Both the position numbers and the translations under genes were made by a program. 64,000 bases of DNA from an uncultured Prevotellaceae bacterium (GTDB taxonomy: Bacteria > Bacteroidota > Bacteroidia > Bacteroidales > Bacteroidaceae). Shown piece by piece: positions 1 through 64,000 of this stretch; positions within the stretch are counted from its first letter, which is position 1, and each line of letters begins with the position of its first letter. Where the stretch lies: contig CACZVE010000006.1 of NCBI GenBank assembly GCA_902784565.1, forward strand, positions 40,186 through 104,185. The letters are read 5' to 3'. The notes under the pieces were generated by a model. It saw only the letters and a program-made list of their open reading frames with translations. It made no database searches and was not told where the DNA came from.

Positions 1-2
1 TC

Positions 3-1307
3 CTCTTGGATGATCTGACACCCGAATGGCAAGGCGTAGGCGGTTCCTCCAGTGGGCAAGGTTTCCAATTAAGCCACGAGGCCGTTATTTTCTTATCCAA
101 GGAGGATGGTACCTTCTCGGAGATTGTAACAGCAACACTCGAAGATGCGAAAGTCGGAGCCCTTACCGATCCTTTTACCGCTCCTACTGAAACGGAATAC
201 CAGGCTTCCAAGACTTCAAGCGGTGGTGTCCCATTTGCAATGACCTTGAAGTTTGCAAATGATCTGGCTAACATCTACACTTTTGACCTTGGCTATGGCA
301 TTACCAATGCTTCTGGAACACTTCAAGGTCAAGTGAACGGGATGAATGTAACCTCGTTGGCACAGAACGCATGGTTCGCTCCATCCATCGGCACAAACAA
401 CTTTGGTGCGAATCTGAAGGCTGGCACCTATTATATCAAGGCTTATAGCCGTGAATCAGGCAAAGGGGAATGGCAGTTATGCAAGAATGCCGATAAACAT
501 GTGATAGAAGTCACCGTCACCAATAAAGATATGAAATTCAAGGTGACCGACATCACGGTTCCTGCTCCCCCATCCGAGGTGACTGACGAAGACCGTGCAG
601 ATCTGGCTGATGTGTATAAGAACCTGAAGTCTGCTGTTGAGGCTCAACAGAAAAAAATCTCTGCCAACGAGAAAGAGATTGCCACTCTAAAGACTCAGAT
701 CAAAGATGCAACGGCTGCTGCCAAAGCCCTTAATACGAAGATTGCTGATATAGAGAAGAAGATTGCCAATGAATTACTGACAGAGGAACAAAAGAAGGAG
801 TTTACAGATCAACTGAAAGTCCTGAAGAATTCCAAAGCAGAGTATGAAACAGGTATTGGTAATCTGTCAGACAAGTTAGCCACTATTGAGACGGACAACG
901 CTGACCTGAAGACCAAACTTGCTGATGCACTTTCGAGCATCAAGGAACAGGCTGCCGCCATCAATAGCATCACAACAACTTCCGCCTATGACAAAGCCAT
1001 TGCAAAAGCAGAAGAATTGTTGGTTATTGCAAAAGACAACGCTGCAGAGACGATTGCTTCAAATATCGCCGATGTCAAAACCATGCTCTCTGCCCTCTCT
1101 CTTGACGTGACGACCATGGCTCTCACAACTCTTGAAGCATCTATCGACGACGCTATCATTGAGAATGGCATCCACGATCCTATTCTTGACAACAACGGTA
1201 TCTCCGGACAATATGACCTGAAGGGCCGTCCCGTCAAAGAGAGTCACAAGGGAGTAACCATTATCAAGATGAGCAATGGTAAGACGAAGAAAATGATTAT
1301 ACGATAG
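3..1307 (+). CDS. Secreted coiled-coil protein, 5' end outside the window
   Basis: The frame is open to the left edge, so the N-terminus and any signal peptide are missing. The visible part has a beta-rich, Ser/Thr/Gly-containing region (about residues 1-190), then a long charged helical region (about 197-345) with heptad-like Lys/Glu/Leu/Ala patterns that should form a coiled coil. The last 35 residues contain YDLKGRPV and GVTIIKMSNGK, resembling the short C-terminal strand region of Bacteroidota secreted proteins (the family's usual form is a DLxGR segment followed by a GVYI-like strand). I infer an exported surface protein. No enzyme motif was seen, and the function is unknown. The gene converges on the subtilase with only 8 bases between the stop codons. 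Confidence 0.75.
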   Translation, partial: LLDDLTPEWQGVGGSSSGQGFQLSHEAVIFLSKEDGTFSEIVTATLEDAKVGALTDPFTAPTETEYQASKTSSGGVPFAMTLKFANDLANIYTFDLGYGITNASGTLQGQVNGMNVTSLAQNAWFAPSIGTNNFGANLKAGTYYIKAYSRESGKGEWQLCKNADKHVIEVTVTNKDMKFKVTDITVPAPPSEVTDEDRADLADVYKNLKSAVEAQQKKISANEKEIATLKTQIKDATAAAKALNTKIADIEKKIANELLTEEQKKEFTDQLKVLKNSKAEYETGIGNLSDKLATIETDNADLKTKLADALSSIKEQAAAINSITTTSAYDKAIAKAEELLVIAKDNAAETIASNIADVKTMLSALSLDVTTMALTTLEASIDDAIIENGIHDPILDNNGISGQYDLKGRPVKESHKGVTIIKMSNGKTKKMIIR

Positions 1308-1315
1308 AAAATGTA

Positions 1316-3496
1316 TCACAACCTGACCAGACAGGAGCCTTGAAACTGTTTGTCTGGGGTTGTGATCTGAACGGCATAAACGCCCTTTGAGACAGATGGA
1401 AGGTCAATGGTCATCTCTGTGCCATTGACCTTCTGTCTTTCTGAATAGATACAGAAACCAGAGAGATCGTAGATGCTGACTGAGACAGATGTCTGCGTAA
1501 CACCGTCGAAGACTAGTCGTAAGCCACCATCAACAGGTCGGACCTGTACACTTTGGGGTTGGTGTAAACTGACGCCCTCTACCTTTGAAAGCCCTAGAAC
1601 TTCCAATAATCCCCGATAGGCATCAATCTCCCCATAGCCATAGAAGTTATTTGGATAGGCAAGACTGGGGTCTGGTTGACGACAACTACAGGAAAGAATC
1701 TGACGCACCTCGTCTGGTGTCAAATCAGGCTTGGCTTGCAACCAGAGAGCAATGATGCCAGCCACTACGGGTGTTGACATGGAGGTTCCCGTGTCGGCAG
1801 CCCAGGGATATCTTTCTCCCTGAAATTCGGACCATCCGACAATGTCATCTTCTGAGTGGAAGATATGACTATAGGAAGAAACGACATTAACCCCAGGAGC
1901 CACGACGTCTGGCTTCATCAGACCGCTCATCGTAGGACCCGTCGAGGAGAACGGGCCCAACAACCCCTGAATTGTCCCATCCATAGTACCCTTTGCATCG
2001 CCCTTTTCATTCACAATCTCCATTCTATGGGCAGTGGCTCCCACACAGATCACTGCAGGAAAACAGCCTGGCGCAAAGATATTGTGTCCCTTCTGGGCTG
2101 CAGACCACCGACTATCGGTTTCATGAGACTTAAAGGCCATCTTCGAATTACCATAGACTTTAATCAAACCTTCCCCTTCAAACACCAACGCCAATGGCGG
2201 GAAAGAGTCGAGGGTACGATTCGCCTTCACAAGTATCTGATAGACATCCTCGTCGAGAAATGATGACGAATAGCGGTAGATGGACAGAGAAAGGGAGTCG
2301 TCAGCACATATCAGTTCTTTGGTCATGATACTATCATAAACCACCTCGGCTGTTGTGAAAGAGAGGGTGTCGGTAGGCATATTACTCCCTTTCTGATAAT
2401 AATAAAGCATCAGTCGAAGGGGTTCAGAAGAAGTAAAACGGTACACTGCCGCCTCCTTAAAGCAACGGATAAAGGCTCCTGCCTCCTGTTGTATGGCTGA
2501 TTTTTCAAAATAAGTCCTTTCTATACCCTCATTGCCGGCAGAAGTAACGATGATTCGGCCTGGTCCCGTCATACGATCCAGCACAGCAGAAAAGAGACTG
2601 TCTTCTTCGTCAAGATAGGGACTATAACCTTCACTGAATGAGACGACACATGGTTTTCCTTGCAGACTGGCATAGTCAAAGCAGTATTTCATGCCTAAGG
2701 CATCCATGGCTGAGGTATACTTGTATATATCTGCTGAGTCGATATACTCAATATCATCAGTGACGGCATTACTCACCAGACAGATGTCACTTTCGAAAGC
2801 CACTCCTCTGTACTTGGTGTCATAACCACTGCCCGCAGCAGTGCCTGAGGTATGCGTGCCATGCGTCTGGGTTGGAGCATCGGTTGACTGTCCGTAAGCC
2901 AAAATCTCTGACTGTCCGATATAATCACGGCCAACGGGTAAAGGACTGCCGATAGTGTCCTTCGACAACTGATCCCAAAAAGCCCCAATGCGATATTGAC
3001 GACCTGAGGCATCATAGAAGTTTGGGTGTGTCAGGTCAAAGCCAATATCCTCCACTCCGATGACCACCCCTGCTCCTGTATAGGCAGGATGAGTGTCGGA
3101 AGATTCATAAACGGGAAGAGCATTTACTACCAACGCCGTCGTATCCATCAAGGCACTGGCACGACCATTCGCCTCAATACGGCTCACAGCCCTTTCTGTT
3201 GCAAATGCCTCTATATTCTCTAACGGAATACTTGCAATCACAATATCTTCCCATTGGGCATACTTCCTGCAACCATATTTCCGGAGGATGTCATCAGCCT
3301 GCTTCTCCTCAATTCTGACAAAGGCGGTGATACTGCGCGAACTTTGGGCACCATCAACACTGCGCGTCAAGAGTTGGCTACGGTTCTCCGCCACCGCCTG
3401 TCGCACATAGCCCGACAGTTTCTTATGGCTCGTACTTTGGCCATACACCATCAGTACCAGTCCCACAAGCAGCAGCAATAGAGTGATTCGTTTCAT
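1316..3496 (-). CDS. Secreted S8 subtilisin-like serine protease with C-terminal sorting domain
   Basis: The 726-residue protein begins with a signal peptide (residues 1-20, ending VYGQ). The subtilase triad is visible: Asp150 in GVEDIGFD, His212 in THGTHTSG, Ser572 in GTSMSTP, with the oxyanion Asn322 in SAGNEG. A roughly 150-residue insert separates the Asn and Ser blocks. The last 65 residues (IYDLSG, then GVYAVQI and a basic end) match the type A C-terminal domain that directs cargo through the type IX secretion system. It is therefore probably exported and anchored or released at the cell surface to degrade protein. The neighbouring rsmA is on the same strand, 7 bases upstream, so the two may be co-transcribed from the rsmA promoter. 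Substrate unknown. Confidence 0.9.
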   Translation of the reverse strand: MKRITLLLLLVGLVLMVYGQSTSHKKLSGYVRQAVAENRSQLLTRSVDGAQSSRSITAFVRIEEKQADDILRKYGCRKYAQWEDIVIASIPLENIEAFATERAVSRIEANGRASALMDTTALVVNALPVYESSDTHPAYTGAGVVIGVEDIGFDLTHPNFYDASGRQYRIGAFWDQLSKDTIGSPLPVGRDYIGQSEILAYGQSTDAPTQTHGTHTSGTAAGSGYDTKYRGVAFESDICLVSNAVTDDIEYIDSADIYKYTSAMDALGMKYCFDYASLQGKPCVVSFSEGYSPYLDEEDSLFSAVLDRMTGPGRIIVTSAGNEGIERTYFEKSAIQQEAGAFIRCFKEAAVYRFTSSEPLRLMLYYYQKGSNMPTDTLSFTTAEVVYDSIMTKELICADDSLSLSIYRYSSSFLDEDVYQILVKANRTLDSFPPLALVFEGEGLIKVYGNSKMAFKSHETDSRWSAAQKGHNIFAPGCFPAVICVGATAHRMEIVNEKGDAKGTMDGTIQGLLGPFSSTGPTMSGLMKPDVVAPGVNVVSSYSHIFHSEDDIVGWSEFQGERYPWAADTGTSMSTPVVAGIIALWLQAKPDLTPDEVRQILSCSCRQPDPSLAYPNNFYGYGEIDAYRGLLEVLGLSKVEGVSLHQPQSVQVRPVDGGLRLVFDGVTQTSVSVSIYDLSGFCIYSERQKVNGTEMTIDLPSVSKGVYAVQITTPDKQFQGSCLVRL

Positions 3497-3503
3497 CTGA
3501 CTG

Positions 3504-4301
3504 TTATGTCAATTCAGCAGCAACCTTATTTGTCAAAGCAATGAATTCTGAAATAGAGAGTTGTTCAGGACGACGGGTCAGCATGGGGTCATCAAAGAAA
3601 CCTTCCGGAGCAGGATGAGCAGCATCGAATAGTTGGCGGAGGGAGACACGGAGCATCTTACGCCGCTGGTTGAAGGTAGCCTTGACAATACGTTTGAAGA
3701 GTTTCTCGTCGCATCCGAGATCTGTAACGGCATTGCGGGTCATACGGATAACGGCACTCTGCACTTTGGGCGGTGGATTGAAGACCGAGGGTTCGACGGT
3801 GAAGAGATACTCCACATCGTACCACGCCTGAATCAACACGGAGAGAATGCCATACTGTTTATTGCCTGGCTTGGCAGCCATACGGACGGCCACCTCATGC
3901 TGAATCATTCCCGTACAACAAGGAATCAGGTCCTTGTTGTCGAGCATCTTGAAGAATATTTGTGAGGAGATATCGTAGGGATAATTCCCCGTAAGCACAA
4001 ACTGCTGACCCTCGAAGACCTCATTTAAATCCATTCGGAGGAAATCGCCACCTATTATATTATTATTAAGGCGTGGGAAGTTCTCACGAAGATAAGCCAC
4101 AGACTCACGGTCGATCTCCACCACCTTCAACGGACGGGGCTTTTCCACCAGATATTGTGTCATCACTCCCATGCCAGGGCCGACTTCCAGCACTGGCAGT
4201 TCCGCATAAGGCTCGTCCACCGTATCGGCAATCCGCTTGGCGATGTTCAAGTCAGTCAGGAAGTGCTGACCAAGATTCTTTTTCGGTCTTACTTGTTTCA
4301 T
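3504..4301 (-). CDS. rsmA: 16S rRNA (adenine1518/1519-N6,N6)-dimethyltransferase
   Basis: RsmA/KsgA dimethylates two adjacent adenines at the 3' end of 16S rRNA during small-subunit assembly. Visible are the N-terminal KKNLGQHFL motif, the SAM-binding VLEVGPGMGVMT, and the catalytic NYPY motif (the family's NLPY). I chose the start giving MKQVRPKK (265 residues, normal for the family). An ATG 21 bases further upstream is unlikely, because it lies at or upstream of the -7 box. The -7 box TACCTTTGC (minus strand, 4316 to 4308) ends only 6 bases before this ATG, so the mRNA should be almost leaderless. The divergent neighbour has the same arrangement. Confidence 0.95.
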   Translation of the reverse strand: MKQVRPKKNLGQHFLTDLNIAKRIADTVDEPYAELPVLEVGPGMGVMTQYLVEKPRPLKVVEIDRESVAYLRENFPRLNNNIIGGDFLRMDLNEVFEGQQFVLTGNYPYDISSQIFFKMLDNKDLIPCCTGMIQHEVAVRMAAKPGNKQYGILSVLIQAWYDVEYLFTVEPSVFNPPPKVQSAVIRMTRNAVTDLGCDEKLFKRIVKATFNQRRKMLRVSLRQLFDAAHPAPEGFFDDPMLTRRPEQLSISEFIALTNKVAAELT

Positions 4302-4307
4302 TTGGGT

Positions 4308-4316
4308 GCAAAGGTA
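4308..4316 (-). promoter_or_regulatory. -7 promoter box of rsmA
   Basis: The minus strand reads TACCTTTGC followed by ACCCAA and then the rsmA ATG. This matches the Bacteroidota -7 consensus TAnnTTTG. Transcription should start within a few bases of the start codon. Confidence 0.75.
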
Positions 4317-4325
4317 CATCATTTT

Positions 4326-4407
4326 AATTAGAAATTAGTAATTAGAAATTAGAAATTATGATTACTTTGCAAAGTTTTTCACTTTTCACTCTTCACTTTT
4401 CACTTCT
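4326..4407. repeat. Two heptamer repeat tracts in the rsmA/YbhN divergent spacer
   Basis: From 4326 to 4360 the unit AATTAGA is repeated five times with few changes, and from 4380 to 4407 the unit CACTTTT is repeated four times with few changes. Both have exactly 7-base periods. They fill most of the spacer between two divergent promoters, so copy-number change would alter promoter surroundings. They belong to the dispersed heptamer family described in the findings. Confidence 0.85.
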
Positions 4408-4413
4408 TTTTTG

Positions 4414-4422
4414 TACCTTTGC
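4414..4422 (+). promoter_or_regulatory. -7 promoter box of the YbhN-type gene
   Basis: TACCTTTGC is followed by ACCA and then the ATG at 4427. The spacing of 4 bases implies a leaderless or nearly leaderless mRNA. Confidence 0.75.
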
Positions 4423-4426
4423 ACCA

Positions 4427-5473
4427 ATGGAAACGAAAAACATCCTTGCATACATCGCGAAGATTGTGCTGCCTTTCATCTTGGGCGGTGCGATATTGTG
4501 GTGGATGTACCGTGGCGAGGACTTCTCTACGATCTGTCATGTGCTGACGGAAGAGATGAACTGGACATGGATGTTGCTTTCATTCCCTTTTGGCATCCTG
4601 GCACAAATGTTCCGTGGTTGGCGCTGGAAGCAGACATTGGATCCCATTGAAGACCTTTCCCCGAGCACAGCCAAACAAACGCCATCTGGTCAGAAAATTA
4701 GAGCACGTAACTCCACCTGCATACATGCCGTATTCATCTCGTATGCTGCCAGTCTTGTGATTCCGCGCATCGGCGAGTTCTCGCGCTGTGCTGTCTTGAA
4801 ACGCTACGACGGAGTATCGTTCAGCAAGGCATTAGGTACGGTAGTAACAGAACGGGCCGTCGACACGCTGATTGTGATGATCTACTCGGGTATCATCCTG
4901 TTGATAGAGATGAGTATCTTCGGTACCTTTTTCAGAAAGACCGGTACCTCACTTGACCGTATCTTAGAAGGTTTTTCCTTAACAGGTTGGCTAGTGACGA
5001 TTATCTGCGGCGTGGCAGTCCTCATCCTGTTGCACCTGTTGTTGAAGAACCTATCTATATATAATAAGGTGAAGATGACACTGAGTGGCATCTGGGAGGG
5101 GATACTCTCGCTGCGGGGCATCAAGAATCTGCCGCTCTACCTCTTTTTCTCCATCGGCATCTGGGTGATGTACTTCCTGCATTACTACCTCACCTTCTTC
5201 TGTTTTGACTTTACAGCAAACCTCGGTATCGGTTGTGCACTGGTATCTTTTGTGGTAGCCAACTTTGCCGTCATCGTACCCACTCCGAATGGTGCAGGGC
5301 CGTGGCACTTTGCCATCAAGACGATGCTAATTCTCTACGGTGTCGCCGACGAACAGGCCCTTTGGTTCGTACTCATCGTACATTCCGTACAGACACTGTT
5401 GGTGATTGTCCTCGGCATCTATGCCTGGGCCGCCCTCTCTTTTACAAAACGTATAAACCCCAAAACGACATAA
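4427..5473 (+). CDS. YbhN / lysylphosphatidylglycerol synthase TM-like membrane protein
   Basis: The 348-residue integral membrane protein has about eight hydrophobic segments. It resembles the UPF0104/YbhN family, the membrane half of the MprF flippase without its synthetase domain. Family-type motifs include a basic-aromatic RGWRWK after the second helix, PRIGEFSRCAVL near residue 106-117 and a PTPNGAGPWHFA segment near residue 285-296. The family is implicated in lipid or glycolipid handling in the inner membrane; the substrate here is unknown. The start at 4427 follows the promoter box. An in-frame ATG upstream at 4358 would place the heptamer repeat inside the protein and precede the promoter, so I rejected it. 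pepD begins 2 bases after the stop. Confidence 0.85.
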   Translation: METKNILAYIAKIVLPFILGGAILWWMYRGEDFSTICHVLTEEMNWTWMLLSFPFGILAQMFRGWRWKQTLDPIEDLSPSTAKQTPSGQKIRARNSTCIHAVFISYAASLVIPRIGEFSRCAVLKRYDGVSFSKALGTVVTERAVDTLIVMIYSGIILLIEMSIFGTFFRKTGTSLDRILEGFSLTGWLVTIICGVAVLILLHLLLKNLSIYNKVKMTLSGIWEGILSLRGIKNLPLYLFFSIGIWVMYFLHYYLTFFCFDFTANLGIGCALVSFVVANFAVIVPTPNGAGPWHFAIKTMLILYGVADEQALWFVLIVHSVQTLLVIVLGIYAWAALSFTKRINPKTT

Positions 5474-5475
5474 CT

Positions 5476-6933
5476 ATGAGTGAAATTAAGAATCTGAACC
5501 CAGCGTGCATCTGGAAGAACTTTTATGCACTGACACAAGTACCGCGCCCCAGCGGACATCTGGAAAAAATTCAGCAGTTCCTGCTCGACTTCGCCAAACA
5601 GGCAGGTGTCGAGGCTTTCAAGGATCCTGCCGATAACATTGTTATGCGTAAGCCTGCTTCTCCAGGCATGGAGAACAAGAAGGGCGTCATCCTACAGGCC
5701 CACATGGACATGGTTCCGCAGAAGACACCCGAGAGTACCCATAACTTCGAGACTGATCCCATCCAACCTTGGATTGACGGTGAGTGGGTGAAGGCCAAGG
5801 GCACGACCCTCGGTGCAGACAATGGTCTGGGCGTCGCCTCTATCATGGCCATCATGGAGGACAAGACCTTAAAACACGGCCCTATCGAAGCCCTCATCAC
5901 TGCCGATGAAGAGACGGGTATGTTTGGTGCCAATGCCCTGCCCGCAGGTGAACTCAAAGGTGACATCCTGATGAACCTCGACTCTGAGCACTGGGGCAAG
6001 TTCGTCATCGGCTCTGCCGGAGGTATCGATGTGACTGCCACCTTAGACTATCAGGAGGCAGAAACGGATCCTGAGGATGCTGCCGTGAAGGTGACAGTAA
6101 AAGGACTGCGCGGCGGACACTCAGGACTGGAGATCCATGAGGGTCGTGCCAACGCTAACAAACTGCTCGTCCGCCTCGTCCGCGAAGCCATCGAGGAATG
6201 CGAGGCCCGCTTAGCCTCTTGGCAGGGAGGTAACATGCGCAACGCCATCCCCTTCAAGGCAGAAGCCGTGTTGACACTGCCGAAGGAGAACGTCGCCATG
6301 CTGAAGGAACTCGCCCAAGACTGGCTCGACGATTTCACCGATGAATACAAAGGCATTGAGAGTGGTATTGAGGTCATCTGCGAGGATGTGGAAACACCGA
6401 AGATGGAAGTTCCCGTGGAGATTCAGGACAACCTCATCAATGCAATCTACGGTTGTCACGACGGTGTGATACGCATGATCCCCTCCTACCCCAGTGTGGT
6501 TGAGACCTCTTCTAACCTCGCCATTATTAATATAGGTAGCGGCAAGGCTTCGTTGCAGATTCTCGCCCGCTCCAGTCGCGAGGATATGAAGGACTATATC
6601 GTGAAGACCTTGGAGAGTTGCTTCAACATGGCAGGCATGAAGGTGGAGACCGCCGGCTCGTATGGCGGCTGGGATCCGAATCCCGAATCCCCCATCCTCC
6701 ATCTGTTGCTGAAAGAGTACAAGGAACTCTTCGGACAGGACGGTATCATCCAAGTGGATCATGCCGGTCTGGAGTGCTCCATCATCCTGGGCAAATATCC
6801 ACACCTCGACGTGGTATCATTTGGTCCCACGATGAAGTCACCGCATACCACTACGGAGCGCGCCCTCATCGCCACCGTCGAACCCTTCTGGGAACTCCTG
6901 AAAAAGACACTCGAGGACATCCCCGAGAAATAA
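5476..6933 (+). CDS. pepD: Aminoacyl-histidine dipeptidase (M20 family)
   Basis: The 485-residue cytosolic metallopeptidase of the PepD/PepT-like M20 family hydrolyses Xaa-His and other dipeptides. Metal-site segments are visible in order: LQAHMDMVPQ (His and Asp), GADNGLG, the catalytic-Glu segment TADEETGMFGA, NLDSE, and a C-terminal FGPTMKSPHTTTE segment carrying the last metal His. The start at 5476 lies 2 bases after the upstream stop, so the two genes form one transcript. The start aligns with the usual N-terminus (LNPACIWKNF). A hairpin terminator follows at 6944. Confidence 0.93.
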   Translation: MSEIKNLNPACIWKNFYALTQVPRPSGHLEKIQQFLLDFAKQAGVEAFKDPADNIVMRKPASPGMENKKGVILQAHMDMVPQKTPESTHNFETDPIQPWIDGEWVKAKGTTLGADNGLGVASIMAIMEDKTLKHGPIEALITADEETGMFGANALPAGELKGDILMNLDSEHWGKFVIGSAGGIDVTATLDYQEAETDPEDAAVKVTVKGLRGGHSGLEIHEGRANANKLLVRLVREAIEECEARLASWQGGNMRNAIPFKAEAVLTLPKENVAMLKELAQDWLDDFTDEYKGIESGIEVICEDVETPKMEVPVEIQDNLINAIYGCHDGVIRMIPSYPSVVETSSNLAIINIGSGKASLQILARSSREDMKDYIVKTLESCFNMAGMKVETAGSYGGWDPNPESPILHLLLKEYKELFGQDGIIQVDHAGLECSIILGKYPHLDVVSFGPTMKSPHTTTERALIATVEPFWELLKKTLEDIPEK

Positions 6934-6943
6934 CTACCTAAGG

Positions 6944-6975
6944 AAATCCGCAGAAATCTGCGGATTTTTCCTTTT
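6944..6975 (+). terminator. Rho-independent terminator after pepD
   Basis: The arm AAATCCGCAGA (6944-6954) pairs with TCTGCGGATTT (6957-6967) and is followed by T-rich sequence. The same stem core recurs in the terminator at 10597, so both ends of the sigma/receptor module carry it. Confidence 0.85.
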
Positions 6976-7023
6976 TATGGGTTAGCATTTCCAACCTACG
7001 ATTGTACTATCTATAAAAAGGCA

Positions 7024-7506
7024 ATGCAAAACAGGCAGATGATAGAAACGCTGTTCCGACAGTACTACAAGCGGATGTTCTTGACGGCAAAGACATTGCT
7101 CTGCAATCCAGAAGAAGCCCGCGACGTGGTGAGCGACGTGTTCGCCGAACTGTTGGAGAGTAACCGCCAACTGGATATAGAACGGGTGGAGAGTTATCTG
7201 TTGGTCAGTGTCCGCAACAAATGTCTAAATATGGTCAAGCACAGGATGATTGAGGAGCGCGCCCAGAAATTCATCCCCCATGAGACCATCGATGAAGACT
7301 ACAAGGAACTGCCATTAGACGACATTCTCCACTACATCAGACACAATCTGACACCGCAGACCCGTGAAGTGATACTCCGACGCTATGGCGAGGACAAGCA
7401 CTACAACGAGATTGCCGATGAACTTGGCATCAGCCGCATTGCTGTCTATAAGCACATTGCCAAAGGATTAACAAAACTCAAAAAGCATTTTGTATGGAAA
7501 AGCTAA
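7024..7506 (+). CDS. ECF-family RNA polymerase sigma factor
   Basis: The protein is 160 residues, typical for Bacteroidota ECF sigma factors. Region 2 (about residues 8-75: LFRQYYKRMFLTAKTLL, then EEARDVVSDVFAELLE) should bind core polymerase and the -10 element. Region 4 (about 100-155: LTPQTREVILRRYGEDKHYNEIADELGI) carries the helix-turn-helix for -35 contact. The downstream gene overlaps its last 13 bases, so translation is coupled. In this family, the sigma factor is normally held by a membrane anti-sigma protein and released when an outer-membrane receptor binds its ligand. Both partners follow here. Confidence 0.93.
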   Translation: MQNRQMIETLFRQYYKRMFLTAKTLLCNPEEARDVVSDVFAELLESNRQLDIERVESYLLVSVRNKCLNMVKHRMIEERAQKFIPHETIDEDYKELPLDDILHYIRHNLTPQTREVILRRYGEDKHYNEIADELGISRIAVYKHIAKGLTKLKKHFVWKS

Positions 7507-8054
7507 GGAAACTGACCCAGATGACCGAAAACCCCAAGCACTACAGCGACGAGGAGTGGCAGGAAATATTCGATGGCGAGACCGTCAGCGAAGAACAGAT
7601 AGAACAGGAGTGGCGGCATTTCGAAGACAAATACATGAAACCACAGCCTATCAGGCTATGGCGCATCGCCGCCATGTTCGTCGGTGTGATGATGCTCTCA
7701 GGCATCGCGTTGGCCGCCGTCCACATCATCCGTAACACCCAAACTGATGTTGGAGGAAATTTGCAGTCCCCGACACAAGAGACGCGGATGGTAAATACAC
7801 AGCAACCATCAGAAGAAGACATCAATGTGCTGCCGCATACGGTTGTCTTCGAGAATACGGAGTTACAGCAGATTGTCGACAGCCTCTCTATATATTATAA
7901 GGTGAAGCCTGCTTATCGCCACGACTCCGTCCGTCACCTCAGACTATACTATGAGTGGAACCAGTCGAACAGCATTAGCGAGATTGCCAGCGAAATCAGT
8001 CATTTCGACCACGTCAGCATCAGTCTGAAGGGTGACAGTATCATTATTGAGTAG
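7494..8054 (+). CDS. Short FecR-like membrane anti-sigma factor with DUF4974-type domain
   Basis: The protein has 186 residues: a cytoplasmic acidic N-terminal part (1-52), one membrane helix (about 54-79, LWRIAAMFVGVMMLSGIALA), and a periplasmic part. Residues about 113-186 (VVFENTELQQIVDSLS..., ending SLKGDSIIIE) look like the DUF4974 domain found at the C-terminus of Bacteroidota FecR proteins. The central FecR domain of usual members (total length about 330) is absent, so this is a minimal version. It overlaps the sigma gene by 13 bases and is followed 13 bases later by the receptor gene, supporting a sigma/anti-sigma/receptor relay. Confidence 0.8.
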   Translation: MEKLRKLTQMTENPKHYSDEEWQEIFDGETVSEEQIEQEWRHFEDKYMKPQPIRLWRIAAMFVGVMMLSGIALAAVHIIRNTQTDVGGNLQSPTQETRMVNTQQPSEEDINVLPHTVVFENTELQQIVDSLSIYYKVKPAYRHDSVRHLRLYYEWNQSNSISEIASEISHFDHVSISLKGDSIIIE

Positions 8055-8067
8055 GGAGGTTCATGCC

Positions 8068-10590
8068 ATGAGGAAACTAATTCTTTGCTTGCTGCTCTGT
8101 GCGATAGTACAGGTAGCAGAGGCTCAACGCGTGAGTCGTAACTATAAAGACAAAACCATGTCGAAAGTACTCGTAGACCTGCGCCATGCTACCAACCGTT
8201 ATAAGATCTCGTTCATCCACAACGAATTGGAGGACTACACCGTGACGAAGAACTTCAACGGACTCACCATCCCCGAGGCCATCCGCGAATGCATCGGCTT
8301 CTATCCCATCACCATGAAGGTCGAGGGAGACAGTCTTATCTTCGTCGAAGCAGTGATTAAGACTGGAAGCAAGCTTATCGGACGGCTCATTGACAGCAAG
8401 AAGCACCCCGTCATCTACGCCAACATCGCCCTGCTGAACGTCAGCGACTCGGCCATCGTCAGCAGTGGTGTGAGCAACGAGAACGGCGACTTCGTCATTC
8501 CCACCACGGAGAAGCAGGTACGTGTACGTATCAGTTGCATCGGCTACGAGACACTCATTCTAAATTGTGAGACGGGTAACCTTGGCACCATCACCATGCA
8601 AGAGACTACCAACCACATTAGTGAAGTGGTAGTAGAGGGCAATCTGATGCACAGTCAACTTGATAAGGATGTATATATGCCAAACCAACGACAGCGTAAT
8701 GCTGCCAGTGACGGCCTCGGCCTGCTCTCGAACCTCGGCATCCCACAACTCGACGTGAACCCTATCACGCAAAGCATCAGTTCAAACAACGGCAAGAGTG
8801 TCAGCCTCTACATTGACGGACGCAAGGTCAATCAGGACGAACTCTCTCAGATACGTCCGAAGGACATCCTCCGCATAGAATTCCTTGAAACGCCTACTGG
8901 CAAATACGCAAACGATGAACAAGTGGTCAACTTCATCACGCGGCAATACAACTACGGCGGCTATGTGGCCTTGAAGAGCAACACCAAATTTATCAACGTT
9001 GGTGGCAACAACTCTGTACAGGTGAACCTCGACAACAAAAAGATGCACTACGTCATACTGGCTGGCATGAACTATTCCAACCAACGTAGCCTTGAGAGCC
9101 AGAAAGAAGAGGACATCACCACCGGTACGACCTCCTTCCACAAGAGCAGTTCCATCAGCAGCGACCACGTCAAAAACTGGACTTACTACGGACTGCTGCG
9201 CACCCGCTATCAGACAGATAAGCTAAACCTGACGGCGAGGGCTAAAATCAATTGGTCTAAACAGCCTGTGTATAACAACTATCAGGACATAACATATACA
9301 GGGGAAGTCAATGAGAAGACCCAGGCCATACGTTCCCGTGACTCCCGCAATATTGACCCATCCATTACCCTCAACGCCGACTATGCCATCAGCAAGAAAC
9401 AGAATCTGACAGTATATGCTGACCTGCAATTCGGCCATCACCGCTACAACTCCTGTCTCACAGAGAATGGCTATCTGGTAAACAACTACACAAAAGAGAA
9501 CAGCCTGACAAGCATGTCCTATGCCATCTACACCAACCAGTTGGGCGAACATGACGATATATGTATCCAGGTATTAGACCTCTATAGCAGATACGACGAT
9601 TATTATACCGGTACTACCGTTAGCGACCAGAAACTGCGTGCTAACGAATTACTGGTGTTTCCAATCTACAACCATCGTTTCAATAAGAAGCTGTATCTCT
9701 CGCTCAGGCCCTTTGGTTTCAGCCTGGCCCACTGGAGAATACAGGATTACCAGCAGAATCATTTCTCGTCGAGGGCAGCAGTCACAGCACGTTTCGTACC
9801 TCATCAGCAGCATAATCTGTCGGCAAGTTTCTACTTAGGCAACAACTTCCCGGATCCAGACATTACCAGCAATGTTGATCAGGAAATGAACCGCTATGAG
9901 ACTCAGCGCGGTAATCCCGAACTGGAAAAAGCCATCTTTGAGACGCAACTATTCACCTACAATTTCAATGCGAAAAACTACCGTCTCTCCATGACTGCCG
10001 AACACGAAGGCATTCACAATATCCCCAAGGAATGGTTCTATACCGAAGGCGACCATCTGATCCACTCCTATATCAGCGAGGGCAATGTCCATAAAATGAG
10101 TCTCAATGTCACTCAGACCTTCTTCTTGATGAAGCGCAATCTGCAACTGCAGGGCACGGTGGAAACTGTGCGTCATCTGGTGACAGGCTATCTTGGCGAT
10201 GCCAGTAACTGCCTCATCGGTAACATTAATGTCCGTTACTATGCTGGTCCATGGACATTCTATGCTTTCTTTAAAAGTGGCACAAAGGCATATCTGGCTG
10301 ATTACGGCCCTGCCTTCTTCCGCCAGCCTGCTGACTACGGTCTGAGCATCACTTACGGCAAAAGGAATCTAAACTGCCAATTAGGTGTGCGCAAACCTTT
10401 CGCCCATAGCCAATTCCACGAAATGTGGCGGAATGCAGATCTCTACTCTTTCAACCAACGGTCTGTACAGGCATCGCTGAAACCCTGGCTATATGTGAAC
10501 CTTGCCTACACTTTCGACTTTGGACGGAAGACGAAGCACGAGGATGTCCATGTGGACCAAACAAGCAAGTCGGCCATCCTCGGCAAGTAA
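8068..10590 (+). CDS. TonB-family outer-membrane receptor with N-terminal STN domain
   Basis: The 840-residue protein starts with a signal peptide (MRKLILCLL...AEAQ). Residues about 24-97 look like a secretin/TonB short N-terminal (STN) domain, which in transducers contacts the anti-sigma factor. Residues about 100-180 look like a carboxypeptidase-regulatory-like beta-sandwich, followed by a plug-like segment and a long aromatic beta-barrel region ending YVNLAYTFDFGRK. It fits the outer-membrane beta-barrel family next to ECF sigma factors. I chose the ATG at 8068 because it begins the signal peptide; the in-frame extension upstream overlaps the previous gene. The ligand is unknown; no SusD-like partner is adjacent. 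Confidence 0.85.
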   Translation: MRKLILCLLLCAIVQVAEAQRVSRNYKDKTMSKVLVDLRHATNRYKISFIHNELEDYTVTKNFNGLTIPEAIRECIGFYPITMKVEGDSLIFVEAVIKTGSKLIGRLIDSKKHPVIYANIALLNVSDSAIVSSGVSNENGDFVIPTTEKQVRVRISCIGYETLILNCETGNLGTITMQETTNHISEVVVEGNLMHSQLDKDVYMPNQRQRNAASDGLGLLSNLGIPQLDVNPITQSISSNNGKSVSLYIDGRKVNQDELSQIRPKDILRIEFLETPTGKYANDEQVVNFITRQYNYGGYVALKSNTKFINVGGNNSVQVNLDNKKMHYVILAGMNYSNQRSLESQKEEDITTGTTSFHKSSSISSDHVKNWTYYGLLRTRYQTDKLNLTARAKINWSKQPVYNNYQDITYTGEVNEKTQAIRSRDSRNIDPSITLNADYAISKKQNLTVYADLQFGHHRYNSCLTENGYLVNNYTKENSLTSMSYAIYTNQLGEHDDICIQVLDLYSRYDDYYTGTTVSDQKLRANELLVFPIYNHRFNKKLYLSLRPFGFSLAHWRIQDYQQNHFSSRAAVTARFVPHQQHNLSASFYLGNNFPDPDITSNVDQEMNRYETQRGNPELEKAIFETQLFTYNFNAKNYRLSMTAEHEGIHNIPKEWFYTEGDHLIHSYISEGNVHKMSLNVTQTFFLMKRNLQLQGTVETVRHLVTGYLGDASNCLIGNINVRYYAGPWTFYAFFKSGTKAYLADYGPAFFRQPADYGLSITYGKRNLNCQLGVRKPFAHSQFHEMWRNADLYSFNQRSVQASLKPWLYVNLAYTFDFGRKTKHEDVHVDQTSKSAILGK

Positions 10591-10596
10591 TTCCGA

Positions 10597-10634
10597 AAAA
10601 AATCCGCAGAAAGTTTGCATCTGCGGATTTTTTT
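10597..10634 (+). terminator. Terminator after the receptor gene, with a promoter element in its loop
   Basis: The left arm (10597-10610, ending AATCCGCAGA) pairs with TCTGCGGATTTTT (from 10620), followed by T residues. The loop AAGTTTGCA contains TTTG (10614-10617), placed 20 bases before the next -7 box. Confidence 0.85.
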
Positions 10635-10636
10635 AT

Positions 10637-10646
10637 TTACCTTTGC
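10637..10646 (+). promoter_or_regulatory. Promoter of the corA transcript
   Basis: TTACCTTTGC is the -7 element, and TTTG at 10614-10617 (inside the terminator loop) is a plausible -33 element with 20-base spacing. The transcript would start near 10651, leaving a leader of about 138 bases before corA. Confidence 0.75.
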
Positions 10647-10650
10647 ACCC

Positions 10651-10788
10651 GATAAACCAAATTAGTAACAAAATTATGGACGATTACCCGGCGGACAATT
10701 ACGATTTGTAATGGCGGGGGATAGCGAGCAAGGCTGCTAATCCCTTTGCCGCTAAAACCATTTCACAAACGAAAAAAGGATTAGCACA
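10651..10788 (+). promoter_or_regulatory. Structured corA leader with two mutually exclusive hairpins
   Basis: Hairpin A pairs GCGG/CCGC (10714-10717 with 10749-10752), GGGAT/ATCCC (10718-10722 with 10740-10744) and AGC/GCT. Hairpin B pairs GCTAATCC (10736-10743) perfectly with GGATTAGC (10778-10785), 3 bases before the corA ATG. Both use 10736-10743, so they exclude each other. B would hide the translation start; A would free it. An 11-codon ORF ends directly before hairpin A. The structure is seen in the sequence; regulation is inferred. Confidence 0.55.
10676..10711 (+). CDS. Acidic 11-residue leader peptide MDDYPADNYDL
   Basis: ATG-GAC-GAT-TAC-CCG-GCG-GAC-AAT-TAC-GAT-TTG-TAA encodes MDDYPADNYDL: four Asp, one Pro and no basic residue. 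The ATG follows an A-rich stretch about 25 bases after the expected transcription start, which is a normal context for Bacteroidota translation. The stop lies 2 bases before hairpin A of the leader. Nascent chains with runs of acidic residues and Pro are known to destabilise ribosomes at low Mg, as in the mgtL leader of Salmonella. Salmonella corA also has a leader ORF, corL. Whether this one is translated is unproven. Confidence 0.45.
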   Translation: MDDYPADNYDL

Positions 10789-11715
10789 ATGAAGACATTC
10801 TGGAACACCCAAGGCGGACTGAGCCAACTCACAGAGTGGCAGCCCAATTGCTGGATACAGGTGACATGCCCCACCGAAGATGACCAGCGCGAACTTGAAG
10901 AGAAGTTCAATATCCCCGACTATTTCATGTCGGACATCAGCGATACCGACGAGCGTGCCCGTTATGAGTACGACGACGGTTGGATGCTCATCATCCTCCG
11001 TATCCCCTACGTTAAGGAGATACGGTCAAGAACACCATATACCACCGTACCCCTCGGTATCATCCACAAGCGCGACGTCACCATCACCGTCTGCTTCTAC
11101 GAGACGAATATGATGATTGATTTCGTTTCGTACCAACAGAAGCGCGGCGAGGGGTTTACCGACCATGTCGATATGATCTTCCGTATCTTCCTTTCCAGTG
11201 CCGTCTGGTACCTGAAACGTCTGAAACAGATCTCCATGCTCGTCGACAAGGCCAAGCGCAACCTCGACAAGGAGGTGAACAACGAGAGTCTGATTGGTCT
11301 GAGCCGTCTGCAGGACTCGCTCACCTACTTCCAGACCTCCATCCGAGGCAACGAGACCCTGCTTTCGAAACTTAAATTCAAACTCCAGATTGACGAGTTG
11401 GATGCCGACCTTATTGAGGATGTCAACATCGAGATGACACAGGCCCGCGAGACCACTCTCATCTACTCCAACATCCTGGAATCGACGATGGACACCTACC
11501 AGAGTATCATCAACAACAATATGAACACGGTGATGCGTACCCTGACTTCCGTCACCATCATCATGATGATTCCCACGCTGATTACTTCGATGTTCGGTAT
11601 GAACCTCGTCAACGGTATGGAATCCAAGCCCTGGGGTTTCATCATCGCCATCATCCTCTCCATTGGCGTTTCTGGTGCCTGCTGGTGGTTTTTCCGCCAC
11701 AAAAGGCTCGTTTAA
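10789..11715 (+). CDS. corA: CorA-family divalent cation transporter
   Basis: CorA proteins are pentameric inner-membrane channels for Mg2+ and sometimes Co2+ or Ni2+. This one has 308 residues: a cytoplasmic alpha/beta domain, a long stalk helix (about 140-235, WYLKRLKQISML..., then DTYQSIINNNMNTVMRTL), a first membrane helix ending in the signature FGMNLVNG (GMN motif, about residue 268), and a second helix ending in a basic FFRHKRLV tail. The periplasmic loop NGMESKP is short, as expected. The acidic residues in the loop fit cation attraction. Its leader (10651-10788) suggests regulated translation, possibly by Mg. Confidence 0.92.
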   Translation: MKTFWNTQGGLSQLTEWQPNCWIQVTCPTEDDQRELEEKFNIPDYFMSDISDTDERARYEYDDGWMLIILRIPYVKEIRSRTPYTTVPLGIIHKRDVTITVCFYETNMMIDFVSYQQKRGEGFTDHVDMIFRIFLSSAVWYLKRLKQISMLVDKAKRNLDKEVNNESLIGLSRLQDSLTYFQTSIRGNETLLSKLKFKLQIDELDADLIEDVNIEMTQARETTLIYSNILESTMDTYQSIINNNMNTVMRTLTSVTIIMMIPTLITSMFGMNLVNGMESKPWGFIIAIILSIGVSGACWWFFRHKRLV

Positions 11716-11759
11716 TACATAAAGAATGTTAATTGTTAGGATGTTCCGAAAATTATATT

Positions 11760-11768
11760 TAATTTTGC
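11760..11768 (+). promoter_or_regulatory. -7 promoter box of the DUF349 gene
   Basis: TAATTTTGC lies about 43 bases before the ATG in AT-rich sequence. It fits TAnnTTTG. A -33 TTTG is not obvious. Confidence 0.5.
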
Positions 11769-11811
11769 GGAATATTGCGTGAACATAATCAAGTCAGTAA
11801 CTAATCGTTAA

Positions 11812-13710
11812 ATGATGGACTCTCAAGACAACATCCTCGAACAGGAGGTAAAAGAAGAAGTTATCCAGGAAGCAACTGCTCCTGAAGTAGAAACCCCAGC
11901 AGCCGCAGAAACGGAGGCTTCAGTTGAAGTCGTAGAGGCTCCTGCCGAAGAAGCACAGGCACCAGCCGAAGAGACACAGGCTCAAGCCGAGGAAGAACAG
12001 CCTCAGAAGGTCTACGAGACCAAGAAGGAGGTGATCGACCGCATCAAGGACATTGCACACGGCGATGAGCCTCTTCAGAAGGAAGAGATCGACTACCTGA
12101 AGACCGTTTTCTACAAACTGCACTTTGCCGAGCGTGAAGCCGACCTCAAGGCCTACCTCGACGCTGGCGGTGATCCCGATGCCTACCAGATTACGCCTGA
12201 TGAGGACGAGGAAGTCTTCAAGGCTGAGATGGGTATCATCAAGGAGAAGCGTGCCAAACTCTTCAAGGAGCAGGAGGCTGAGAAACAGGAGAACCTGGAA
12301 AAGAAACTTGCCATCATTGAGAAAATAAAGGCCATGATTACCTCGCCTGAGGAGGCCAACAAAGCCTATCAGGAGTTCAAAGCCCTGCAGACAGAGTGGA
12401 AAGAAATCAAGAACGTGCCAGCAGAGAAGGCCAGTGAACTCTGGCGCAACTACCAACTCTATGTGGAACAGTTCTACGACCTGTTGAAACTCAACAGCGA
12501 GGCTCGTGAATACGACTTCAAAAAAAATCTCGAACTGAAGACCAAACTCTGTGAGGCCGCCGAGCGCCTGGCTGACGAGACGGATGTCATCAGTGCTTTC
12601 CACCAGTTGCAGAAACTCCATGCAGAATACCGCGAAATCGGTCCTGTCAATAAGGATCTGCGCGAGGAGATATGGAACCGTTTCAAGGCAGCCTCTACCG
12701 TCATCAACAAGCGGCACCAACAGCACTTCGAAGGTATCCGTGCCAAGGAAGAAGATAATCTGGCCCGTAAGACCGCTCTCTGCGAGAAAGTTGAGGCTAT
12801 TGCCGCCGAAGAAAACAAAGGCAGCAGCGACTGGGAGAAGCACACCAAGGAGATTATCGACGTGCAAACCGAGTGGAAGACTATCGGTTTCGCTCCGCAG
12901 AAGATGAACGTGAAAATCTTCGAACGTTTCCGTGCCGCCTGTGACGACTTCTTTGGTCGCAAGGCACAATATTTCAAAGGTCTCAAGGATACCTTCAAGG
13001 AGAATGCCGAGAAGAAGCGCGCGCTCATCGAGAAAGCCAAGGCCCTGCAAGACTCCACTGACTGGAAGTCTACCAGCGACAAGCTCATTGCGCTCCAGAA
13101 AGAATGGAAGACCATCGGTATGGTACCTAAGAAACTCGGTGACCAGTTGTGGGAAGAGTTCCTCGGAGCCTGCAACAAATTCTTCGAGGCCCGCAATGCT
13201 GCCGGTGCAGGTCAGCGCGGTGAGGAGCACACCAATCTTGAGAAGAAACGTGATGTCATCGAGAAACTCAAGGCCGTAGCCGAAGAGGCTGGCGAAGGTA
13301 TCCAGGAGAAGGTACAGCAACTCGTGGAGGAGTACCAGGCCATCGGACATGTACCCTTCAAGGAGAAGGACAAGATCTATGAGGAATACCATGCCGTACT
13401 CGACAAACTCTATAAGGACCTGAACATCAGTGTCGCCAAGAAGCGTCTCACCAACTTCAAACAAAACCTGAAGCAGGTAGCAGAGCGTGGAGAGAATGCT
13501 CTCGACAACGAGCGCGCCCGTCTGTTCCGCCAGTACGAGGCCATTAAACAGGAGGTACAGACCTACGAGAACAACCTCGGCTTCCTCAATGCGAGCAGTA
13601 AGAAAGGTAACAGCCTCATCGACGAGATGAACCGCAAGGTGCAGAAACTAAAAGATGAGATGAACTTGGTCCGCGAAAAGATTAAGGCCATCGACGCCGA
13701 GAACAAATAA
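11812..13710 (+). CDS. DUF349 repeat protein
   Basis: The 632-residue cytoplasmic protein has an acidic Ala/Glu/Pro-rich low-complexity head (about 1-65) and at least five helical DUF349 repeats. Each repeat has a W/Y-x-x-IG-x-VP core followed by a W/F-x-x-F helix: WKEIKNVPAE, YREIGPVNKD, WKTIGFAPQK, WKTIGMVPKK, YQAIGHVPFK. The C-terminal 90 residues are a coiled coil with conserved KNSLIDEMNRKV-like character. DUF349 proteins are universal in Bacteroidota, but their job is not settled; a structural or RNA/ribosome-related role has been suggested, and nothing here decides it. Strong codon bias suggests good expression. ATGATG offers two adjacent starts. Confidence 0.88.
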   Translation: MMDSQDNILEQEVKEEVIQEATAPEVETPAAAETEASVEVVEAPAEEAQAPAEETQAQAEEEQPQKVYETKKEVIDRIKDIAHGDEPLQKEEIDYLKTVFYKLHFAEREADLKAYLDAGGDPDAYQITPDEDEEVFKAEMGIIKEKRAKLFKEQEAEKQENLEKKLAIIEKIKAMITSPEEANKAYQEFKALQTEWKEIKNVPAEKASELWRNYQLYVEQFYDLLKLNSEAREYDFKKNLELKTKLCEAAERLADETDVISAFHQLQKLHAEYREIGPVNKDLREEIWNRFKAASTVINKRHQQHFEGIRAKEEDNLARKTALCEKVEAIAAEENKGSSDWEKHTKEIIDVQTEWKTIGFAPQKMNVKIFERFRAACDDFFGRKAQYFKGLKDTFKENAEKKRALIEKAKALQDSTDWKSTSDKLIALQKEWKTIGMVPKKLGDQLWEEFLGACNKFFEARNAAGAGQRGEEHTNLEKKRDVIEKLKAVAEEAGEGIQEKVQQLVEEYQAIGHVPFKEKDKIYEEYHAVLDKLYKDLNISVAKKRLTNFKQNLKQVAERGENALDNERARLFRQYEAIKQEVQTYENNLGFLNASSKKGNSLIDEMNRKVQKLKDEMNLVREKIKAIDAENK

Positions 13711-13715
13711 CAATA

Positions 13716-13743
13716 AAGAATCCCGCCTACCAGCGGGATTCTT
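13716..13743 (+). terminator. Terminator-like hairpin after the DUF349 gene
   Basis: AAGAATCCCGC (13716-13726) pairs with GCGGGATTCTT (13733-13743) over 11 bp with a 6-base loop. No real T tract follows, so efficiency is uncertain. Confidence 0.7.
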
Positions 13744-13755
13744 GGTAATGATTTG

Positions 13756-13764
13756 TATATTTGC
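13756..13764 (+). promoter_or_regulatory. -7 promoter box of the GH3/GH67 operon
   Basis: TATATTTGC fits TAnnTTTG. Transcription would start near 13770, giving a leader of about 24 bases to the chosen ATG at 13794. Confidence 0.65.
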
Positions 13765-13793
13765 AGACGATGATACACAAAAACCTCAATAAT

Positions 13794-16079
13794 ATGGTAA
13801 AGAAGATTTCAATATTTCTCGCTATCATGGCTCTGACCATCTCGTCCGTCACTGTACAAGCACAGATATACCAGAGCAAGTTGCTTGAGCATGAGCAACA
13901 GATTGACGACATCATCAAGGGTATGACCCTCGAAGAGAAGATTGCCATGCTCCACGGAAAGAACATGTTCTCATCGGCAGGCATCCCCCGCCTGGGCATC
14001 GCCGACATGGAGTATGCTGACGGACCATTCGGCATACGAGAAGAAATGGAACCCCACTCTTGGAACTCCGCCAACCTCACCACAGACTCCGCCACCTTTT
14101 TTCCCACAGGATCGGCACTTGCCGCCACATGGAGTACCGAATGGGCCTACAACTACGGACGGGGCATGAGCCGCGAGGCCCGGCTGCGCGGCAAAGACAT
14201 GATTCTCGGCCCGGCCATCAACATCCAGCGCATACCAACCGGCGGACGCACTTACGAATACCTGAGCGAGGATCCATTGCTGAGCGGTATGCTCGCCGTG
14301 GCCTACACACGGGGCGCACAGGAACATGGCACCGCCGTCTGCCTGAAACACTACGCCCTGAACAACCAGGAGGACTATCGCGGTTTCGTGGATGTGCATA
14401 TCTCCGACCGTGCGATGCACGAGATCTACCTGCGGCCTTTCGAGATGGCTGTCCGTGAGGCCGATGCCTGGGGCGTGATGGCAGCCTATAACAAGGTGAA
14501 CGGACGCTGGTGCTCGGAGAACAAACCGTTGCTCACCACCATTCTGCGCCAACAGTGGGGCTTCCCCGGTATGGTGATCAGCGACTGGGGTGGTGTCCAC
14601 TCGACGGTGGATGCCGTGACGGCAGGTATGAATGTAGAGATGCCCGGTAACCGTTTCTTCGGTCAGGCTTTGCTCGACTCGGTGAAGACGGGCAAGGTGA
14701 GCGAAGACATTATTAATCAACGTGTGCGCGAAATCCTCCGCGTGCGTTTGACGGTGACGCCCATCCCCTTTGACCATGCCAACTTAACACCCGTGGGCAA
14801 CGATGATGAGATGCTGACGGCCCTGCAGGTAGCACGCCGCTCCATCGTACTACTAAAGAACGAACCCATTGTCGGAAAGCACGCCCTGAAGGCGGCGAAG
14901 AACCGCCCCTGGCCCCTGCTGCCTATTAACCTAACGGAGGTGAAAAGCATCGCCGTCATCGGCGAGAATGCCGTGACGAAGATGGCCCTCGGCGGTGTGG
15001 GTGCCGGTGTGAAGACGCGCAAGGAAATTACACCCCTTGAAGGTTTGCAGGCCGTACTCGGCGGTGGGAAGAAAATCACCTACGCACCAGGCTATAAGAG
15101 TTTCGACAGAGACAGCCGTAACAAACGACAGAGTCCACAGCAACCCGCCGACCCTCAACTGATGGCGGAAGCCGTGAAAGTGGCAAAGGGTGCCGACCTT
15201 GTTATTTTCTTTGCTGGCGACAACCGCGAAGTGGAGACCGAGGGTTCCGACCGCAAGAGCATCACCCTGCCCTCGGGACAGGACGAACTAGTCCAAGCCC
15301 TTGCCAAGGCGAACCCGCGCCTCGTCACCGTCATCGTCGCCGGTGGACCAGTGGATATCAGTACGGTCGATACCGTATCACCCGCCCTCTTGGTGTCGTG
15401 GTTTAACGGTTCCATGGGTGGACTGGCCATCGCCGAAGTGTTGAACGGCAATATCACGCCCTCTGGTAAACTACCTATGTCATGGCCAAAGAAACTGGAG
15501 GATGTGCCGGCCTATGTCACAGGCACCTATCCGCAGAACGTCAGCAATAATAATCAGGGCGATATCTTTGTGGACATCACCCGTAACCGTAGTAATGATC
15601 GTCGTCAACAACTCATCGCCAACTACGCCGAGGAAGGTCTCGTCGGCTATCGCTGGTACGATAAAAAAAATGTTGCCGTAGCCTATCCCTTTGGTTACGG
15701 TCTTTCTTACGCTACATTTACCTACAGCGACCTGAAGGTGACACCTACGGTCGAGGGATTCGACGTAAGTTTTGTTCTCACTAACACGTCAAGCTTTGCT
15801 GCAGAAGAAGTAACACAGGTTTATGTCTCTCGTCCCACTTCTCGTATTGAGCGTCCCATAAAAGAACTCAAGGGTTTCCGTCGTGTAGCCCTGAAGCCTG
15901 GTGAGCGAAAGACTGTTTCCATCCCCCTGCGCCGTGACGACCTTTGTCACTGGGATGAGTCTACACAGTCATGGTCTCTGGAGTCTGGCGACATCACTGT
16001 CCTCGTAGGTGGATCGTCTGACAATCTACCGTTAAAAACAGTACAGACAGTTCAGAACCCACTCAACGACAAGTTATAA
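13794..16079 (+). CDS. Glycoside hydrolase family 3 (beta-glucosidase or beta-xylosidase)
   Basis: The 761-residue exported enzyme has a signal peptide (MVKKISIFLAIMALTISSVTVQAQ). The GH3 TIM-barrel segment includes the substrate-binding block CLKHYALNNQE (183-193) and the nucleophile Asp264 in VISDWGGVH. An alpha/beta sandwich domain follows (about 370-600, with GGVGAGVKTRKEITPLEG), then a C-terminal fibronectin-III-like domain (about 680-755). GH3 enzymes remove non-reducing beta-linked glucose, xylose or related sugars with retention. Because the next gene is a GH67 alpha-glucuronidase, xylo-oligosaccharides are a likely substrate, but sequence alone does not separate glucosidase from xylosidase. 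In-frame starts further upstream overlap the promoter and were rejected. Confidence 0.92.
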   Translation: MVKKISIFLAIMALTISSVTVQAQIYQSKLLEHEQQIDDIIKGMTLEEKIAMLHGKNMFSSAGIPRLGIADMEYADGPFGIREEMEPHSWNSANLTTDSATFFPTGSALAATWSTEWAYNYGRGMSREARLRGKDMILGPAINIQRIPTGGRTYEYLSEDPLLSGMLAVAYTRGAQEHGTAVCLKHYALNNQEDYRGFVDVHISDRAMHEIYLRPFEMAVREADAWGVMAAYNKVNGRWCSENKPLLTTILRQQWGFPGMVISDWGGVHSTVDAVTAGMNVEMPGNRFFGQALLDSVKTGKVSEDIINQRVREILRVRLTVTPIPFDHANLTPVGNDDEMLTALQVARRSIVLLKNEPIVGKHALKAAKNRPWPLLPINLTEVKSIAVIGENAVTKMALGGVGAGVKTRKEITPLEGLQAVLGGGKKITYAPGYKSFDRDSRNKRQSPQQPADPQLMAEAVKVAKGADLVIFFAGDNREVETEGSDRKSITLPSGQDELVQALAKANPRLVTVIVAGGPVDISTVDTVSPALLVSWFNGSMGGLAIAEVLNGNITPSGKLPMSWPKKLEDVPAYVTGTYPQNVSNNNQGDIFVDITRNRSNDRRQQLIANYAEEGLVGYRWYDKKNVAVAYPFGYGLSYATFTYSDLKVTPTVEGFDVSFVLTNTSSFAAEEVTQVYVSRPTSRIERPIKELKGFRRVALKPGERKTVSIPLRRDDLCHWDESTQSWSLESGDITVLVGGSSDNLPLKTVQTVQNPLNDKL

Positions 16080-16107
16080 AGCAAGAATAATTATTTTGAG
16101 ATAAACT

Positions 16108-18141
16108 ATGATAAAGAAAAATTTCCTTATCTCTGCTCTTTTCCTGTTGATGGCAGGATGGAGTACTGCTGTCGCTGAAGACGGCAGCCGTCTGTGGTTA
16201 CGGTTCAACAATGCCAACACCACAGCAACGATTACAGGCGTCAAAGGAACGGCTCTGACCGAGTTGCAAACCTACTGGCAGGGTGGTCCTGTAGTTTTAA
16301 AACGTCAAAAGGGTATAGCTAAGGACGGCTATACTATCAAGAGCCAGGACGACAAGACCGTGATAACGGCCACCAGTGATGCTGGTTTACTCTACGGTGC
16401 CTATCACCTGCTGCGCCTGCAACAGACGGGGGAACGGTGCAACGGCCTTGACATCAAGGAAGAGCCCTTCTACGACCTGCGCATCCTGAACCACTGGGAT
16501 AACCCCAATGGCACCGTGGAGCGTGGCTTTGCAGGACATAGTATCTTCGTGAATCCTGACCCGGAACGCATGAAGATGTACGCCCGTGCCAATGCCTCTG
16601 TGGGTATCAATGGCACCGTGCTCAACAATGTGAATGCCAAGCCCGAGGCTCTCACGACCGAGAGTCTGGAAAAGGCCAAGGCTATCGCCGACCAGTTGCG
16701 CCCCTACGGTATACGCGTGTACCTATCTATTAATTTCGCCTCGCCCATCAAGGTAGGTGGACTGGAAACTGCCGACCCGCTCAATGCCGAGGTCGTCAAA
16801 TGGTGGAAGAATAAGGTGGACGAAATCTACAAACTGATTCCCGACTTCGGCGGTTTCCTCGTGAAGGCCAACTCCGAGGGAGAGCCTGGCCCACAGGACT
16901 TCGGACGCACCCACGCCGATGGTGCCAATATGCTGGCTGGTGTGCTGAAACCCCACAAGGGCATTGTGATGTGGCGCGCCTTCGTCTATGCGCCCCAGAG
17001 TCCAGACCGCGCCAACCAGGCCTATCTGGAATTTATGCCGCTCGACGGACAGTTTGCTGATAATGTCATCATCCAGATCAAGAACGGCCCCGTGGACTTC
17101 CAACCACGCGAGCCATATAGTCCGCTGTTCACTGCCATGCAGAAGACGCAGATGATGGTGGAGTTCCAGATTACGCAAGAGTATCTCGGTGCCGCCAATC
17201 ATCTGGTATATCTCGCCCCCATGTGGCAGGAATTCTTCTCGTTTGTGAAGCCCGGTAGCCTGAAAGCAATGGCGGGTGTGGCTAACATTGGTGACGACAC
17301 CAACTGGTGCGGCCATCACTTTGCACAGTCTAACTGGTATGCCTTCGGACGCTTGGCATGGAACCCCTCGTTAAAGTCGGAAGATATTGCCGACGAATGG
17401 CTGCAACAGACATTCGCCCCCCCCTTATCCTTCAAGAGTCTCACCAATGCAATCAATCTTAGTAGCGCGCAATATCCAGCACAATATGGGTATCCTTGGG
17501 GCATCCTTATTGACATGATGATGTCCAGTCGCGAAGCCTGCGTGAACTACATGATGCCACTGGGCATCCACCATATCTTTGCTGGCACCCACCACTACGG
17601 GCCGGAGCCCTGGTATGCGCCACGCGGACTGAGAGCCGACTGGACCCCACCCTACTACCACAAGGCCGACAGCATCGGACTGGGCTTTGACCGCACGCTC
17701 ACAGGCTCAGCCAACGTCAAGCAGTATCCCGAAGAACTCTGCAATTTGTACAACGACATCAATACCTGTCCTGAGAACCTGTTGACCTGGTTCCACCACG
17801 TGCCTTGGGATCACAAGATGAAGAGCGGACGCACATTTTGGAACGAACTCTGCCACAAATACAACGACGGGGTTTACGAGGCCCGTCGCTTCCTCACCAT
17901 CTGGGATGCCATGCAGCCCTACATCGATGTACAGCGCTTCGAAGAGGTGCAGCATAAACTCCGCATCCAAGTCCGCGATTCCGAATGGTGGCGCGACGCC
18001 TGTCTGCTCTATTTTCAGACGTTCTCCAAACGTCCCATCCCATCGGATGTGGAGCATCCCGTTCACAACCTTGATGAGATGATGAAGTTCCGCATCCCCA
18101 TCACCATGTATGAGAATCCTGAAAGCGGATACACCAAATAA
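16108..18141 (+). CDS. Alpha-glucuronidase, GH67
   Basis: GH67 enzymes cleave the alpha-1,2 bond of (4-O-methyl)glucuronic acid from the terminal xylose of xylo-oligosaccharides, with inversion. The 677-residue protein has a signal peptide ending about residue 23 (STAVAE), an N-terminal beta domain to about 115, the barrel with the conserved KANSEGEPGPQDFGR segment (253-267, carrying the acid Glu), Asp330 in NGPVDFQPREP and Glu358 in QITQEYLG (the pair corresponding to the catalytic bases), then a helical C-terminal domain (YPWGILIDMMMSSREACVNYM). It follows the GH3 gene by 28 bases and should share its transcript. Export places the reaction in the periplasm. A hairpin follows at 18147. Confidence 0.93.
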   Translation: MIKKNFLISALFLLMAGWSTAVAEDGSRLWLRFNNANTTATITGVKGTALTELQTYWQGGPVVLKRQKGIAKDGYTIKSQDDKTVITATSDAGLLYGAYHLLRLQQTGERCNGLDIKEEPFYDLRILNHWDNPNGTVERGFAGHSIFVNPDPERMKMYARANASVGINGTVLNNVNAKPEALTTESLEKAKAIADQLRPYGIRVYLSINFASPIKVGGLETADPLNAEVVKWWKNKVDEIYKLIPDFGGFLVKANSEGEPGPQDFGRTHADGANMLAGVLKPHKGIVMWRAFVYAPQSPDRANQAYLEFMPLDGQFADNVIIQIKNGPVDFQPREPYSPLFTAMQKTQMMVEFQITQEYLGAANHLVYLAPMWQEFFSFVKPGSLKAMAGVANIGDDTNWCGHHFAQSNWYAFGRLAWNPSLKSEDIADEWLQQTFAPPLSFKSLTNAINLSSAQYPAQYGYPWGILIDMMMSSREACVNYMMPLGIHHIFAGTHHYGPEPWYAPRGLRADWTPPYYHKADSIGLGFDRTLTGSANVKQYPEELCNLYNDINTCPENLLTWFHHVPWDHKMKSGRTFWNELCHKYNDGVYEARRFLTIWDAMQPYIDVQRFEEVQHKLRIQVRDSEWWRDACLLYFQTFSKRPIPSDVEHPVHNLDEMMKFRIPITMYENPESGYTK

Positions 18142-18260
18142 CAAGAAATTGCCAAGTGTTGATTATCAACTACTTGGCAATTCCTTCTGTTGGGGTACTC
18201 GGACTCGCTTTTTGCTGAGGTGCAGTCTGACATCGCACGAGCATTTCTTAAAATGCGAGT
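18142..18260 (-). ncRNA. Candidate small RNA with own promoter and terminator
   Basis: On the minus strand a -7 box (18269 to 18261) would start a transcript near 18255. It would run about 110 bases to the strong hairpin at 18182-18147 and the AT-rich sequence beyond. The 5' end folds as GCATTT/AAATGC. The transcript contains a 24-codon ORF (18244 to 18170: MLVRCQTAPQQKASPSTPTE, then GIAK). It could be a structured regulatory RNA, a microprotein gene or the relic of a mobile element. It lies between the convergent GH67 gene and divergent rsfS. Confidence 0.45.
18147..18182. terminator. Long hairpin between GH67 and the candidate small RNA
   Basis: AATTGCCAAGT (18147-18157) pairs perfectly with ACTTGGCAATT (18172-18182), and the interior GTTGATTATCAAC is itself nearly palindromic. 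The symmetry allows it to end transcripts from both sides, although T tracts are weak. Confidence 0.75.
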
Positions 18261-18269
18261 GCAAAGGTA
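18261..18269 (-). promoter_or_regulatory. Minus-strand promoter of the candidate small RNA
   Basis: The minus strand reads TACCTTTGC, with TTTG 19 bases further upstream. Both elements of a Bacteroidota promoter are present although no long ORF follows. Confidence 0.65.
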
Positions 18270-18362
18270 CTACTTTTTCCGGAACTACCAAAACTTTTCG
18301 GAGAAAAAATATAAAAAACCGCAATTTTTCCGCTTTTATTTTGCATTTCGCGTGAATTAAAG

Positions 18363-18371
18363 TACCTTTGC
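18363..18371 (+). promoter_or_regulatory. Promoter of the rsfS-ftsH-cdsA operon
   Basis: TACCTTTGC lies 26 bases before the rsfS ATG. It is divergent from the minus-strand promoter at 18261-18269. Confidence 0.7.
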
Positions 18372-18397
18372 AAAAGATTTCACCTATTTATATTTTA

Positions 18398-18757
18398 ATG
18401 GAACAAACAAAAGCACTTGTTAAGACCATCACAGAAGGTATCCAGGAGAAGAAGGGCAGCAACATCGTCATTGCCGACCTGACAAAGATCGACGGAACCA
18501 TCTGCAAATACTTTATCATATGTCAAGGCAACTCTCCCGCACAGGTGGAGGCCATCACGGAGTCGGTAGGCGACTTTGCCCGCAAGCAATTGAAGGAAAA
18601 GCCCACCCACGTAGTGGGCTTGGAACATGCACAATGGGTAGCGATGGACTATACGGACGTTCTAGTTCACATTTTCCTGCCTGACGTTCGCGACTATTAC
18701 GACTTGGAGCATCTCTGGGAAGATGCCAAATTAACTTTCATCCCCGACTTAGACTAA
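18398..18757 (+). CDS. rsfS: Ribosomal silencing factor RsfS
   Basis: RsfS (Iojap/YbeB family) binds uL14 of the large subunit and blocks subunit joining when nutrients fall. The 119-residue protein spans the whole family domain, with NIVIADLTKIDGTICKYFII (about 25-44), a glycine-rich GNSPAQVEAI segment, and the C-terminal DYTDVLVHIFLPDVRDYYDLEHLW signature. The ATG at 18398 gives the normal N-terminus; an in-frame ORF start further upstream overlaps the promoter. ftsH starts 1 base after the stop. Confidence 0.95.
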   Translation: MEQTKALVKTITEGIQEKKGSNIVIADLTKIDGTICKYFIICQGNSPAQVEAITESVGDFARKQLKEKPTHVVGLEHAQWVAMDYTDVLVHIFLPDVRDYYDLEHLWEDAKLTFIPDLD

Positions 18758-18758
18758 T

Positions 18759-20807
18759 ATGGATAATAATCAGAGACCAAACCCCAACAACAATAACGGG
18801 CCGAAGATGAACATGCCCCGGTTCAATATGAACTGGATCTACGCCATTGCCATCCTCGCCCTCGGCCTACTCTGGTTCTCCAGCGGCGGTCCGCAGAACA
18901 GCAGCATCGCCAGCAAGGCCACCTACTCGAACTTCAAGACAATGGTGGAAAAGGGCTATGCCTCGAAAATCGTGGTGAACAAGAGCCAGAACACCCTGAA
19001 AATGTACGTGAAGCCGGAGCATATCCGTGACGTGTTCCACCAGAGTGCCCAGCAGACTGGCAACGAACCGTATATGGAAGTGGAGATCGGCTCGACAGAC
19101 CAGGTGGAGGAATTTGTCAATGCCGCCAAGGAAGCCAAGACCTTTACAGGCGACTATAGTTATGAGAACCACCGAGACAGTGAAATGTTCAACATGATTC
19201 TCTATAATGTACTACCGTTTGCACTCATCATCGGCCTGTATTTTCTCTTCATGCGCCGGATGGGCGGTGGCATGGGCGGTGGTGGCGGCGTGTTCAGCGT
19301 CGGCAAATCGAAGGCCAAGATGTATGAGAAGGGTGGCGACCTGGGTATCACCTTCAAGGACGTGGCCGGACAGGCTGGTGCCAAACAGGAGATACAGGAA
19401 ATTGTGGACTTCTTGAAGAATCCGCAGAAATATACCGAACTGGGTGGTAAGATTCCCAAAGGTGCCCTACTCGTAGGTCCTCCGGGAACGGGTAAAACCC
19501 TGTTAGCCAAGGCTGTGGCCGGTGAGGCAGGTGTACCGTTCTTCTCGATGTCGGGTTCCGACTTCGTGGAGATGTTCGTCGGTGTGGGTGCCAGTCGTGT
19601 GCGCGACCTCTTTGCACAGGCCAAGGCCAAGTCGCCCTGTATCATCTTCATCGACGAGATTGATGCCGTGGGTCGTGCCCGTTCGAAAAACCCCGCCATG
19701 GGTGGCAACGATGAAAGAGAGAATACGTTGAATGCCCTTCTGACGGAGATGGACGGCTTCGGCACCAACAGCGGTGTCATCATCCTCGCCGCTACCAACC
19801 GTGCCGATATGCTCGACTCCGCCCTGCTCCGCGCTGGACGTTTTGACCGTCAGATACATGTGGACCTTCCCGACCTCAACGAGCGCAAAGAGGTATTCAT
19901 GGTGCATCTGAAACCCATTAAGATTGACGATACCGTAGACATCGAATTCCTGGCGCGACAGACACCGGGCTTCTCGGGTGCCGACATTGCCAATGTCTGT
20001 AACGAGGCCGCCCTCATCGCTGCCCGTCACAACAGCGAGAAGGTAGGCAAGCAAGATTTCCTCGACGCCGTTGACCGTATCATCGGCGGTCTGGAGAAGA
20101 AGACCAAGGTAATGACACAGGCTGAGAAACGCAGCATCGCCATCCACGAGGCCGGTCACGCCACCATCTCATGGTTCACGGAGTTTGCCAACCCGTTGGT
20201 AAAGGTGTCCATCGTACCCCGTGGCCAGGCCCTCGGCGCCGCCTGGTATCTGCCCGAGGAACGTGTGCTCCAGACCAAGGAGGCCATGCTCGACGAGATG
20301 TGTTCACTATTGGGAGGCCGTGCCGCCGAGGAACTGTTCATCGGCAGCATCTCCACAGGTGCTATGAACGACTTGGAGCGTACCACCAAACAGGCTTACG
20401 GTATGATTGCCTTTGCCGGCATGAGTGACAAACTGCCAAACGTCTGCTACTATAACAATGCCGAATACCAGTTCCAGAAGCCCTATTCCGAGACAACTGC
20501 GAAGATTATGGACGATGAGGTGCTGCGGATGATTAACGAACAATACGAACGTGCCAAGAGTATCCTCAAGGAACATGCCGAGGGCCACGCCCAACTGGCA
20601 CAGTTGCTCATTGACCGTGAGGTGATTTTCGCTGAGGATGTGGAACGTATCTTCGGCAAGCGTCCCTGGATCAGTCGAGCCGAAGAACTCCTCGAAGCCC
20701 AGATGCGGGCCGATGCAGAACGTATGGCTGAGGAACGTGCCAAGGAACTGGAAGCAGAGGCGAAAGCAGCAGAAACAAACGAAGAGAAAAAGGAGACAGA
20801 AGGATGA
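18759..20807 (+). CDS. ftsH: ATP-dependent zinc metalloprotease FtsH
   Basis: FtsH is a hexameric membrane AAA protease that degrades misfolded membrane proteins and regulators. In 682 residues: an Asn/Pro-rich head, first membrane helix (about 25-42), a periplasmic domain (about 50-142), second helix (about 147-165), a Gly-rich linker, Walker A GPPGTGKT (240-247), Walker B FIDE (297-300), the second region of homology ([20 protein letters not shown]), and the zinc motif HEAGH (463-467). The tail is Glu/Ala-rich. The gene overlaps cdsA by 4 bases (ATGA), so the two are translationally coupled. Confidence 0.97.
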
Positions 20808-21652
20808 AGAACTTTATTGTCAGGACGATTACGGGCGTGCTGTTCGTTGCCGCCATTGTCACGTGTTTCTTGCGGGCAGAGGCCATGATTCTGCTCTTTG
20901 CCCTCGTCACAGGACTGACCCTCTGGGAGTTTACCGGACTGGTGAATGAACGCGAACATATTACCGTCAACAGGATGATCTGTACCGTGGCAGGCGTTTA
21001 TTTCTTCTTCGCCATGGCTGGCTACAACAGCGGACTGACCCCCGCCACTGTGTTTATCCCCTATCTTGTCTCGATTATCTATCTGCTCATTGCGGAACTT
21101 TATCTAATCCAGGACGACCCCATCGGTGACTGGGCCTATACGATGATGAGTCAGATTTACATCGCCCTACCCTTCTCACTACTCAACGTGTTGGCTTTCC
21201 GCTCAGCGGGTTATGACATCCAATACACTTATTTGATTCCTCTCTCTGTCTTCGTTTTTCTTTGGATCAATGATACAGGCGCCTACCTCTGCGGTTCGCT
21301 GTTGGGGAAACATAAACTCTTCCCCCGCATCTCGCCGGGAAAGAGTTGGGAAGGTAGTATCGGCGGCGGACTCCTTGTGGTGGCCATCGCCGTACTGATA
21401 TGGTATCTGACCGATAAATATGATGTCAACGACCTGAGCCTTAACGCCTATGAGTGGGCGGGACTCGGACTGACTGTTGTCATCTTCGGAACCTGGGGCG
21501 ACCTCGTGGAGAGTCTTTTCAAGCGCACCCTCGGCATCAAGGACAGCGGTAACATCCTACCAGGTCACGGTGGTATGCTCGACCGCTTCGACTCATCGCT
21601 GTTGGCAATTCCTGCTGCCGTCGTCTATCTCTACACACTGACCTTGTTTTAA
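20804..21652 (+). CDS. cdsA: Phosphatidate cytidylyltransferase
   Basis: CdsA makes CDP-diacylglycerol from phosphatidic acid and CTP, the precursor of all membrane phospholipids. The 282-residue protein has about eight membrane helices and the family signature around residues 160-190 (NDTGAYLCGSLLGKHKLFP, then SPGKSWEGSIGG), plus the C-terminal GDLVESLFKR and KDSGNILPGHGGMLDRFDS segments that hold metal-binding Asp residues. It overlaps ftsH by 4 bases. Its stop codon abuts the stop of the convergent lipoprotein gene with no spacer. Confidence 0.95.
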   Translation: MKNFIVRTITGVLFVAAIVTCFLRAEAMILLFALVTGLTLWEFTGLVNEREHITVNRMICTVAGVYFFFAMAGYNSGLTPATVFIPYLVSIIYLLIAELYLIQDDPIGDWAYTMMSQIYIALPFSLLNVLAFRSAGYDIQYTYLIPLSVFVFLWINDTGAYLCGSLLGKHKLFPRISPGKSWEGSIGGGLLVVAIAVLIWYLTDKYDVNDLSLNAYEWAGLGLTVVIFGTWGDLVESLFKRTLGIKDSGNILPGHGGMLDRFDSSLLAIPAAVVYLYTLTLF

Positions 21653-22123
21653 TTATTTTGTCTCGTACAAGACATTCAGGGTAGGCTTATAGGTATTTTT
21701 CAGCGTCACTGTGATGAAACCGCCTTCTGCCTCAAACTTGGCCACTTTATGGTCATCACCCCGATGTGGCATATTGGGCCAACTGCCTAAGTCTTTCTCC
21801 AACTGGTCACGGATTTCCTGCCAGAGACGACGGGTACTGTCGTTGGTGGAGAGGTTGTAAGTCTCCTGCAACATTTTCAGTGTATCACGCTCTTGGGCAA
21901 GTACCAGATGGTAGAGTTCCCCCTCCTTTACCATCACGGTATTAGTGAAGAGAGAATCCGTCTTGGCAGAATCGATGGCAAACCCACGGGCAATCAGAGA
22001 ATCACAGAATGTCTTGAAAGGCAGACCCATTGACAGTCCACGGTAATCGAGGTATTTCTTCTCCCCACTACTGCAAGCACAGAGTGCTGCAAAAGCCACA
22101 AAGGCCACTAAAATCTTCTTCAT
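21653..22123 (-). CDS. Uncharacterised lipoprotein
   Basis: The 156-residue protein begins MKKILVAFVAFAALCACSSG, a lipoprotein signal peptide with Cys17 as the acylated residue. The mature part (YLDYRGLSMGLPFKTFCDSL..., then many charged residues and a final beta-rich stretch VTLKNTYKPTLNVLYE) is not one I recognise. A short periplasmic or outer-membrane-attached alpha/beta domain is likely. I used the ATG at 22123 because it starts the signal peptide. The in-frame ATG at 22180 lies upstream of the -7 box at 22150-22158. Confidence 0.75.
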   Translation of the reverse strand: MKKILVAFVAFAALCACSSGEKKYLDYRGLSMGLPFKTFCDSLIARGFAIDSAKTDSLFTNTVMVKEGELYHLVLAQERDTLKMLQETYNLSTNDSTRRLWQEIRDQLEKDLGSWPNMPHRGDDHKVAKFEAEGGFITVTLKNTYKPTLNVLYETK

Positions 22124-22149
22124 ATTCTTCGTTTTTATGTAATGACGTG

Positions 22150-22158
22150 GCAAAGGTA
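22150..22158 (-). promoter_or_regulatory. -7 promoter box of the 21653-22123 lipoprotein
   Basis: The minus strand reads TACCTTTGC, 26 bases before the ATG. It is divergent from the box at 22191-22199. Confidence 0.7.
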
Positions 22159-22190
22159 ACGATTTTTTTTGAAGTTTCAAAAAAAAACGC

Positions 22191-22199
22191 TAATTTTGC
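22191..22199 (+). promoter_or_regulatory. -7 promoter box of the 22204 TonB receptor
   Basis: TAATTTTGC is followed by ACCC and then ATG. The 4-base spacing implies a leaderless mRNA. Confidence 0.7.
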
Positions 22200-22203
22200 A
22201 CCC

Positions 22204-24261
22204 ATGTTTATCCTAAGTGCACTGTTTTCCGCCCTGCTGGCACTGCCACCTGACACTATCCGTACCGAGCAGATAGAGGAAGTTGTCGTGACCTCGAACT
22301 CCGCCCGGCAACGTGTCCAGAATGTGCAGGCAGGCGCCGAACAACTGCAACTGAAAGACCTGACGGCAACCCCCTCGCTGTTTGGAGAAAATGATGTGAT
22401 GCGCGCTCTCCAACTGTTACCTGGTGTCAAGGCGGAGAGTGATGCCTCCAGCAGTTTCCAGGTACGTGGCGGTACAGCAGCACAGAACCTCATCCTTTAC
22501 GATAATGCCCCTGTTTATAATGTAGGTCATCTGGCGGGTCTCTTCTCGGCTTTCAACGATGATGCCCTCGGCAGTGCCACACTTTACAAAGGTCTGTTAC
22601 CAGCACAGTTTGGCGGTGCCTCATCGGCCGTGCTCGACCTGACGGGACGTACCGGTAACAAACATGACTGGCACGGAGGAGCCTCCATCGGCCTGCTCTC
22701 GGCAAAGGGCACGATAGAAGGACCTATCGTCAAGGACAAGGCCTCCTTTCTGGTCACAGCCCGTCGCACGTATATGGATGCCTTCCTGAAACTGACGGAT
22801 GATTTCAGGAACAACACCCTCTATTTCTATGACATCAACGCAAAGTTGGACTGGACCATCAGTCAGCACGACCAACTCTTCCTCTCATTCTTCACAGGCT
22901 ATGACCGTACGGCATTGGAGGACATGATCGACATCCGTTGGAGCAACCTGGCGAGTAGTCTGAAATGGCTTCACCATTTCGGCGGCAACTCATACGCCCA
23001 GACCACCTTATTATATAGTGGTTACCTGACTGACAACGGCATCGACATCTTTGGCATGAATATCTGGTTTAACGGACACATCCGGCAAGGAAGTCTCCGG
23101 CAGGACTTTCATCTAGACCTTGGCAAGCATCAGTTGGATGCAGGCTTGTCGTCGGCACTGTTGAATGTGAAGTCGGCAGAATGGCAGTTTGTCAGCAAAC
23201 ATGTGAAAGAACAGCGACGTGCCTGGGAGAACGCCTGTTGGTTGAACGGCATCTTCCACCTCTCAGACCGTCTGACAGCCTCGGCCGGACTGCGGGCAGT
23301 CACCTTCTCTCCTCTCGGCGGTTCCCTCTATTATGATATTGAGGAGAATGGCGACATCGGCTGGTACTACAACTACAACAAAAACCAGATCGTGAAGACC
23401 CACTTCACCCTCGAACCCCGTGCCAGCCTTAATTATCAATTCTCCATTCTCAATTCTCCATTCTCCATTAAACTCGCCTACGCTCGTACCTCACAGAACA
23501 TCCATGCCCTTCGCAACCAGAACACCTCCACCCCCTTCGACCGCTATACCCTAAGCAGTAATATCGTCGAGCCAGAGATTGCCGATCAGATCAGTCTCGG
23601 TATCTTTGCCGCCACCCCCGACCAGGCCTACGATGTCTCCCTTGAAGGTTACTATCGGAAAGTAGACCATGTACTGGACTATCGCGACGGTAAGAGTTTC
23701 AGCAGTGAGATCGAGATAGAACGTCTGATCCTGCCCGGCGAGGGAAAAGGCTACGGTGCCGAACTCGCCATCCGCAAGAACACGGGTAAACTGACGGGAT
23801 GGCTTGCCTATACCCTCTCCTGGTCGAAGACCCGTATCCCGGGTGTCAACGGCGGCAGATGGTACGACGCCAACAATGACCGTCGCCACGATATCAGCAT
23901 CGTGGGCATGTATCAGTTGAACAAGCGATGGACCCTCAACGGTGCCTGGGTATTTAATACCGGTCAGGCCTTCACGGCGCCCAGTGGCAAATACCAGATA
24001 GAGGACAACTGGATATACTACTATGCAGAGCGTAACGGTTACCGTGCGCCTGACTATCACCGTCTCGACGTGAGTGCGGTCTGGTCGAAGCGATACCGTC
24101 GTTCCACGCATGAGTGGGTATTCAGCATCTATAATCTCTACAACCGTTACAACCCGTACCTCATCAATTTCGAGGACAGCGAGAACGGTGCCCGAACCAA
24201 GGCAGTGCAGTATTCACTCTTTGGCATCGTCCCGTCTGTCGCATTTAACATCAAGTTCTGA
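22204..24261 (+). CDS. TonB-dependent outer-membrane receptor
   Basis: The 685-residue protein has a short signal peptide (MFILSALFSALLALPP), a TonB-box-like stretch (IEEVVVTSNS, about 22-31), a plug domain (about 45-160: VMRALQLLPGVKAESDASSS, then FQVRGGTAAQNLILYDNAPV) and a beta-barrel with aromatic strand ends, the last being FGIVPSVAFNIKF. It lacks the carboxypeptidase-like N-terminal domain of many relatives. The next gene, a DUF4249 lipoprotein, follows after 3 bases; such pairs are common in Bacteroidota and probably act together at the outer membrane. The substrate is unknown. Residues about 412-423 are encoded by a heptamer repeat tract. Confidence 0.88.
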   Translation: MFILSALFSALLALPPDTIRTEQIEEVVVTSNSARQRVQNVQAGAEQLQLKDLTATPSLFGENDVMRALQLLPGVKAESDASSSFQVRGGTAAQNLILYDNAPVYNVGHLAGLFSAFNDDALGSATLYKGLLPAQFGGASSAVLDLTGRTGNKHDWHGGASIGLLSAKGTIEGPIVKDKASFLVTARRTYMDAFLKLTDDFRNNTLYFYDINAKLDWTISQHDQLFLSFFTGYDRTALEDMIDIRWSNLASSLKWLHHFGGNSYAQTTLLYSGYLTDNGIDIFGMNIWFNGHIRQGSLRQDFHLDLGKHQLDAGLSSALLNVKSAEWQFVSKHVKEQRRAWENACWLNGIFHLSDRLTASAGLRAVTFSPLGGSLYYDIEENGDIGWYYNYNKNQIVKTHFTLEPRASLNYQFSILNSPFSIKLAYARTSQNIHALRNQNTSTPFDRYTLSSNIVEPEIADQISLGIFAATPDQAYDVSLEGYYRKVDHVLDYRDGKSFSSEIEIERLILPGEGKGYGAELAIRKNTGKLTGWLAYTLSWSKTRIPGVNGGRWYDANNDRRHDISIVGMYQLNKRWTLNGAWVFNTGQAFTAPSGKYQIEDNWIYYYAERNGYRAPDYHRLDVSAVWSKRYRRSTHEWVFSIYNLYNRYNPYLINFEDSENGARTKAVQYSLFGIVPSVAFNIKF
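23437..23471 (+). repeat. In-frame heptamer tract inside the TonB receptor gene
   Basis: Five units of the CAATTCT/CCATTCT type run with a 7-base period and encode the QFSILNSPFSI stretch between two barrel strands. The tract stays in frame only because 35 bases are read through once. Confidence 0.8.
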
Positions 24262-24264
24262 CCT

Positions 24265-25071
24265 ATGAAGTATTCTCTTTCCTCTTTCCTCCTTCCACTT
24301 TCCACTCTCCTTCTCGTTTCCTGCAAGAAGGAGATCGATCTCGACTACCATCAGGTAGACCCGATTTATGTCGTGGAGGCCTCTATCTCAAACAACGGGA
24401 CGGAGGTGCGTGTCAGCAGGACGAATGCGATGGACGACAACAACGGTATCAGCGATATCGACAATGCCACGGTGACCCTCTCTGCCGACAACGGACAACA
24501 ATGGGGCATTCCCTTTAGCCGTAATGGTTTCTATCGTTCCTCTACACTACGGGGCGAGGCAGGTACCACTTATACCATCAACGTGGAACTTAACGGACAT
24601 CACTACGCTTCCACCTCCACCATGCAACGGACACCGACATTCAACAAATTCCGTTTTGTCTGGATGAAGGCGGCTTCAGAACGGATCCTGTTCGGTGACC
24701 TGCGGGTACAGGATATCCCCAACGAAGACAGTTGGTACTTCATGCACATCTACCGCAACGGCATCGGTTACCGTTGGGCGGTGATGCGCGACGACCAGAA
24801 TCCCAACAAGGAACTGCAACAACTCTTCACGTTCTTCCGCGAGGGCAGCAACGACAGTGATGTACTACAGGAAGGCGACCGCCTGTATATTGAGATCCGT
24901 GCCATCGACCAACGGGCCTACGACTATCTCTACTCCATGCAGATCATGGACAATACGGGTACCAACCCCATTCCCAATTTCTCAGGGGGATGCTTAGGCT
25001 ATTTCTCAGCCTATCACCAGATCACCTACGACTGCATTTATCACTTGGCAGACGTGGAAGAGGATGAATAA
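24265..25071 (+). CDS. DUF4249 family lipoprotein
   Basis: The 268-residue lipoprotein has its lipobox LLVSC at Cys20, followed by KKEIDLDYHQVDPIYVVEA, the typical start of DUF4249. A beta-sandwich (ATVTLSADNGQQWGIPF..., TYTINVELNGHHYASTST) and a C-terminal domain with NPIPNFSGGCLGYFSAYH, also typical, follow. DUF4249 genes usually accompany a TonB receptor, as here with a 3-base gap, and the product is probably a surface or periplasmic partner of it. The signal-peptide region is encoded by heptamer repeats (24271-24312). Confidence 0.88.
   Translation: MKYSLSSFLLPLSTLLLVSCKKEIDLDYHQVDPIYVVEASISNNGTEVRVSRTNAMDDNNGISDIDNATVTLSADNGQQWGIPFSRNGFYRSSTLRGEAGTTYTINVELNGHHYASTSTMQRTPTFNKFRFVWMKAASERILFGDLRVQDIPNEDSWYFMHIYRNGIGYRWAVMRDDQNPNKELQQLFTFFREGSNDSDVLQEGDRLYIEIRAIDQRAYDYLYSMQIMDNTGTNPIPNFSGGCLGYFSAYHQITYDCIYHLADVEEDE
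24271..24312 (+). repeat. Heptamer tract in the DUF4249 signal peptide region
   Basis: Two perfect TTTCCTC units, then CTTCCAC, TTTCCAC and a decayed unit, encode the hydrophobic core SSFLLPLSTLL. The same unit is perfectly repeated in the nearby minus-strand lipoprotein. Confidence 0.8.
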
Positions 25072-25086
25072 GTGGAAAGAGAAATA

Positions 25087-25617
25087 CTATGGAGTGGACT
25101 TTCGGAGGATGAGGGTTACGGTGACGTTGTAATCCTCGTTTTCGTAACGTAGGGTCATCATATCGTCGGTGAAGGAGAGTACCTGTGCAAGAATCTTCTG
25201 TTTTTTTCCTGTCCCATCCACAAACTCCAGTCTCAGGTTACTGTTGTCACAACGGTATTGTCCTTCATAAAGCACATCACCAGCATCGTCATAGACAAGG
25301 AAGGACCCGTCACGAACCATGCCATTGTATTTCCCGTCGGACATGAATACAAACGTGTCGTAGGCGAAGTTTTCCGGTTCGATGTCCGTATCACCCTCGA
25401 TGATGACATCTTCCTCACCCCAGCCCCGTTGCCAGGTACCTACAATCAGTTCTCCCAGACGTCGACCGTCATCGTCGCCACCTCCGCAGGAGAAAAAGAG
25501 GAAAGAGGAAAGAGGAAAGAGGAAAGAGGAAAGAGGAAAGAGGAAAGAGAATAGTGGAAAAAGGAAAGATAAATGAGAAGACCTTATTTCTTTCAGATAA
25601 TTAATTATCTCGCGCAT
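25087..25617 (-). CDS. Lipoprotein with a repeat-encoded signal peptide, candidate phase-variable gene
   Basis: From the ATG at 25617 the product has 176 residues. Its signal peptide is unusually long: the hydrophobic core consists of SFLFPLS-type heptapeptides ending LFFSC, with the acylated Cys at residue 44. The mature part (GGGDDDGRRLGELIVGTWQR..., FVFMSDGKYNGMV, YEGQYRC, LRLEFVDG) resembles small lipocalin-like beta-barrel lipoproteins, with an opening (GTW) and strand order of that type. Another in-frame ATG at 25656 overlaps a second heptamer tract. asd lies 3-42 bases upstream, so the gene is probably at the end of its transcript. The repeat makes it a candidate contingency gene. Confidence 0.75.
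   Translation of the reverse strand: MREIINYLKEIRSSHLSFLFPLFSFLFPLSSFLFPLSSFLFFSCGGGDDDGRRLGELIVGTWQRGWGEEDVIIEGDTDIEPENFAYDTFVFMSDGKYNGMVRDGSFLVYDDAGDVLYEGQYRCDNSNLRLEFVDGTGKKQKILAQVLSFTDDMMTLRYENEDYNVTVTLILRKSTP
25498..25546 (-). repeat. Seven perfect heptamers (TTTCCTC on the coding strand) in a signal peptide
   Basis: On the plus strand GAGGAAA is repeated seven times without a mismatch, followed by decayed units to about 25567. Because 7 is not a multiple of 3, gain or loss of one unit shifts the reading frame. Both other frames meet a stop within about 16 codons after the tract. Confidence 0.92.
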
Positions 25618-25628
25618 GTACATTTCTC

Positions 25629-25656
25629 TTTCCACTTTCCTCTTTCCACTTTCCAC
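25629..25656. repeat. Heptamer tract between asd and the lipoprotein
   Basis: Four units, TTTCCAC, TTTCCTC, TTTCCAC, TTTCCAC, with a 7-base period, lie between the asd stop and the likely lipoprotein start. Confidence 0.8.
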
Positions 25657-25659
25657 AAA

Positions 25660-26673
25660 TTACTTCACGTTTCCTACCTTAACGAGGTACTCTGCAATCT
25701 GCACCGCATTCAGGGCGGCACCCTTACGGATCTGGTCACCAGAGAGCCAGAACGTCAGACCGTTCTCGTCGCTCAGGTCCTTACGGATACGACCCACATA
25801 GACATCATCCTTACCGGCTGTCTCCAAAGGCATCGGATAGGTAAGCGTGGCAGGATCATCCTTCAACGTACAACCAGGTGCGGCGGCGATGGCCTTCTGG
25901 GCCTCCTCGACGCTGATGGGACGCTCGGTCTCAATCCAGACCGACTCTGAATGGGAACGCAGAGAAGAGACACGGACACACATGGCCGAACACTTGGCAT
26001 CCGTATGCATGATCTTGCGCGTCTCGTTGAACATCTTCATCTCCTCCTTTGTGTAGCCATTGGGCTGGAACACGTCGATCTGGGGAATCACATTATAAGC
26101 CAACTGATGAGCAAACTTCTTGATGGTCTTCACCTCGCCTTCTTCCACCATCTCCTTGTACTGTTGCTGCAGTTCAGCCATCGCAGCGGCACCTGCACCA
26201 GAGGCACTCTGGTACGAAGCCACGTGGATGCGCTTGATATGAGAGATATTCTCTAATGGCTGGAGCACCACCACCATCATAATGGTGGTGCAGTTGGGGT
26301 TGGCGATGATACCGCGGGGACGGTTCAGTGCATCCTCGGCATTACACTCAGGCACCACCAGAGGTACATCGTCGTCCATACGGAAAGCACTGGAGTTGTC
26401 GATCATCACTGCCCCATATTTCGTAATCGTCTCGGCAAACTCCTTCGACGTACCGGCACCGGCACTGGTAAAGGCGATGTCCACGCCCTTGAAGTCATCG
26501 TTGTGCTGCAACAGTTTCACTTCTATCTCCTTACCCTTAAAGGTGTATTTCCTGCCTGCGCTACGCTCTGAGCCAAACAACACCAGTTCATCCATCGGGA
26601 AATTCCTCTCGGCGAGAATACGCAGGAACTCCTGTCCCACGGCTCCACTCGCACCAACAATTGCTACTTTCAT
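25660..26673 (-). CDS. asd: Aspartate-semialdehyde dehydrogenase
   Basis: Asd reduces beta-aspartyl phosphate to aspartate semialdehyde, the branch point for lysine, diaminopimelate, threonine and methionine. The 337-residue protein has the NADP-binding GASGAVG (7-13), the catalytic Cys128 in [15 protein letters not shown] for substrate binding, and the C-terminal catalytic-His segment, here within [15 protein letters not shown]. Length and motifs are normal. It is read from a promoter box at 26716-26708, in a perfect inverted repeat shared with the divergent antiporter gene. Confidence 0.96.
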
Positions 26674-26706
26674 AAGTCTAATTCCTTTTAATTGTTACAA
26701 TTTGGC

Positions 26707-26758
26707 TGCAAAGGTACAACTTTTTTTTCTAAAACCAAAAAAAAGTTGTACCTTTGCA
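26707..26758. promoter_or_regulatory. Perfect 22-bp inverted repeat carrying two divergent promoters
   Basis: The arm 26707-26728 is the exact reverse complement of 26737-26758, with an 8-base centre. Each arm holds a -7 box TACCTTTGC, pointing outward: left for asd (26716 to 26708) and right for the antiporter (26749-26757). The symmetry extends well past the boxes through GTTGTA and eight T/A bases. A dimeric regulator or simply a duplicated promoter could explain it. Confidence 0.8.
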
Positions 26759-26764
26759 AACGAT

Positions 26765-28912
26765 ATGAGTATATTGGCATCATATTTACCGATTACTGAC
26801 CCTACGTTGATCTTCTTCGTGGTACTGCTCATCATTCTCTTTGCGCCGATCGTGATGAGTAAACTGCGCATCCCGCATATCATCGGTATGGTGCTGGCAG
26901 GTGTCGCCGTGGGACATTACGGCTTTAATATCCTGGAGCGCGACATGTCGTTCGAGATCCTCGGTAGCGTAGGCCTTTACTATATCATGTTCCTCGCCGG
27001 ACTGGAGATGGACCTGGAGAGTCTGAAGAAGAACTCCAACAAATTCCTGATCTTCGGCCTGCTCACCTGTTTCGTGCCACTCATCATGACTTACATCATG
27101 GCTCGGACGATGCTGCACTATTCGGGCAGTGCCGCCTTCCTTTTGGGCTGTATCATGGCCTCGAACACGTTGATTGCCTATCCCATCATCGGCCGATACG
27201 GTCTGCAGCGCCATTCCTCGGTACAACTCTCCGTCGGATCGTCGATGATCTCGCTCTTCCTGGCCCTGGTGATGATTGCCGCCCTGTCGGCTTCGTTCAG
27301 TGCCGATGAGTCCTCCCGTCTCTCGCCGCTCACCTCCCAACTGTTCTTCTTCCTGAAACTCATCGTCTTCATCACCGGCTCCATCTGGCTCATTCCCAGA
27401 CTGGCGCGTTATTTCCTGCGCCGTTACAGTGATGCCGTGATGCAATACATCTTCGTACTCGCCATCATGTTCCTCTCGGCAGCCCTGTCGAACCTTATCG
27501 GTTTGGAAGGTATCTTCGGTGCGTTCCTGTCGGGTCTGGTATTAAATAGGTACATCCCGAAGGCCTCTCCCCTGATGAACCGCATCGAGTTCATCGGCAA
27601 CGCCGTCTTCATCCCTTACTTCCTGATTGGTGTGGGTATGCTCATCAACGTGCGTATGCTTTTCACGGGCGCTGGTGTGCTTTGGATCGTCTTTCTCATT
27701 GCCTTCTTCGGTACCTTCGGCAAGGCGGTGGCAGCCTATATCTCCAGTCTGCTATTCCGTCTGCCCCAGCGCGACGGTAATATGATGTTCGGTCTGACCT
27801 CGGCACACGCTGCCGGTGCTATCGCCATGGTGATGGTGGGCATGCGCCTTGAGGTTGCCCCTGGTGTCTACCTCGTCGACGACCACATGCTCAACGGTGT
27901 CGTGATGATGATCTTGGTCACCTGTATCATCTCCACGCTGATGACACAACATGCTTCCCAGCAGATTGTATTGGAGGAAAGTGGAAAGTGGAAAGAAGAA
28001 GAAGGAATGCGAGATGACGACGAGAAGATTCTGCTCTGTGTGAAATATCCTGATATCGCTCCGCAACTGCTCAGTCTGGCCCTGTTGATACGCAATCCCA
28101 AACTCAACCGGGGTCTCGTGGCCCTGAACGTGGTCTATGACGACCAGCATGCCTCCGCAGGACGTAAACAGGGACTTCAGTTGTTGGAGAGTCTGGAACA
28201 GCGGGCTTCGTCGGCTGATGTACAGATGCAGACACAGGTGCGCCTGGCTTCCAACATCGCTAACGGCATCAAGCATGCCTTCCGTGAGTTTGCCTGTTCG
28301 GAGATCGTGATGGGCATGCACGTCCATACGGATATCAGTCCGAAGTTCTGGGGTGAGTTCATTCAGAGTCTTTACAACGGTCTGAACCGTCAGATCATCC
28401 TCACCCGTTTCGTCCAGCCGCTTAACACCCTGCGCCGCATCCAGGTGTGTGTGCCGTCACGGGCGGAGTTTGAACCGGGCTTTCACCGCTGGTTGGAACG
28501 TCTCAGTCGTCTGGCCGGACAACTCGACTGCCGCATCCAGTTCCATGGACGACAGGAGTCGTTGGATCTTATTGCCGAATATATCAACAACCGGCATCCC
28601 AGTGTACGGGCCGAATACACCCAGATGGGACACTGGAACGAACTGCCCCGACTGGCTACCAGCATGGCCGACGACCATCTGTTGGTGGTTATCTCTGCCC
28701 GTAAGGGAACCATCTCGTATAAGAATGCCATCGAGCGTCTGCCCGATGAACTGCAGAAATACTACTCTGGCAAGAACCTCATCATCATCTTCCCCGACCA
28801 GTATGGTCACCAGAAGGAAGACCGCATGAGTTTCACCGAGGCTCAGCACCATGAGGAGAAGAGTATCTATGATTATATCTTGAAGAAGTTAGAAGAATTT
28901 AGAAGAAGATAG
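26765..28912 (+). CDS. CPA2-family cation:proton antiporter with cytoplasmic C-terminal domain
   Basis: The 715-residue protein has about twelve membrane helices (to about residue 395) with the [18 protein letters not shown] opening typical of Kef/NapA-type antiporters. A C-terminal cytoplasmic part (about 415-705) includes [10 protein letters not shown] and [11 protein letters not shown], resembling tandem universal-stress-protein-like domains. It probably exchanges Na+ or K+ for H+; the ion cannot be read from the sequence. The start at 26765 follows the promoter box by 7 bases. A longer in-frame extension upstream reads through the divergent promoter and asd and was rejected. Heptamer repeats encode the linker between the two parts. 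Confidence 0.9.
27974..27994 (+). repeat. In-frame heptamer tract in the antiporter linker
   Basis: GAGGAAA, GTGGAAA, GTGGAAA encode EESGKWK directly between the membrane domain and the cytoplasmic domain. Confidence 0.75.
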
Positions 28913-28920
28913 AAGAAGAT
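28881..28920 (+). repeat. Decamer repeat at the end of the antiporter gene
   Basis: Four 10-base units of the AGAAGAAGAT type encode the last residues (KKLEEFRRR) and fill the 8-base gap to the next ATG. The unit length differs from the heptamers elsewhere. Confidence 0.75.
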
Positions 28921-29604
28921 ATGATAGACATCCAGAATATCACCAAGAGTTTCGGCTCATTACAGGTGCTGAAAGGCATCGATCTCCACATCGACCGGGG
29001 CGAGGTCGTGAGTATCGTCGGTCCATCAGGCGCCGGCAAGACCACCCTGTTACAGATCATCGGCACCCTCGACCGTCCCGACACCGGAACGGTATGTGTC
29101 GACGGCATCGACACTACCACCCTCTCCTCGAAGAAGTTGAGCGACTTCCGCAACCAGCACCTCGGTTTTGTGTTCCAGTTCCACCAACTCCTGCCGGAGT
29201 TTACGGCGATTGAGAATATCATGATTCCCGCCTATATCGCAGGACTCTCGCGGAAACGTGCCAAACAGCGCGCCCAGGAACTGCTCGACTTCATGGGACT
29301 GGCCGACCGTGCCACCCACAAACCCAACGAACTCTCCGGCGGTGAAAAACAACGTGTCGCCGTGGCCCGCGCCCTCGTCAACAGTCCCGCCGTCATTCTG
29401 GCTGATGAGCCCTCCGGCTCCCTCGATTCCAAGAACAAGGCCGAACTCCACCAACTCTTCTTCGATCTGCGCGACCAGTTCGGCCAGACCTTCGTTATCG
29501 TCACCCACGACGAGGCCCTCGCCCAGATCACTGACCGCACCATCCACCTCCGTGATGGTCTGATAGAACTGCCTGAAACCAATATCACATCATTATCATT
29601 ATAA
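28921..29604 (+). CDS. lolD: LolD-like lipoprotein-releasing ABC transporter ATPase
   Basis: The 227-residue ATPase has Walker [10 protein letters not shown], the Q-loop in [18 protein letters not shown], the signature LSGGEKQR, and Walker [13 protein letters not shown]. The HQLLPEFTA and SLD features are those of the LolD/MacB/FtsE class. LolD drives release of outer-membrane lipoproteins from the inner membrane with LolCE, whose genes are not next to it here. Since FtsE and MacB ATPases are close relatives, the name is a best guess. The gene follows the antiporter by 8 bases. Confidence 0.75.
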
Positions 29605-29623
29605 ACTAAAAATTTAAACGCTT

Positions 29624-32600
29624 ATGAACAAAAGAACTAAAAAATGGTTTTTGCTGTTGTTTGCGCTGTTGCTGCCATCTTTAGGTTGGGCACAGAGTCA
29701 AACAATCAAGGAGAATGGTCTGATTTTCACCTTTGACACAGACCATTACGTATTAACCGGCAATGATGCCAATGAGTTTGATGGGCAATTGTATATTCCC
29801 TATGACATTTGCAGGGATGAATTTGGATGTTATCAAGTCACAAAACTGAATGCAGGTGCTTTAGACGGCCTGACCAACATTAAGAGTGTTAATTTCTGGG
29901 CCGAAGTAGACGAGATTCCTGCTGATTTCTTCAAGGGTATTGGCAGTCAAACGGATCCCATAGACGCCTATTTCAATTGGGAATACCTTTCACGAATGGG
30001 CGGTATTCTCAGTAATCAGGTTTATCAGTTGGCCGGCGGTTTCTTCAATATGTTTTCGAATGATGGAGGTAATGGTTTTGATATCATATACAGATTAATC
30101 TCAGATCAAGAATTCTGGCTGACAGACATCAGACTTTATGATTTTGAACCTGATTCTTATCAGTTATATATTAACACAGAAAGGTGGTGGAATGAACAAC
30201 AGGCACTCCAACTGACCAAAGTCTTACCTGAGGCAACGGCCAAGTTGGCCAATGTAGCCAACAAGATCTCAAGGGTGTCCATCTATGGCTCCTTCATACC
30301 TGAGATTGATGCCAACGCCTTTGCAGGTATCGGCAAGGCAAATGCACCAGTAGATCTCATCATATCACAAGAGGACTTTATCAACTGGGGTGGAAACACC
30401 TCTACAGGTCAACTGTTAGGTGGTTATTTCTCGCTGATGCGCTCTGAATGGGGAGGAGAAAACCTGAACGATGGCTTTTATCGCCTGACAAGTGACGGCT
30501 ATGTCCTGTCCAATCCCATCGAGTACCAAGAAGATGCAGACCATTACACCCTTCATCTCGTTACTCAGTTTGATGATATCAATGTCGTTGAAATCAAGGC
30601 CAATGCCTTTAAGGACATCCGGCAGAACATCAGTAACATGAACTTCACTCTCATTAGTTTCGATGGAGAGAACACGAATATCAAGATTGAGGAGGGAGCC
30701 TTTACAGGATTCGGCACAGACGACAATCCTATCGATATGAATATCAGCACCAGTCTGCTGCAAAAGATTGGAGAGGTCACTGCCAAAGGCAACTACAAGA
30801 TTGCGGGCGGCTACTTCCGTGCAGGTGTGATTAGAGACTATGATGACTTCACACTGACTTATGTTGCCAACGAGAATAATGGCTATACGCTGGCCAAGGT
30901 CGTAGAAAAAGACTCTCAGAACAATCCCAAGACACTCGATATCTCATCCTTTATCGACGACCAGAATGACAATGGCGAATATGTGCAGATTCCCGTCACG
31001 GCCATTGCAGAGAATGCCCTTGAGGGCATCGGCTCTGCCGAGGCACCCGTCAGACTGAATATGTACAAATCATTGGCAAAGAACCTTGGTGCCAAGACCG
31101 AGAACGGCCTGACCACGCTGGCAGGCGGTGTCTTTGAACTGGGATATGTTTATTGTAACGAAGGCGTCAATATCTTCTACAAAATGGAGGACGATGGCAA
31201 ATCCTACACCGTGAAGGGCTACACGCAGGATCTCTGGTGGATGGAAGAGAATCCAGAAGGCTATAAGGTTATTATTAACAGTGAGATTGGTGACGAGAAC
31301 GGCACAGAATGGGTGGAGGGAATTCCTGTAACCAAGATTGCAGCGAATGCCTTCAAGGACATCAAGGATGTCTATGCCGTTTCTATTGAAGGATCAGCCA
31401 TCGATATCGGGGATGGTGCCTTCACCGGCATCGGTACAGCAGAGAAACCGGCATCTCTCACGGCTTCGAATGCCATACTCAAGGACGCTCTTGACAATAA
31501 ACTGGCTGAGGGCGTCTACAATATCAAGGGTGGTATCTTTGCCCTGAATGCCATCACCATTAAGGCACAGAAGAATCCTGAGAATCAGAACTATGCCATC
31601 ACCTATGCCTTTGTTGATAATACCGAAGTCGTTGCTCTTCGTGAAGAGGATGACGGAACAGGCAACTGGAAACCAGTACCCGGCACCTACATTCTGATGG
31701 ATGCACCGGCAGATGGCTCAGACTATTACACCTACACCTTCCTGAGTGCCAAGCAGATTATGAACCTGCGTCTGGCGATGATTGACGAAAACAATAATCC
31801 CTATACTGAGGTCTATTACAACTATGACGAACTCAATATCGCGTCAGACACCACCTTCGTTTGGAACGCAGACAAGAACAGACTCCTCCTGAAGGGTGCC
31901 CCTGAGGAATATGGCATTATGTTGGGTGATACTTATGTCACCGCAGCCAATGCCGGCGACATCCTCGCAAACGACGAGACCAATGCCGGTAAGGCAAAAT
32001 ATGACGTGAAGACGAATACCCTAACCCTCGACGGTGTGGATATCCAAGGATGGGGACAGGTATTCTATAACCGGAATGATGGTCTGACGGTTGTCTTAAA
32101 GGGACAGAACACCTTCCGTCCGCAGAAAAATGAACCAGATGCATTTGTGGAATTCTTTAATGGTGGACAAATGACCATCACTGGCAACGGTACGTTGAAC
32201 TTGATTTGTTCTAACAAAGAAATCACAGAGACAAATGGCAACTGGGGTAATATCTACGACTTCAACCTAACGATTACAGGTGGTGCGACCCTGAATGCAT
32301 CTCGTACAAGAGTTTTCAATGCCAATATATTGACTATTGAGAAAGGAACGCTGAATATCAGTGAAGTGAAGGAAGAGTATGCTCTGCAAGCCTATAATCT
32401 CACTTTAGGCGAAGGCATAAAGATCATGATACCGAAAGACGGCAAAACGAATGAAGACGGAATCCTCTGCGATGCTGACGGCAACTACGCCAAGACGGTG
32501 AAGATCGACTCCGAGGCAGGTGATGCCAACAGCGACGGTAAAGTGGATGCAACAGACATCGTAGAAGTGGTCAACCACCTCATGGGCAAGGCCTCAGAGA

Positions 32601-32689
32601 AGTATAATCCTTCCGGTGCAGATGCCAACAAAGACGGTGCGGTCAATGCCGCAGATATCGTCACCATCGTGAATATCATTTCTATTTAA
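29624..32689 (+). CDS. Large secreted repeat protein ending in a dockerin-like pair
   Basis: The 1021-residue protein has a signal peptide (to about AQSQ). Its body contains at least five copies of an IxxxAFxGIGxxxxPxxL element at roughly 70-150-residue intervals (FFKGIGSQTDPID, AFAGIGKANAPVDL, AFTGFGTDDNPIDM, ALEGIGSAEAPVRL, AFTGIGTAEKPASL), resembling the BspA/LRR5 surface proteins. The last 60 residues hold two calcium-loop helices (GDANSDGKVDATDIV and GADANKDGAVNAADIV), as in type I dockerins. The protein is therefore probably surface-associated and may dock to, or be sorted by, a partner; no cohesin is in the window. Function unknown. Confidence 0.82.
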   Translation: MNKRTKKWFLLLFALLLPSLGWAQSQTIKENGLIFTFDTDHYVLTGNDANEFDGQLYIPYDICRDEFGCYQVTKLNAGALDGLTNIKSVNFWAEVDEIPADFFKGIGSQTDPIDAYFNWEYLSRMGGILSNQVYQLAGGFFNMFSNDGGNGFDIIYRLISDQEFWLTDIRLYDFEPDSYQLYINTERWWNEQQALQLTKVLPEATAKLANVANKISRVSIYGSFIPEIDANAFAGIGKANAPVDLIISQEDFINWGGNTSTGQLLGGYFSLMRSEWGGENLNDGFYRLTSDGYVLSNPIEYQEDADHYTLHLVTQFDDINVVEIKANAFKDIRQNISNMNFTLISFDGENTNIKIEEGAFTGFGTDDNPIDMNISTSLLQKIGEVTAKGNYKIAGGYFRAGVIRDYDDFTLTYVANENNGYTLAKVVEKDSQNNPKTLDISSFIDDQNDNGEYVQIPVTAIAENALEGIGSAEAPVRLNMYKSLAKNLGAKTENGLTTLAGGVFELGYVYCNEGVNIFYKMEDDGKSYTVKGYTQDLWWMEENPEGYKVIINSEIGDENGTEWVEGIPVTKIAANAFKDIKDVYAVSIEGSAIDIGDGAFTGIGTAEKPASLTASNAILKDALDNKLAEGVYNIKGGIFALNAITIKAQKNPENQNYAITYAFVDNTEVVALREEDDGTGNWKPVPGTYILMDAPADGSDYYTYTFLSAKQIMNLRLAMIDENNNPYTEVYYNYDELNIASDTTFVWNADKNRLLLKGAPEEYGIMLGDTYVTAANAGDILANDETNAGKAKYDVKTNTLTLDGVDIQGWGQVFYNRNDGLTVVLKGQNTFRPQKNEPDAFVEFFNGGQMTITGNGTLNLICSNKEITETNGNWGNIYDFNLTITGGATLNASRTRVFNANILTIEKGTLNISEVKEEYALQAYNLTLGEGIKIMIPKDGKTNEDGILCDADGNYAKTVKIDSEAGDANSDGKVDATDIVEVVNHLMGKASEKYNPSGADANKDGAVNAADIVTIVNIISI

Positions 32690-32700
32690 TAGGAACGTTT

Positions 32701-32739
32701 AAAACGAGCGGCGGCAGGGAATTGTCGCCGCTCGTTTTT
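32701..32739 (+). terminator. Terminator after the dockerin-ended gene
   Basis: AAAACGAGCGGCG (32701-32713) pairs with CGCCGCTCGTTTT (32726-32738) and is followed by T-rich sequence. Its core at 32706-32733 recurs almost unchanged at 33251-33279. Confidence 0.9.
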
Positions 32740-32860
32740 ATATGTCAGAATTTCTGAACAAGCCATTTTTGTTCTCTGATGGTATGAATGATTTGGGGGA
32801 CATCGTATTCCAAAAGTGGAGATGTCTGTCTGAAAAATCAATGTTATCACTTCAGTTTTT

Positions 32861-33225
32861 CAAAAGTCTGCCCCAAATCTGAGGAATAACTATGCCTGGG
32901 GGGCAGAAGTCTGTCCGGAATCTGGGGCATGACAATGCACGGTGTGCAATGACATGGCAAAATCCGGAGACAATATTGCGTGGTGTGCAATATGAGTGCC
33001 TGAAATTTGGGACACGATAATGCCCGGTGGGCAGAAACGTGTCCGAAATTTGGGGCATGACTATGCCCGATGTGCAATAACAGTGTCAAAACTGGGACAG
33101 ATTATTGCCCGGTGTGCAGAAACGTGTCCCAGATCTGGGGCATATAAATGAAATTCTAAAATGGTTTGCCCTGAATCTGGGGTAACATTTTGCCCGGTGT
33201 GCATAACCTTCCCCTGAAATCTGCT
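32861..33225. repeat. Degenerate tandem array of about eight 43-base units
   Basis: A motif of the form CCGGTGTGCA recurs with successive spacings of 43, 41, 44, 43, 42 and 85 (twice 42.5) bases. A rough unit is GTGTCC-AAATCTGGGGCAT-GACA-ATGCCCGGTGTGCAGAA (about 43). Several units contain GGGCAT...ATGCCC, able to form a 6-bp stem. Spacings are not multiples of 3, there are no unique spacers, and an 80-codon minus-strand ORF across it has no recognisable product. The rest of the gap (32740-32860 and 33226-33246) shows nothing else. Confidence 0.8.
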
Positions 33226-33247
33226 TGGTATACTAATTCCGTAGAAA

Positions 33248-33282
33248 AAAGAGCGGCGACAGGGATACTGTCGTCGCTCTTT
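33248..33282. terminator. Bidirectional terminator between the repeat array and the DUF1573 gene
   Basis: AAAGAGCGGCGACAG (33248-33262) pairs with CTGTCGTCGCTCTTT (33268-33282), one G-U pair. T or A runs flank both sides. It ends the minus-strand DUF1573 transcript and mirrors the hairpin at 32701. Confidence 0.88.
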
Positions 33283-33291
33283 ATTAGGGGA

Positions 33292-33714
33292 TTATTTGTC
33301 AGCAGGGGGCTGATATTCCACGAGGGTACCTGAGATGTTCAGGTAGATGCGTGGATCTTTCTCACTGCTGCTATATACTTCTATGTTCTCGCTGAAATAA
33401 CCGTCATGCTTTCCACCACCATTATAAGTCAAGGTGATATATCCCAACTGGCCGGGAAGGACGGGCTTCTCAGTGAACTTAGCCGTCACACAGCCGCAGA
33501 ACGGCTCCACCTTATAGATTTTTAGAGGCTGTTTTCCGACATTCCGGAATTGGAATACTACCCGATGAAGGGGATAGTGTCTGTACACATTCCCAACATT
33601 GTGCTTAATAGCACCGAATTTAATCTGACCACGAAACTCAGATGACTTCTGGGCAGGGGCGGTCAGTGCAGCGCAAAGCAGGCAGACGAGGAAGAACAGT
33701 CTCTTCAATTTCAT
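33292..33714 (-). CDS. DUF1573 family exported protein
   Basis: The 140-residue protein has a signal peptide (MKLKRLFFLVCLLCAALTAPAQ). It then has one Ig-like domain with the DUF1573 features: IKFGAIKHNVGNV, FQFRNVGKQPLKIYKVEPFCGCVTAKFTE and LPGQLGYITLTY. The Cys-Gly-Cys in the middle is typical of the family. DUF1573 proteins are common in Bacteroidota, often periplasmic, with no settled function. Its ATG directly follows the stop of the gene upstream (TAAATG), so the two are one transcript. Confidence 0.85.
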   Translation of the reverse strand: MKLKRLFFLVCLLCAALTAPAQKSSEFRGQIKFGAIKHNVGNVYRHYPLHRVVFQFRNVGKQPLKIYKVEPFCGCVTAKFTEKPVLPGQLGYITLTYNGGGKHDGYFSENIEVYSSSEKDPRIYLNISGTLVEYQPPADK

Positions 33715-34062
33715 TTACTCGTCGTATTCAATGACGATGGCACATGTACCGTTCTGCATGTCCTCCTGACGGCGATACAGATAGCCGTCACGGAGATAAT
33801 AGTATGTAGGATCACCATTATACTCAATCGTGGCATACGGACTCTGATGGTTCGGACCATCGTGCCAAGTGGTCTGATTCACATTCTCAGAACCGGCAAA
33901 CTGGATGGTGGCCGTATAATCCTCATTCAGCACGAACTTGTTGCCAAACTCATCGGTAAACGAACCGGCGAAACGGCGGTTGTCGCGGTTTGAACTGCTA
34001 CTGCCACAGGCTGCCAACAAAAGCACTGCCAGCAGGCAGACAATTCCTAAAATCTTTTTCAT
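33715..34062 (-). CDS. Small uncharacterised lipoprotein
   Basis: The 115-residue protein starts MKKILGIVCLLAVLLLAACG, a lipoprotein signal with the Cys at position 19. The mature part is beta-rich and polar (SFTDEFGNKFVLNEDYTATI, YYYLRDGYLYRR), suggesting a small beta-barrel or lipocalin-like fold. I do not recognise the family. It sits directly before the DUF1573 gene and after a hairpin that separates it from the giant lipoprotein gene. Confidence 0.75.
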   Translation of the reverse strand: MKKILGIVCLLAVLLLAACGSSSSNRDNRRFAGSFTDEFGNKFVLNEDYTATIQFAGSENVNQTTWHDGPNHQSPYATIEYNGDPTYYYLRDGYLYRRQEDMQNGTCAIVIEYDE

Positions 34063-34091
34063 CTTAATACCTATTAAAAAACTTTTAAATA

Positions 34092-34126
34092 ATAGGGTGC
34101 CTTCACACAGAAGGAAGGCACCCTAT
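34092..34126 (-). terminator. Terminator after the 1292-residue lipoprotein gene
   Basis: ATAGGGTGCCTTC (34092-34104) pairs with GAAGGCACCCTAT (34114-34126), 13 bp with a 9-base loop. On the minus strand ATTATTT follows, a weak T tract, so some read-through to the next two genes is possible. Confidence 0.8.
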
Positions 34127-34155
34127 GATAGTTATGTTATGTTCTAACTCGACTA

Positions 34156-37100
34156 TTATGCCTCGTCAGTAGCATAGATCAGCACTGTAACCTCAACGGT
34201 GAACTCACCCCATCCGTACTGAACCTTGATAGGAACATAGAGGTGACGGTTCTTGGTCAGTTTCGTACCGTTGTTGTGGTATGTCAGCACACCGAACTCG
34301 GTCTTCACGAAGTGACCAGAGAGAGCACCGTCGGTCGGGTCGGTCACATTCACGCTGTTAGCGGCAGCACCTATTGCACCAGGAGCGAACAAACCTGTAC
34401 CGAACTTGTCGTAGCCTACATAGAAGCCGGCAGGAACCTTATTCTTGGTACCATCACCATCGATATCACACCTTACGTCAGCCGGGTTGACAGTGATTGT
34501 GAACGGTCCGTAGAAATTCCAGTGCCATGTACCGATTGAAGTATAGTTGTTAGCCTTGTTATACTCAGGATAACCGAACTTGTATTCGTTAGCGTTCTTG
34601 TTGTCGAACAGATAACGCCACTCGTACAGGTCGAGCATATCCTCAAGACGGATGTAACTCTTCTTCGTACCGTCAGCATTGATCGGGAAGTTGATAGCGT
34701 CGTAGATTCTAGCGCCCTCGTTCTTCTCACCGTATACCGGCTTGATAATGTCAGCCTGGAAGTGATCCTTACCGTCGTAAGATACACTGATAGTCTTAAC
34801 CTTCGTGTTAACCTCACAAACTTCAGCATAAGAACCGATCAGGACATTCATCTTCTCCGTGTTCAGGAGTCTCTTAGCCAGTGTAGCATCGGTGGTGTAA
34901 TTGATGCTCTTGGTCTTCGAAATCTGGATAGTACCAGTCTTCGGAGCAAGGTTGTTGTTATCCTTGTTGTACTCGAAGAGGTTGTAAACTTCCTTCACTG
35001 TAGGATCAGCAGCCGTGCTCAGGATAGACTGTGCATAGTTGTTAGCCTTGATCTCGTAGTTCTGGATGTAAGCGATTACAGAGTATGCACCAGTGCTTCC
35101 CTTCGGGCGAGCAAGCAGCGTATCAGCGCGGTTATCAGCCAGAGCAGGTGTTGTTGTACCATTCCATGTGGTCTTGTCATTATCAAGAATCAGGAACTCG
35201 ACATCGATACCACCGATATTCTGGTTACCAGCCATATCCTTACAGAAGTAGTAAACCATGCGCTTCACGTCGGTCTTAGCGATTCCAGGCAGTTTAACGA
35301 TACCATTATAGATACCATCATCAGCACCGTAGGTCTTGAACGACATGTTCAGGTTGTTTCTGTACAGACACTCATCAGGATTGTTCCTGGTGGTAGTGTT
35401 AGGAACGTTCACGTTGTAAGAGGTAGCCTTGAAGGCAGCATCCCAGTAAGCGTCACGGTAGTCAGCCTCGTGAGTCAGGGCAGAAGCCTTGGTCTTAGCA
35501 CCAACATTAGCGATCAGGCGGACATGAACCTTGTTACCCTCCAGCTTCGTGTTGTCAGCGCTCTTAGCACTTGCGAAGGTCACGACGTTGTAAACAGTCT
35601 TACCAGCATTGTCCCACAAGAAGTCAGCAGTAGCAGACAATGTGATTTCGTATGTAGAGTTACCACCAGTGGTGTAGTTTCTCAAAGTAGAACCGTCGAT
35701 AGCGAAGGCCTCACCTTCCATACCAGCCTGTGTAGACTGAATCTTACCATCCTTACCCTTGCCATAAGTTGTGGCAACAGTTGCAGCATAAGCAGTTACA
35801 GGATCAGCAGCATTCTCAACCCATCCGAGCATATCACCTGCGTAGTCGATATCCTCATCCTTCTCATTCTTGAGCTTGGTCTTGCCCATGTAAACATCCT
35901 GGAAGTACGGATATGCCTTGTGGAAGGCCTCCTTAGACATGTTCAACTTGGTGTAGAGTTGAGTGTTGATCTGCTTAACAGTCGTCTTCAACTGACCGCC
36001 ATTGCAAGAGAATGCAAAGTCATCGAGATAGAGGTCATAGCATCTCTCTGTAGGAACAGGAGCAGAAGCAGTAACCCACTGAATCTTAATGAAGGATACG
36101 CGAACAACCTTCTTGGTATCCTCCTGATACAGGGTAGCACGGATAATCGGGGTACGGCCGACAGCAGCAATCACGTTGGTCTCACCGAACACCTTTGCCT
36201 TCACAATACCAGTAGCCTCATCCAGGTCGATGAAGTCTTCCTGCTTGGTGACAATCTTAGGATTAGCGTTCTTAACCTCCAGGTTGTAGTTCTTAACAAC
36301 CTCGAACTTCAGTTTCAGACCCAGAGCAGCAAGATCTGTTACTTCCTTCTCGGCGCAAACATTTGTTGTGTTAGTGTAACCGTCTACGTCGTTGCTCTCA
36401 TGAACGCGAACCAACTCATACAGATCGTAAGACTTGTCGTATTCCAACTTCCAGTCAACGGTAGGATCGTCATATTCTGTGTACTTGTCAGCAGTGGTCT
36501 CGTCCCATACGATCTGGTCGTTGAGCGTACCAGCATTCAGGTCCTGAATGTCAAACTTGGCAACATTACCGCTCATGACATTGTCACCCTGACGGAAATG
36601 ATAGTCCTTAAATGCTTTAGCGTGACCATACTCTACACCAGCAGCATCCTTCACATATTCCTTAGTTACGCCATCAGCAGCGAAGTTAGAGAAATAGTGA
36701 ACCTTACCGGCATAGGCATTAGCCTTATAATACTTAGAGTTCTCAGCGATGATCAGGTCGTTAAGAGCTGCCTTGTGCACAGCAGTGTAGTCAGAGGTAA
36801 TCACCTCATTGTTATCACCAACCTTCTTGGTAGCCTGCAGGGCAATAGCAGTGATATTGTTCTTTGCATCCTTAGCAAGAAGAGCATCAGAAGAAGCGGG
36901 CTGACCCTCAGTGATCACCTTCACCTTCAGAATACCATCCTTGAACTCAGCGAACTCAGCAGTAGCCTTGAAACTGCTAGACTTACCACGGGTTACGATG
37001 TAGTCAGCATCAGCCTTCACAACATAACTCAACTTCTTCAGATCCTCAACATTCACGTTGCTGGGATTGACATGATAGTAAGCATATGTTACAGGGTTGA

Positions 37101-38034
37101 TATAGGTAGAACCAGTCTTCTGCTTCCAGATCTCATCCTTAGAATCCTTCTTAGAAACTTCCAGATCCTTGAAAGAGAACGACTTCACCAGAATAGCGGG
37201 AACACCATCCAGATAAGTGCGCTTGATATTGTTGTTACTGAATGCCTTGGTAGCATCAGCAAGTTCGTCACCAGCGAATACGATAGAGCGAAGAGCATTG
37301 TTCAGAGAAATAACAATACCATTCTTAATCACCTTACCGTCTGCATCCTTCACGCCGAAAAGGGTCAGGTTGCTCTTATCCATCACTGCGGTGATCACAC
37401 CAGGAGCAACGAATGAGATATCAGTAGCACTCTTGACATATGTGCCAGAAGCAGCGTCCCACTTGTAAACGTCAAAGTTACCAGTCTCGGGATTGGGAAC
37501 ATAGTATTCACCGTTCTGACCGTCCTTACCGTCCTTACCATCCTGGCCGTTCTTGCCATTGGTTCCGTTCTTACCGTCAGCACCGTTCTTACCATTCTTG
37601 CCGTCCTTGCCGTCCTTGCCGTCTTGGCCGTCCTGGCCGTCCTTACCGTCCTGGCCATCCTTGCCAATTGCACAGTAGTCGGTCTTGACGCCGTCCTTGT
37701 ACCAGTAACCATCGTCACCGATCGTCCAGACTGTACCGTCCTTACCGTCCTTACCGTCCTTACCGTCCTTACCGTCTTCACCATTCTTGATGGTGTAAGC
37801 CTGGCCGTTGCTCATCTCGATCTCAATGCCACCATCGGTAACACCTTTAACAATGGTGATTGCACTTCCGTCTGTAATCTTCGATTTGATGTCTTCAATG
37901 GACTTCTTGTTCTGGTCGATCAGAGCGCGGAGGTCCTTGATGTCATCATCGTAATCCTTACAAGACGTAAACGTACTCATAGAAGCAACTACCATTGCTC
38001 CCATCAGCAGCATACCAAAAATTCTTTTTTTCAT
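34156..38034 (-). CDS. Giant surface lipoprotein with collagen-like region (PL29-N/DUF4988 type)
   Basis: The 1292-residue lipoprotein has its lipobox STFTSC near residue 26. It opens with a short coiled coil (DYDDDIKDLRALIDQNKKSI), as seen in Prevotella and Bacteroides proteins annotated with a PL29 N-terminal or DUF4988 domain, followed by GIEIEMSNGQAYTIKNG. Residues about 85-185 contain collagen-like G-K/Q/N-D/N triplets interrupted by TVWTIGDDGYWYKDGVKTDY. The remaining 1100 residues are beta-rich and unassigned, with no lyase motif seen. Uniform, strongly biased codons and a complete promoter suggest a very abundant surface protein. A bidirectionally open antisense frame (34762-37416) is a by-product of this bias. 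Confidence 0.85.
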   Translation of the reverse strand: MKKRIFGMLLMGAMVVASMSTFTSCKDYDDDIKDLRALIDQNKKSIEDIKSKITDGSAITIVKGVTDGGIEIEMSNGQAYTIKNGEDGKDGKDGKDGKDGTVWTIGDDGYWYKDGVKTDYCAIGKDGQDGKDGQDGQDGKDGKDGKNGKNGADGKNGTNGKNGQDGKDGKDGQNGEYYVPNPETGNFDVYKWDAASGTYVKSATDISFVAPGVITAVMDKSNLTLFGVKDADGKVIKNGIVISLNNALRSIVFAGDELADATKAFSNNNIKRTYLDGVPAILVKSFSFKDLEVSKKDSKDEIWKQKTGSTYINPVTYAYYHVNPSNVNVEDLKKLSYVVKADADYIVTRGKSSSFKATAEFAEFKDGILKVKVITEGQPASSDALLAKDAKNNITAIALQATKKVGDNNEVITSDYTAVHKAALNDLIIAENSKYYKANAYAGKVHYFSNFAADGVTKEYVKDAAGVEYGHAKAFKDYHFRQGDNVMSGNVAKFDIQDLNAGTLNDQIVWDETTADKYTEYDDPTVDWKLEYDKSYDLYELVRVHESNDVDGYTNTTNVCAEKEVTDLAALGLKLKFEVVKNYNLEVKNANPKIVTKQEDFIDLDEATGIVKAKVFGETNVIAAVGRTPIIRATLYQEDTKKVVRVSFIKIQWVTASAPVPTERCYDLYLDDFAFSCNGGQLKTTVKQINTQLYTKLNMSKEAFHKAYPYFQDVYMGKTKLKNEKDEDIDYAGDMLGWVENAADPVTAYAATVATTYGKGKDGKIQSTQAGMEGEAFAIDGSTLRNYTTGGNSTYEITLSATADFLWDNAGKTVYNVVTFASAKSADNTKLEGNKVHVRLIANVGAKTKASALTHEADYRDAYWDAAFKATSYNVNVPNTTTRNNPDECLYRNNLNMSFKTYGADDGIYNGIVKLPGIAKTDVKRMVYYFCKDMAGNQNIGGIDVEFLILDNDKTTWNGTTTPALADNRADTLLARPKGSTGAYSVIAYIQNYEIKANNYAQSILSTAADPTVKEVYNLFEYNKDNNNLAPKTGTIQISKTKSINYTTDATLAKRLLNTEKMNVLIGSYAEVCEVNTKVKTISVSYDGKDHFQADIIKPVYGEKNEGARIYDAINFPINADGTKKSYIRLEDMLDLYEWRYLFDNKNANEYKFGYPEYNKANNYTSIGTWHWNFYGPFTITVNPADVRCDIDGDGTKNKVPAGFYVGYDKFGTGLFAPGAIGAAANSVNVTDPTDGALSGHFVKTEFGVLTYHNNGTKLTKNRHLYVPIKVQYGWGEFTVEVTVLIYATDEA

Positions 38035-38158
38035 ACGATTAAAAAAATTAAATTAATAATAAAAATTAAGTTGTTGTACTTCTTTTTCTTTCTCTCAAAT
38101 ATATGTATTACCCCATTAAAAGGGCATAGTTTCTCCTGCGCGGAGTTACAAATTTGGT

Positions 38159-38167
38159 GCAAATATA
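38159..38167 (-). promoter_or_regulatory. Proximal promoter of the giant lipoprotein gene
   Basis: The minus strand reads TTTG, 20 bases, then TATATTTGC, a good match to both consensus elements. The leader would be about 120 bases, AT-rich near the start codon. Confidence 0.75.
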
Positions 38168-38400
38168 GACATAAATCCGAAATCTTGCAAACATTTTCGA
38201 CTTTTTTTTTGAAAAAACGCCAAAATTATGCCATTTTCAGGGCAATTCATCGAAAAAACGACGCATTTTGCGCGAAATTCCGTTTATACATCGGGGTTTG
38301 CACACTATTGATTACCATTGTTTCTGTTTCGTAGTCCGAAAGGTCCTCCTATTACCTTATTATTATTATATAGACTCGTTTATGATTTTGATTTTCGGGT

Positions 38401-38432
38401 GCAAAAGTAATATAATATTTTGAATATTCAAA
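38401..38432 (-). promoter_or_regulatory. Distal promoter overlapped by a 14-bp palindrome
   Basis: The -7 box TTACTTTTGC (38410 to 38401) has a TTTG 19 bases upstream that is the first half of the perfect palindrome TTTGAATATTCAAA (38419-38432). No gene starts between here and the giant lipoprotein; apart from these two promoters, the 38035-38493 gap is AT-rich and shows nothing I can support. Confidence 0.55.
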
Positions 38433-38493
38433 TATTCTTTGCTTTTTTTTGCATTTTTATAGTGAAAAAACCATAAAATTACGACCAGGGGCA

Positions 38494-39930
38494 TTAAAAT
38501 TCCGCCGATTTGGGCGTTCTTGGGAACGGAATAACGTCGCGGATGTTCTGCATACCCGTCACAAAGAGAATCAGGCGCTCAAAACCGAGGCCGAAGCCGG
38601 CATGCGGGCAGGTTCCCCAACGACGCGTGTCGATATACCACCAGAGATGGGTCTGATCCATCTGGCGACGTTTGATCTCAGCCATCAACTTATCATAACT
38701 CTCCTCGCGGACAGAACCGCCGATGATCTCACCGATCTGTGGGAAGAGGACATCGGTGCCTTGCATGGTGGGGCCAGGGGCAATGGCGCCCTTGTAGCCG
38801 ATGCTACCCTCACCTTGAGCCTCGTTCTGTTTCATGTAGAAGGATTTGAAGGCACGGGGATAGTCAGTCATAATGACAGGCTTCTTGAAATGCTCCTCTA
38901 CGAGATAGCGCTCATGCTCAGAGGCGAGGTCGTCGCCCCAGTTGCACGGGAACTCAAACTTCTTGCCGTTCTTGATGGCCTCCTGCAGAATATTGATACC
39001 CTCGGTATAAGGCAGACGAACGAAACGGTCCTTCAGCACACCTTCGAGACGGGCGATCAAAGTCTTGTCGACCATCTGATTGAGGAAGGCGAGGTCGTCC
39101 TTGCAGTTGTCGAGTGCCCAACGGACACAATATTTGATAAAGTCCTCTTCCAGATCCATCAGTTCTTCCTGATCGAGGAAGGCCACCTCCGGCTCCACCA
39201 TCCAGAACTCAGCCAGATGGCGCGGGGTGTTACTGTTCTCGGCACGGAACGTGGGACCGAAGGTGTAGATGGCACCCAGTGCGGTGGCACCCAGTTCACC
39301 CTCGAGTTGTCCACTGACGGTGAGCGAGGTCTGCTCACCGAAGAAGTCATCGTCGTAGATGATCTTGCCGTTCTCATCCTTCTTCAGGTCGTAGAGATTC
39401 TTCGTGGTCACCTGGAACATGTTTCCGGCACCCTCGCAGTCGCTGGCCGTAATCAGCGGTGTATGGAAATAGAAGAAGCCATGCTCATGGAAATAGGTAT
39501 GGATGGCCATCGCCATATTATGACGGATACGCATCACGGCGCCGAAGGTATTGGTGCGCAGACGCATGTGGGCATTCTTGCGCATCACCTCGAACGACTG
39601 TCCTTTCTTCTGCATGGGGTAGTCGTTGCCGCAAAGACCGTACACCTCCAGACGAGTGGCCTGGATCTCACTGCTCTGTCCGGCGCCCTGGCTCTCCACC
39701 AGTGTACCCTCAGCACAGATACAGGAGCCCGTGGTGATATCCTTCAATACCTGCTCGTCGAACTTAGTAGGATCAACAACAATCTGTACATTCTTGATGG
39801 TAGAGCCATCGTTCAGGGCGATGAAGTCGACGGCCTTGGAACTGCGGTGCGTGCGCACCCAGCCCTTCACGCAGACTTCCTTGCCATATTCTGTCGATTT
39901 TAAAACATCGATGATCTTTGTTCTATTCAT
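38494..39930 (-). CDS. asnS: Asparaginyl-tRNA synthetase
   Basis: AsnRS charges tRNA-Asn. The 478-residue class IIb enzyme has the N-terminal OB-fold anticodon-binding domain ([24 protein letters not shown], split here as [13 protein letters not shown] and [10 protein letters not shown]), motif 2-type [21 protein letters not shown] ([18 protein letters not shown]) and motif 3 [15 protein letters not shown] (GLGFERL). [15 protein letters not shown]-like helix and [13 protein letters not shown] are characteristic of AsnRS. The start codon lies within the last 8 bases of the rluB frame, giving translational coupling. Confidence 0.96.
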
Positions 39931-41275
39931 ATGCTCCCATTCTTAAACGATCGACTTCCTCTTCTGTCAGATAACGCCAGTCACCGCGCTTGAGGTTCTT
40001 CTTGGTGAGGCCGGCAAACTGGACACGATCCAGTTTCGTCACCTTATAGCCAAGACTCTCGAAGATACGGCGCACGATACGGTTCTTACCAGAGTGAATC
40101 TCAATACCCACCTGTTTCTTATCGGTAGGATGCGCATACTGCACATCGTCGGCCTTGATCTCGCCATCCTCCAGTTGGATACCTTCGGCAATCTGCTGGA
40201 GGTCGTGAGCCGTACAGGCCTTGTCGAGGAAGACATGATAGATCTTCTTCTTGAGATATTTCGGATGAGTCAGTTTCGAGGCCATGTCACCATCGTTCGT
40301 GAGCAAAAGCACACCAGTGGTGTTACGGTCGAGACGACCCACAGGATAGATGCGCTCGGGACAAGCATTCTTTACCAAGTCCATCACCGTCTTACGCTGC
40401 TGTGGATCATCGGAAGTCGTCACATAGTCCTTCGGCTTGTTGAGCAGGACATAGACCTTCTTCTCGATGTTGACCGGCTGGTCGTGGAAGCGAACCTCAT
40501 CGGTACGGAGGATCTTCGTACCCAGTTCCGTCACCACCTGACCGTTGACCGTCACCACACCTGCCTGGATGAACTCATCAGCCTCACGGCGACTGCAGAC
40601 ACCGGCATTGGCCAGGAACTTATTCAGACGAAGCGGTTCGTTGGGATCGTAGTTGACCTCCTTGTACTCGATACGCTTCTTCATGCTATACTTGGCATTC
40701 GGATCGTAATCGGCCGAACGGGGACGTTGTTTCTTGAAGGGTTTGTAGGGTTTGTTCGGGTTGTTGGGGTAGTTCGGGTTGTAACCGCCCTGACGAGGCT
40801 GATAGCCACGAGACTGGTAGCCGCCCTGCTGACCATAACCGCCCTCACGGGGTTGACGGGGCTGATAACCGCCCTGTTGGTTGTAGCCGCCCTCACGAGG
40901 CTGACGGGGTTGGAAACCGCCGCGCTGTTGACCGCCATAACCAGGACGACCGCTATTATAGCCACCCTGACGAGGCTGGAAACCACCCTCACGGGGTTGA
41001 CGGGGCTGATAGCCACGGTCGTTGTTATAGCCGCCCGTCCTCGGACGATAACTGGGACGCTGGGGTGTGCTGCTCTGCAGACCTGCGCCAAAACCTTCCG
41101 GACGGAAGCCGCCCTCATCTTCTTCATGATTGTTGTAACTCGGACGCTCATAGGCTGGACGCTGTCCGTTGTGAATGCGGGGGCGCGGTGAACGGCCCGG
41201 ACGGAATTCACGCTGTTCTCTCTGAAAACCTTCTTTTGGTGTTTCCTCTTGTTTCTTTTCGTTCTCGAAATCCAT
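39923..41275 (-). CDS. rluB: RluB/RsuA-family pseudouridine synthase with a long RGG/Q-rich head
   Basis: The enzyme converts one uridine of rRNA to pseudouridine. The catalytic part (about residues 200-450) has an S4 RNA-binding domain ([20 protein letters not shown]), the catalytic Asp in [19 protein letters not shown], and the RMFESLG-type C-terminal block (here [14 protein letters not shown]). The first 195 residues are low-complexity, rich in Gly, Arg, Gln, Pro and Tyr, with repeated QPREGGY and QQGGYQ units, an intrinsically disordered RNA-binding-like extension. rluB is the closest match, but RluE/RluF/RsuA are relatives. It overlaps asnS by 8 bases and follows purB after 84 AT-rich bases with no clear promoter. 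Confidence 0.88.
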
Positions 41276-41359
41276 TTTTTTGCTAATTAAAATCTATCTA
41301 TACTTTCTATACCTTATTATTATATATAATATATATGTAATATATCTATTAGTATTATA

Positions 41360-42706
41360 TTAGATACCTGTATAAGTGGATGGGGTGATGGCTCGCAGTT
41401 CCTCCTTGACCGACTCACTGACCTCGAGTGTCTCGATAAACTCACGAATCGTCTCAGCGGTGATCCCCTGGTTGGTGCGGGTCAGCGCCTTCAAAGCCTC
41501 ATAGGGATGCGGATACGCCTCACGGCGAAGGATGGTCTGGATGCCCTCTGCCACCACGGCCCAAGTCTTGTCAAGATCCTCCTGTAACTTCTCCTCGTTG
41601 AGGATCAGTTTGCGCAATCCCTTCAACGTACTCTGGAAAGCGATAAGGGCATGGCCCATCGGCACACCCACGTTGCGCAGGACGGTGGAATCCGTCAGGT
41701 CGCGCTGCAGACGACTCACCGGCAGTTTCTGTGCCAGGAACTGAAGCACGGCATTGGCGATGCCCAGGTTGCCCTCACTATTCTCATAGTCGATGGGATT
41801 CACCTTGTGCGGCATGGCACTGCTACCCACCTCACCAGCCTTGATCTTCTGCTTGAAATAGTCCATGGAGATATACATCCAGAAGTCACGGTCAAGGTCG
41901 ATGACGATGGTATTGATACGTCGCATGGCATCGAAAATGGCACCTAGCCAGTCGTAGTTGGAGATCTGTGTGGTGTACTGTTCGCGTTCCAGTCCCAGTT
42001 TCTCACTGACAAACTGGTTACCGAACTCCCGCCAGTCATACTGGGGATAGGCCACATGATGGGCGTTGTAGTTTCCCGTAGCGCCACCGAACTTCGCCGT
42101 CACCGGTGTCTCCTTCAAGGCGCGCAACTGCTCTTCCAGTCGGTAGACATAGACCATCACCTCCTTCCCCAAGCGGGTAGGAGAAGCCGGTTGTCCATGT
42201 GTCTTGGCAAGCATTGGAATCATCTTCCATTCTTCTGCATAGTCATGGAGTTGCTCTATCAGTTCCTCGACCAACGGATAATACACGTTTTCCAGTGCTT
42301 CTTTGACAGAAAGGGGAACGGACGTGTTATTGATATCCTGGGAGGTCAAACCGAAATGAATAAACTCCTTGTACTGGTCAAGTCCGCCCATCTTGTCGAA
42401 CTCCTCCTTGATGAAGTATTCAACAGCCTTGACGTCGTGGTTGGTCACCTTCTCGATGTCCTTCACACGCTGAGCCTCGGCAGGGGTCAGGTTGCGATAG
42501 ATGTCACGGAGCCTCTCAAACAGGCTATGGTTGAAATCTTCCAGTTGCGGTAATGGCAGTTCACAAAGGGATATAAAATACTCGATCTCCACACGTACCC
42601 TGTAACGGATCAACGCATATTCAGAAAAGTACTCGGCCAATGGTTCTGTCTTGCCTCTGTAGCGGCCATCTATAGGCGAGATGGCTGTCAGTAAACTCAA
42701 TTCCAT
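41360..42706 (-). CDS. purB: Adenylosuccinate lyase
   Basis: PurB acts twice in purine synthesis, releasing fumarate from SAICAR and from adenylosuccinate. The 448-residue protein has the opening LTAISPIDGRYRGKTEPLAEYFSE (AISPIDGRY), the catalytic-His segment TKTHGQPASPT (here AKTHGQPASPTRLG), and the fumarase/lyase signature SSAMPHKVNPIDYENSEGN. These are the marks of the E. coli-type enzyme. The promoter box lies at 42763-42755, and rluB-asnS follow downstream. Confidence 0.96.
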   Translation of the reverse strand: MELSLLTAISPIDGRYRGKTEPLAEYFSEYALIRYRVRVEIEYFISLCELPLPQLEDFNHSLFERLRDIYRNLTPAEAQRVKDIEKVTNHDVKAVEYFIKEEFDKMGGLDQYKEFIHFGLTSQDINNTSVPLSVKEALENVYYPLVEELIEQLHDYAEEWKMIPMLAKTHGQPASPTRLGKEVMVYVYRLEEQLRALKETPVTAKFGGATGNYNAHHVAYPQYDWREFGNQFVSEKLGLEREQYTTQISNYDWLGAIFDAMRRINTIVIDLDRDFWMYISMDYFKQKIKAGEVGSSAMPHKVNPIDYENSEGNLGIANAVLQFLAQKLPVSRLQRDLTDSTVLRNVGVPMGHALIAFQSTLKGLRKLILNEEKLQEDLDKTWAVVAEGIQTILRREAYPHPYEALKALTRTNQGITAETIREFIETLEVSESVKEELRAITPSTYTGI

Positions 42707-42754
42707 TCTTCTAAATCTCGATAATTATCTTTATAACAGTGTGTCGTTTGGGCT

Positions 42755-42763
42755 GCAAAGGTA
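42755..42763 (-). promoter_or_regulatory. -7 promoter box of purB
   Basis: The minus strand reads TTACCTTTGC, with the ATG 48 bases downstream. It probably serves purB-rluB-asnS. Confidence 0.65.
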
Positions 42764-42775
42764 AGGATAAAAAAT

Positions 42776-42813
42776 GAATCTGCAAAATTTTCTCCCGAAA
42801 AACTTGCAGATTC
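42776..42813 (-). terminator. Terminator after the ACT-domain gene
   Basis: GAATCTGCAA (42776-42785) pairs with TTGCAGATTC (42804-42813). On the minus strand ATTTTTTAT follows. It lies between the ACT gene stop and the purB promoter. Confidence 0.82.
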
Positions 42814-42832
42814 ACGGTGTATTATTCCCTGT

Positions 42833-43258
42833 TTACAACTGATAGAGGTCGTTTGCCGCCATCAGTTCCACCTTTTTCTCTTCCAGGACGCGCTCACAGG
42901 CATCCAAGTCCGTCGGACGGATCACCACATGAGCCACATCGCCATTGGCAAAGGAGTACATGTACTCAATGAAGATGCCTTTCTGGGAAAGATACCTGAG
43001 GACAACCGCCAGTGATCCGCTTGTGTTCGGACAGACAAAGCCGATCACATCGGTTATCTTCACGGCAAAATGAGCCTCTTTCAACACCTGATAGGCCTTC
43101 TCCGGATCAGAAACGATACAACGCAGGATGCCAAAGTCACTATTGTCGGCAATACTCATGGCAGAGAGGTTTATACCTGCCTCACCAAGAACGTCGGTCA
43201 CCTCGGTCAGTCGCCCGGACTTGTTCTCGAGGAAAATGCTTAATTGTTTTGCTTTCAT
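42833..43258 (-). CDS. Tandem ACT-domain protein
   Basis: The 141-residue cytosolic protein consists of two ACT domains: residues about 4-68 (SIFLENKSGRLTEVTDVLGEAGINLSAMSI, split as FLENKSGRLTEVTDVL and GINLSAMSI) and about 72-138 (VCPNTSGSLAVVLRYLSQKG, IEYMYSF). ACT domains bind amino acids. Stand-alone tandem forms like this sit next to phenylacetate-CoA ligase genes in many Bacteroidota, as here (12-base gap), and may sense aromatic amino acids or their products. No catalytic domain is present. Confidence 0.85.
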   Translation of the reverse strand: MKAKQLSIFLENKSGRLTEVTDVLGEAGINLSAMSIADNSDFGILRCIVSDPEKAYQVLKEAHFAVKITDVIGFVCPNTSGSLAVVLRYLSQKGIFIEYMYSFANGDVAHVVIRPTDLDACERVLEEKKVELMAANDLYQL

Positions 43259-43270
43259 TTTATTTATATT

Positions 43271-44569
43271 TTAAAGTTGTCGCTTATCTATCACTCTCTT
43301 GGCCTTGCCCTCCGAGCGCTCAATGCCCTTCGGCTCCACCAGACGGACCTTGAAGCCCAGGCCGATGACGCTGCGCAGTTCTGCCTCCAGTTTCTTCTGC
43401 AGACCAACCATCGTCGACATATCGTCGGTGAAGTAGTCTTCCTTGACCTCGACCTTGAGTTCGGAGGTGTCGGTATTGTTGACGCGGTCGACAATCAACA
43501 GGAAGTGCGGTTCGAACTCCTTCTGTTTCAGGATGACATCCTCTATCTGCGACGGGAACACGTTGACGCCACGTATGATCAGCATATCGTCGCAACGGCC
43601 GAGGATACGGTCCATCCTGACTAATGTACGACCGCAGGCGCACTTCTCATAATGCAATGCCGTCAGGTCGTGGGTACGATAGCGCAACAGCGGCATACCC
43701 TCCTTGGTGAGATGGGTGAAGGTCAGTTCACCAAAGGCTCCCTCAGGAAGCGGCTCACCCGTATTCGGGTCCAGAATCTCCGGATAATAATAATCTTCGT
43801 TGAGGTGTGTGCCATTCTGGCACTCGCACTCATAGCCGACACCCGGTCCGGCAATCTCACTCAGTCCGTAGATATCGTAGGCCTTGATACCCAGTGACTC
43901 TTCCAGTTTGACACGCATCTTCTCCGTCCAAGGCTCCGCACCGAAGACACCGACCTTCAGTTTAAACTCCTCACGCGGCCACTCGCACTCGCCCAAGGCT
44001 TCCCCCAGGAACATGGCATAACTGGGAGTACAACAGAGGATTGTCGTCCCGAAGTCGTGCATCAGTGTGATCTGCTTCTGGGTGTTACCCGACGAGATGG
44101 GAATGACCGAAGCGCCGATATTCGTAGCGCCGTCATGGGCTCCCAAGCCGCCAGTGAAAAGACCATAACCATAAGCCACCTGGAAGATATCCTCCTTGCC
44201 GGCACCGTATGCCGTGAAGGCACGGGAGATAGCCTCCGACCATGTGGCCAGGTCCTTACGGGTATAAAGCACAACCACCGGTTTGCCCGTCGTACCCGAA
44301 GAGGCATGGATACGTACAATCTGACTCATCGGTACAGCCGCCAGGCCGAAGGGATAATTGTCGCGGAGATCGAGTTTGTTGGTAAACGGCAGTTTCACGA
44401 TGTCGTCGATACTCTTGATATCGCCCGGCTCCAGTCCCATCTCCTGGAATTTCTTCCTATAAAAGGGAGTATTATAATACACATATTCCGCCATCTTCAC
44501 CAGACGGCGACTCTGTATCTCTCGCAACTGTTCGCGATCCATACATTCTACGGTTTCATTCCAAATCAT
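43271..44569 (-). CDS. paaK: Phenylacetate-CoA ligase
   Basis: PaaK activates phenylacetate or related aryl acids with ATP and CoA. The 432-residue adenylate-forming enzyme has the P-loop-like HASSGTTGKPVVVLYT, the NIGASVIPISSGNT segment, YGLSEIAGPGVGYEC, the hinge GRCDDMLIIRGVNVFPSQIE, and a C-terminal domain ending KGIERSEGKAKRVID. In gut Bacteroidota such ligases accompany indolepyruvate/arylpyruvate ferredoxin oxidoreductase genes in amino acid fermentation or reverse synthesis; those genes are not in the window. The ACT gene follows in the same transcript. Confidence 0.93.
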   Translation of the reverse strand: MIWNETVECMDREQLREIQSRRLVKMAEYVYYNTPFYRKKFQEMGLEPGDIKSIDDIVKLPFTNKLDLRDNYPFGLAAVPMSQIVRIHASSGTTGKPVVVLYTRKDLATWSEAISRAFTAYGAGKEDIFQVAYGYGLFTGGLGAHDGATNIGASVIPISSGNTQKQITLMHDFGTTILCCTPSYAMFLGEALGECEWPREEFKLKVGVFGAEPWTEKMRVKLEESLGIKAYDIYGLSEIAGPGVGYECECQNGTHLNEDYYYPEILDPNTGEPLPEGAFGELTFTHLTKEGMPLLRYRTHDLTALHYEKCACGRTLVRMDRILGRCDDMLIIRGVNVFPSQIEDVILKQKEFEPHFLLIVDRVNNTDTSELKVEVKEDYFTDDMSTMVGLQKKLEAELRSVIGLGFKVRLVEPKGIERSEGKAKRVIDKRQL

Positions 44570-44618
44570 AAGTCTATTGTTTTGTAGGGTTGTTACGGAT
44601 ATTAGGGAATTTAGGGTA

Positions 44619-44627
44619 CAAAGGTAA
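44619..44627 (-). promoter_or_regulatory. -7 promoter box of paaK
   Basis: The minus strand reads TTACCTTTG, 49 bases before the ATG at 44569. Confidence 0.6.
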
Positions 44628-44643
44628 ACAATTTCTCCGAAAC

Positions 44644-44676
44644 AACAAAAAAAACCTCAGAATTTCTTCTGAAGTT
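44644..44676 (-). terminator. Terminator of the tRNA-Val transcript
   Basis: On the minus strand AACTTCAGAA, GAAA loop, TTCTGAGGTT (one G-U pair) is followed by a run of T. It ends 10 bases after the tRNA gene. Confidence 0.88.
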
Positions 44677-44685
44677 TCTGTTTTG

Positions 44686-44760
44686 TGGGCGTTGACGGAT
44701 TCGAACCGCCGACCCTCTGCTTGTAAGGCAGATGCTCTAAACCAACTGAGCTAAACGCCC
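44686..44760 (-). tRNA. tRNA-Val (anticodon TAC)
   Basis: All four stems fold on the minus strand. Acceptor GGGCGTT/AACGCCC; D stem GCTC/GAGC; anticodon stem TCTGC/GCAGA with loop CTTACAA, giving anticodon TAC (Val); T stem GGCGG/CCGTC around TTCGAAT. Length is 75 with discriminator A. CCA is not encoded. Confidence 0.97.
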
Positions 44761-44778
44761 TCTTTTTGTTTTGCGGGT

Positions 44779-44787
44779 GCAAAGGTA
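44779..44787 (-). promoter_or_regulatory. Promoter of tRNA-Val
   Basis: The minus strand reads GTACCTTTGCACCC, the extended -7 form, 18 bases before the tRNA. The heptamer tract 44794-44828 covers its -33 region, so tract length could affect spacing. Confidence 0.7.
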
Positions 44788-44793
44788 CTACAA

Positions 44794-44828
44794 AAAAGTG
44801 AAAAGTGAAAAGTGAAAAGTGAAAAGTT
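44794..44828. repeat. Heptamer tract between mutL and tRNA-Val
   Basis: Four perfect AAAAGTG units and one AAAAGTT. It lies just downstream of the mutL stop and within the tRNA-Val promoter region. Confidence 0.9.
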
Positions 44829-44855
44829 ATTTTTCGTTGACGTTTTTTAACTAAT

Positions 44856-46700
44856 TCAACCCAACAAATGCTCAATATCCGACTGGGGAAGGATACAAAG
44901 GATTGCTTTACCGTCAGGCGTGTAGTTAGCATTTGAGCAGGCAAACAGTTCGTTGACCAGGTTCTCCATCTCCTCATTGCTGAGAATCTGACCATAGGGT
45001 ATCGCGGCACTACGCGCCAGACTCAAAGCCACGGTACTGTTGATCTCGTCCGTCACGCCCCTCCCCTTTTCCAAGGCATCACTGACCATCCGTTGCAACA
45101 GCATGACAGGATCGATGCCCTCGATACCGGCCGGAATGCCATTGATGGCATACGTATTCCCTCCCAGGTCACTGAGATCGAATCCCAACCCGGAGAGCAT
45201 GGGAAGGATTGATTCAAACATTACGGCATCGGATGCCGAGAACTGGATGGTCTCAGGAAAGAGCATCTTCTGCGTGTTACTCGTCATGGCCCGTTGCTGC
45301 GCCACGTACTTTTCATATAAGATACGGATGTCCGCACGATGCTGGTCGATAATCATCAATCCCGACTTGACTGCCGTCATGATATATTTTCCCTTGAATT
45401 GGTAATGAACGGGCGACTTCTCTGCAATCATCTCCGAAACCGTCGATGTGTTCATCTCGAAAAGATCGGTGGAATCTGGGGTACTGGTAGGTGGGACAAG
45501 ATTGTCATAGAGTGTCTGCCATTGCGAGTCCACGCTCCTCTTCCACTGTCCACTGTCCGCTTTCCACTGTCCACCTTCCGTTTTCCGCTTCACCTCAAAT
45601 GGATTATAGTCCGGATTATAGTGAGGCTCGGGCGGGGCAACAGGCTGGTCAGGATTATAGACGGGGATCTCCGGACGACCGACGGTATCGAAGTCAATGG
45701 TAGGCACTTCACAGAACTTGCCGATGGCATCGCGGACAGCCGCCATCAAGATCTGCCAGATGGCCTGTTCGTTTTCAAACTTGATCTCCGTCTTTGTCGG
45801 ATGGATATTGACATCTATATCAGCGGGATTGATGTCGAAATAAAGGAAATAGGGTATCAGCATCCCCTCCGGTATCAAACGGTCATAGGCCGTGATGACA
45901 GCCTTATGGAAATACGGATGTTTCATGTAGCGGCCATTCACAAAGAGATAGTCACAACCGCCTTTCTTCCTGGCCGACTCCGGCTTTGTCACGAAACCAT
46001 AGATCCGGCACAAGGCCGTATTCACCTCGACAGGTATCAGATCCTGCCCATACTGTCGGCCAAAGACATCGGTGATACGCTGTCGAAGACTGCCTGCCCT
46101 CAGGTTCATCAGTTCCACGCCGTTATTGTGTAAGGTAAAACTGATCTCCGGGTAGACGAGAACGATCCGTTCAAAGGCTGTCAGAATATTATTGAGTTCC
46201 GTGGCATTTGTCTTCAGGAACTTCCGACGCGCCGGCACATTGAAAAAGAGGTTTTCCACCTTGAAGTTACTGCCTACAGGACAGGATACCGGTTCCTGAC
46301 TGAGCACCTTCGAACCCGCGAGAGAAATCAACGTGCCGATTTCGTCCTGTTCTGTCCGGGTCTGGAGTTCCACCTGTGCCACCGCCGCTATAGAAGCGAG
46401 CGCCTCACCACGGAAACCCATCGTATGCAGGGCAAAGAGATCGTCTGCCTTGCGGATCTTCGAGGTGGCATGACGTTCGAAAGCCAACCGCGCATCCGTT
46501 TCAGACATGCCCGTGCCGTCATCAATCACCTGAATAGACGTCCGCCCGGCATCCAGCACGATCACATGAATGGTCTTGGCACCTGCATCCACGGCATTCT
46601 CAACCAACTCCTTGATGACAGAAGCCGGACGCTGTATCACCTCACCAGCAGCAATCTGGTTGGCAACACTATCGGGCAAAAGGGAGATCACATCGGACAT
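44856..46700 (-). CDS. mutL: DNA mismatch repair protein MutL
   Basis: MutL couples mismatch recognition by MutS to strand removal. In 614 residues: a GHKL ATPase domain (about 1-330) with [20 protein letters not shown] (ANQIAAGEV), [14 protein letters not shown] and [11 protein letters not shown]; a linker (about 345-415); and a C-terminal dimerisation domain (about 425-614). The endonuclease motif DQHA(X)2E(X)4E appears as [12 protein letters not shown], with Arg in place of the first Glu, and the CPHGRP-type motif is not recognisable (TPDGKAI). Nicking activity is therefore doubtful. Linker residues about 371-387 come from a heptamer tract. The gene ends a long minus-strand series. Confidence 0.93.
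45542..45590 (-). repeat. Heptamer tract inside mutL
   Basis: Seven 7-base units of the TCCACTG/TCCGCTT/TCCACCT type run without phase change. They encode the [13 protein letters not shown]-type linker between the ATPase and dimerisation domains. Confidence 0.85.
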
Positions 46701-46726
46701 GATGACGGTAGCAAATTATTCACTAT

Positions 46727-48298
46727 TCACTTTTTCTGTCGCCAGACGAAGATATCATAGCGGTCACGGGGACGGACATAATCATACCACGCGAAGCCCT
46801 GCAATTGTTTCTTGTCTGCCGGTATCTGGTTCAGGGGATACATCGTACCGGAGGTCTTGGGTGTCCACACACTCTGCAACTTCCGGTCCTTGAGGAACAT
46901 CCTCAGTTCTGACGTCTCCTGATAATTATATATAATAGGTACGGAATCGCCTTCTTCGAAATAATAGCCGATAGTCACCTGATCTTTCGCCTGTGCCTCA
47001 TGGATGTTCCCGTCGACAAAAAAGGCGAACATATCCCTGGAAGAGACCTGATTATAACATGCGGTATCGCTGCGCAGTTGCTGGATGGAGAAAGCATTCC
47101 CGATGACATGGGCCCTGTCGATGACAGAATCCTTCATAAACACCTGTATCTCATCACCCAGCAATTGTTGGTTGTTATTCCAGACAATCGGGTCTTTATA
47201 CATCGTCATACAGGAGTCCAGAGAGTTATATATCAAGGAGTCACAGACCGCCTGCACATCAGTACGGTAGGCCCTGACCTTATGGAAAGCAAACATCTTG
47301 CGGTAGACGGAATCCGTGTCGATATTATAGGTTACAACCTTAAACGTATCGGCATGCATGAAGAGCGAGTCGCCCTGGGAATAGTCAATAGCCACTGCAC
47401 TGTCAGTGCATAGGGCAAAACCCGTATTCTCATAATACTCGCCATAGTTTCCCGTGAGTTTGTTTTTGTTGACCGAGTCCACATACACGACATTCCAGAA
47501 AGCCTGACTGACGCCCAATTTACTGTCATAGTAGACGCTGTCGCCCACCAGTGTCTTTCCATTGTTGTCAAGCACCGACCGTTCCATCAACCGTGCCTGT
47601 TCATTTTTCGTGTCATAATAGCCTTGTTCGGAATAGATATGACTGTCCCCAGACGTGATGTTCGACGGACCGACGATATGTGCCAGGGAACGGGCATTGT
47701 CGTAATAAAGCGTGTCCGTCGTCAGATAGAACTTCGGACTCTTCATCTTCACATCGTAATTGAACACCGACATCTTGGTCTTCGTATTATACTCCCCCCA
47801 GTCGGAAGTCAGCGTCGTGTTGCCATCTATCATCTTGCCACCTTCAAAGAAATAGGCATTGTCATAGAGACGGTCAAAGTCAAGACTATCGGTATACAAG
47901 GTCGTCTTTCTGTTTTTCAGGACCACATTATAACGGGCGCGAGCAATCTGTTCATTACCGTCATAGTAGGCATAGTCACTGAGGAGGGAGAGTGTATCGC
48001 CCTGATACATCTTCACATGACCGAAGGCCTCGAAGGAATTGCTGGCCTCATAGAAATAGGCACTGTCACAATACAGTCTGGCCCCGACATGGGTAAAATG
48101 AACCTTGCCGTTCAGGATGGTGGCATCGGGATTCTTATACTGATCGAAATGAAGCACGTCGGCATGCACCAGATAGACGCGTTTGTCCTGAACGCGTGTC
48201 TTCCGGGCCGAACGTTTCCGCGTCCGGTTCTTCTGAGCGTCGGCACCCGCCACGGACAGCAAAAACACAACTATCAGGAAATATAAGACCTTCTTCAC
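46727..48298 (-). CDS. OstA-like (LptA/LptD N-terminal family) exported protein
   Basis: The 523-residue protein has a signal peptide (MKKVLYFLIVVFLLSVAGADAQ). It then carries repeated beta-strand units with D/Y motifs (YLVHADVLHFDQYKNPDATI, LYCDSAYFYEASNSFEAFG, TLYTDSLDFDRLYDNAYFFE), matching the OstA-like domain that in LptA forms the periplasmic lipopolysaccharide bridge. It is longer than LptA and lacks the LptD barrel. I infer a role in lipopolysaccharide transport, compatible with lptB 10 kb away. The start overlaps the upstream PPIase stop by 4 bases. The end lies in a short TATTCAC repeat (46717-46730). Confidence 0.85.
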   Translation of the reverse strand: MKKVLYFLIVVFLLSVAGADAQKNRTRKRSARKTRVQDKRVYLVHADVLHFDQYKNPDATILNGKVHFTHVGARLYCDSAYFYEASNSFEAFGHVKMYQGDTLSLLSDYAYYDGNEQIARARYNVVLKNRKTTLYTDSLDFDRLYDNAYFFEGGKMIDGNTTLTSDWGEYNTKTKMSVFNYDVKMKSPKFYLTTDTLYYDNARSLAHIVGPSNITSGDSHIYSEQGYYDTKNEQARLMERSVLDNNGKTLVGDSVYYDSKLGVSQAFWNVVYVDSVNKNKLTGNYGEYYENTGFALCTDSAVAIDYSQGDSLFMHADTFKVVTYNIDTDSVYRKMFAFHKVRAYRTDVQAVCDSLIYNSLDSCMTMYKDPIVWNNNQQLLGDEIQVFMKDSVIDRAHVIGNAFSIQQLRSDTACYNQVSSRDMFAFFVDGNIHEAQAKDQVTIGYYFEEGDSVPIIYNYQETSELRMFLKDRKLQSVWTPKTSGTMYPLNQIPADKKQLQGFAWYDYVRPRDRYDIFVWRQKK

Positions 48299-49737
48299 TT
48301 GATCCAGCCTTCGTACTCGAATTTACAATCGCGGTAATTATCATTCAGATGCGTATAGACACCCTTGATCTTATCCACGACCCACTGATGAAGTGTCTCC
48401 TGCTGGCGTTTGTTGAGTACCACCTCCTTCAGCACCTGGAAATCATCACTGATATTGGCCCTGTGGCCATCGACACGACTCTTCAGTTTGGCAATGACAC
48501 AAACCGTCTTACCCTTGGAGTTGATCATCTGGAAAGACTTCGATATCTGTCCGACCTGCATGGTGTCGACCACTTTTGCCACCTCGGGCGGGAGATCCTG
48601 CATCTGGAAACGGGAAGTGATACTACGACCATATTGCATTTGAGAGTTGGACATCAGTCCCTTGTTACTGCGTGTCTCCTTATCGTCAGACAACATGGAA
48701 GCCGCATCTTCGAATGAGAACTTACCCTCACGGATATCTGCGGCAATGGAGTCCAAACGGCCCAGTGCCTTCTCAATGGCCTCGTCGGAGACAACCGGTT
48801 TCTTCAAGATATGTCGTACATTCACCTTATCACCCCGTTTTTCTACCAGTTGGATGATATGATAGCCGAACTCCGACTCTACGATCTTGGAAATCTTCTT
48901 CGGATCGGTCAAGTTGAACGCTACCGTCGCAAAGGCCGGATCCAACGTGCCACGACCCATCAAACCCAGTTCACCGCCACGACGGGCAGACCCGGGGTCT
49001 TCGGAATACAGTCGTGCCAAGGTCTGGAACGTCGACTCTCCCTTATTCACACGTTCCGTATATTCACGCAACTCATCTTTCACACGGTTGATCTCCTCCG
49101 GATCGATACGCGGTGTCTCACAGACGATCTGCACCTCCACCTCTGTCGGCACATACGGCAGACTGTCCTGCGGAAGCGTGGAGAAATAGCGGCGCACGTC
49201 TGCCGGTGTCACGGCAATATTCTCCACCAGTTTCTGTTTCATCTTCTGTACCTTCTGACGATCCTTGAACTCATCGCGCATCTCGTTACGCATCTCGGTG
49301 ATGGTCTGATGCTTGTATTCCTCCAATCGTTCACGGGAACCGTCGACCATATCCAGCCACGTACTGATCTGGTTCTCTACATCCTGTGCCACATCGGCAT
49401 CCGTCACCTCGATACTGTCGATGTCTGCCTGATGGACGAAGAGTTTCTGAACGGCGATCTGTTCCGGAATCGCACAGTCCGGATCTCCATTCCATTTGAT
49501 GCCCTCCATGGCAGCCTGCATACGCATATTCTCCACGTCAGACTTCAGGATGGCCTCATCGCCGACCACCCAGATCACCTCATCGATGACACTCTGTACC
49601 GGAACAGGAACGATGGAATCTGTGTCGGCAGGCGCAGATGCCTGATATGGGATGGCAGAATGCTCAGGCATGGTGGCAATACTCAAGAGAGGTACTGCCG
49701 CCATGACTGGCACGATCATTTTTCTCGTTATTTTCAT
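48295..49737 (-). CDS. SurA-like periplasmic peptidyl-prolyl isomerase with two parvulin domains
   Basis: The 480-residue protein has an N-terminal membrane or signal segment, a SurA-N-like helical region (VIWVVGDEAILKSDVENMRM), and two parvulin-type repeats. The first (about 185-290) has LARLYSEDPGSARRGGELGLMG and the second (about 295-405) has NVRHILKKP and a weaker DAASMLSDDKETRSNKGLM. SurA chaperones outer-membrane proteins and isomerises prolyl bonds. Four-base overlaps on both sides link it with the second PPIase and the OstA-like gene, suggesting a shared envelope-assembly role. Confidence 0.9.
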   Translation of the reverse strand: MKITRKMIVPVMAAVPLLSIATMPEHSAIPYQASAPADTDSIVPVPVQSVIDEVIWVVGDEAILKSDVENMRMQAAMEGIKWNGDPDCAIPEQIAVQKLFVHQADIDSIEVTDADVAQDVENQISTWLDMVDGSRERLEEYKHQTITEMRNEMRDEFKDRQKVQKMKQKLVENIAVTPADVRRYFSTLPQDSLPYVPTEVEVQIVCETPRIDPEEINRVKDELREYTERVNKGESTFQTLARLYSEDPGSARRGGELGLMGRGTLDPAFATVAFNLTDPKKISKIVESEFGYHIIQLVEKRGDKVNVRHILKKPVVSDEAIEKALGRLDSIAADIREGKFSFEDAASMLSDDKETRSNKGLMSNSQMQYGRSITSRFQMQDLPPEVAKVVDTMQVGQISKSFQMINSKGKTVCVIAKLKSRVDGHRANISDDFQVLKEVVLNKRQQETLHQWVVDKIKGVYTHLNDNYRDCKFEYEGWIK

Positions 49738-51080
49738 TGATGCTTATTAACTGTTTTCAAAACGTCCTTATTCACCGTCACAGGATAACGGCGACGCAGG
49801 TCTGTGACCCAATTTTTCTCAAGCATGTCCTGATAGTCGGCTGTGACCTGTCCGCGCACGTCGGTATAGTCCTCAGGACCTTTTTTCAATACTTTGCCAA
49901 AGACTGCATCGATCGGATAACCTTCGACAGGCGTTACCGTTGTATTCTGCTTGAAGATCTCTTTGTCGACCAACGGGTTGTCGCCCTGCTTGAAGAGTCC
50001 TTTCTCCACCCGGATACGGATGACGGAATCTGGATTGAAAGTGCTGCGCAAAACCTCTGCCCACTGGTCGAAAGGCAGTTTCTTGACACAGTTCTTCACG
50101 GCCTTCACATCTGCCTTATCCTTCACATGATAGGCCATACCCTTGAACCGAGGCTCCTCCCAGGCATAATCCTTTTTGTGAGCCTTGAAATAGGCAGCCA
50201 GTCCAGCCTCATCCTTGGCACCCTTGTCCCAGACCTCACGATTACTGATCTCAATGACATCCTCCCTACTCAACGTTCCGCCAGACTGCTCCACGACCTT
50301 CTGAATTCTCTCTTCCGCAATACGGTCACGGATACCCTGTTGCTCTATTCTCTGAATCATGCTATTCTTCAACGAGTCGAAAGGTTCCAACTGCTTACGG
50401 TCTTTCAGCATAATAATATGATAGCCATTCGGCGACAACACCGGCTGACTGAACTCACCCACCTGTAAGGCATAGGCCGCATCCTCGAACTCCTTGAAAG
50501 CCTGATTGGGAGCAATCCATGAAGGCAGATCTCCGCCATTGGCACCAGTCTTCTTATCTTCAGAGAAGCGCTTGGCCAGATCCGCATAATCCGCGCCAGC
50601 CTTCAGAAGCCCGTAAATAGAATCCACACGGTGCTTAATCTTATTCTGTTCATCTTGAGTCGCATCCGATGGCACACGGAAGAAAATATGTGCCGGAAGG
50701 ATCAATCCTTTCGGACCAATTTGTTCCTTGGCCTGGTTATAATATTCAAGGGCCTGTGCAAGTACATCTGCATCGGTCACCATCGTCGGAAGCACCTGTT
50801 GGTCGCGATACATCGCAAACTCCTGTTTGAAGGATCTCATCGTATCGAGTTTTGCGTCAAGTGCTGCTGCTACTTTCAACTTATAGTTGATAAACAGATC
50901 CACGTATTCGTCGACCGTCTTTTTATCAATGACTCCATCCGAATTGTTCTTGTTATAGGAATACTCAAACTCCGAACGTGTCACTGGAACCCCATTGACT
51001 GTCATGATCACAGGATCCGATTGTGCCATCATGACAACAGTATTCAGGAAAAAAGCCGAAATAAAGACAATTCTTTTCAT
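49734..51080 (-). CDS. Periplasmic peptidyl-prolyl isomerase (parvulin family)
   Basis: The 448-residue protein has a signal peptide (ending MMAQS). It opens with SDPVIMTVNGVPVTRSEFEY, typical of SurA/PrsA-like N-terminal regions, and contains one clear parvulin domain (about 120-225: PAHIFFRVPSDA, ADLAKRFSEDKKTGANGGDL, FSQPVLSPNGYHIIMLKDR). A helical C-terminal part follows. It probably helps fold exported proteins. It follows guaB by 14 bases and overlaps the next PPIase by 4. Confidence 0.9.
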   Translation of the reverse strand: MKRIVFISAFFLNTVVMMAQSDPVIMTVNGVPVTRSEFEYSYNKNNSDGVIDKKTVDEYVDLFINYKLKVAAALDAKLDTMRSFKQEFAMYRDQQVLPTMVTDADVLAQALEYYNQAKEQIGPKGLILPAHIFFRVPSDATQDEQNKIKHRVDSIYGLLKAGADYADLAKRFSEDKKTGANGGDLPSWIAPNQAFKEFEDAAYALQVGEFSQPVLSPNGYHIIMLKDRKQLEPFDSLKNSMIQRIEQQGIRDRIAEERIQKVVEQSGGTLSREDVIEISNREVWDKGAKDEAGLAAYFKAHKKDYAWEEPRFKGMAYHVKDKADVKAVKNCVKKLPFDQWAEVLRSTFNPDSVIRIRVEKGLFKQGDNPLVDKEIFKQNTTVTPVEGYPIDAVFGKVLKKGPEDYTDVRGQVTADYQDMLEKNWVTDLRRRYPVTVNKDVLKTVNKHQ

Positions 51081-51094
51081 TATTACCTTATTAT

Positions 51095-52588
<1,494 letters not shown>

Positions 52589-52595
52589 TTACATT

Positions 52596-52616
52596 TTTAC
52601 AATTTACAATTTACAA
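52596..52616. repeat. Heptamer tract between recQ and guaB
   Basis: Three perfect TTTACAA units, with a decayed TTTACAT before them. It fills the spacer just upstream of the guaB start and downstream of the recQ stop. Confidence 0.8.
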
Positions 52617-52617
52617 T

Positions 52618-54795
52618 TTAATTCGCCATTTCTGAGATGAACTTGATACGGACCAGTCGGATCTCATCTTCAGAATAATCTTTTCCCAGTTCATCCTGAG
52701 CCACACTCAGTTTGTCGGTATCTGACTCCGCAAAGTAATCGTAGATATCATCGATATGATCCTCGTCCATGACCTCTTCCAGGAAATAGTCGATATTCAG
52801 TTTGGTTCCACTATAGACAATCGCCTCTATCTCATCGAGCAACTCGTCGAAATCGATACCCTGGGCGTTTGCAATATCGTCAAGGGCGACTTGGCGGTCA
52901 ATGCTCTGGATGATCTTCACCTTCAGCATCGACTTCTTGGCAACAGTACGGACACGCAGGTCCATCTGACGCTCTATCTCGTTTTCTTCGCAGTATTTGG
53001 CAATCAAATCCACAAACTCCTTGGCGTATGGCTGTTTCACCTTTCCTTCGCCCACACCCTGGATATTCTTCAGTTCCTCTAAGGTCACGGGATAGTCCGT
53101 AGCCATCTGGTCGATGCTGACATCCTGGAAGATGACATAGGGCGGACGTCCCAACCGCTTCGATACCTTCTTACGGAGATCACGCAACATCGCAGAAAGT
53201 GTCGGATCAAGGGCTCCCGTTCCGCCTTCTGGCTCTGCCTCGTAGTCATCGCTGAACTCGGCATCCTTCACGATCATAAACGACTTCGGTGACTTCAGGA
53301 ATTTCTTTCCGGCAGCCGTGACCTTCAAGAGACCGTAGTTCTCCACTTCCTTCTTGATATAACCGGCGATCAGCGCCTGGCGGATGACCGGATTCCAGAT
53401 CTTCTCATCATCATCCTCTCCGATGCCGAACTCATCCAGTTCGTGATGCTTATGCGCCAGAATCTCCTCCGTCTCCTTACCGATAATGAAATCTATCACA
53501 TAGTCACTGCGGAAGTTCTCCTTAATGAGTTGGATCACATTCAGTACCGTGATCAACTGATCCTTGGCTTCGATCTTTGTCTTCGGATGCAGACAATTGT
53601 CGCAGTTGCCGCAGTTGTCCTTCTCATAGACCTCTCCGAAATAGTGCAGGAGCATCTTTCTGCGACAGACGCTCGTCTCGGCATAGGCCGCCGTCTCCAC
53701 CAACAACTGTCGACCGATATCCTGTTCGGCCACGGGCTTTCCTTCCATGAATTTCTCCAGTTTGTCCAAATCCTTGCTGGAATAGAAGGCCAGACAGATA
53801 CCCTCACCCCCATCGCGACCGGCACGACCCGTCTCCTGATAATAACCTTCCAACGACTTCGGGATGTCGTAATGAATCACAAAACGTACATCGGGCTTGT
53901 CAATGCCCATGCCAAAGGCGATGGTGGCCACAATCACATCGATATCCTCCATGAGGAAGGCATCCTGTGTCTGTGTTCTCGTCGTAGAATCCAGACCGGC
54001 ATGATAGGCAGCCGCCTTGATGTCATTGGCCCGGAGGATGGCAGCCAGTTCCTCTACTTTCTTTCTGGAGAGACAGTAGATGATGCCACTCTTGCCGGGA
54101 TGCTGTTTGATGAACTTGATGATGTCCTTGTCGACATCCTTTGTCTTCGCCCGGACCTCGTAATACAGGTTCGGACGGTTAAATGAACTCTTGAACTCCG
54201 TGGCATCCACAATACCCAGGTTCTTCTTGATATCCGAACGCACCTTATCGGTGGCGGTGGCTGTCAGGGCAATAATAGGCGCCTCCCCGATCTCGTTCAC
54301 GATCGGACGGATACGTCGGTATTCCGGACGGAAGTCATGTCCCCATTCCGAGATACAATGTGCCTCATCCACCGCATAGAAAGAGATCTTCACCGATTTG
54401 AGGAATTCCACATTATCCTCTTTCGTCAACGACTCGGGGGCCACATAGAGGAGTTTGGTATAACCGGCCAGGATATCTGCCTTCACCTGGTCAATAGCCG
54501 CCTTGTTCAACGAGGAGTTCAGGTAATGGGCCGTCCCTTCGTGTTCACTCAGATTGGAGATGACGTCCACCTGATTCTTCATCAGGGCTATCAGGGGCGA
54601 GATGACAATAGCGGTACCATCCATCAACAATGACGGCAACTGGTAGCAAAGGGATTTGCCACCGCCTGTCGGCATCAGCACGAACGTGTCTTTTCCTTCC
54701 AACACATTGCGGATGATATGTTCCTGATCACCTTTGAACTTGTCAAATCCAAAGTATTTCTTCAATGCTGCTGTAAGATTGATCTCCTGGGGCAT
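52618..54795 (-). CDS. recQ: ATP-dependent DNA helicase RecQ
   Basis: RecQ is a 3'-5' helicase of recombination and repair. The 725-residue protein has motif 0 at FGFDKFKGDQEHII, Walker A MPTGGGKSLCYQ, the DEAH box in YAVDEAHCISEWGHDFRPEY, motif VI YYQETGRAGRDGG, a four-Cys zinc site (C-RRKMLLHYF then CGNCDNC), the RQC winged helix, and an HRDC domain (about 525-600: LRKKVSKRLGRPPYVIFQD). An extra 100-residue helical tail makes it longer than the E. coli enzyme (about 610); this tail is usual in Bacteroidota. Confidence 0.95.
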   Translation of the reverse strand: MPQEINLTAALKKYFGFDKFKGDQEHIIRNVLEGKDTFVLMPTGGGKSLCYQLPSLLMDGTAIVISPLIALMKNQVDVISNLSEHEGTAHYLNSSLNKAAIDQVKADILAGYTKLLYVAPESLTKEDNVEFLKSVKISFYAVDEAHCISEWGHDFRPEYRRIRPIVNEIGEAPIIALTATATDKVRSDIKKNLGIVDATEFKSSFNRPNLYYEVRAKTKDVDKDIIKFIKQHPGKSGIIYCLSRKKVEELAAILRANDIKAAAYHAGLDSTTRTQTQDAFLMEDIDVIVATIAFGMGIDKPDVRFVIHYDIPKSLEGYYQETGRAGRDGGEGICLAFYSSKDLDKLEKFMEGKPVAEQDIGRQLLVETAAYAETSVCRRKMLLHYFGEVYEKDNCGNCDNCLHPKTKIEAKDQLITVLNVIQLIKENFRSDYVIDFIIGKETEEILAHKHHELDEFGIGEDDDEKIWNPVIRQALIAGYIKKEVENYGLLKVTAAGKKFLKSPKSFMIVKDAEFSDDYEAEPEGGTGALDPTLSAMLRDLRKKVSKRLGRPPYVIFQDVSIDQMATDYPVTLEELKNIQGVGEGKVKQPYAKEFVDLIAKYCEENEIERQMDLRVRTVAKKSMLKVKIIQSIDRQVALDDIANAQGIDFDELLDEIEAIVYSGTKLNIDYFLEEVMDEDHIDDIYDYFAESDTDKLSVAQDELGKDYSEDEIRLVRIKFISEMAN

Positions 54796-54825
54796 ATTAT
54801 TTCGTTATTTATAGGCTTTGTGTCC

Positions 54826-56061
54826 TTATGAAGCCAACTTCTGCAGATGTGACTTCTCGAACTGTTTCTTCACAAATTCTTCTGTCACCTCGAATGACTT
54901 TATCTTTTTCGAGGGTGCATCAAACATGGTGTCCATCATCACGCTCTCCACGATAGACCGGAGTCCTCGGGCACCAAGTTTATACTCCACGGCCTTGTCG
55001 ACAATTGCATTCAATGCCTCTGGAGTAAACGAGAGTTTGATTCCATCCATCTCGAAGAGTTTCACGTACTGTCGGATAATCGAGTTCTTCGGTTCTACAA
55101 GAATCTTTTCCAACGCCTCACGGTCGAGTGGTTCCAGATAAGTCAGGACCGGCAGTCGGCCGATGATCTCCGGGATGAGTCCAAACGACTTCAAATCCTG
55201 CGGCACAATATACTGCATTAGGTTCTTCTTGTCGATTTTGGCGACATTCTGTACGGAATTATATCCCACCACGTGGGTGTTCATCCGTTGGGCAATCTTC
55301 TGTTCGATGCCGTCAAAGGCACCACCGCAGATAAACAAGATGTTCCGGGTATCCAACTGGATATATTCCTGGTCAGGATGCTTTCTTCCTCCCTTGGGCG
55401 GGACATTGACGTTTGTTCCCTCCAATAGTTTCAGCAATCCCTGTTGGACGCCCTCACCACTGACGTCACGGGTTATCGAGGGATTATCCATCTTACGGGC
55501 AATCTTATCGATCTCGTCAATGAACACGATACCACGCTGGGCAGCCTCCACGTTAAAGTCAGCAACCTGCAGCAGACGGGTCAGGATACTCTCCACATCC
55601 TCTCCCACGTAACCGGCCTCCGTAAACACGGTAGCATCGACAATCGTAAACGGCACATCCAACAGTCGGGCGATGGTCCGGGCTAAGAGTGTCTTTCCCG
55701 TTCCCGTCGAACCCACCATGATGATATTACTCTTCTCGATCTCCACCTCGTCGGCACTGGAAGGCTGCTGGAGCCGCTTGTAATGGTTATAGACCGCTAC
55801 AGACAGATAGCGCTTGGCCTCATCCTGCCCAATCACATACTGGTCAAGATAAGCCTTGATCTCCCGAGGCTTGGGGATCTGCACCTTTGCGCTCCCATGA
55901 GACCCATCAACCTCTTTCTTCTGCATCCAGTCTTGCTGCTGGACAATCTGGTAGGCCTGCTGGGCACAGTCCTCACAGATATAGGCATTCAGTCCCGTGA
56001 TCAACAGTCTGACCTCTTTCTCAGATCTTCCGCAGAAACTGCAGCAACCTTTCTTTACCAT
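54826..56061 (-). CDS. clpX: ClpXP protease ATPase subunit ClpX
   Basis: ClpX unfolds substrates and feeds them to ClpP. The 411-residue protein has the N-terminal zinc finger (CSFCGRS and CEDC), Walker A GSTGTGKT, Walker [10 protein letters not shown], the GYVGEDVE pore loop, sensor regions and the IGF-type ClpP contact, here in the C-terminal half near [19 protein letters not shown]. It follows clpP by 2 bases, so both subunits come from one transcript. Confidence 0.97.
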
Positions 56062-56063
56062 TC

Positions 56064-56744
56064 TTATCCTTTCCTCGTCAATACGTTATCAATCATGCCA
56101 TATTCCTTGGCTTCCTCCGCCGTCATCCAGTAGTTACGGTCAGAGTCTGCATAGACCTTCTCGTAGGGGGTATGGGAGTGGTCGGAGATGATGGTATACA
56201 GTTCTTTCTTGAATTTCAAGATCTCCTTGGCCTCGATCTCGATGTCCGAAGCCTGACCCTGGACGCCACCCAATGGCTGGTGGATCATCACCCGACTGTG
56301 CGGCAGGGCGGAACGCTTGCCCTCCGTACCAGCCACGAGCAGGACGGCTCCCATCGAGGCAGCCATACCGGTACAGATGGTGGCGACATCACTCGAGATG
56401 AACTGCATGGTGTCATAGATACCCAGTCCGGCCGTCACACTACCGCCGGGACTGTTGATATAGATGGAGATATCCTTGCCCGAGTCCACGGAGTCGAGAT
56501 AGAGCAACTGGGCCTGTAACGTATTGGCGGTATAGTCGTCTATCTGTGTACCAAGGAAGATGATGCGGTCCATCATCAAACGTGAAAAGACGTCCATCTG
56601 CGTCACATTCAACTGACGTTCTTCCAGAATGTACGGATTCAGATACTGTGCCTGAGCCTTCATCATCTCGTCGAGAGTCAGACCGTCCATTCCCAAATGC
56701 CCTACGGCATATTTTCTAAAATCATTCTTCATATCACTTTTCAC
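56064..56744 (-). CDS. clpP: ATP-dependent Clp protease proteolytic subunit
   Basis: ClpP forms the double-ring serine protease. The 226-residue protein has the nucleophile Ser130 in GMAASMGA and His155 in [10 protein letters not shown], with the acidic member expected near the [14 protein letters not shown] segment. An N-terminal extension of about 30 residues exceeds the E. coli form. The ATG 12 bases downstream (56732) is an alternative start. A heptamer tract (56735-56769) overlaps the start region, and an inverted repeat brackets the promoter. Confidence 0.96.
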
Positions 56745-56769
56745 TATTCATTATTCGTTATTCACTTAT
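56735..56769. repeat. Heptamer tract over the clpP start region
   Basis: Five units, CACTTTT, CACTATT, CATTATT, CGTTATT, CACTTAT, keep a 7-base period and overlap the first clpP start codon. Confidence 0.75.
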
Positions 56770-56777
56770 ACAATAAA

Positions 56778-56839
56778 GGGTTATCGACCTTTTATCTTGT
56801 ATATTGGGACACAAAGATAAACAAAAAAGTCGATAACCC
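56778..56839 (-). promoter_or_regulatory. clpP promoter between the arms of an 11-bp inverted repeat
   Basis: GGGTTATCGAC (56778-56788) is the exact reverse complement of GTCGATAACCC (56829-56839). Between them lies the -7 box TTATCTTTG (56820 to 56812). The far arm falls between the -33 and -7 regions, the near arm about 15-25 bases into the transcript: places where a repressor could act. The 40-base loop makes a simple terminator for tig less likely. It is not the CIRCE sequence. Confidence 0.55.
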
Positions 56840-56873
56840 CTCAAAAAATGGAGTTATTTTTTCGTAAAAAAAC

Positions 56874-58235
56874 TTATTTTCTCTCCATTAACTTATTAAA
56901 CTCGTCCAAAGTGACGGTTTTTTCGTCCAATTTGACCACCGATTTGAGCGCTTCCGTCAACTTCTGATCGACGACACGGTCCACGAAGTTTTCTATGTTC
57001 TCACGCTTCTTCAACTGCTCGTCGGCATAGTTCTCCACCACGTCCTCAGGCACATTACTCATACCGTACTGTGCGAACTGGGCACGGATGGCGCTCTTGG
57101 CCACTTCCTTCAAGTCCTCGTCCTTGACTTCAATCTTCTGGGCGGCCACGATCTGTTCCTTGATCAGGTGCCACTTCAGTTCCTGGATACTGCCCTCGAA
57201 GTTCTTCTCCACGAAGTCCTCACCCTTATCCTTGTTGTTGTTCACCATGATACGCTTCAACAAAGCCTCGGGGAACTCCAGGTTTCCGACTTTCTTCTCC
57301 AGATGTTCACGGACATCGAGCATGAACTTATAGTCGCTGCTGCCGACAAACTGAGCCTTCAACTGTTCGGCGATCTTCTCACGGAACTCCTTCTCGTTCT
57401 TGACGGTGCCCTCTCCGAAGACTCTGTCGAACAGGGCCTGATTCACCTCTGCGGGCTGGAAATGACGGATCTCCGTAATCTGGAAACTGAAGTCAGACTT
57501 CAGGTCCTTCACCTTCTCCTTGTCCACCTTCAACAGGGCGGCCACCTCTGCATCATTGTCAGGATAAGCCTTCTTGGGGTTAAAGGTAATGATATCACCC
57601 ACCTTACATCCGTCGAAAAGTTTCTTCTGCTTGTCTTCCTTAATATAGGCCGGCATGATCATGCCACTCTCAGTGGTGATACCGCCTTCCAATGTATTGC
57701 CTTTCTTATCCAACTCCCGCAGGTCGCCGGTCAACGTATCGTTGCCGCTGAACACCTCAGCCTTCGTAAACTCGCCGGCCTGTGAGGCATACATCTGTAC
57801 CTGTTGGTCGAGCATCTTGTCATCGATGGCGATGGTATAGTAGGCAATCTTGTCGCGTCCGCTCAACTTGGCCTCGAATTCGGGAGCCACGGCAATATCG
57901 AACACAAACGTCAGGTCACCTTCCTTCTCAAAGTCCTGCGGCTGTTGTTTCTCCGTATTGGGCAGGGGATCGCCCAGCATCTGAATCTTGTTCTCACGCA
58001 CATACTCATAGAGTTTCTCACCCAACAGTTTATTGACCTCTTCCACCTTCACGGCGGTACCATATTGTTTCTTGATCAATCCCATGGGAACATTCCCCGG
58101 ACGGAAACCGGGAATCTGTGCTTTCTTACGATAGTCCTTCAGTGTCTTTTCTACCTTCTCCTGGTAGTCTGCCGGTTCAATGGTCATCGTCAACAGACCA
58201 TTGATCTTATCGGCGCAATCAAATGAAATTTTCAT
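56874..58235 (-). CDS. tig: Trigger factor chaperone
   Basis: Trigger factor binds ribosomes and shields nascent chains. The 453-residue protein has the ribosome-binding N-terminal domain with KAQIPGFRPGNVPMGLIKKQYG, the usual signature GFRxGxxP. A divergent FKBP-like middle domain (about 155-240) and a helical C-terminal chaperone domain (about 250-445) follow. Middle-domain active-site residues are not well conserved, as is common in Bacteroidota. It lies upstream of clpP-clpX on the same strand, as in many bacteria. Confidence 0.95.
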   Translation of the reverse strand: MKISFDCADKINGLLTMTIEPADYQEKVEKTLKDYRKKAQIPGFRPGNVPMGLIKKQYGTAVKVEEVNKLLGEKLYEYVRENKIQMLGDPLPNTEKQQPQDFEKEGDLTFVFDIAVAPEFEAKLSGRDKIAYYTIAIDDKMLDQQVQMYASQAGEFTKAEVFSGNDTLTGDLRELDKKGNTLEGGITTESGMIMPAYIKEDKQKKLFDGCKVGDIITFNPKKAYPDNDAEVAALLKVDKEKVKDLKSDFSFQITEIRHFQPAEVNQALFDRVFGEGTVKNEKEFREKIAEQLKAQFVGSSDYKFMLDVREHLEKKVGNLEFPEALLKRIMVNNNKDKGEDFVEKNFEGSIQELKWHLIKEQIVAAQKIEVKDEDLKEVAKSAIRAQFAQYGMSNVPEDVVENYADEQLKKRENIENFVDRVVDQKLTEALKSVVKLDEKTVTLDEFNKLMERK

Positions 58236-58277
58236 CTTTTCTTATACCTTATTTATTATATATCTCAATTTGGAGGT

Positions 58278-58286
58278 GCAAAATTA
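58278..58286 (-). promoter_or_regulatory. -7 promoter box of tig
   Basis: The minus strand reads TAATTTTGC, 42 bases before the ATG. Confidence 0.65.
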
Positions 58287-58323
58287 CGCAATCTCAGCCG
58301 AAAAAATGCACAATTTAGATATT

Positions 58324-59091
58324 TTAACTTTGAAAACCTTTCTTACGGAGTTCGAACGATTCGGTGAGGTATTTCTCGCGCACCACCTTGTTGGCGGCCA
58401 GTTCCTCGGGTGTTCCCTGGAACAGGATACGGCCTTCGAACAACAGATAGGCACGGTCGGTAATGGCCAATGTCTCGTCTACGTTATGGTCGGTAATCAG
58501 GATACCGATATTACGGTACTTCAGGTGCCACACGATCTGTTGGATATCCTCCACGGCAATGGGGTCCACGCCGGCAAACGGTTCGTCGAGCATGATGAAC
58601 TTCGGCTCAATGGCCAGACAACGGGCGATCTCCGTCCTGCGTCGCTCACCACCCGAGAGTTGGTCACCCTTGTTCTTGCGCACCTTCTCCAGACGGAACT
58701 CAGCAATCAGGCTTTCCAGTTTCTCCAACTGGTAGTCGCGGGGCTTGCCTGTCATCTCCAGGACTGACAGGATATTATCTTCCACACTCATCTTACGAAA
58801 CACCGACGCTTCCTGTGCCAGATAGCCGATACCGGCACGGGCCCGTTTGTAGACCGGGTACGATGTCACGTCCTCTTCTCCCAGAAAGATATGACCGCCA
58901 TTAGGGACAATCAGTCCGGTGGTCATATAGAACGAGGTGGTCTTTCCGGCACCGTTCGGCCCCAGCAGTCCCACGATCTCACCCTGTTTCACGTCGAAAC
59001 TCACATCGTTGACGACGGTACGTTTCCCGTAGCGTTTCACCAGTCCTTCCGTCCGGAGCACTAAACGCTCATTATTCATGTTTTCTTCCAT
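58324..59091 (-). CDS. lptB: Lipopolysaccharide export ABC ATPase
   Basis: LptB powers extraction of lipopolysaccharide from the inner membrane with LptFG. The 255-residue ATPase has Walker [18 protein letters not shown], the LptB-type [16 protein letters not shown] (Q-loop), signature [16 protein letters not shown], Walker [20 protein letters not shown], and [19 protein letters not shown] is diagnostic for LptB. I chose the ATG at 59091, about 15 bases after the expected transcription start; the much longer in-frame extension runs through the promoter. The OstA-like gene at 46727 may serve the same pathway. Confidence 0.93.
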
Positions 59092-59107
59092 AATCGGCTG
59101 CATAATC

Positions 59108-59175
59108 GGGTGCAAAGGTACAAAAAATAAGAAATAAATATTCATAATTAAGAAATATTTAGTACCTTTGCACCC
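59108..59175. promoter_or_regulatory. Divergent lptB/mlaE promoters as a 14-bp inverted repeat
   Basis: GGGTGCAAAGGTAC (59108-59121) is the exact reverse complement of GTACCTTTGCACCC (59162-59175). Each contains a -7 box pointing outward (59120 to 59112 for lptB, 59163-59171 for mlaE). About 40 AT-rich bases separate them. Confidence 0.75.
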
Positions 59176-59193
59176 AAATAAGGGAGCAAGAGC

Positions 59194-59940
59194 ATGTTGA
59201 TAACCAAATATCTCACTATATTCGGACGGTATATGATGCTGATGGGCCGCACTTTTTCGCGACCTGAGCGCATCAGGATGTTTCTCAAGCAATATGTCAA
59301 GGAGATGGCCCAGTTAGGTGTCAATTCCATCGGCATCGTGCTGCTCATCTCTTTCTTCATCGGCGCCGTCATCTGTATTCAGATGAAACTGAACATCCAG
59401 AGTCCCTGGATGCCCCGTTGGGTGTCGGGCTATACCACCCGTGAGATCTTGTTGCTGGAGTTCTCCAGCAGTATCATGTGTCTGATCCTCGCAGGAAAAG
59501 TCGGATCGAATATCGCCTCCGAACTGGGTACGATGCGGGTGACCCAACAGATCGACGCCCTGGAGATCATGGGCGTTAACTCTGCCAGTTACCTGATTCT
59601 CCCGAAGATCATGGGCATGCTCTCCATCATGCCGTTCCTGGTGATCTTCTCATCTGCCACAGGTATCCTAGGCGCCTACGCCACGTCGTATATCGGTCAT
59701 GTGCTACCGCCCGACGACCTGACGCTCGGTCTGCAGCACGATTTCAAACCCTGGTTCATGTGGATGAGTATCATCAAGAGCCAGTTCTTTGCCTTTATCA
59801 TCTCCAGTGTCCCTGCGTTCTGCGGCTATACCGTCGAGGGCGGCAGTGTCAATGTCGGCAAGGCGAGTACCGATGCCGTCGTCACCTCCAGTGTACTGAT
59901 CCTGTTCAGTGATGTCTTCCTAACCCAACTGCTGTCATGA
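59194..59940 (+). CDS. mlaE: MlaE-family ABC transporter permease
   Basis: MlaE is the membrane part of the Mla system that moves phospholipid between outer and inner membranes. The 248-residue protein has about five membrane helices, with the family blocks [45 protein letters not shown] and [18 protein letters not shown]. The central [14 protein letters not shown]-type block is diagnostic. It overlaps the ATPase gene by 4 bases. The MlaD-like partner is not in the window. Confidence 0.93.
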
Positions 59941-60710
59941 TTGAAGTCAAAAATCTATACAAGTCGTTCGAGGACAAGGATGTCCTGAAAGATATCAACA
60001 CCGTTTTCGAGGATGGCAAGACCAACCTCATCATCGGCCGGAGCGGCAGTGGCAAGACCGTGCTGATGAAAAACCTCGTTGGACTGTTGGAGCCCACCAG
60101 TGGGCAGGTGCTTTACGACGGGCGCGACTTCGTGAAGATGTCCAAGCAGGAGAAGGTGAGGATGCGCCGTGAGATGGGTATGATTTTCCAGAGTGCCGCC
60201 CTCTTCGACTCGCTGACGGTCTTGGAGAACGTCATGTTTCCGCTCGACATGTTCTCTTCCATGACGCTCCGCGAAAGGACAAAGCGCGCCATGGACTGTC
60301 TGGACCGTGTCAACCTCAACGGGGCTGAAGAAAAGTTTCCGGGCGAGATCTCCGGCGGTATGCAGAAGCGCGTGGCCATCGCCCGTGCCATCGCCCTCAA
60401 CCCGAAATATCTCTTCTGCGACGAGCCCAACTCCGGTCTGGACCCAAAGACCTCGCTCGTCATCGACGACCTGCTCCAAGGTATTACCAAAGAATTTAAC
60501 ATCACCACCATTATCAACACCCACGACATGAATTCCGTCATGGGCATCGGCGAGAACATCATTTTCATCTACGAGGGTGAGAAGGAATGGCAGGGCGAAA
60601 GCAGTCAGATCATGAAGTCCACCAACGAGCGTCTGACAGACTTCATTTTCGCCAGCGACTTGTTGAAAAACATGCGCCAAGTGGTCATAAATAATGGCCT
60701 GGAACTATAA
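59937..60710 (+). CDS. mlaF: MlaF-family ABC transporter ATPase
   Basis: The 257-residue ATPase has Walker A GRSGSGKTVLMKNLVGLL, Q-loop MIFQSAALFDSLTVLENV, signature ISGGMQKRVAIARA, Walker B KYLFCDEPNSGLDPKTS and the switch His in NTHDMNSVMGIG. ISGGMQKR and FDSLTV are typical of MlaF. It is coupled to mlaE by a 4-base overlap. Together they should form the inner-membrane engine for phospholipid transport. Confidence 0.94.
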   Translation: MIEVKNLYKSFEDKDVLKDINTVFEDGKTNLIIGRSGSGKTVLMKNLVGLLEPTSGQVLYDGRDFVKMSKQEKVRMRREMGMIFQSAALFDSLTVLENVMFPLDMFSSMTLRERTKRAMDCLDRVNLNGAEEKFPGEISGGMQKRVAIARAIALNPKYLFCDEPNSGLDPKTSLVIDDLLQGITKEFNITTIINTHDMNSVMGIGENIIFIYEGEKEWQGESSQIMKSTNERLTDFIFASDLLKNMRQVVINNGLEL

Positions 60711-60779
60711 AAGAGGTGGAAAATTTGCCCGTTTATTGATTTTTTGGCCATAAAACTTGGCAATTTCAGATTCTTTTCG

Positions 60780-60788
60780 TATTTTTGC
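60780..60788 (+). promoter_or_regulatory. -7 promoter box of the SpoIIE-type operon
   Basis: TATTTTTGC lies 8 bases before the ATG at 60797 and 29 bases before the in-frame ATG at 60818. Confidence 0.6.
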
Positions 60789-60796
60789 AGCAATTT

Positions 60797-62956
60797 ATGA
60801 ACGTATTGCGTGCAATTATGAACTTCAACCGCTGGTTTGTCACCCTGCTTCTCCTGGTTGTCACAGTCTGCATCTACGGCGATGAGGCTGCGAAACTCAG
60901 GAAACAATTGCCGTCGGAACAGGGCAAGGCACGCTTCGGCATCTTGCAGAGACTCTATGACCTGAGTCTGGAGACCGACGACCTGGACTATCAGTTGAAG
61001 TGTATCAACGATTGGATCAACGAAGCCCGTCATCAGAGCGATCACAGCGAGGAGGGCAATGCCCGCGTGCTGAAGATGACCCTCTTCTATAATACCGACC
61101 TCAACGACTCCCTTTTCCAACAGGCTCCCGACGCCCTTGAGTTCCTCGGCAGGAACAGCGAATGGAAAAACTATTACGAGACCTGGTCGTTGCTGATCAA
61201 CGGCTACAACTTCGCCGGTCTGACCAATACCGGTCTGAAGGAGGCTAAGGAGATGTACGACGATGCCAAGGGGCGCAATGACGACTACGGTATGGGCATG
61301 GCTTACTATTCCATGGGAAATGTCTATGCCAACATGAACAATATCGAGGAGGCAGCCAGTTCCTACCAGAGGAGTCTCGACCTGTTTGCCAACATCGACT
61401 CGATGCCGATGCAAGTCTCTGACATCTATGCCTATTACGGCGACGTGCTCGAGATCCAGAAGGAATACCAGAAACTGGATGCCCTGACGGAAAAATGGAA
61501 AACCTTCCTCACCGACTACTACGCCGACAAGAAAGAAGATACCGGTGAGGCCGCTAACCGTTGGGCTTACTATTACCTGGCCTGTACCCAGGCCGCCATC
61601 GGCGAAGCCGACTATCAAAAGGCCAGCGCGATGCTCGACGAAGTACAGAAACGTACGTTCAGCAAGGAGAGTTTCCTCTATATGCGATGGCTCTACTACC
61701 GCGCCGAACTCTGTCGGTTACAGGGCTTCTACGACGAGGCCCTGGCGCTCAATGACCGTCGTATGCGTATGATGGACGACACCAGCGACAAGACCGAGAT
61801 TTTCCGAGTCCGACAACAGCGAGCCCAGATCTTCGAGGCCATCGGACGCTATCAGGAGGCAGCCCGCCTCTACCATGAGATGTATCTCATCAACGACTCC
61901 ATCAACACCCATGACACCAAACGGCAGTTGACGGAGATGAACACCCTCCTGCATGTGGATGAGTTGAAGGCCAAACAGGCCCAGGAACAGGCCCGGCTCG
62001 AGATGGAGAAAGCCCAGCAACAGCGTCTCGGCATCATCATCATCTCCTCAATCATCGTCCTGTCTCTCGCCATCTTCCTCTTCTTCCGCATCCGCAGTGC
62101 GAAACGTCTGAAGATTGCCCACGAGAAACTGGAGGATGCCCATAGCAAACTGGAGACAACCCACCAGGAACTGCTTACCGCCTACGACCAACTCGAGGAG
62201 ACCACCATCGCCAAGGAGCGTATCGAGAGCGACCTGCGTATCGCCCGCGACATCCAGATGTCGATGGTGCCCAGCACCTTCCCGGACCGTCCAGACCTCG
62301 ACCTCTATGCCTCGATGACCCCTGCCAAGGAAGTCGGCGGCGACCTCTACGGTTATGTGCTTATGGACGACAAACTTTACTTCGCCCTCGGCGACGTGTC
62401 GGGTAAGGGCGTGCCCGCCTCACTCTTCATGGCACAGGCCACCCGTCTGTTCCGCACCCTCGCCGCCCAAGGTATGATGCCGGCAGAAATCGCCACCCGC
62501 ATCAACGATGCCCTCTCTGGCGAAGACAACGAGCGCGGCATGTTCGTCACGATGTTCCTCGGTCTGCTCGACCTGACCTCGGGCCACCTTGACTTCTGTA
62601 ATGCCGGTCACAACCCACCCGTACTGATTGGCGACGGCACCACCGAGTTTATTGAGATGATTCCCAACGCCCCCATCGGTCTCTGGCCGGAACTGGAATA
62701 CGAGGGCGAGGAGATTGCCGATATCACCAACCGTCCGCTGTTCGTCTATACCGACGGCCTCAACGAGGCAGAGAACAACGAGAAGGAACAGTTCAGCGAC
62801 GAGAAACTATTAGAGATTCTGCAGACCACCCCGTTTGAAAGCTGTGAGAAGACCATCGAGATGCTGCGCGAGGAGGTGGAGAAGCACCGTGAGGGGGCAG
62901 AGCCCAACGACGACCTCACCATGCTCTGCGTGAAGTTCATCAAGGAAAATCAATAA
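60797..62956 (+). CDS. TPR-containing SpoIIE-family protein phosphatase
   Basis: From 60797 the protein has 719 residues. It has an N-terminal signal or anchor (NRWFVTLLLLVVTVCIYG), a periplasmic tetratricopeptide-like region (about 30-400), one membrane helix (about 411-431, IIISSIIVLSLAIFLFF), a coiled coil, then a cytoplasmic PP2C/SpoIIE domain (about 480-715) with RIARDIQMSMVPSTFP, AKEVGGDLYGYVLM, DVSGKGVPASLFMA, FCNAGHNPPVLIG and YTDGLNEAEN. Such phosphatases dephosphorylate a STAS anti-anti-sigma protein. RsbW- and STAS-like genes follow directly. An ATG at 60818 is an equally good start, with a normal leader. Confidence 0.9.
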   Translation: MNVLRAIMNFNRWFVTLLLLVVTVCIYGDEAAKLRKQLPSEQGKARFGILQRLYDLSLETDDLDYQLKCINDWINEARHQSDHSEEGNARVLKMTLFYNTDLNDSLFQQAPDALEFLGRNSEWKNYYETWSLLINGYNFAGLTNTGLKEAKEMYDDAKGRNDDYGMGMAYYSMGNVYANMNNIEEAASSYQRSLDLFANIDSMPMQVSDIYAYYGDVLEIQKEYQKLDALTEKWKTFLTDYYADKKEDTGEAANRWAYYYLACTQAAIGEADYQKASAMLDEVQKRTFSKESFLYMRWLYYRAELCRLQGFYDEALALNDRRMRMMDDTSDKTEIFRVRQQRAQIFEAIGRYQEAARLYHEMYLINDSINTHDTKRQLTEMNTLLHVDELKAKQAQEQARLEMEKAQQQRLGIIIISSIIVLSLAIFLFFRIRSAKRLKIAHEKLEDAHSKLETTHQELLTAYDQLEETTIAKERIESDLRIARDIQMSMVPSTFPDRPDLDLYASMTPAKEVGGDLYGYVLMDDKLYFALGDVSGKGVPASLFMAQATRLFRTLAAQGMMPAEIATRINDALSGEDNERGMFVTMFLGLLDLTSGHLDFCNAGHNPPVLIGDGTTEFIEMIPNAPIGLWPELEYEGEEIADITNRPLFVYTDGLNEAENNEKEQFSDEKLLEILQTTPFESCEKTIEMLREEVEKHREGAEPNDDLTMLCVKFIKENQ

Positions 62957-62975
62957 CCAACAAACACTATTAATA

Positions 62976-63383
62976 ATGAAAAAGGAAATCCGAATCAAAA
63001 ATCAAGTTGGCGAACTGGAGCGTGTGAACCAGTTCGTCGAAGAGATTGGCGAGGAACTGGGGCTCGACATGGAACTCCAGATGAACCTGAACCTGGTGAT
63101 GGAAGAGATGGTATCCAACGTCATCTTCTATGCCTACCCTGAAGGAAGTTCGGCTGAGATCGAACTGATCGCCGAGAGTGACGGGAAGGAACTCACCTTC
63201 GTTCTGAGCGACAAAGGCAAGGAGTTCGACCCGACTGCCAAGGAAGATGCCGATCCCGACGTGAATCCCATGGATCGCGACATCGGTGGCATGGGCATCT
63301 ACATCGTTAAGAACATCATGAATCAGGTGACCTACCAACGACTCGAAGGTAAGAACCTGCTCACCATGAAGAAAACTATCTGA
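62976..63383 (+). CDS. RsbW-like serine-protein kinase / anti-sigma regulator
   Basis: The 135-residue protein is a GHKL ATPase domain with the N box in LNLVMEEMVSNVIFYAYPEG, G1 at VLSDKGKEFDPT (DxGxxFDP) and G2 at RDIGGMGIYIVKNIMNQV. RsbW/SpoIIAB-type proteins phosphorylate a STAS partner and sequester a target, usually a sigma factor. No sigma-B-type factor lies here, so the target could be different in Bacteroidota. It lies 19 bases after the phosphatase gene and 48 before the STAS gene. Confidence 0.9.
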   Translation: MKKEIRIKNQVGELERVNQFVEEIGEELGLDMELQMNLNLVMEEMVSNVIFYAYPEGSSAEIELIAESDGKELTFVLSDKGKEFDPTAKEDADPDVNPMDRDIGGMGIYIVKNIMNQVTYQRLEGKNLLTMKKTI

Positions 63384-63431
63384 TAGAAAAAAGTAAAAAA
63401 GAAAAAAAGTAAAATCAAAATTATTACAACT

Positions 63432-63752
63432 ATGACAAAGATTATCAAAGAAGGTGGTAAGACCATCATCCAGACCGGTGCTCGTATCGACACCATGAAC
63501 GCCAACCAGTTTGAAGAGGACATCAAACCCGCCCTGGTGGACGGAGGCGTAGACCTCGAAATGGACTGTTCCGAACTCACCTACATGGCCAGTTCCGGAC
63601 TCCGCATCATCCAGAAGACCATGCGTACCGTGATGCAGTTAAAGGGCCAGTTCAAGATGACCAACGTAAGCCCTGAAATCTACAAGGTGCTGGCAATGAC
63701 CGGCTTTACGAAGTTCATGAAGGTAGAAAAGAAAAAAGAAGAAGAAGCATAG
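63432..63752 (+). CDS. STAS-domain anti-anti-sigma factor (RsbV-like)
   Basis: The 106-residue single STAS domain has the phosphorylation motif in LEMDCSELTYMASSGLRII, where one of the adjacent Ser residues is the expected kinase target. The opening IIQTGARIDTMNANQFEEDI matches the substrate-loop region of RsbV. A Lys/Glu-rich tail (VEKKKEEEA) follows. The phosphatase, kinase and STAS set suggests a partner switch in which periplasmic input controls phosphorylation of this protein. Confidence 0.9.
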   Translation: MTKIIKEGGKTIIQTGARIDTMNANQFEEDIKPALVDGGVDLEMDCSELTYMASSGLRIIQKTMRTVMQLKGQFKMTNVSPEIYKVLAMTGFTKFMKVEKKKEEEA

Positions 63753-63755
63753 TCT

Positions 63756-64000
63756 ATGACCATCCTGATTATCATTCTCGTGCTGCTGGTGCTCATCCTC
63801 GGCGCAGCACTCTATTTCCAAGTCAAGGCAGCCAACAAGCATACCGAGGAACAGCAACAACTGCTGAAGGACTACCAGAAGCGCGTCGACGAGCAGGAGA
63901 AACTGCTCTCCGACTACCGTTCACTGGAACAGAACTTCGACAGTGTGGGCCAGGGCTATGAGCAGGCCCTGCTCGCCTTCGACAAGATGGAAGAGGACAA
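63756..64000 (+). CDS. Membrane protein with coiled coil, 3' end outside the window
   Basis: The ATG lies 3 bases after the STAS stop, so it belongs to the operon. The 81 visible residues begin with one long hydrophobic helix (MTILIIILVLLVLILGAALY) and continue as a Gln/Glu/Lys-rich coiled coil (KHTEEQQQLLKDYQKRVDEQ, then EKLLSDYRSL). Sensor kinases and adaptor proteins can start this way, but the catalytic part, if any, is not visible. It may be the next component of the partner-switch pathway. Confidence 0.75.
   Translation, partial: MTILIIILVLLVLILGAALYFQVKAANKHTEEQQQLLKDYQKRVDEQEKLLSDYRSLEQNFDSVGQGYEQALLAFDKMEED

Follow-up and report, generated by a model that had tools for sequence, protein, structure and literature searches.

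A conserved acidic upstream reading frame and two mutually exclusive helices form a candidate translational switch ahead of corA in Bacteroidales

The leader of the corA gene in the window (the whole stretch of 64,000 nucleotides from an uncultured Prevotellaceae bacterium analysed here) is, in our assessment, likely to be a translational switch, in which inefficient translation of a short upstream open reading frame (uORF) would free the corA start, most likely in response to low Mg2+. Ribosomes would initiate on the short uORF, which begins with Met-Asp-Asp; where they read it to its stop codon, the terminating ribosome would cover the 5' arm of a first hairpin, A, and block it. With A blocked, region 3 (positions 10736-10743) would pair with region 4 (10778-10785) into helix B and corA initiation would be off. 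An early pause or fall-off at the acidic codons would instead let A form and take up region 3, leaving corA translatable. The layout thus probably switches corA on when ribosomes struggle on the uORF, as expected at low Mg2+. We favour low intracellular Mg2+ as the signal, since nascent chains with acidic N-termini reportedly make ribosomes unstable under Mg2+ shortage.

All elements lie on the forward strand. The putative target of the leader, corA (10789-11715), encodes a member of the CorA family (PF01544, E 7.5e-49), whose nearest named relatives among the matches listed come from rumen Prevotella assemblies; on this basis we take the host for a Prevotella. The uORF (10676-10711; ATG 10676-10678, TAA 10709-10711) is read directly from the sequence as the 11 codons MDDYPADNYDL, as an earlier note on this DNA had it, and its acidic codons 2-3 (GAC GAT, 10679-10684) are, from their conservation, the proposed ribosome-destabilising element. 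Hairpin A (10713-10750), the putative anti-sequestering state, is predicted by RNAfold and backed by covariation in 29 leaders; it does follow the uORF stop as the earlier note stated, but its 5' arm opens at the second base after that stop, about one base closer than claimed. Region 3, GCTAATCC (10736-10743), belongs by sequence and fold to the 3' side of A and is also the 5' arm of helix B, while region 4, GGATTAGC (10778-10785), is the 3' arm of B by sequence and covariation. The two regions are exact complements, which bears out the perfect 8-bp pairing described before, and since A as folded takes in the same bases 10736-10743 that B uses, A and B exclude each other, again as proposed. 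Only a short linker separates hairpin A from the corA start region in the window, and the corA ATG (10789-10791) stands 3 bases past the end of region 4. The window leader is more stable than its shuffled versions (z -2.34; 4 of 200 shuffles at least as stable). Its minimum free energy structure contains a further possible local hairpin (10751-10785), which would also pair region 4 in the presence of A; judged by eye, some relatives, L008 and L029 among them, could not fold this hairpin in the same way.

Upstream of the uORF, TTTG (10614-10617) and, 20 bases further, TACCTTTG (10638-10645) make up what we take to be a Bacteroidota-type promoter (10614-10645). With the promoter offset that we assume, the transcript presumably starts at about 10651. 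This predicted start lies upstream of the uORF, so that a start downstream of 10711, raised earlier as a case that would speak against the reading, is unlikely. Of 193 CorA-retrieved leaders, 172 have a TAnnTTTG box in the 60 bases before the uORF, against 3.4% of base-shuffled stretches, and in 141 of the 172 the box lies 35-39 bases from the uORF ATG (38 in the window). At 10601-10636, an inverted repeat (AATCCGCAG...CTGCGGATT) followed by a T run is likely to be the terminator of the upstream gene and overlaps the corA promoter region; it is absent from our terminator scan, probably because of its long loop. The idea that hairpin A itself is a terminator was dropped, T-rich tracts after A being seen by eye in one genus only and by the scan not at all in the window.

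The uORF is a constant companion of this gene within the genus. CorA orthologues were collected by protein and not by uORF; the genus-level set, part of the 176 genomes with a CorA match, combined 30 loci, the best 80 loci, 40 picked by hand and L350, with some species repeated, and five loci cut by contig ends were set aside. A uORF beginning MDD precedes corA in 146 of the 146 loci with enough upstream DNA, which represent 121 distinct leaders. It has 11 codons in 83 of the first 85 unique leaders, and all three stop codons occur at its end. In the 144 leaders without an extra Ile codon, codons 3 and 4 vary synonymously only (GAT or GAC for Asp3, TAC or TAT for Tyr4, the latter in all 144), which points to selection on the peptide. 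One sequence, shared by L027 and L110, has ATA in place of the uORF ATG, but an in-frame ATG three bases upstream restores the start (MIDDYPA). Position 5 of the same 144 leaders is Pro in 116, His in 24, Leu in 3 and Tyr in 1. The uORF had been described as an Asp/Pro reading frame; its acidic residues are indeed kept, as Met-Asp-Asp/Glu, across the order, but the Pro is not, so that 'acidic' and not 'Asp/Pro' defines it, and a conserved Asp/Pro motif was rejected. At the nucleotide level, codon 2 (10679-10681 in the window) is GAC in 190 of 191 leaders, the synonymous GAT being avoided, where codon 3 varies among GAT, GAC and GAA.

Beyond the genus, a strict uORF pattern that includes the Pro matched 46 of the 301 genomes searched in the family and 2 of the 198 in the order, namely the window's own and one without corA nearby. 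A relaxed pattern matched 131 of the 301 family genomes, in 14 of 30 genera. Among the 90 relaxed-pattern matches that were fetched (L183-L272), 83 precede corA and the remaining 7 do not, and for g3 and g13, two of the 14 genera, there are chance matches alone; L142, L199-L203, L268 and L269, with no corA in the DNA at hand, were taken as chance and rejected as uORF loci. We then turned to family genomes picked for the absence of the relaxed pattern, in one batch of 32, of which two do have a chance match, and another of 26: the CorA orthologue loci from these still have a uORF in 23 of 31 cases and none in 8, two positives (L307 and L308) having been scored by eye because their uORFs exceed the 30-codon limit of the script. 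The family variants include MDDSYPA, MDDYYPE, MDDYLTE, MDDYHQR and MDDSNPRPYSKSIN; L282 has no uORF though it comes from the genus supplying MDDSNPRPYSKSIN, and the positive L280 is far off, with 167 bases from uORF stop to corA.

Across the order, 32 of 148 genomes besides the window's own have a CorA match with E < 1e-40, most others holding distant CorA relatives only, or none. Of these 32 matches, 29 were fetched, each from a different family, and a Met-Asp-Asp/Glu uORF (such as MDDYHPEID, MDDYYLCC, MDEGPRYRKIKL or MDDGPYHQQ) precedes corA in 22 of the 29; one of the 22, L336, is doubtful because its ORF stops 208 bases before corA. Seven have none, although L347, scored among them, carries the near form MDGVPDN. 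Further out, within the class, 4 of 23 loci have the uORF and 19 do not. The same test applied to 174 other ORFs of at least 120 codons from the window and its relatives gave 0 of 174. Among distant CorA paralogues, 7 of 18 offered no usable ORF and the rest were negative, some of the ORFs considered being possibly those of neighbours, so that we make no claim for these paralogues. Position 4 may be Y, G, S, V, H, D or P across the order, and Asp2 followed by Asp or Glu at position 3 is the only uORF feature common to genus, family, order and class, a conservation to be weighed against the misses, as uORFs beyond the genus were recognised by their MD[DE] start. Judged by sequence, the uORF with its predicted A/B layout is far more widespread than the earlier note could tell and is carried by relatives across the order.

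The alignment of corA leaders that had been proposed as a check bears the two stems out: the acidic codons are kept, and both stems show compensatory changes. It comprised 29 genus leaders and was built from sequence without reference to structure, leaving out tails longer than 68 bases and near-duplicates (31 kept) and then, by hand, L095 and L147. Helix B is paired at 86.2% in these leaders and at 23-45% when slid, and hairpin A at 75.4% against 39-57%, a slide control that favours the tested structures inasmuch as both were drawn from one row, L150. Eight of the 11 pairs of B have changed on both sides, a number reached by 0 of 500 shuffles, and its doubly changed cells number 28 against 14.0 +/- 2.7 in shuffles. 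For A, all nine pairs show changes in both arms, a count that 19 of 500 shuffles attain as well, with 32 doubly changed cells against 18.4 +/- 3.2 and a covariation score equalled by 0 of 500 shuffles; further pair types in A are no more frequent than in shuffles (215 of 500).

A larger, non-redundant set tells the same of folding strength. From 307 leaders, which include loci found by the uORF pattern, 119 were retained after dropping tails outside 30-130 bases and sequences more than 78% similar; the genus leaders among them are related to one another, which is to be borne in mind for all these leader statistics. The mean z against shuffles is -2.27 for A and -2.79 for B, and A beats 95% of shuffles in 76 and B in 86 of the 119 leaders. 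Strong and overlapping A and B occur together in 72% of the 119 leaders against 5.0% of 2380 shuffles, with cut-offs (A -11 and B -13 kcal/mol, overlap 5) set after the z-scores had been seen; an overlap of at least 3 bases is by itself uninformative (92% of leaders against 65% of shuffles). In other genera the A/B plan is kept with unrelated stem sequences: in L117, TGAGTCTTTGC has two alternative partners, the bases around the stop of the uORF and GCAAAGGTTCA ahead of corA, and by eye L183 and L322 have the same alternative pairing. Comparison of the leaders thus shows the uORF, both predicted helices, their mutual exclusion, the position of the uORF stop at A and the tie to this CorA to be conserved. 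A first test of cognate against non-cognate B arms (-16.5 against -12.7; cognate best in 9 of 81) was badly designed and has been replaced, since the stretches compared were overlapping and a single stem sequence is common to most members of the genus. In many species, L109, L089, L049 and L099 among them, the linker from A to corA is full of simple or low-complexity repeats (such as CTCGTACCTCGTACCACG or CAATTGTCAATTAT); these repeat linkers, longer than 100 bases in L109, separate the arms of B, both of which are kept.

The direction of the switch, from a completed uORF to helix B, is a result of modelling, with the ribosome represented as a footprint unable to pair and kinetics ignored. Over the 119 leaders, the mean probability of B is 0.49 in the free leader, 0.38 when a ribosome stands at codon 3 and 0.70 when it terminates at the stop, the corresponding values in shuffled leaders being 0.20, 0.25 and 0.22. 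In 64 of 119 leaders the terminating value is higher than that at codon 3 by over 0.1, in 11 it falls short, and in shuffles it is higher in 56 of 357; the difference between the terminating and stalled states has p 8e-20 against shuffles. Modelled accessibility also moves in the expected direction, the stalled value less the terminating one averaging +0.081 in the 119 leaders and -0.028 in shuffles. In the window leader, the probability of B is 0.00 free, 0.00 stalled and 0.46 terminating, or 0.94 with a wider footprint. Region 4 there is 18% unpaired whether the leader is free or stalled; the narrow terminating footprint brings this to 31% and the wider one to 1%, and the accessibility model gives no effect for this leader (0.47, 0.47, 0.45, 0.48). 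A detail that the earlier note had missed is that GGATTAGC, when the window leader is free, finds a further local partner in the bases beginning at 10751, so that the modelled ON state is not open. The modelled accessibility of the window leader thus departs from the scheme, though the average of the 119 leaders follows it; the earlier proposal that a ribosome at the stop lets B form agrees with the model over those leaders (0.70 against 0.38) and parts from it in the accessibility of the window leader. The sign proposed then, completed uORF translation turning the transporter off, is the same as that reported for corL and mgtQ (PMC11552253, PMC8092293).

From this layout we infer that the signal is Mg2+, that drop-off or a pause is the sensing event, and that control is translational rather than transcriptional. 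The same uORF-run A/B switch might sense general translation trouble (slow elongation, or a shortage of charged tRNA or rescue factors) in place of Mg2+, which we regard as rather unlikely. The A/B logic would need only slow or aborted uORF elongation, Tyr4 is invariant in the ordinary genus-level leaders, and the mgtC leader uORFs of Salmonella, mgtM and mgtP, are reported to respond to ATP and to charged tRNA-Pro (PMC8092293). Yet the two acidic codons alone are kept across the order where position 4 varies, so that no single tRNA except those for Asp and Glu could be read throughout, and the fetched relaxed-pattern matches lie overwhelmingly upstream of this one CorA, both of which speak against it.

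Transcription attenuation, intrinsic or Rho-dependent, in place of start-codon sequestration is unlikely, and somewhat less probable again. E. coli corA is reported to be under Rho termination and corL translation (PMC11552253), which gives this reading its precedent; however, no terminator-like site was found in 10560-10800 by a scan that covers intrinsic terminators and misses long-loop ones, and helix B extends to within 3 bases of the corA start codon. That the RNA itself senses the ion, as a ligand- or Mg2+-binding riboswitch with the uORF incidental, is very improbable: two mutually exclusive structures do flank the start region and Mg2+ riboswitches are known (PMC6429828), but the stems differ completely between genera while the peptide start is kept, no conserved unpaired core was noticed by eye, and Rfam gave nothing near a gathering score in 10600-10830, hence no known cis-regulatory RNA family, tRNA being its only match in the whole window. 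Hardly any credence attaches to a uORF that merely loads ribosomes for re-initiation or coupling to a constitutively expressed corA, a role by which leader ORFs are proposed to raise downstream translation (PMC4833913), as it leaves both the conserved acidic residues and the two covarying, mutually exclusive helices unexplained.

For the Mg2+-responsive translational switch that we prefer, mgtQ of Salmonella is by analogy the closest parallel, one that the earlier note had overlooked. This 8-codon uORF, with Asp2 and Glu5, is reported to control mgtB through stems 2:3 and 3:4; stem 3:4 hides the ribosome-binding site, and translation of uORF and transporter is inversely related, the acidic codons lowering that of mgtQ, an effect counteracted by L31 (rpmE1), and raising that of mgtB, while the mgtQ Pro codon acts through base pairing and not as an amino acid (PMC8092293). 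The present leader shares with it a short uORF with Asp2 and acidic residues near the start (here Asp2 and Asp/Glu3), its place before a Mg2+ transporter gene (here a CorA of family PF01544) and, by comparison and modelling, exclusive stems of which the equivalent of 3:4 lies at the transporter start. Unlike mgtQ, which sits between mgtC and mgtB in a Salmonella operon, it stands upstream of a Bacteroidales corA behind a predicted promoter of its own, so that it would work like mgtQ without being an mgtQ. A counterpart of the mgtQ stem 1:2 lacks covariation in the present leaders (101 of 500 shuffles reach its paired percentage). Pairing of uORF codons 5-6 with the 5' arm of A is stronger in cognate than in permuted combinations (mean -9.56 against -8.51, 0 of 2000), a difference that rests on two clades, and the mean z of stem 1:2 is -0.41 in 41 genus leaders (p 0.018), two other groups being not significant. 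With no covariation and weak shuffle support in the genus alone, such a trp-like third helix was left out of the main claim.

The corL-corA leaders of Salmonella and E. coli are reported to have two alternative structures and inverse expression of corL and corA; not long ago CorA was still regarded as constitutive in E. coli (PMC11552253). In Rho-dependent leaders of the corL and mgtL kind, expression falls as intracellular Mg2+ goes up. The likeness is one of layout, a uORF ahead of corA and two alternative structures; the reported output there is Rho-dependent termination at about position 211-220 of the E. coli leader, whereas here the predicted structure reaches the corA start region. MgtL, which with intrinsic ribosome destabilisation reportedly goes back to original work by Chadani et al., likewise has acidic residues soon after the start Met. 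These are reported to promote ribosome drop-off at low Mg2+, turning a Mg2+ importer on (PMC11282234). The MgtL motif is EPDP and its output Rho-dependent termination, whereas Pro is optional in the present uORF. Within the same phylum, Bacteroides translational attenuators such as the tetQ leader combine a leader peptide with alternative hairpins, parts similar to those proposed here, but respond to antibiotics and do not serve a metal transporter. The gammaproteobacterial corA motif, a structured RNA upstream of corA and a riboswitch candidate, is reported from Gammaproteobacteria and metagenomic DNA only, the part of its description drawn on here mentioning no MDD uORF (Stav et al. 2019, PMC6429828). 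Long 5' UTRs of B. thetaiotaomicron are reported to hold sORFs reminiscent of leader peptides, corA being absent from the main text (PMC7366714). No description of a Bacteroidota corA leader was found among the matches listed in a literature search with supplements and most subscription papers outside its scope, within which the earlier statement that nothing like it is known from Bacteroidota holds.

If the proposed switch is real, CorA would be under uORF control in most sampled Bacteroidales with this CorA type. Bacteroidales are prominent in the gut and the rumen. The use of acidic nascent chains to destabilise ribosomes, and so to sense Mg2+, would in that case have come up repeatedly and not be an enterobacterial peculiarity, and the residues that follow Met-Asp-Asp in nature (first Y, S, G, H or P, next P, H, Y, L and others) would provide a ready series of variants for studying destabilising residues. 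We give about even odds to the wider view that the device is ancestral to Bacteroidales and reaches other parts of the class, with the ribosome as Mg2+ sensor, the two acidic codons as the whole sensor, stems free to change provided that A and B exclude each other, and an origin independent of the enterobacterial mgtQ, mgtL and corL; some other families of the class may retain it in reduced form, as an MDDD start that lies out of frame, 7 bases before the corA start. With region 4 there would also be a switch acting on translation in a class in which, reportedly, ribosomes do not recognise Shine-Dalgarno sequences (PMC9976891). For the same reason it is noteworthy that GGAGG occurs at most 16 bases from the corA start in 40 of 193 leaders.

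In the class loci L360, L361, L362 and L367 (by eye also L365), an out-of-frame ORF beginning MDDD starts 7 bases upstream of the corA ATG; L363 (MEDDPD) and L371 (MNDD, by eye) have variants of this overlapping start, and the other 16 of the 23 class loci beyond the order are without it. This may be the same device in a version with overlapping starts. The five out-of-frame ORFs that were read start at about 1466-1484 and run for 26-51 codons, hence ending inside corA.
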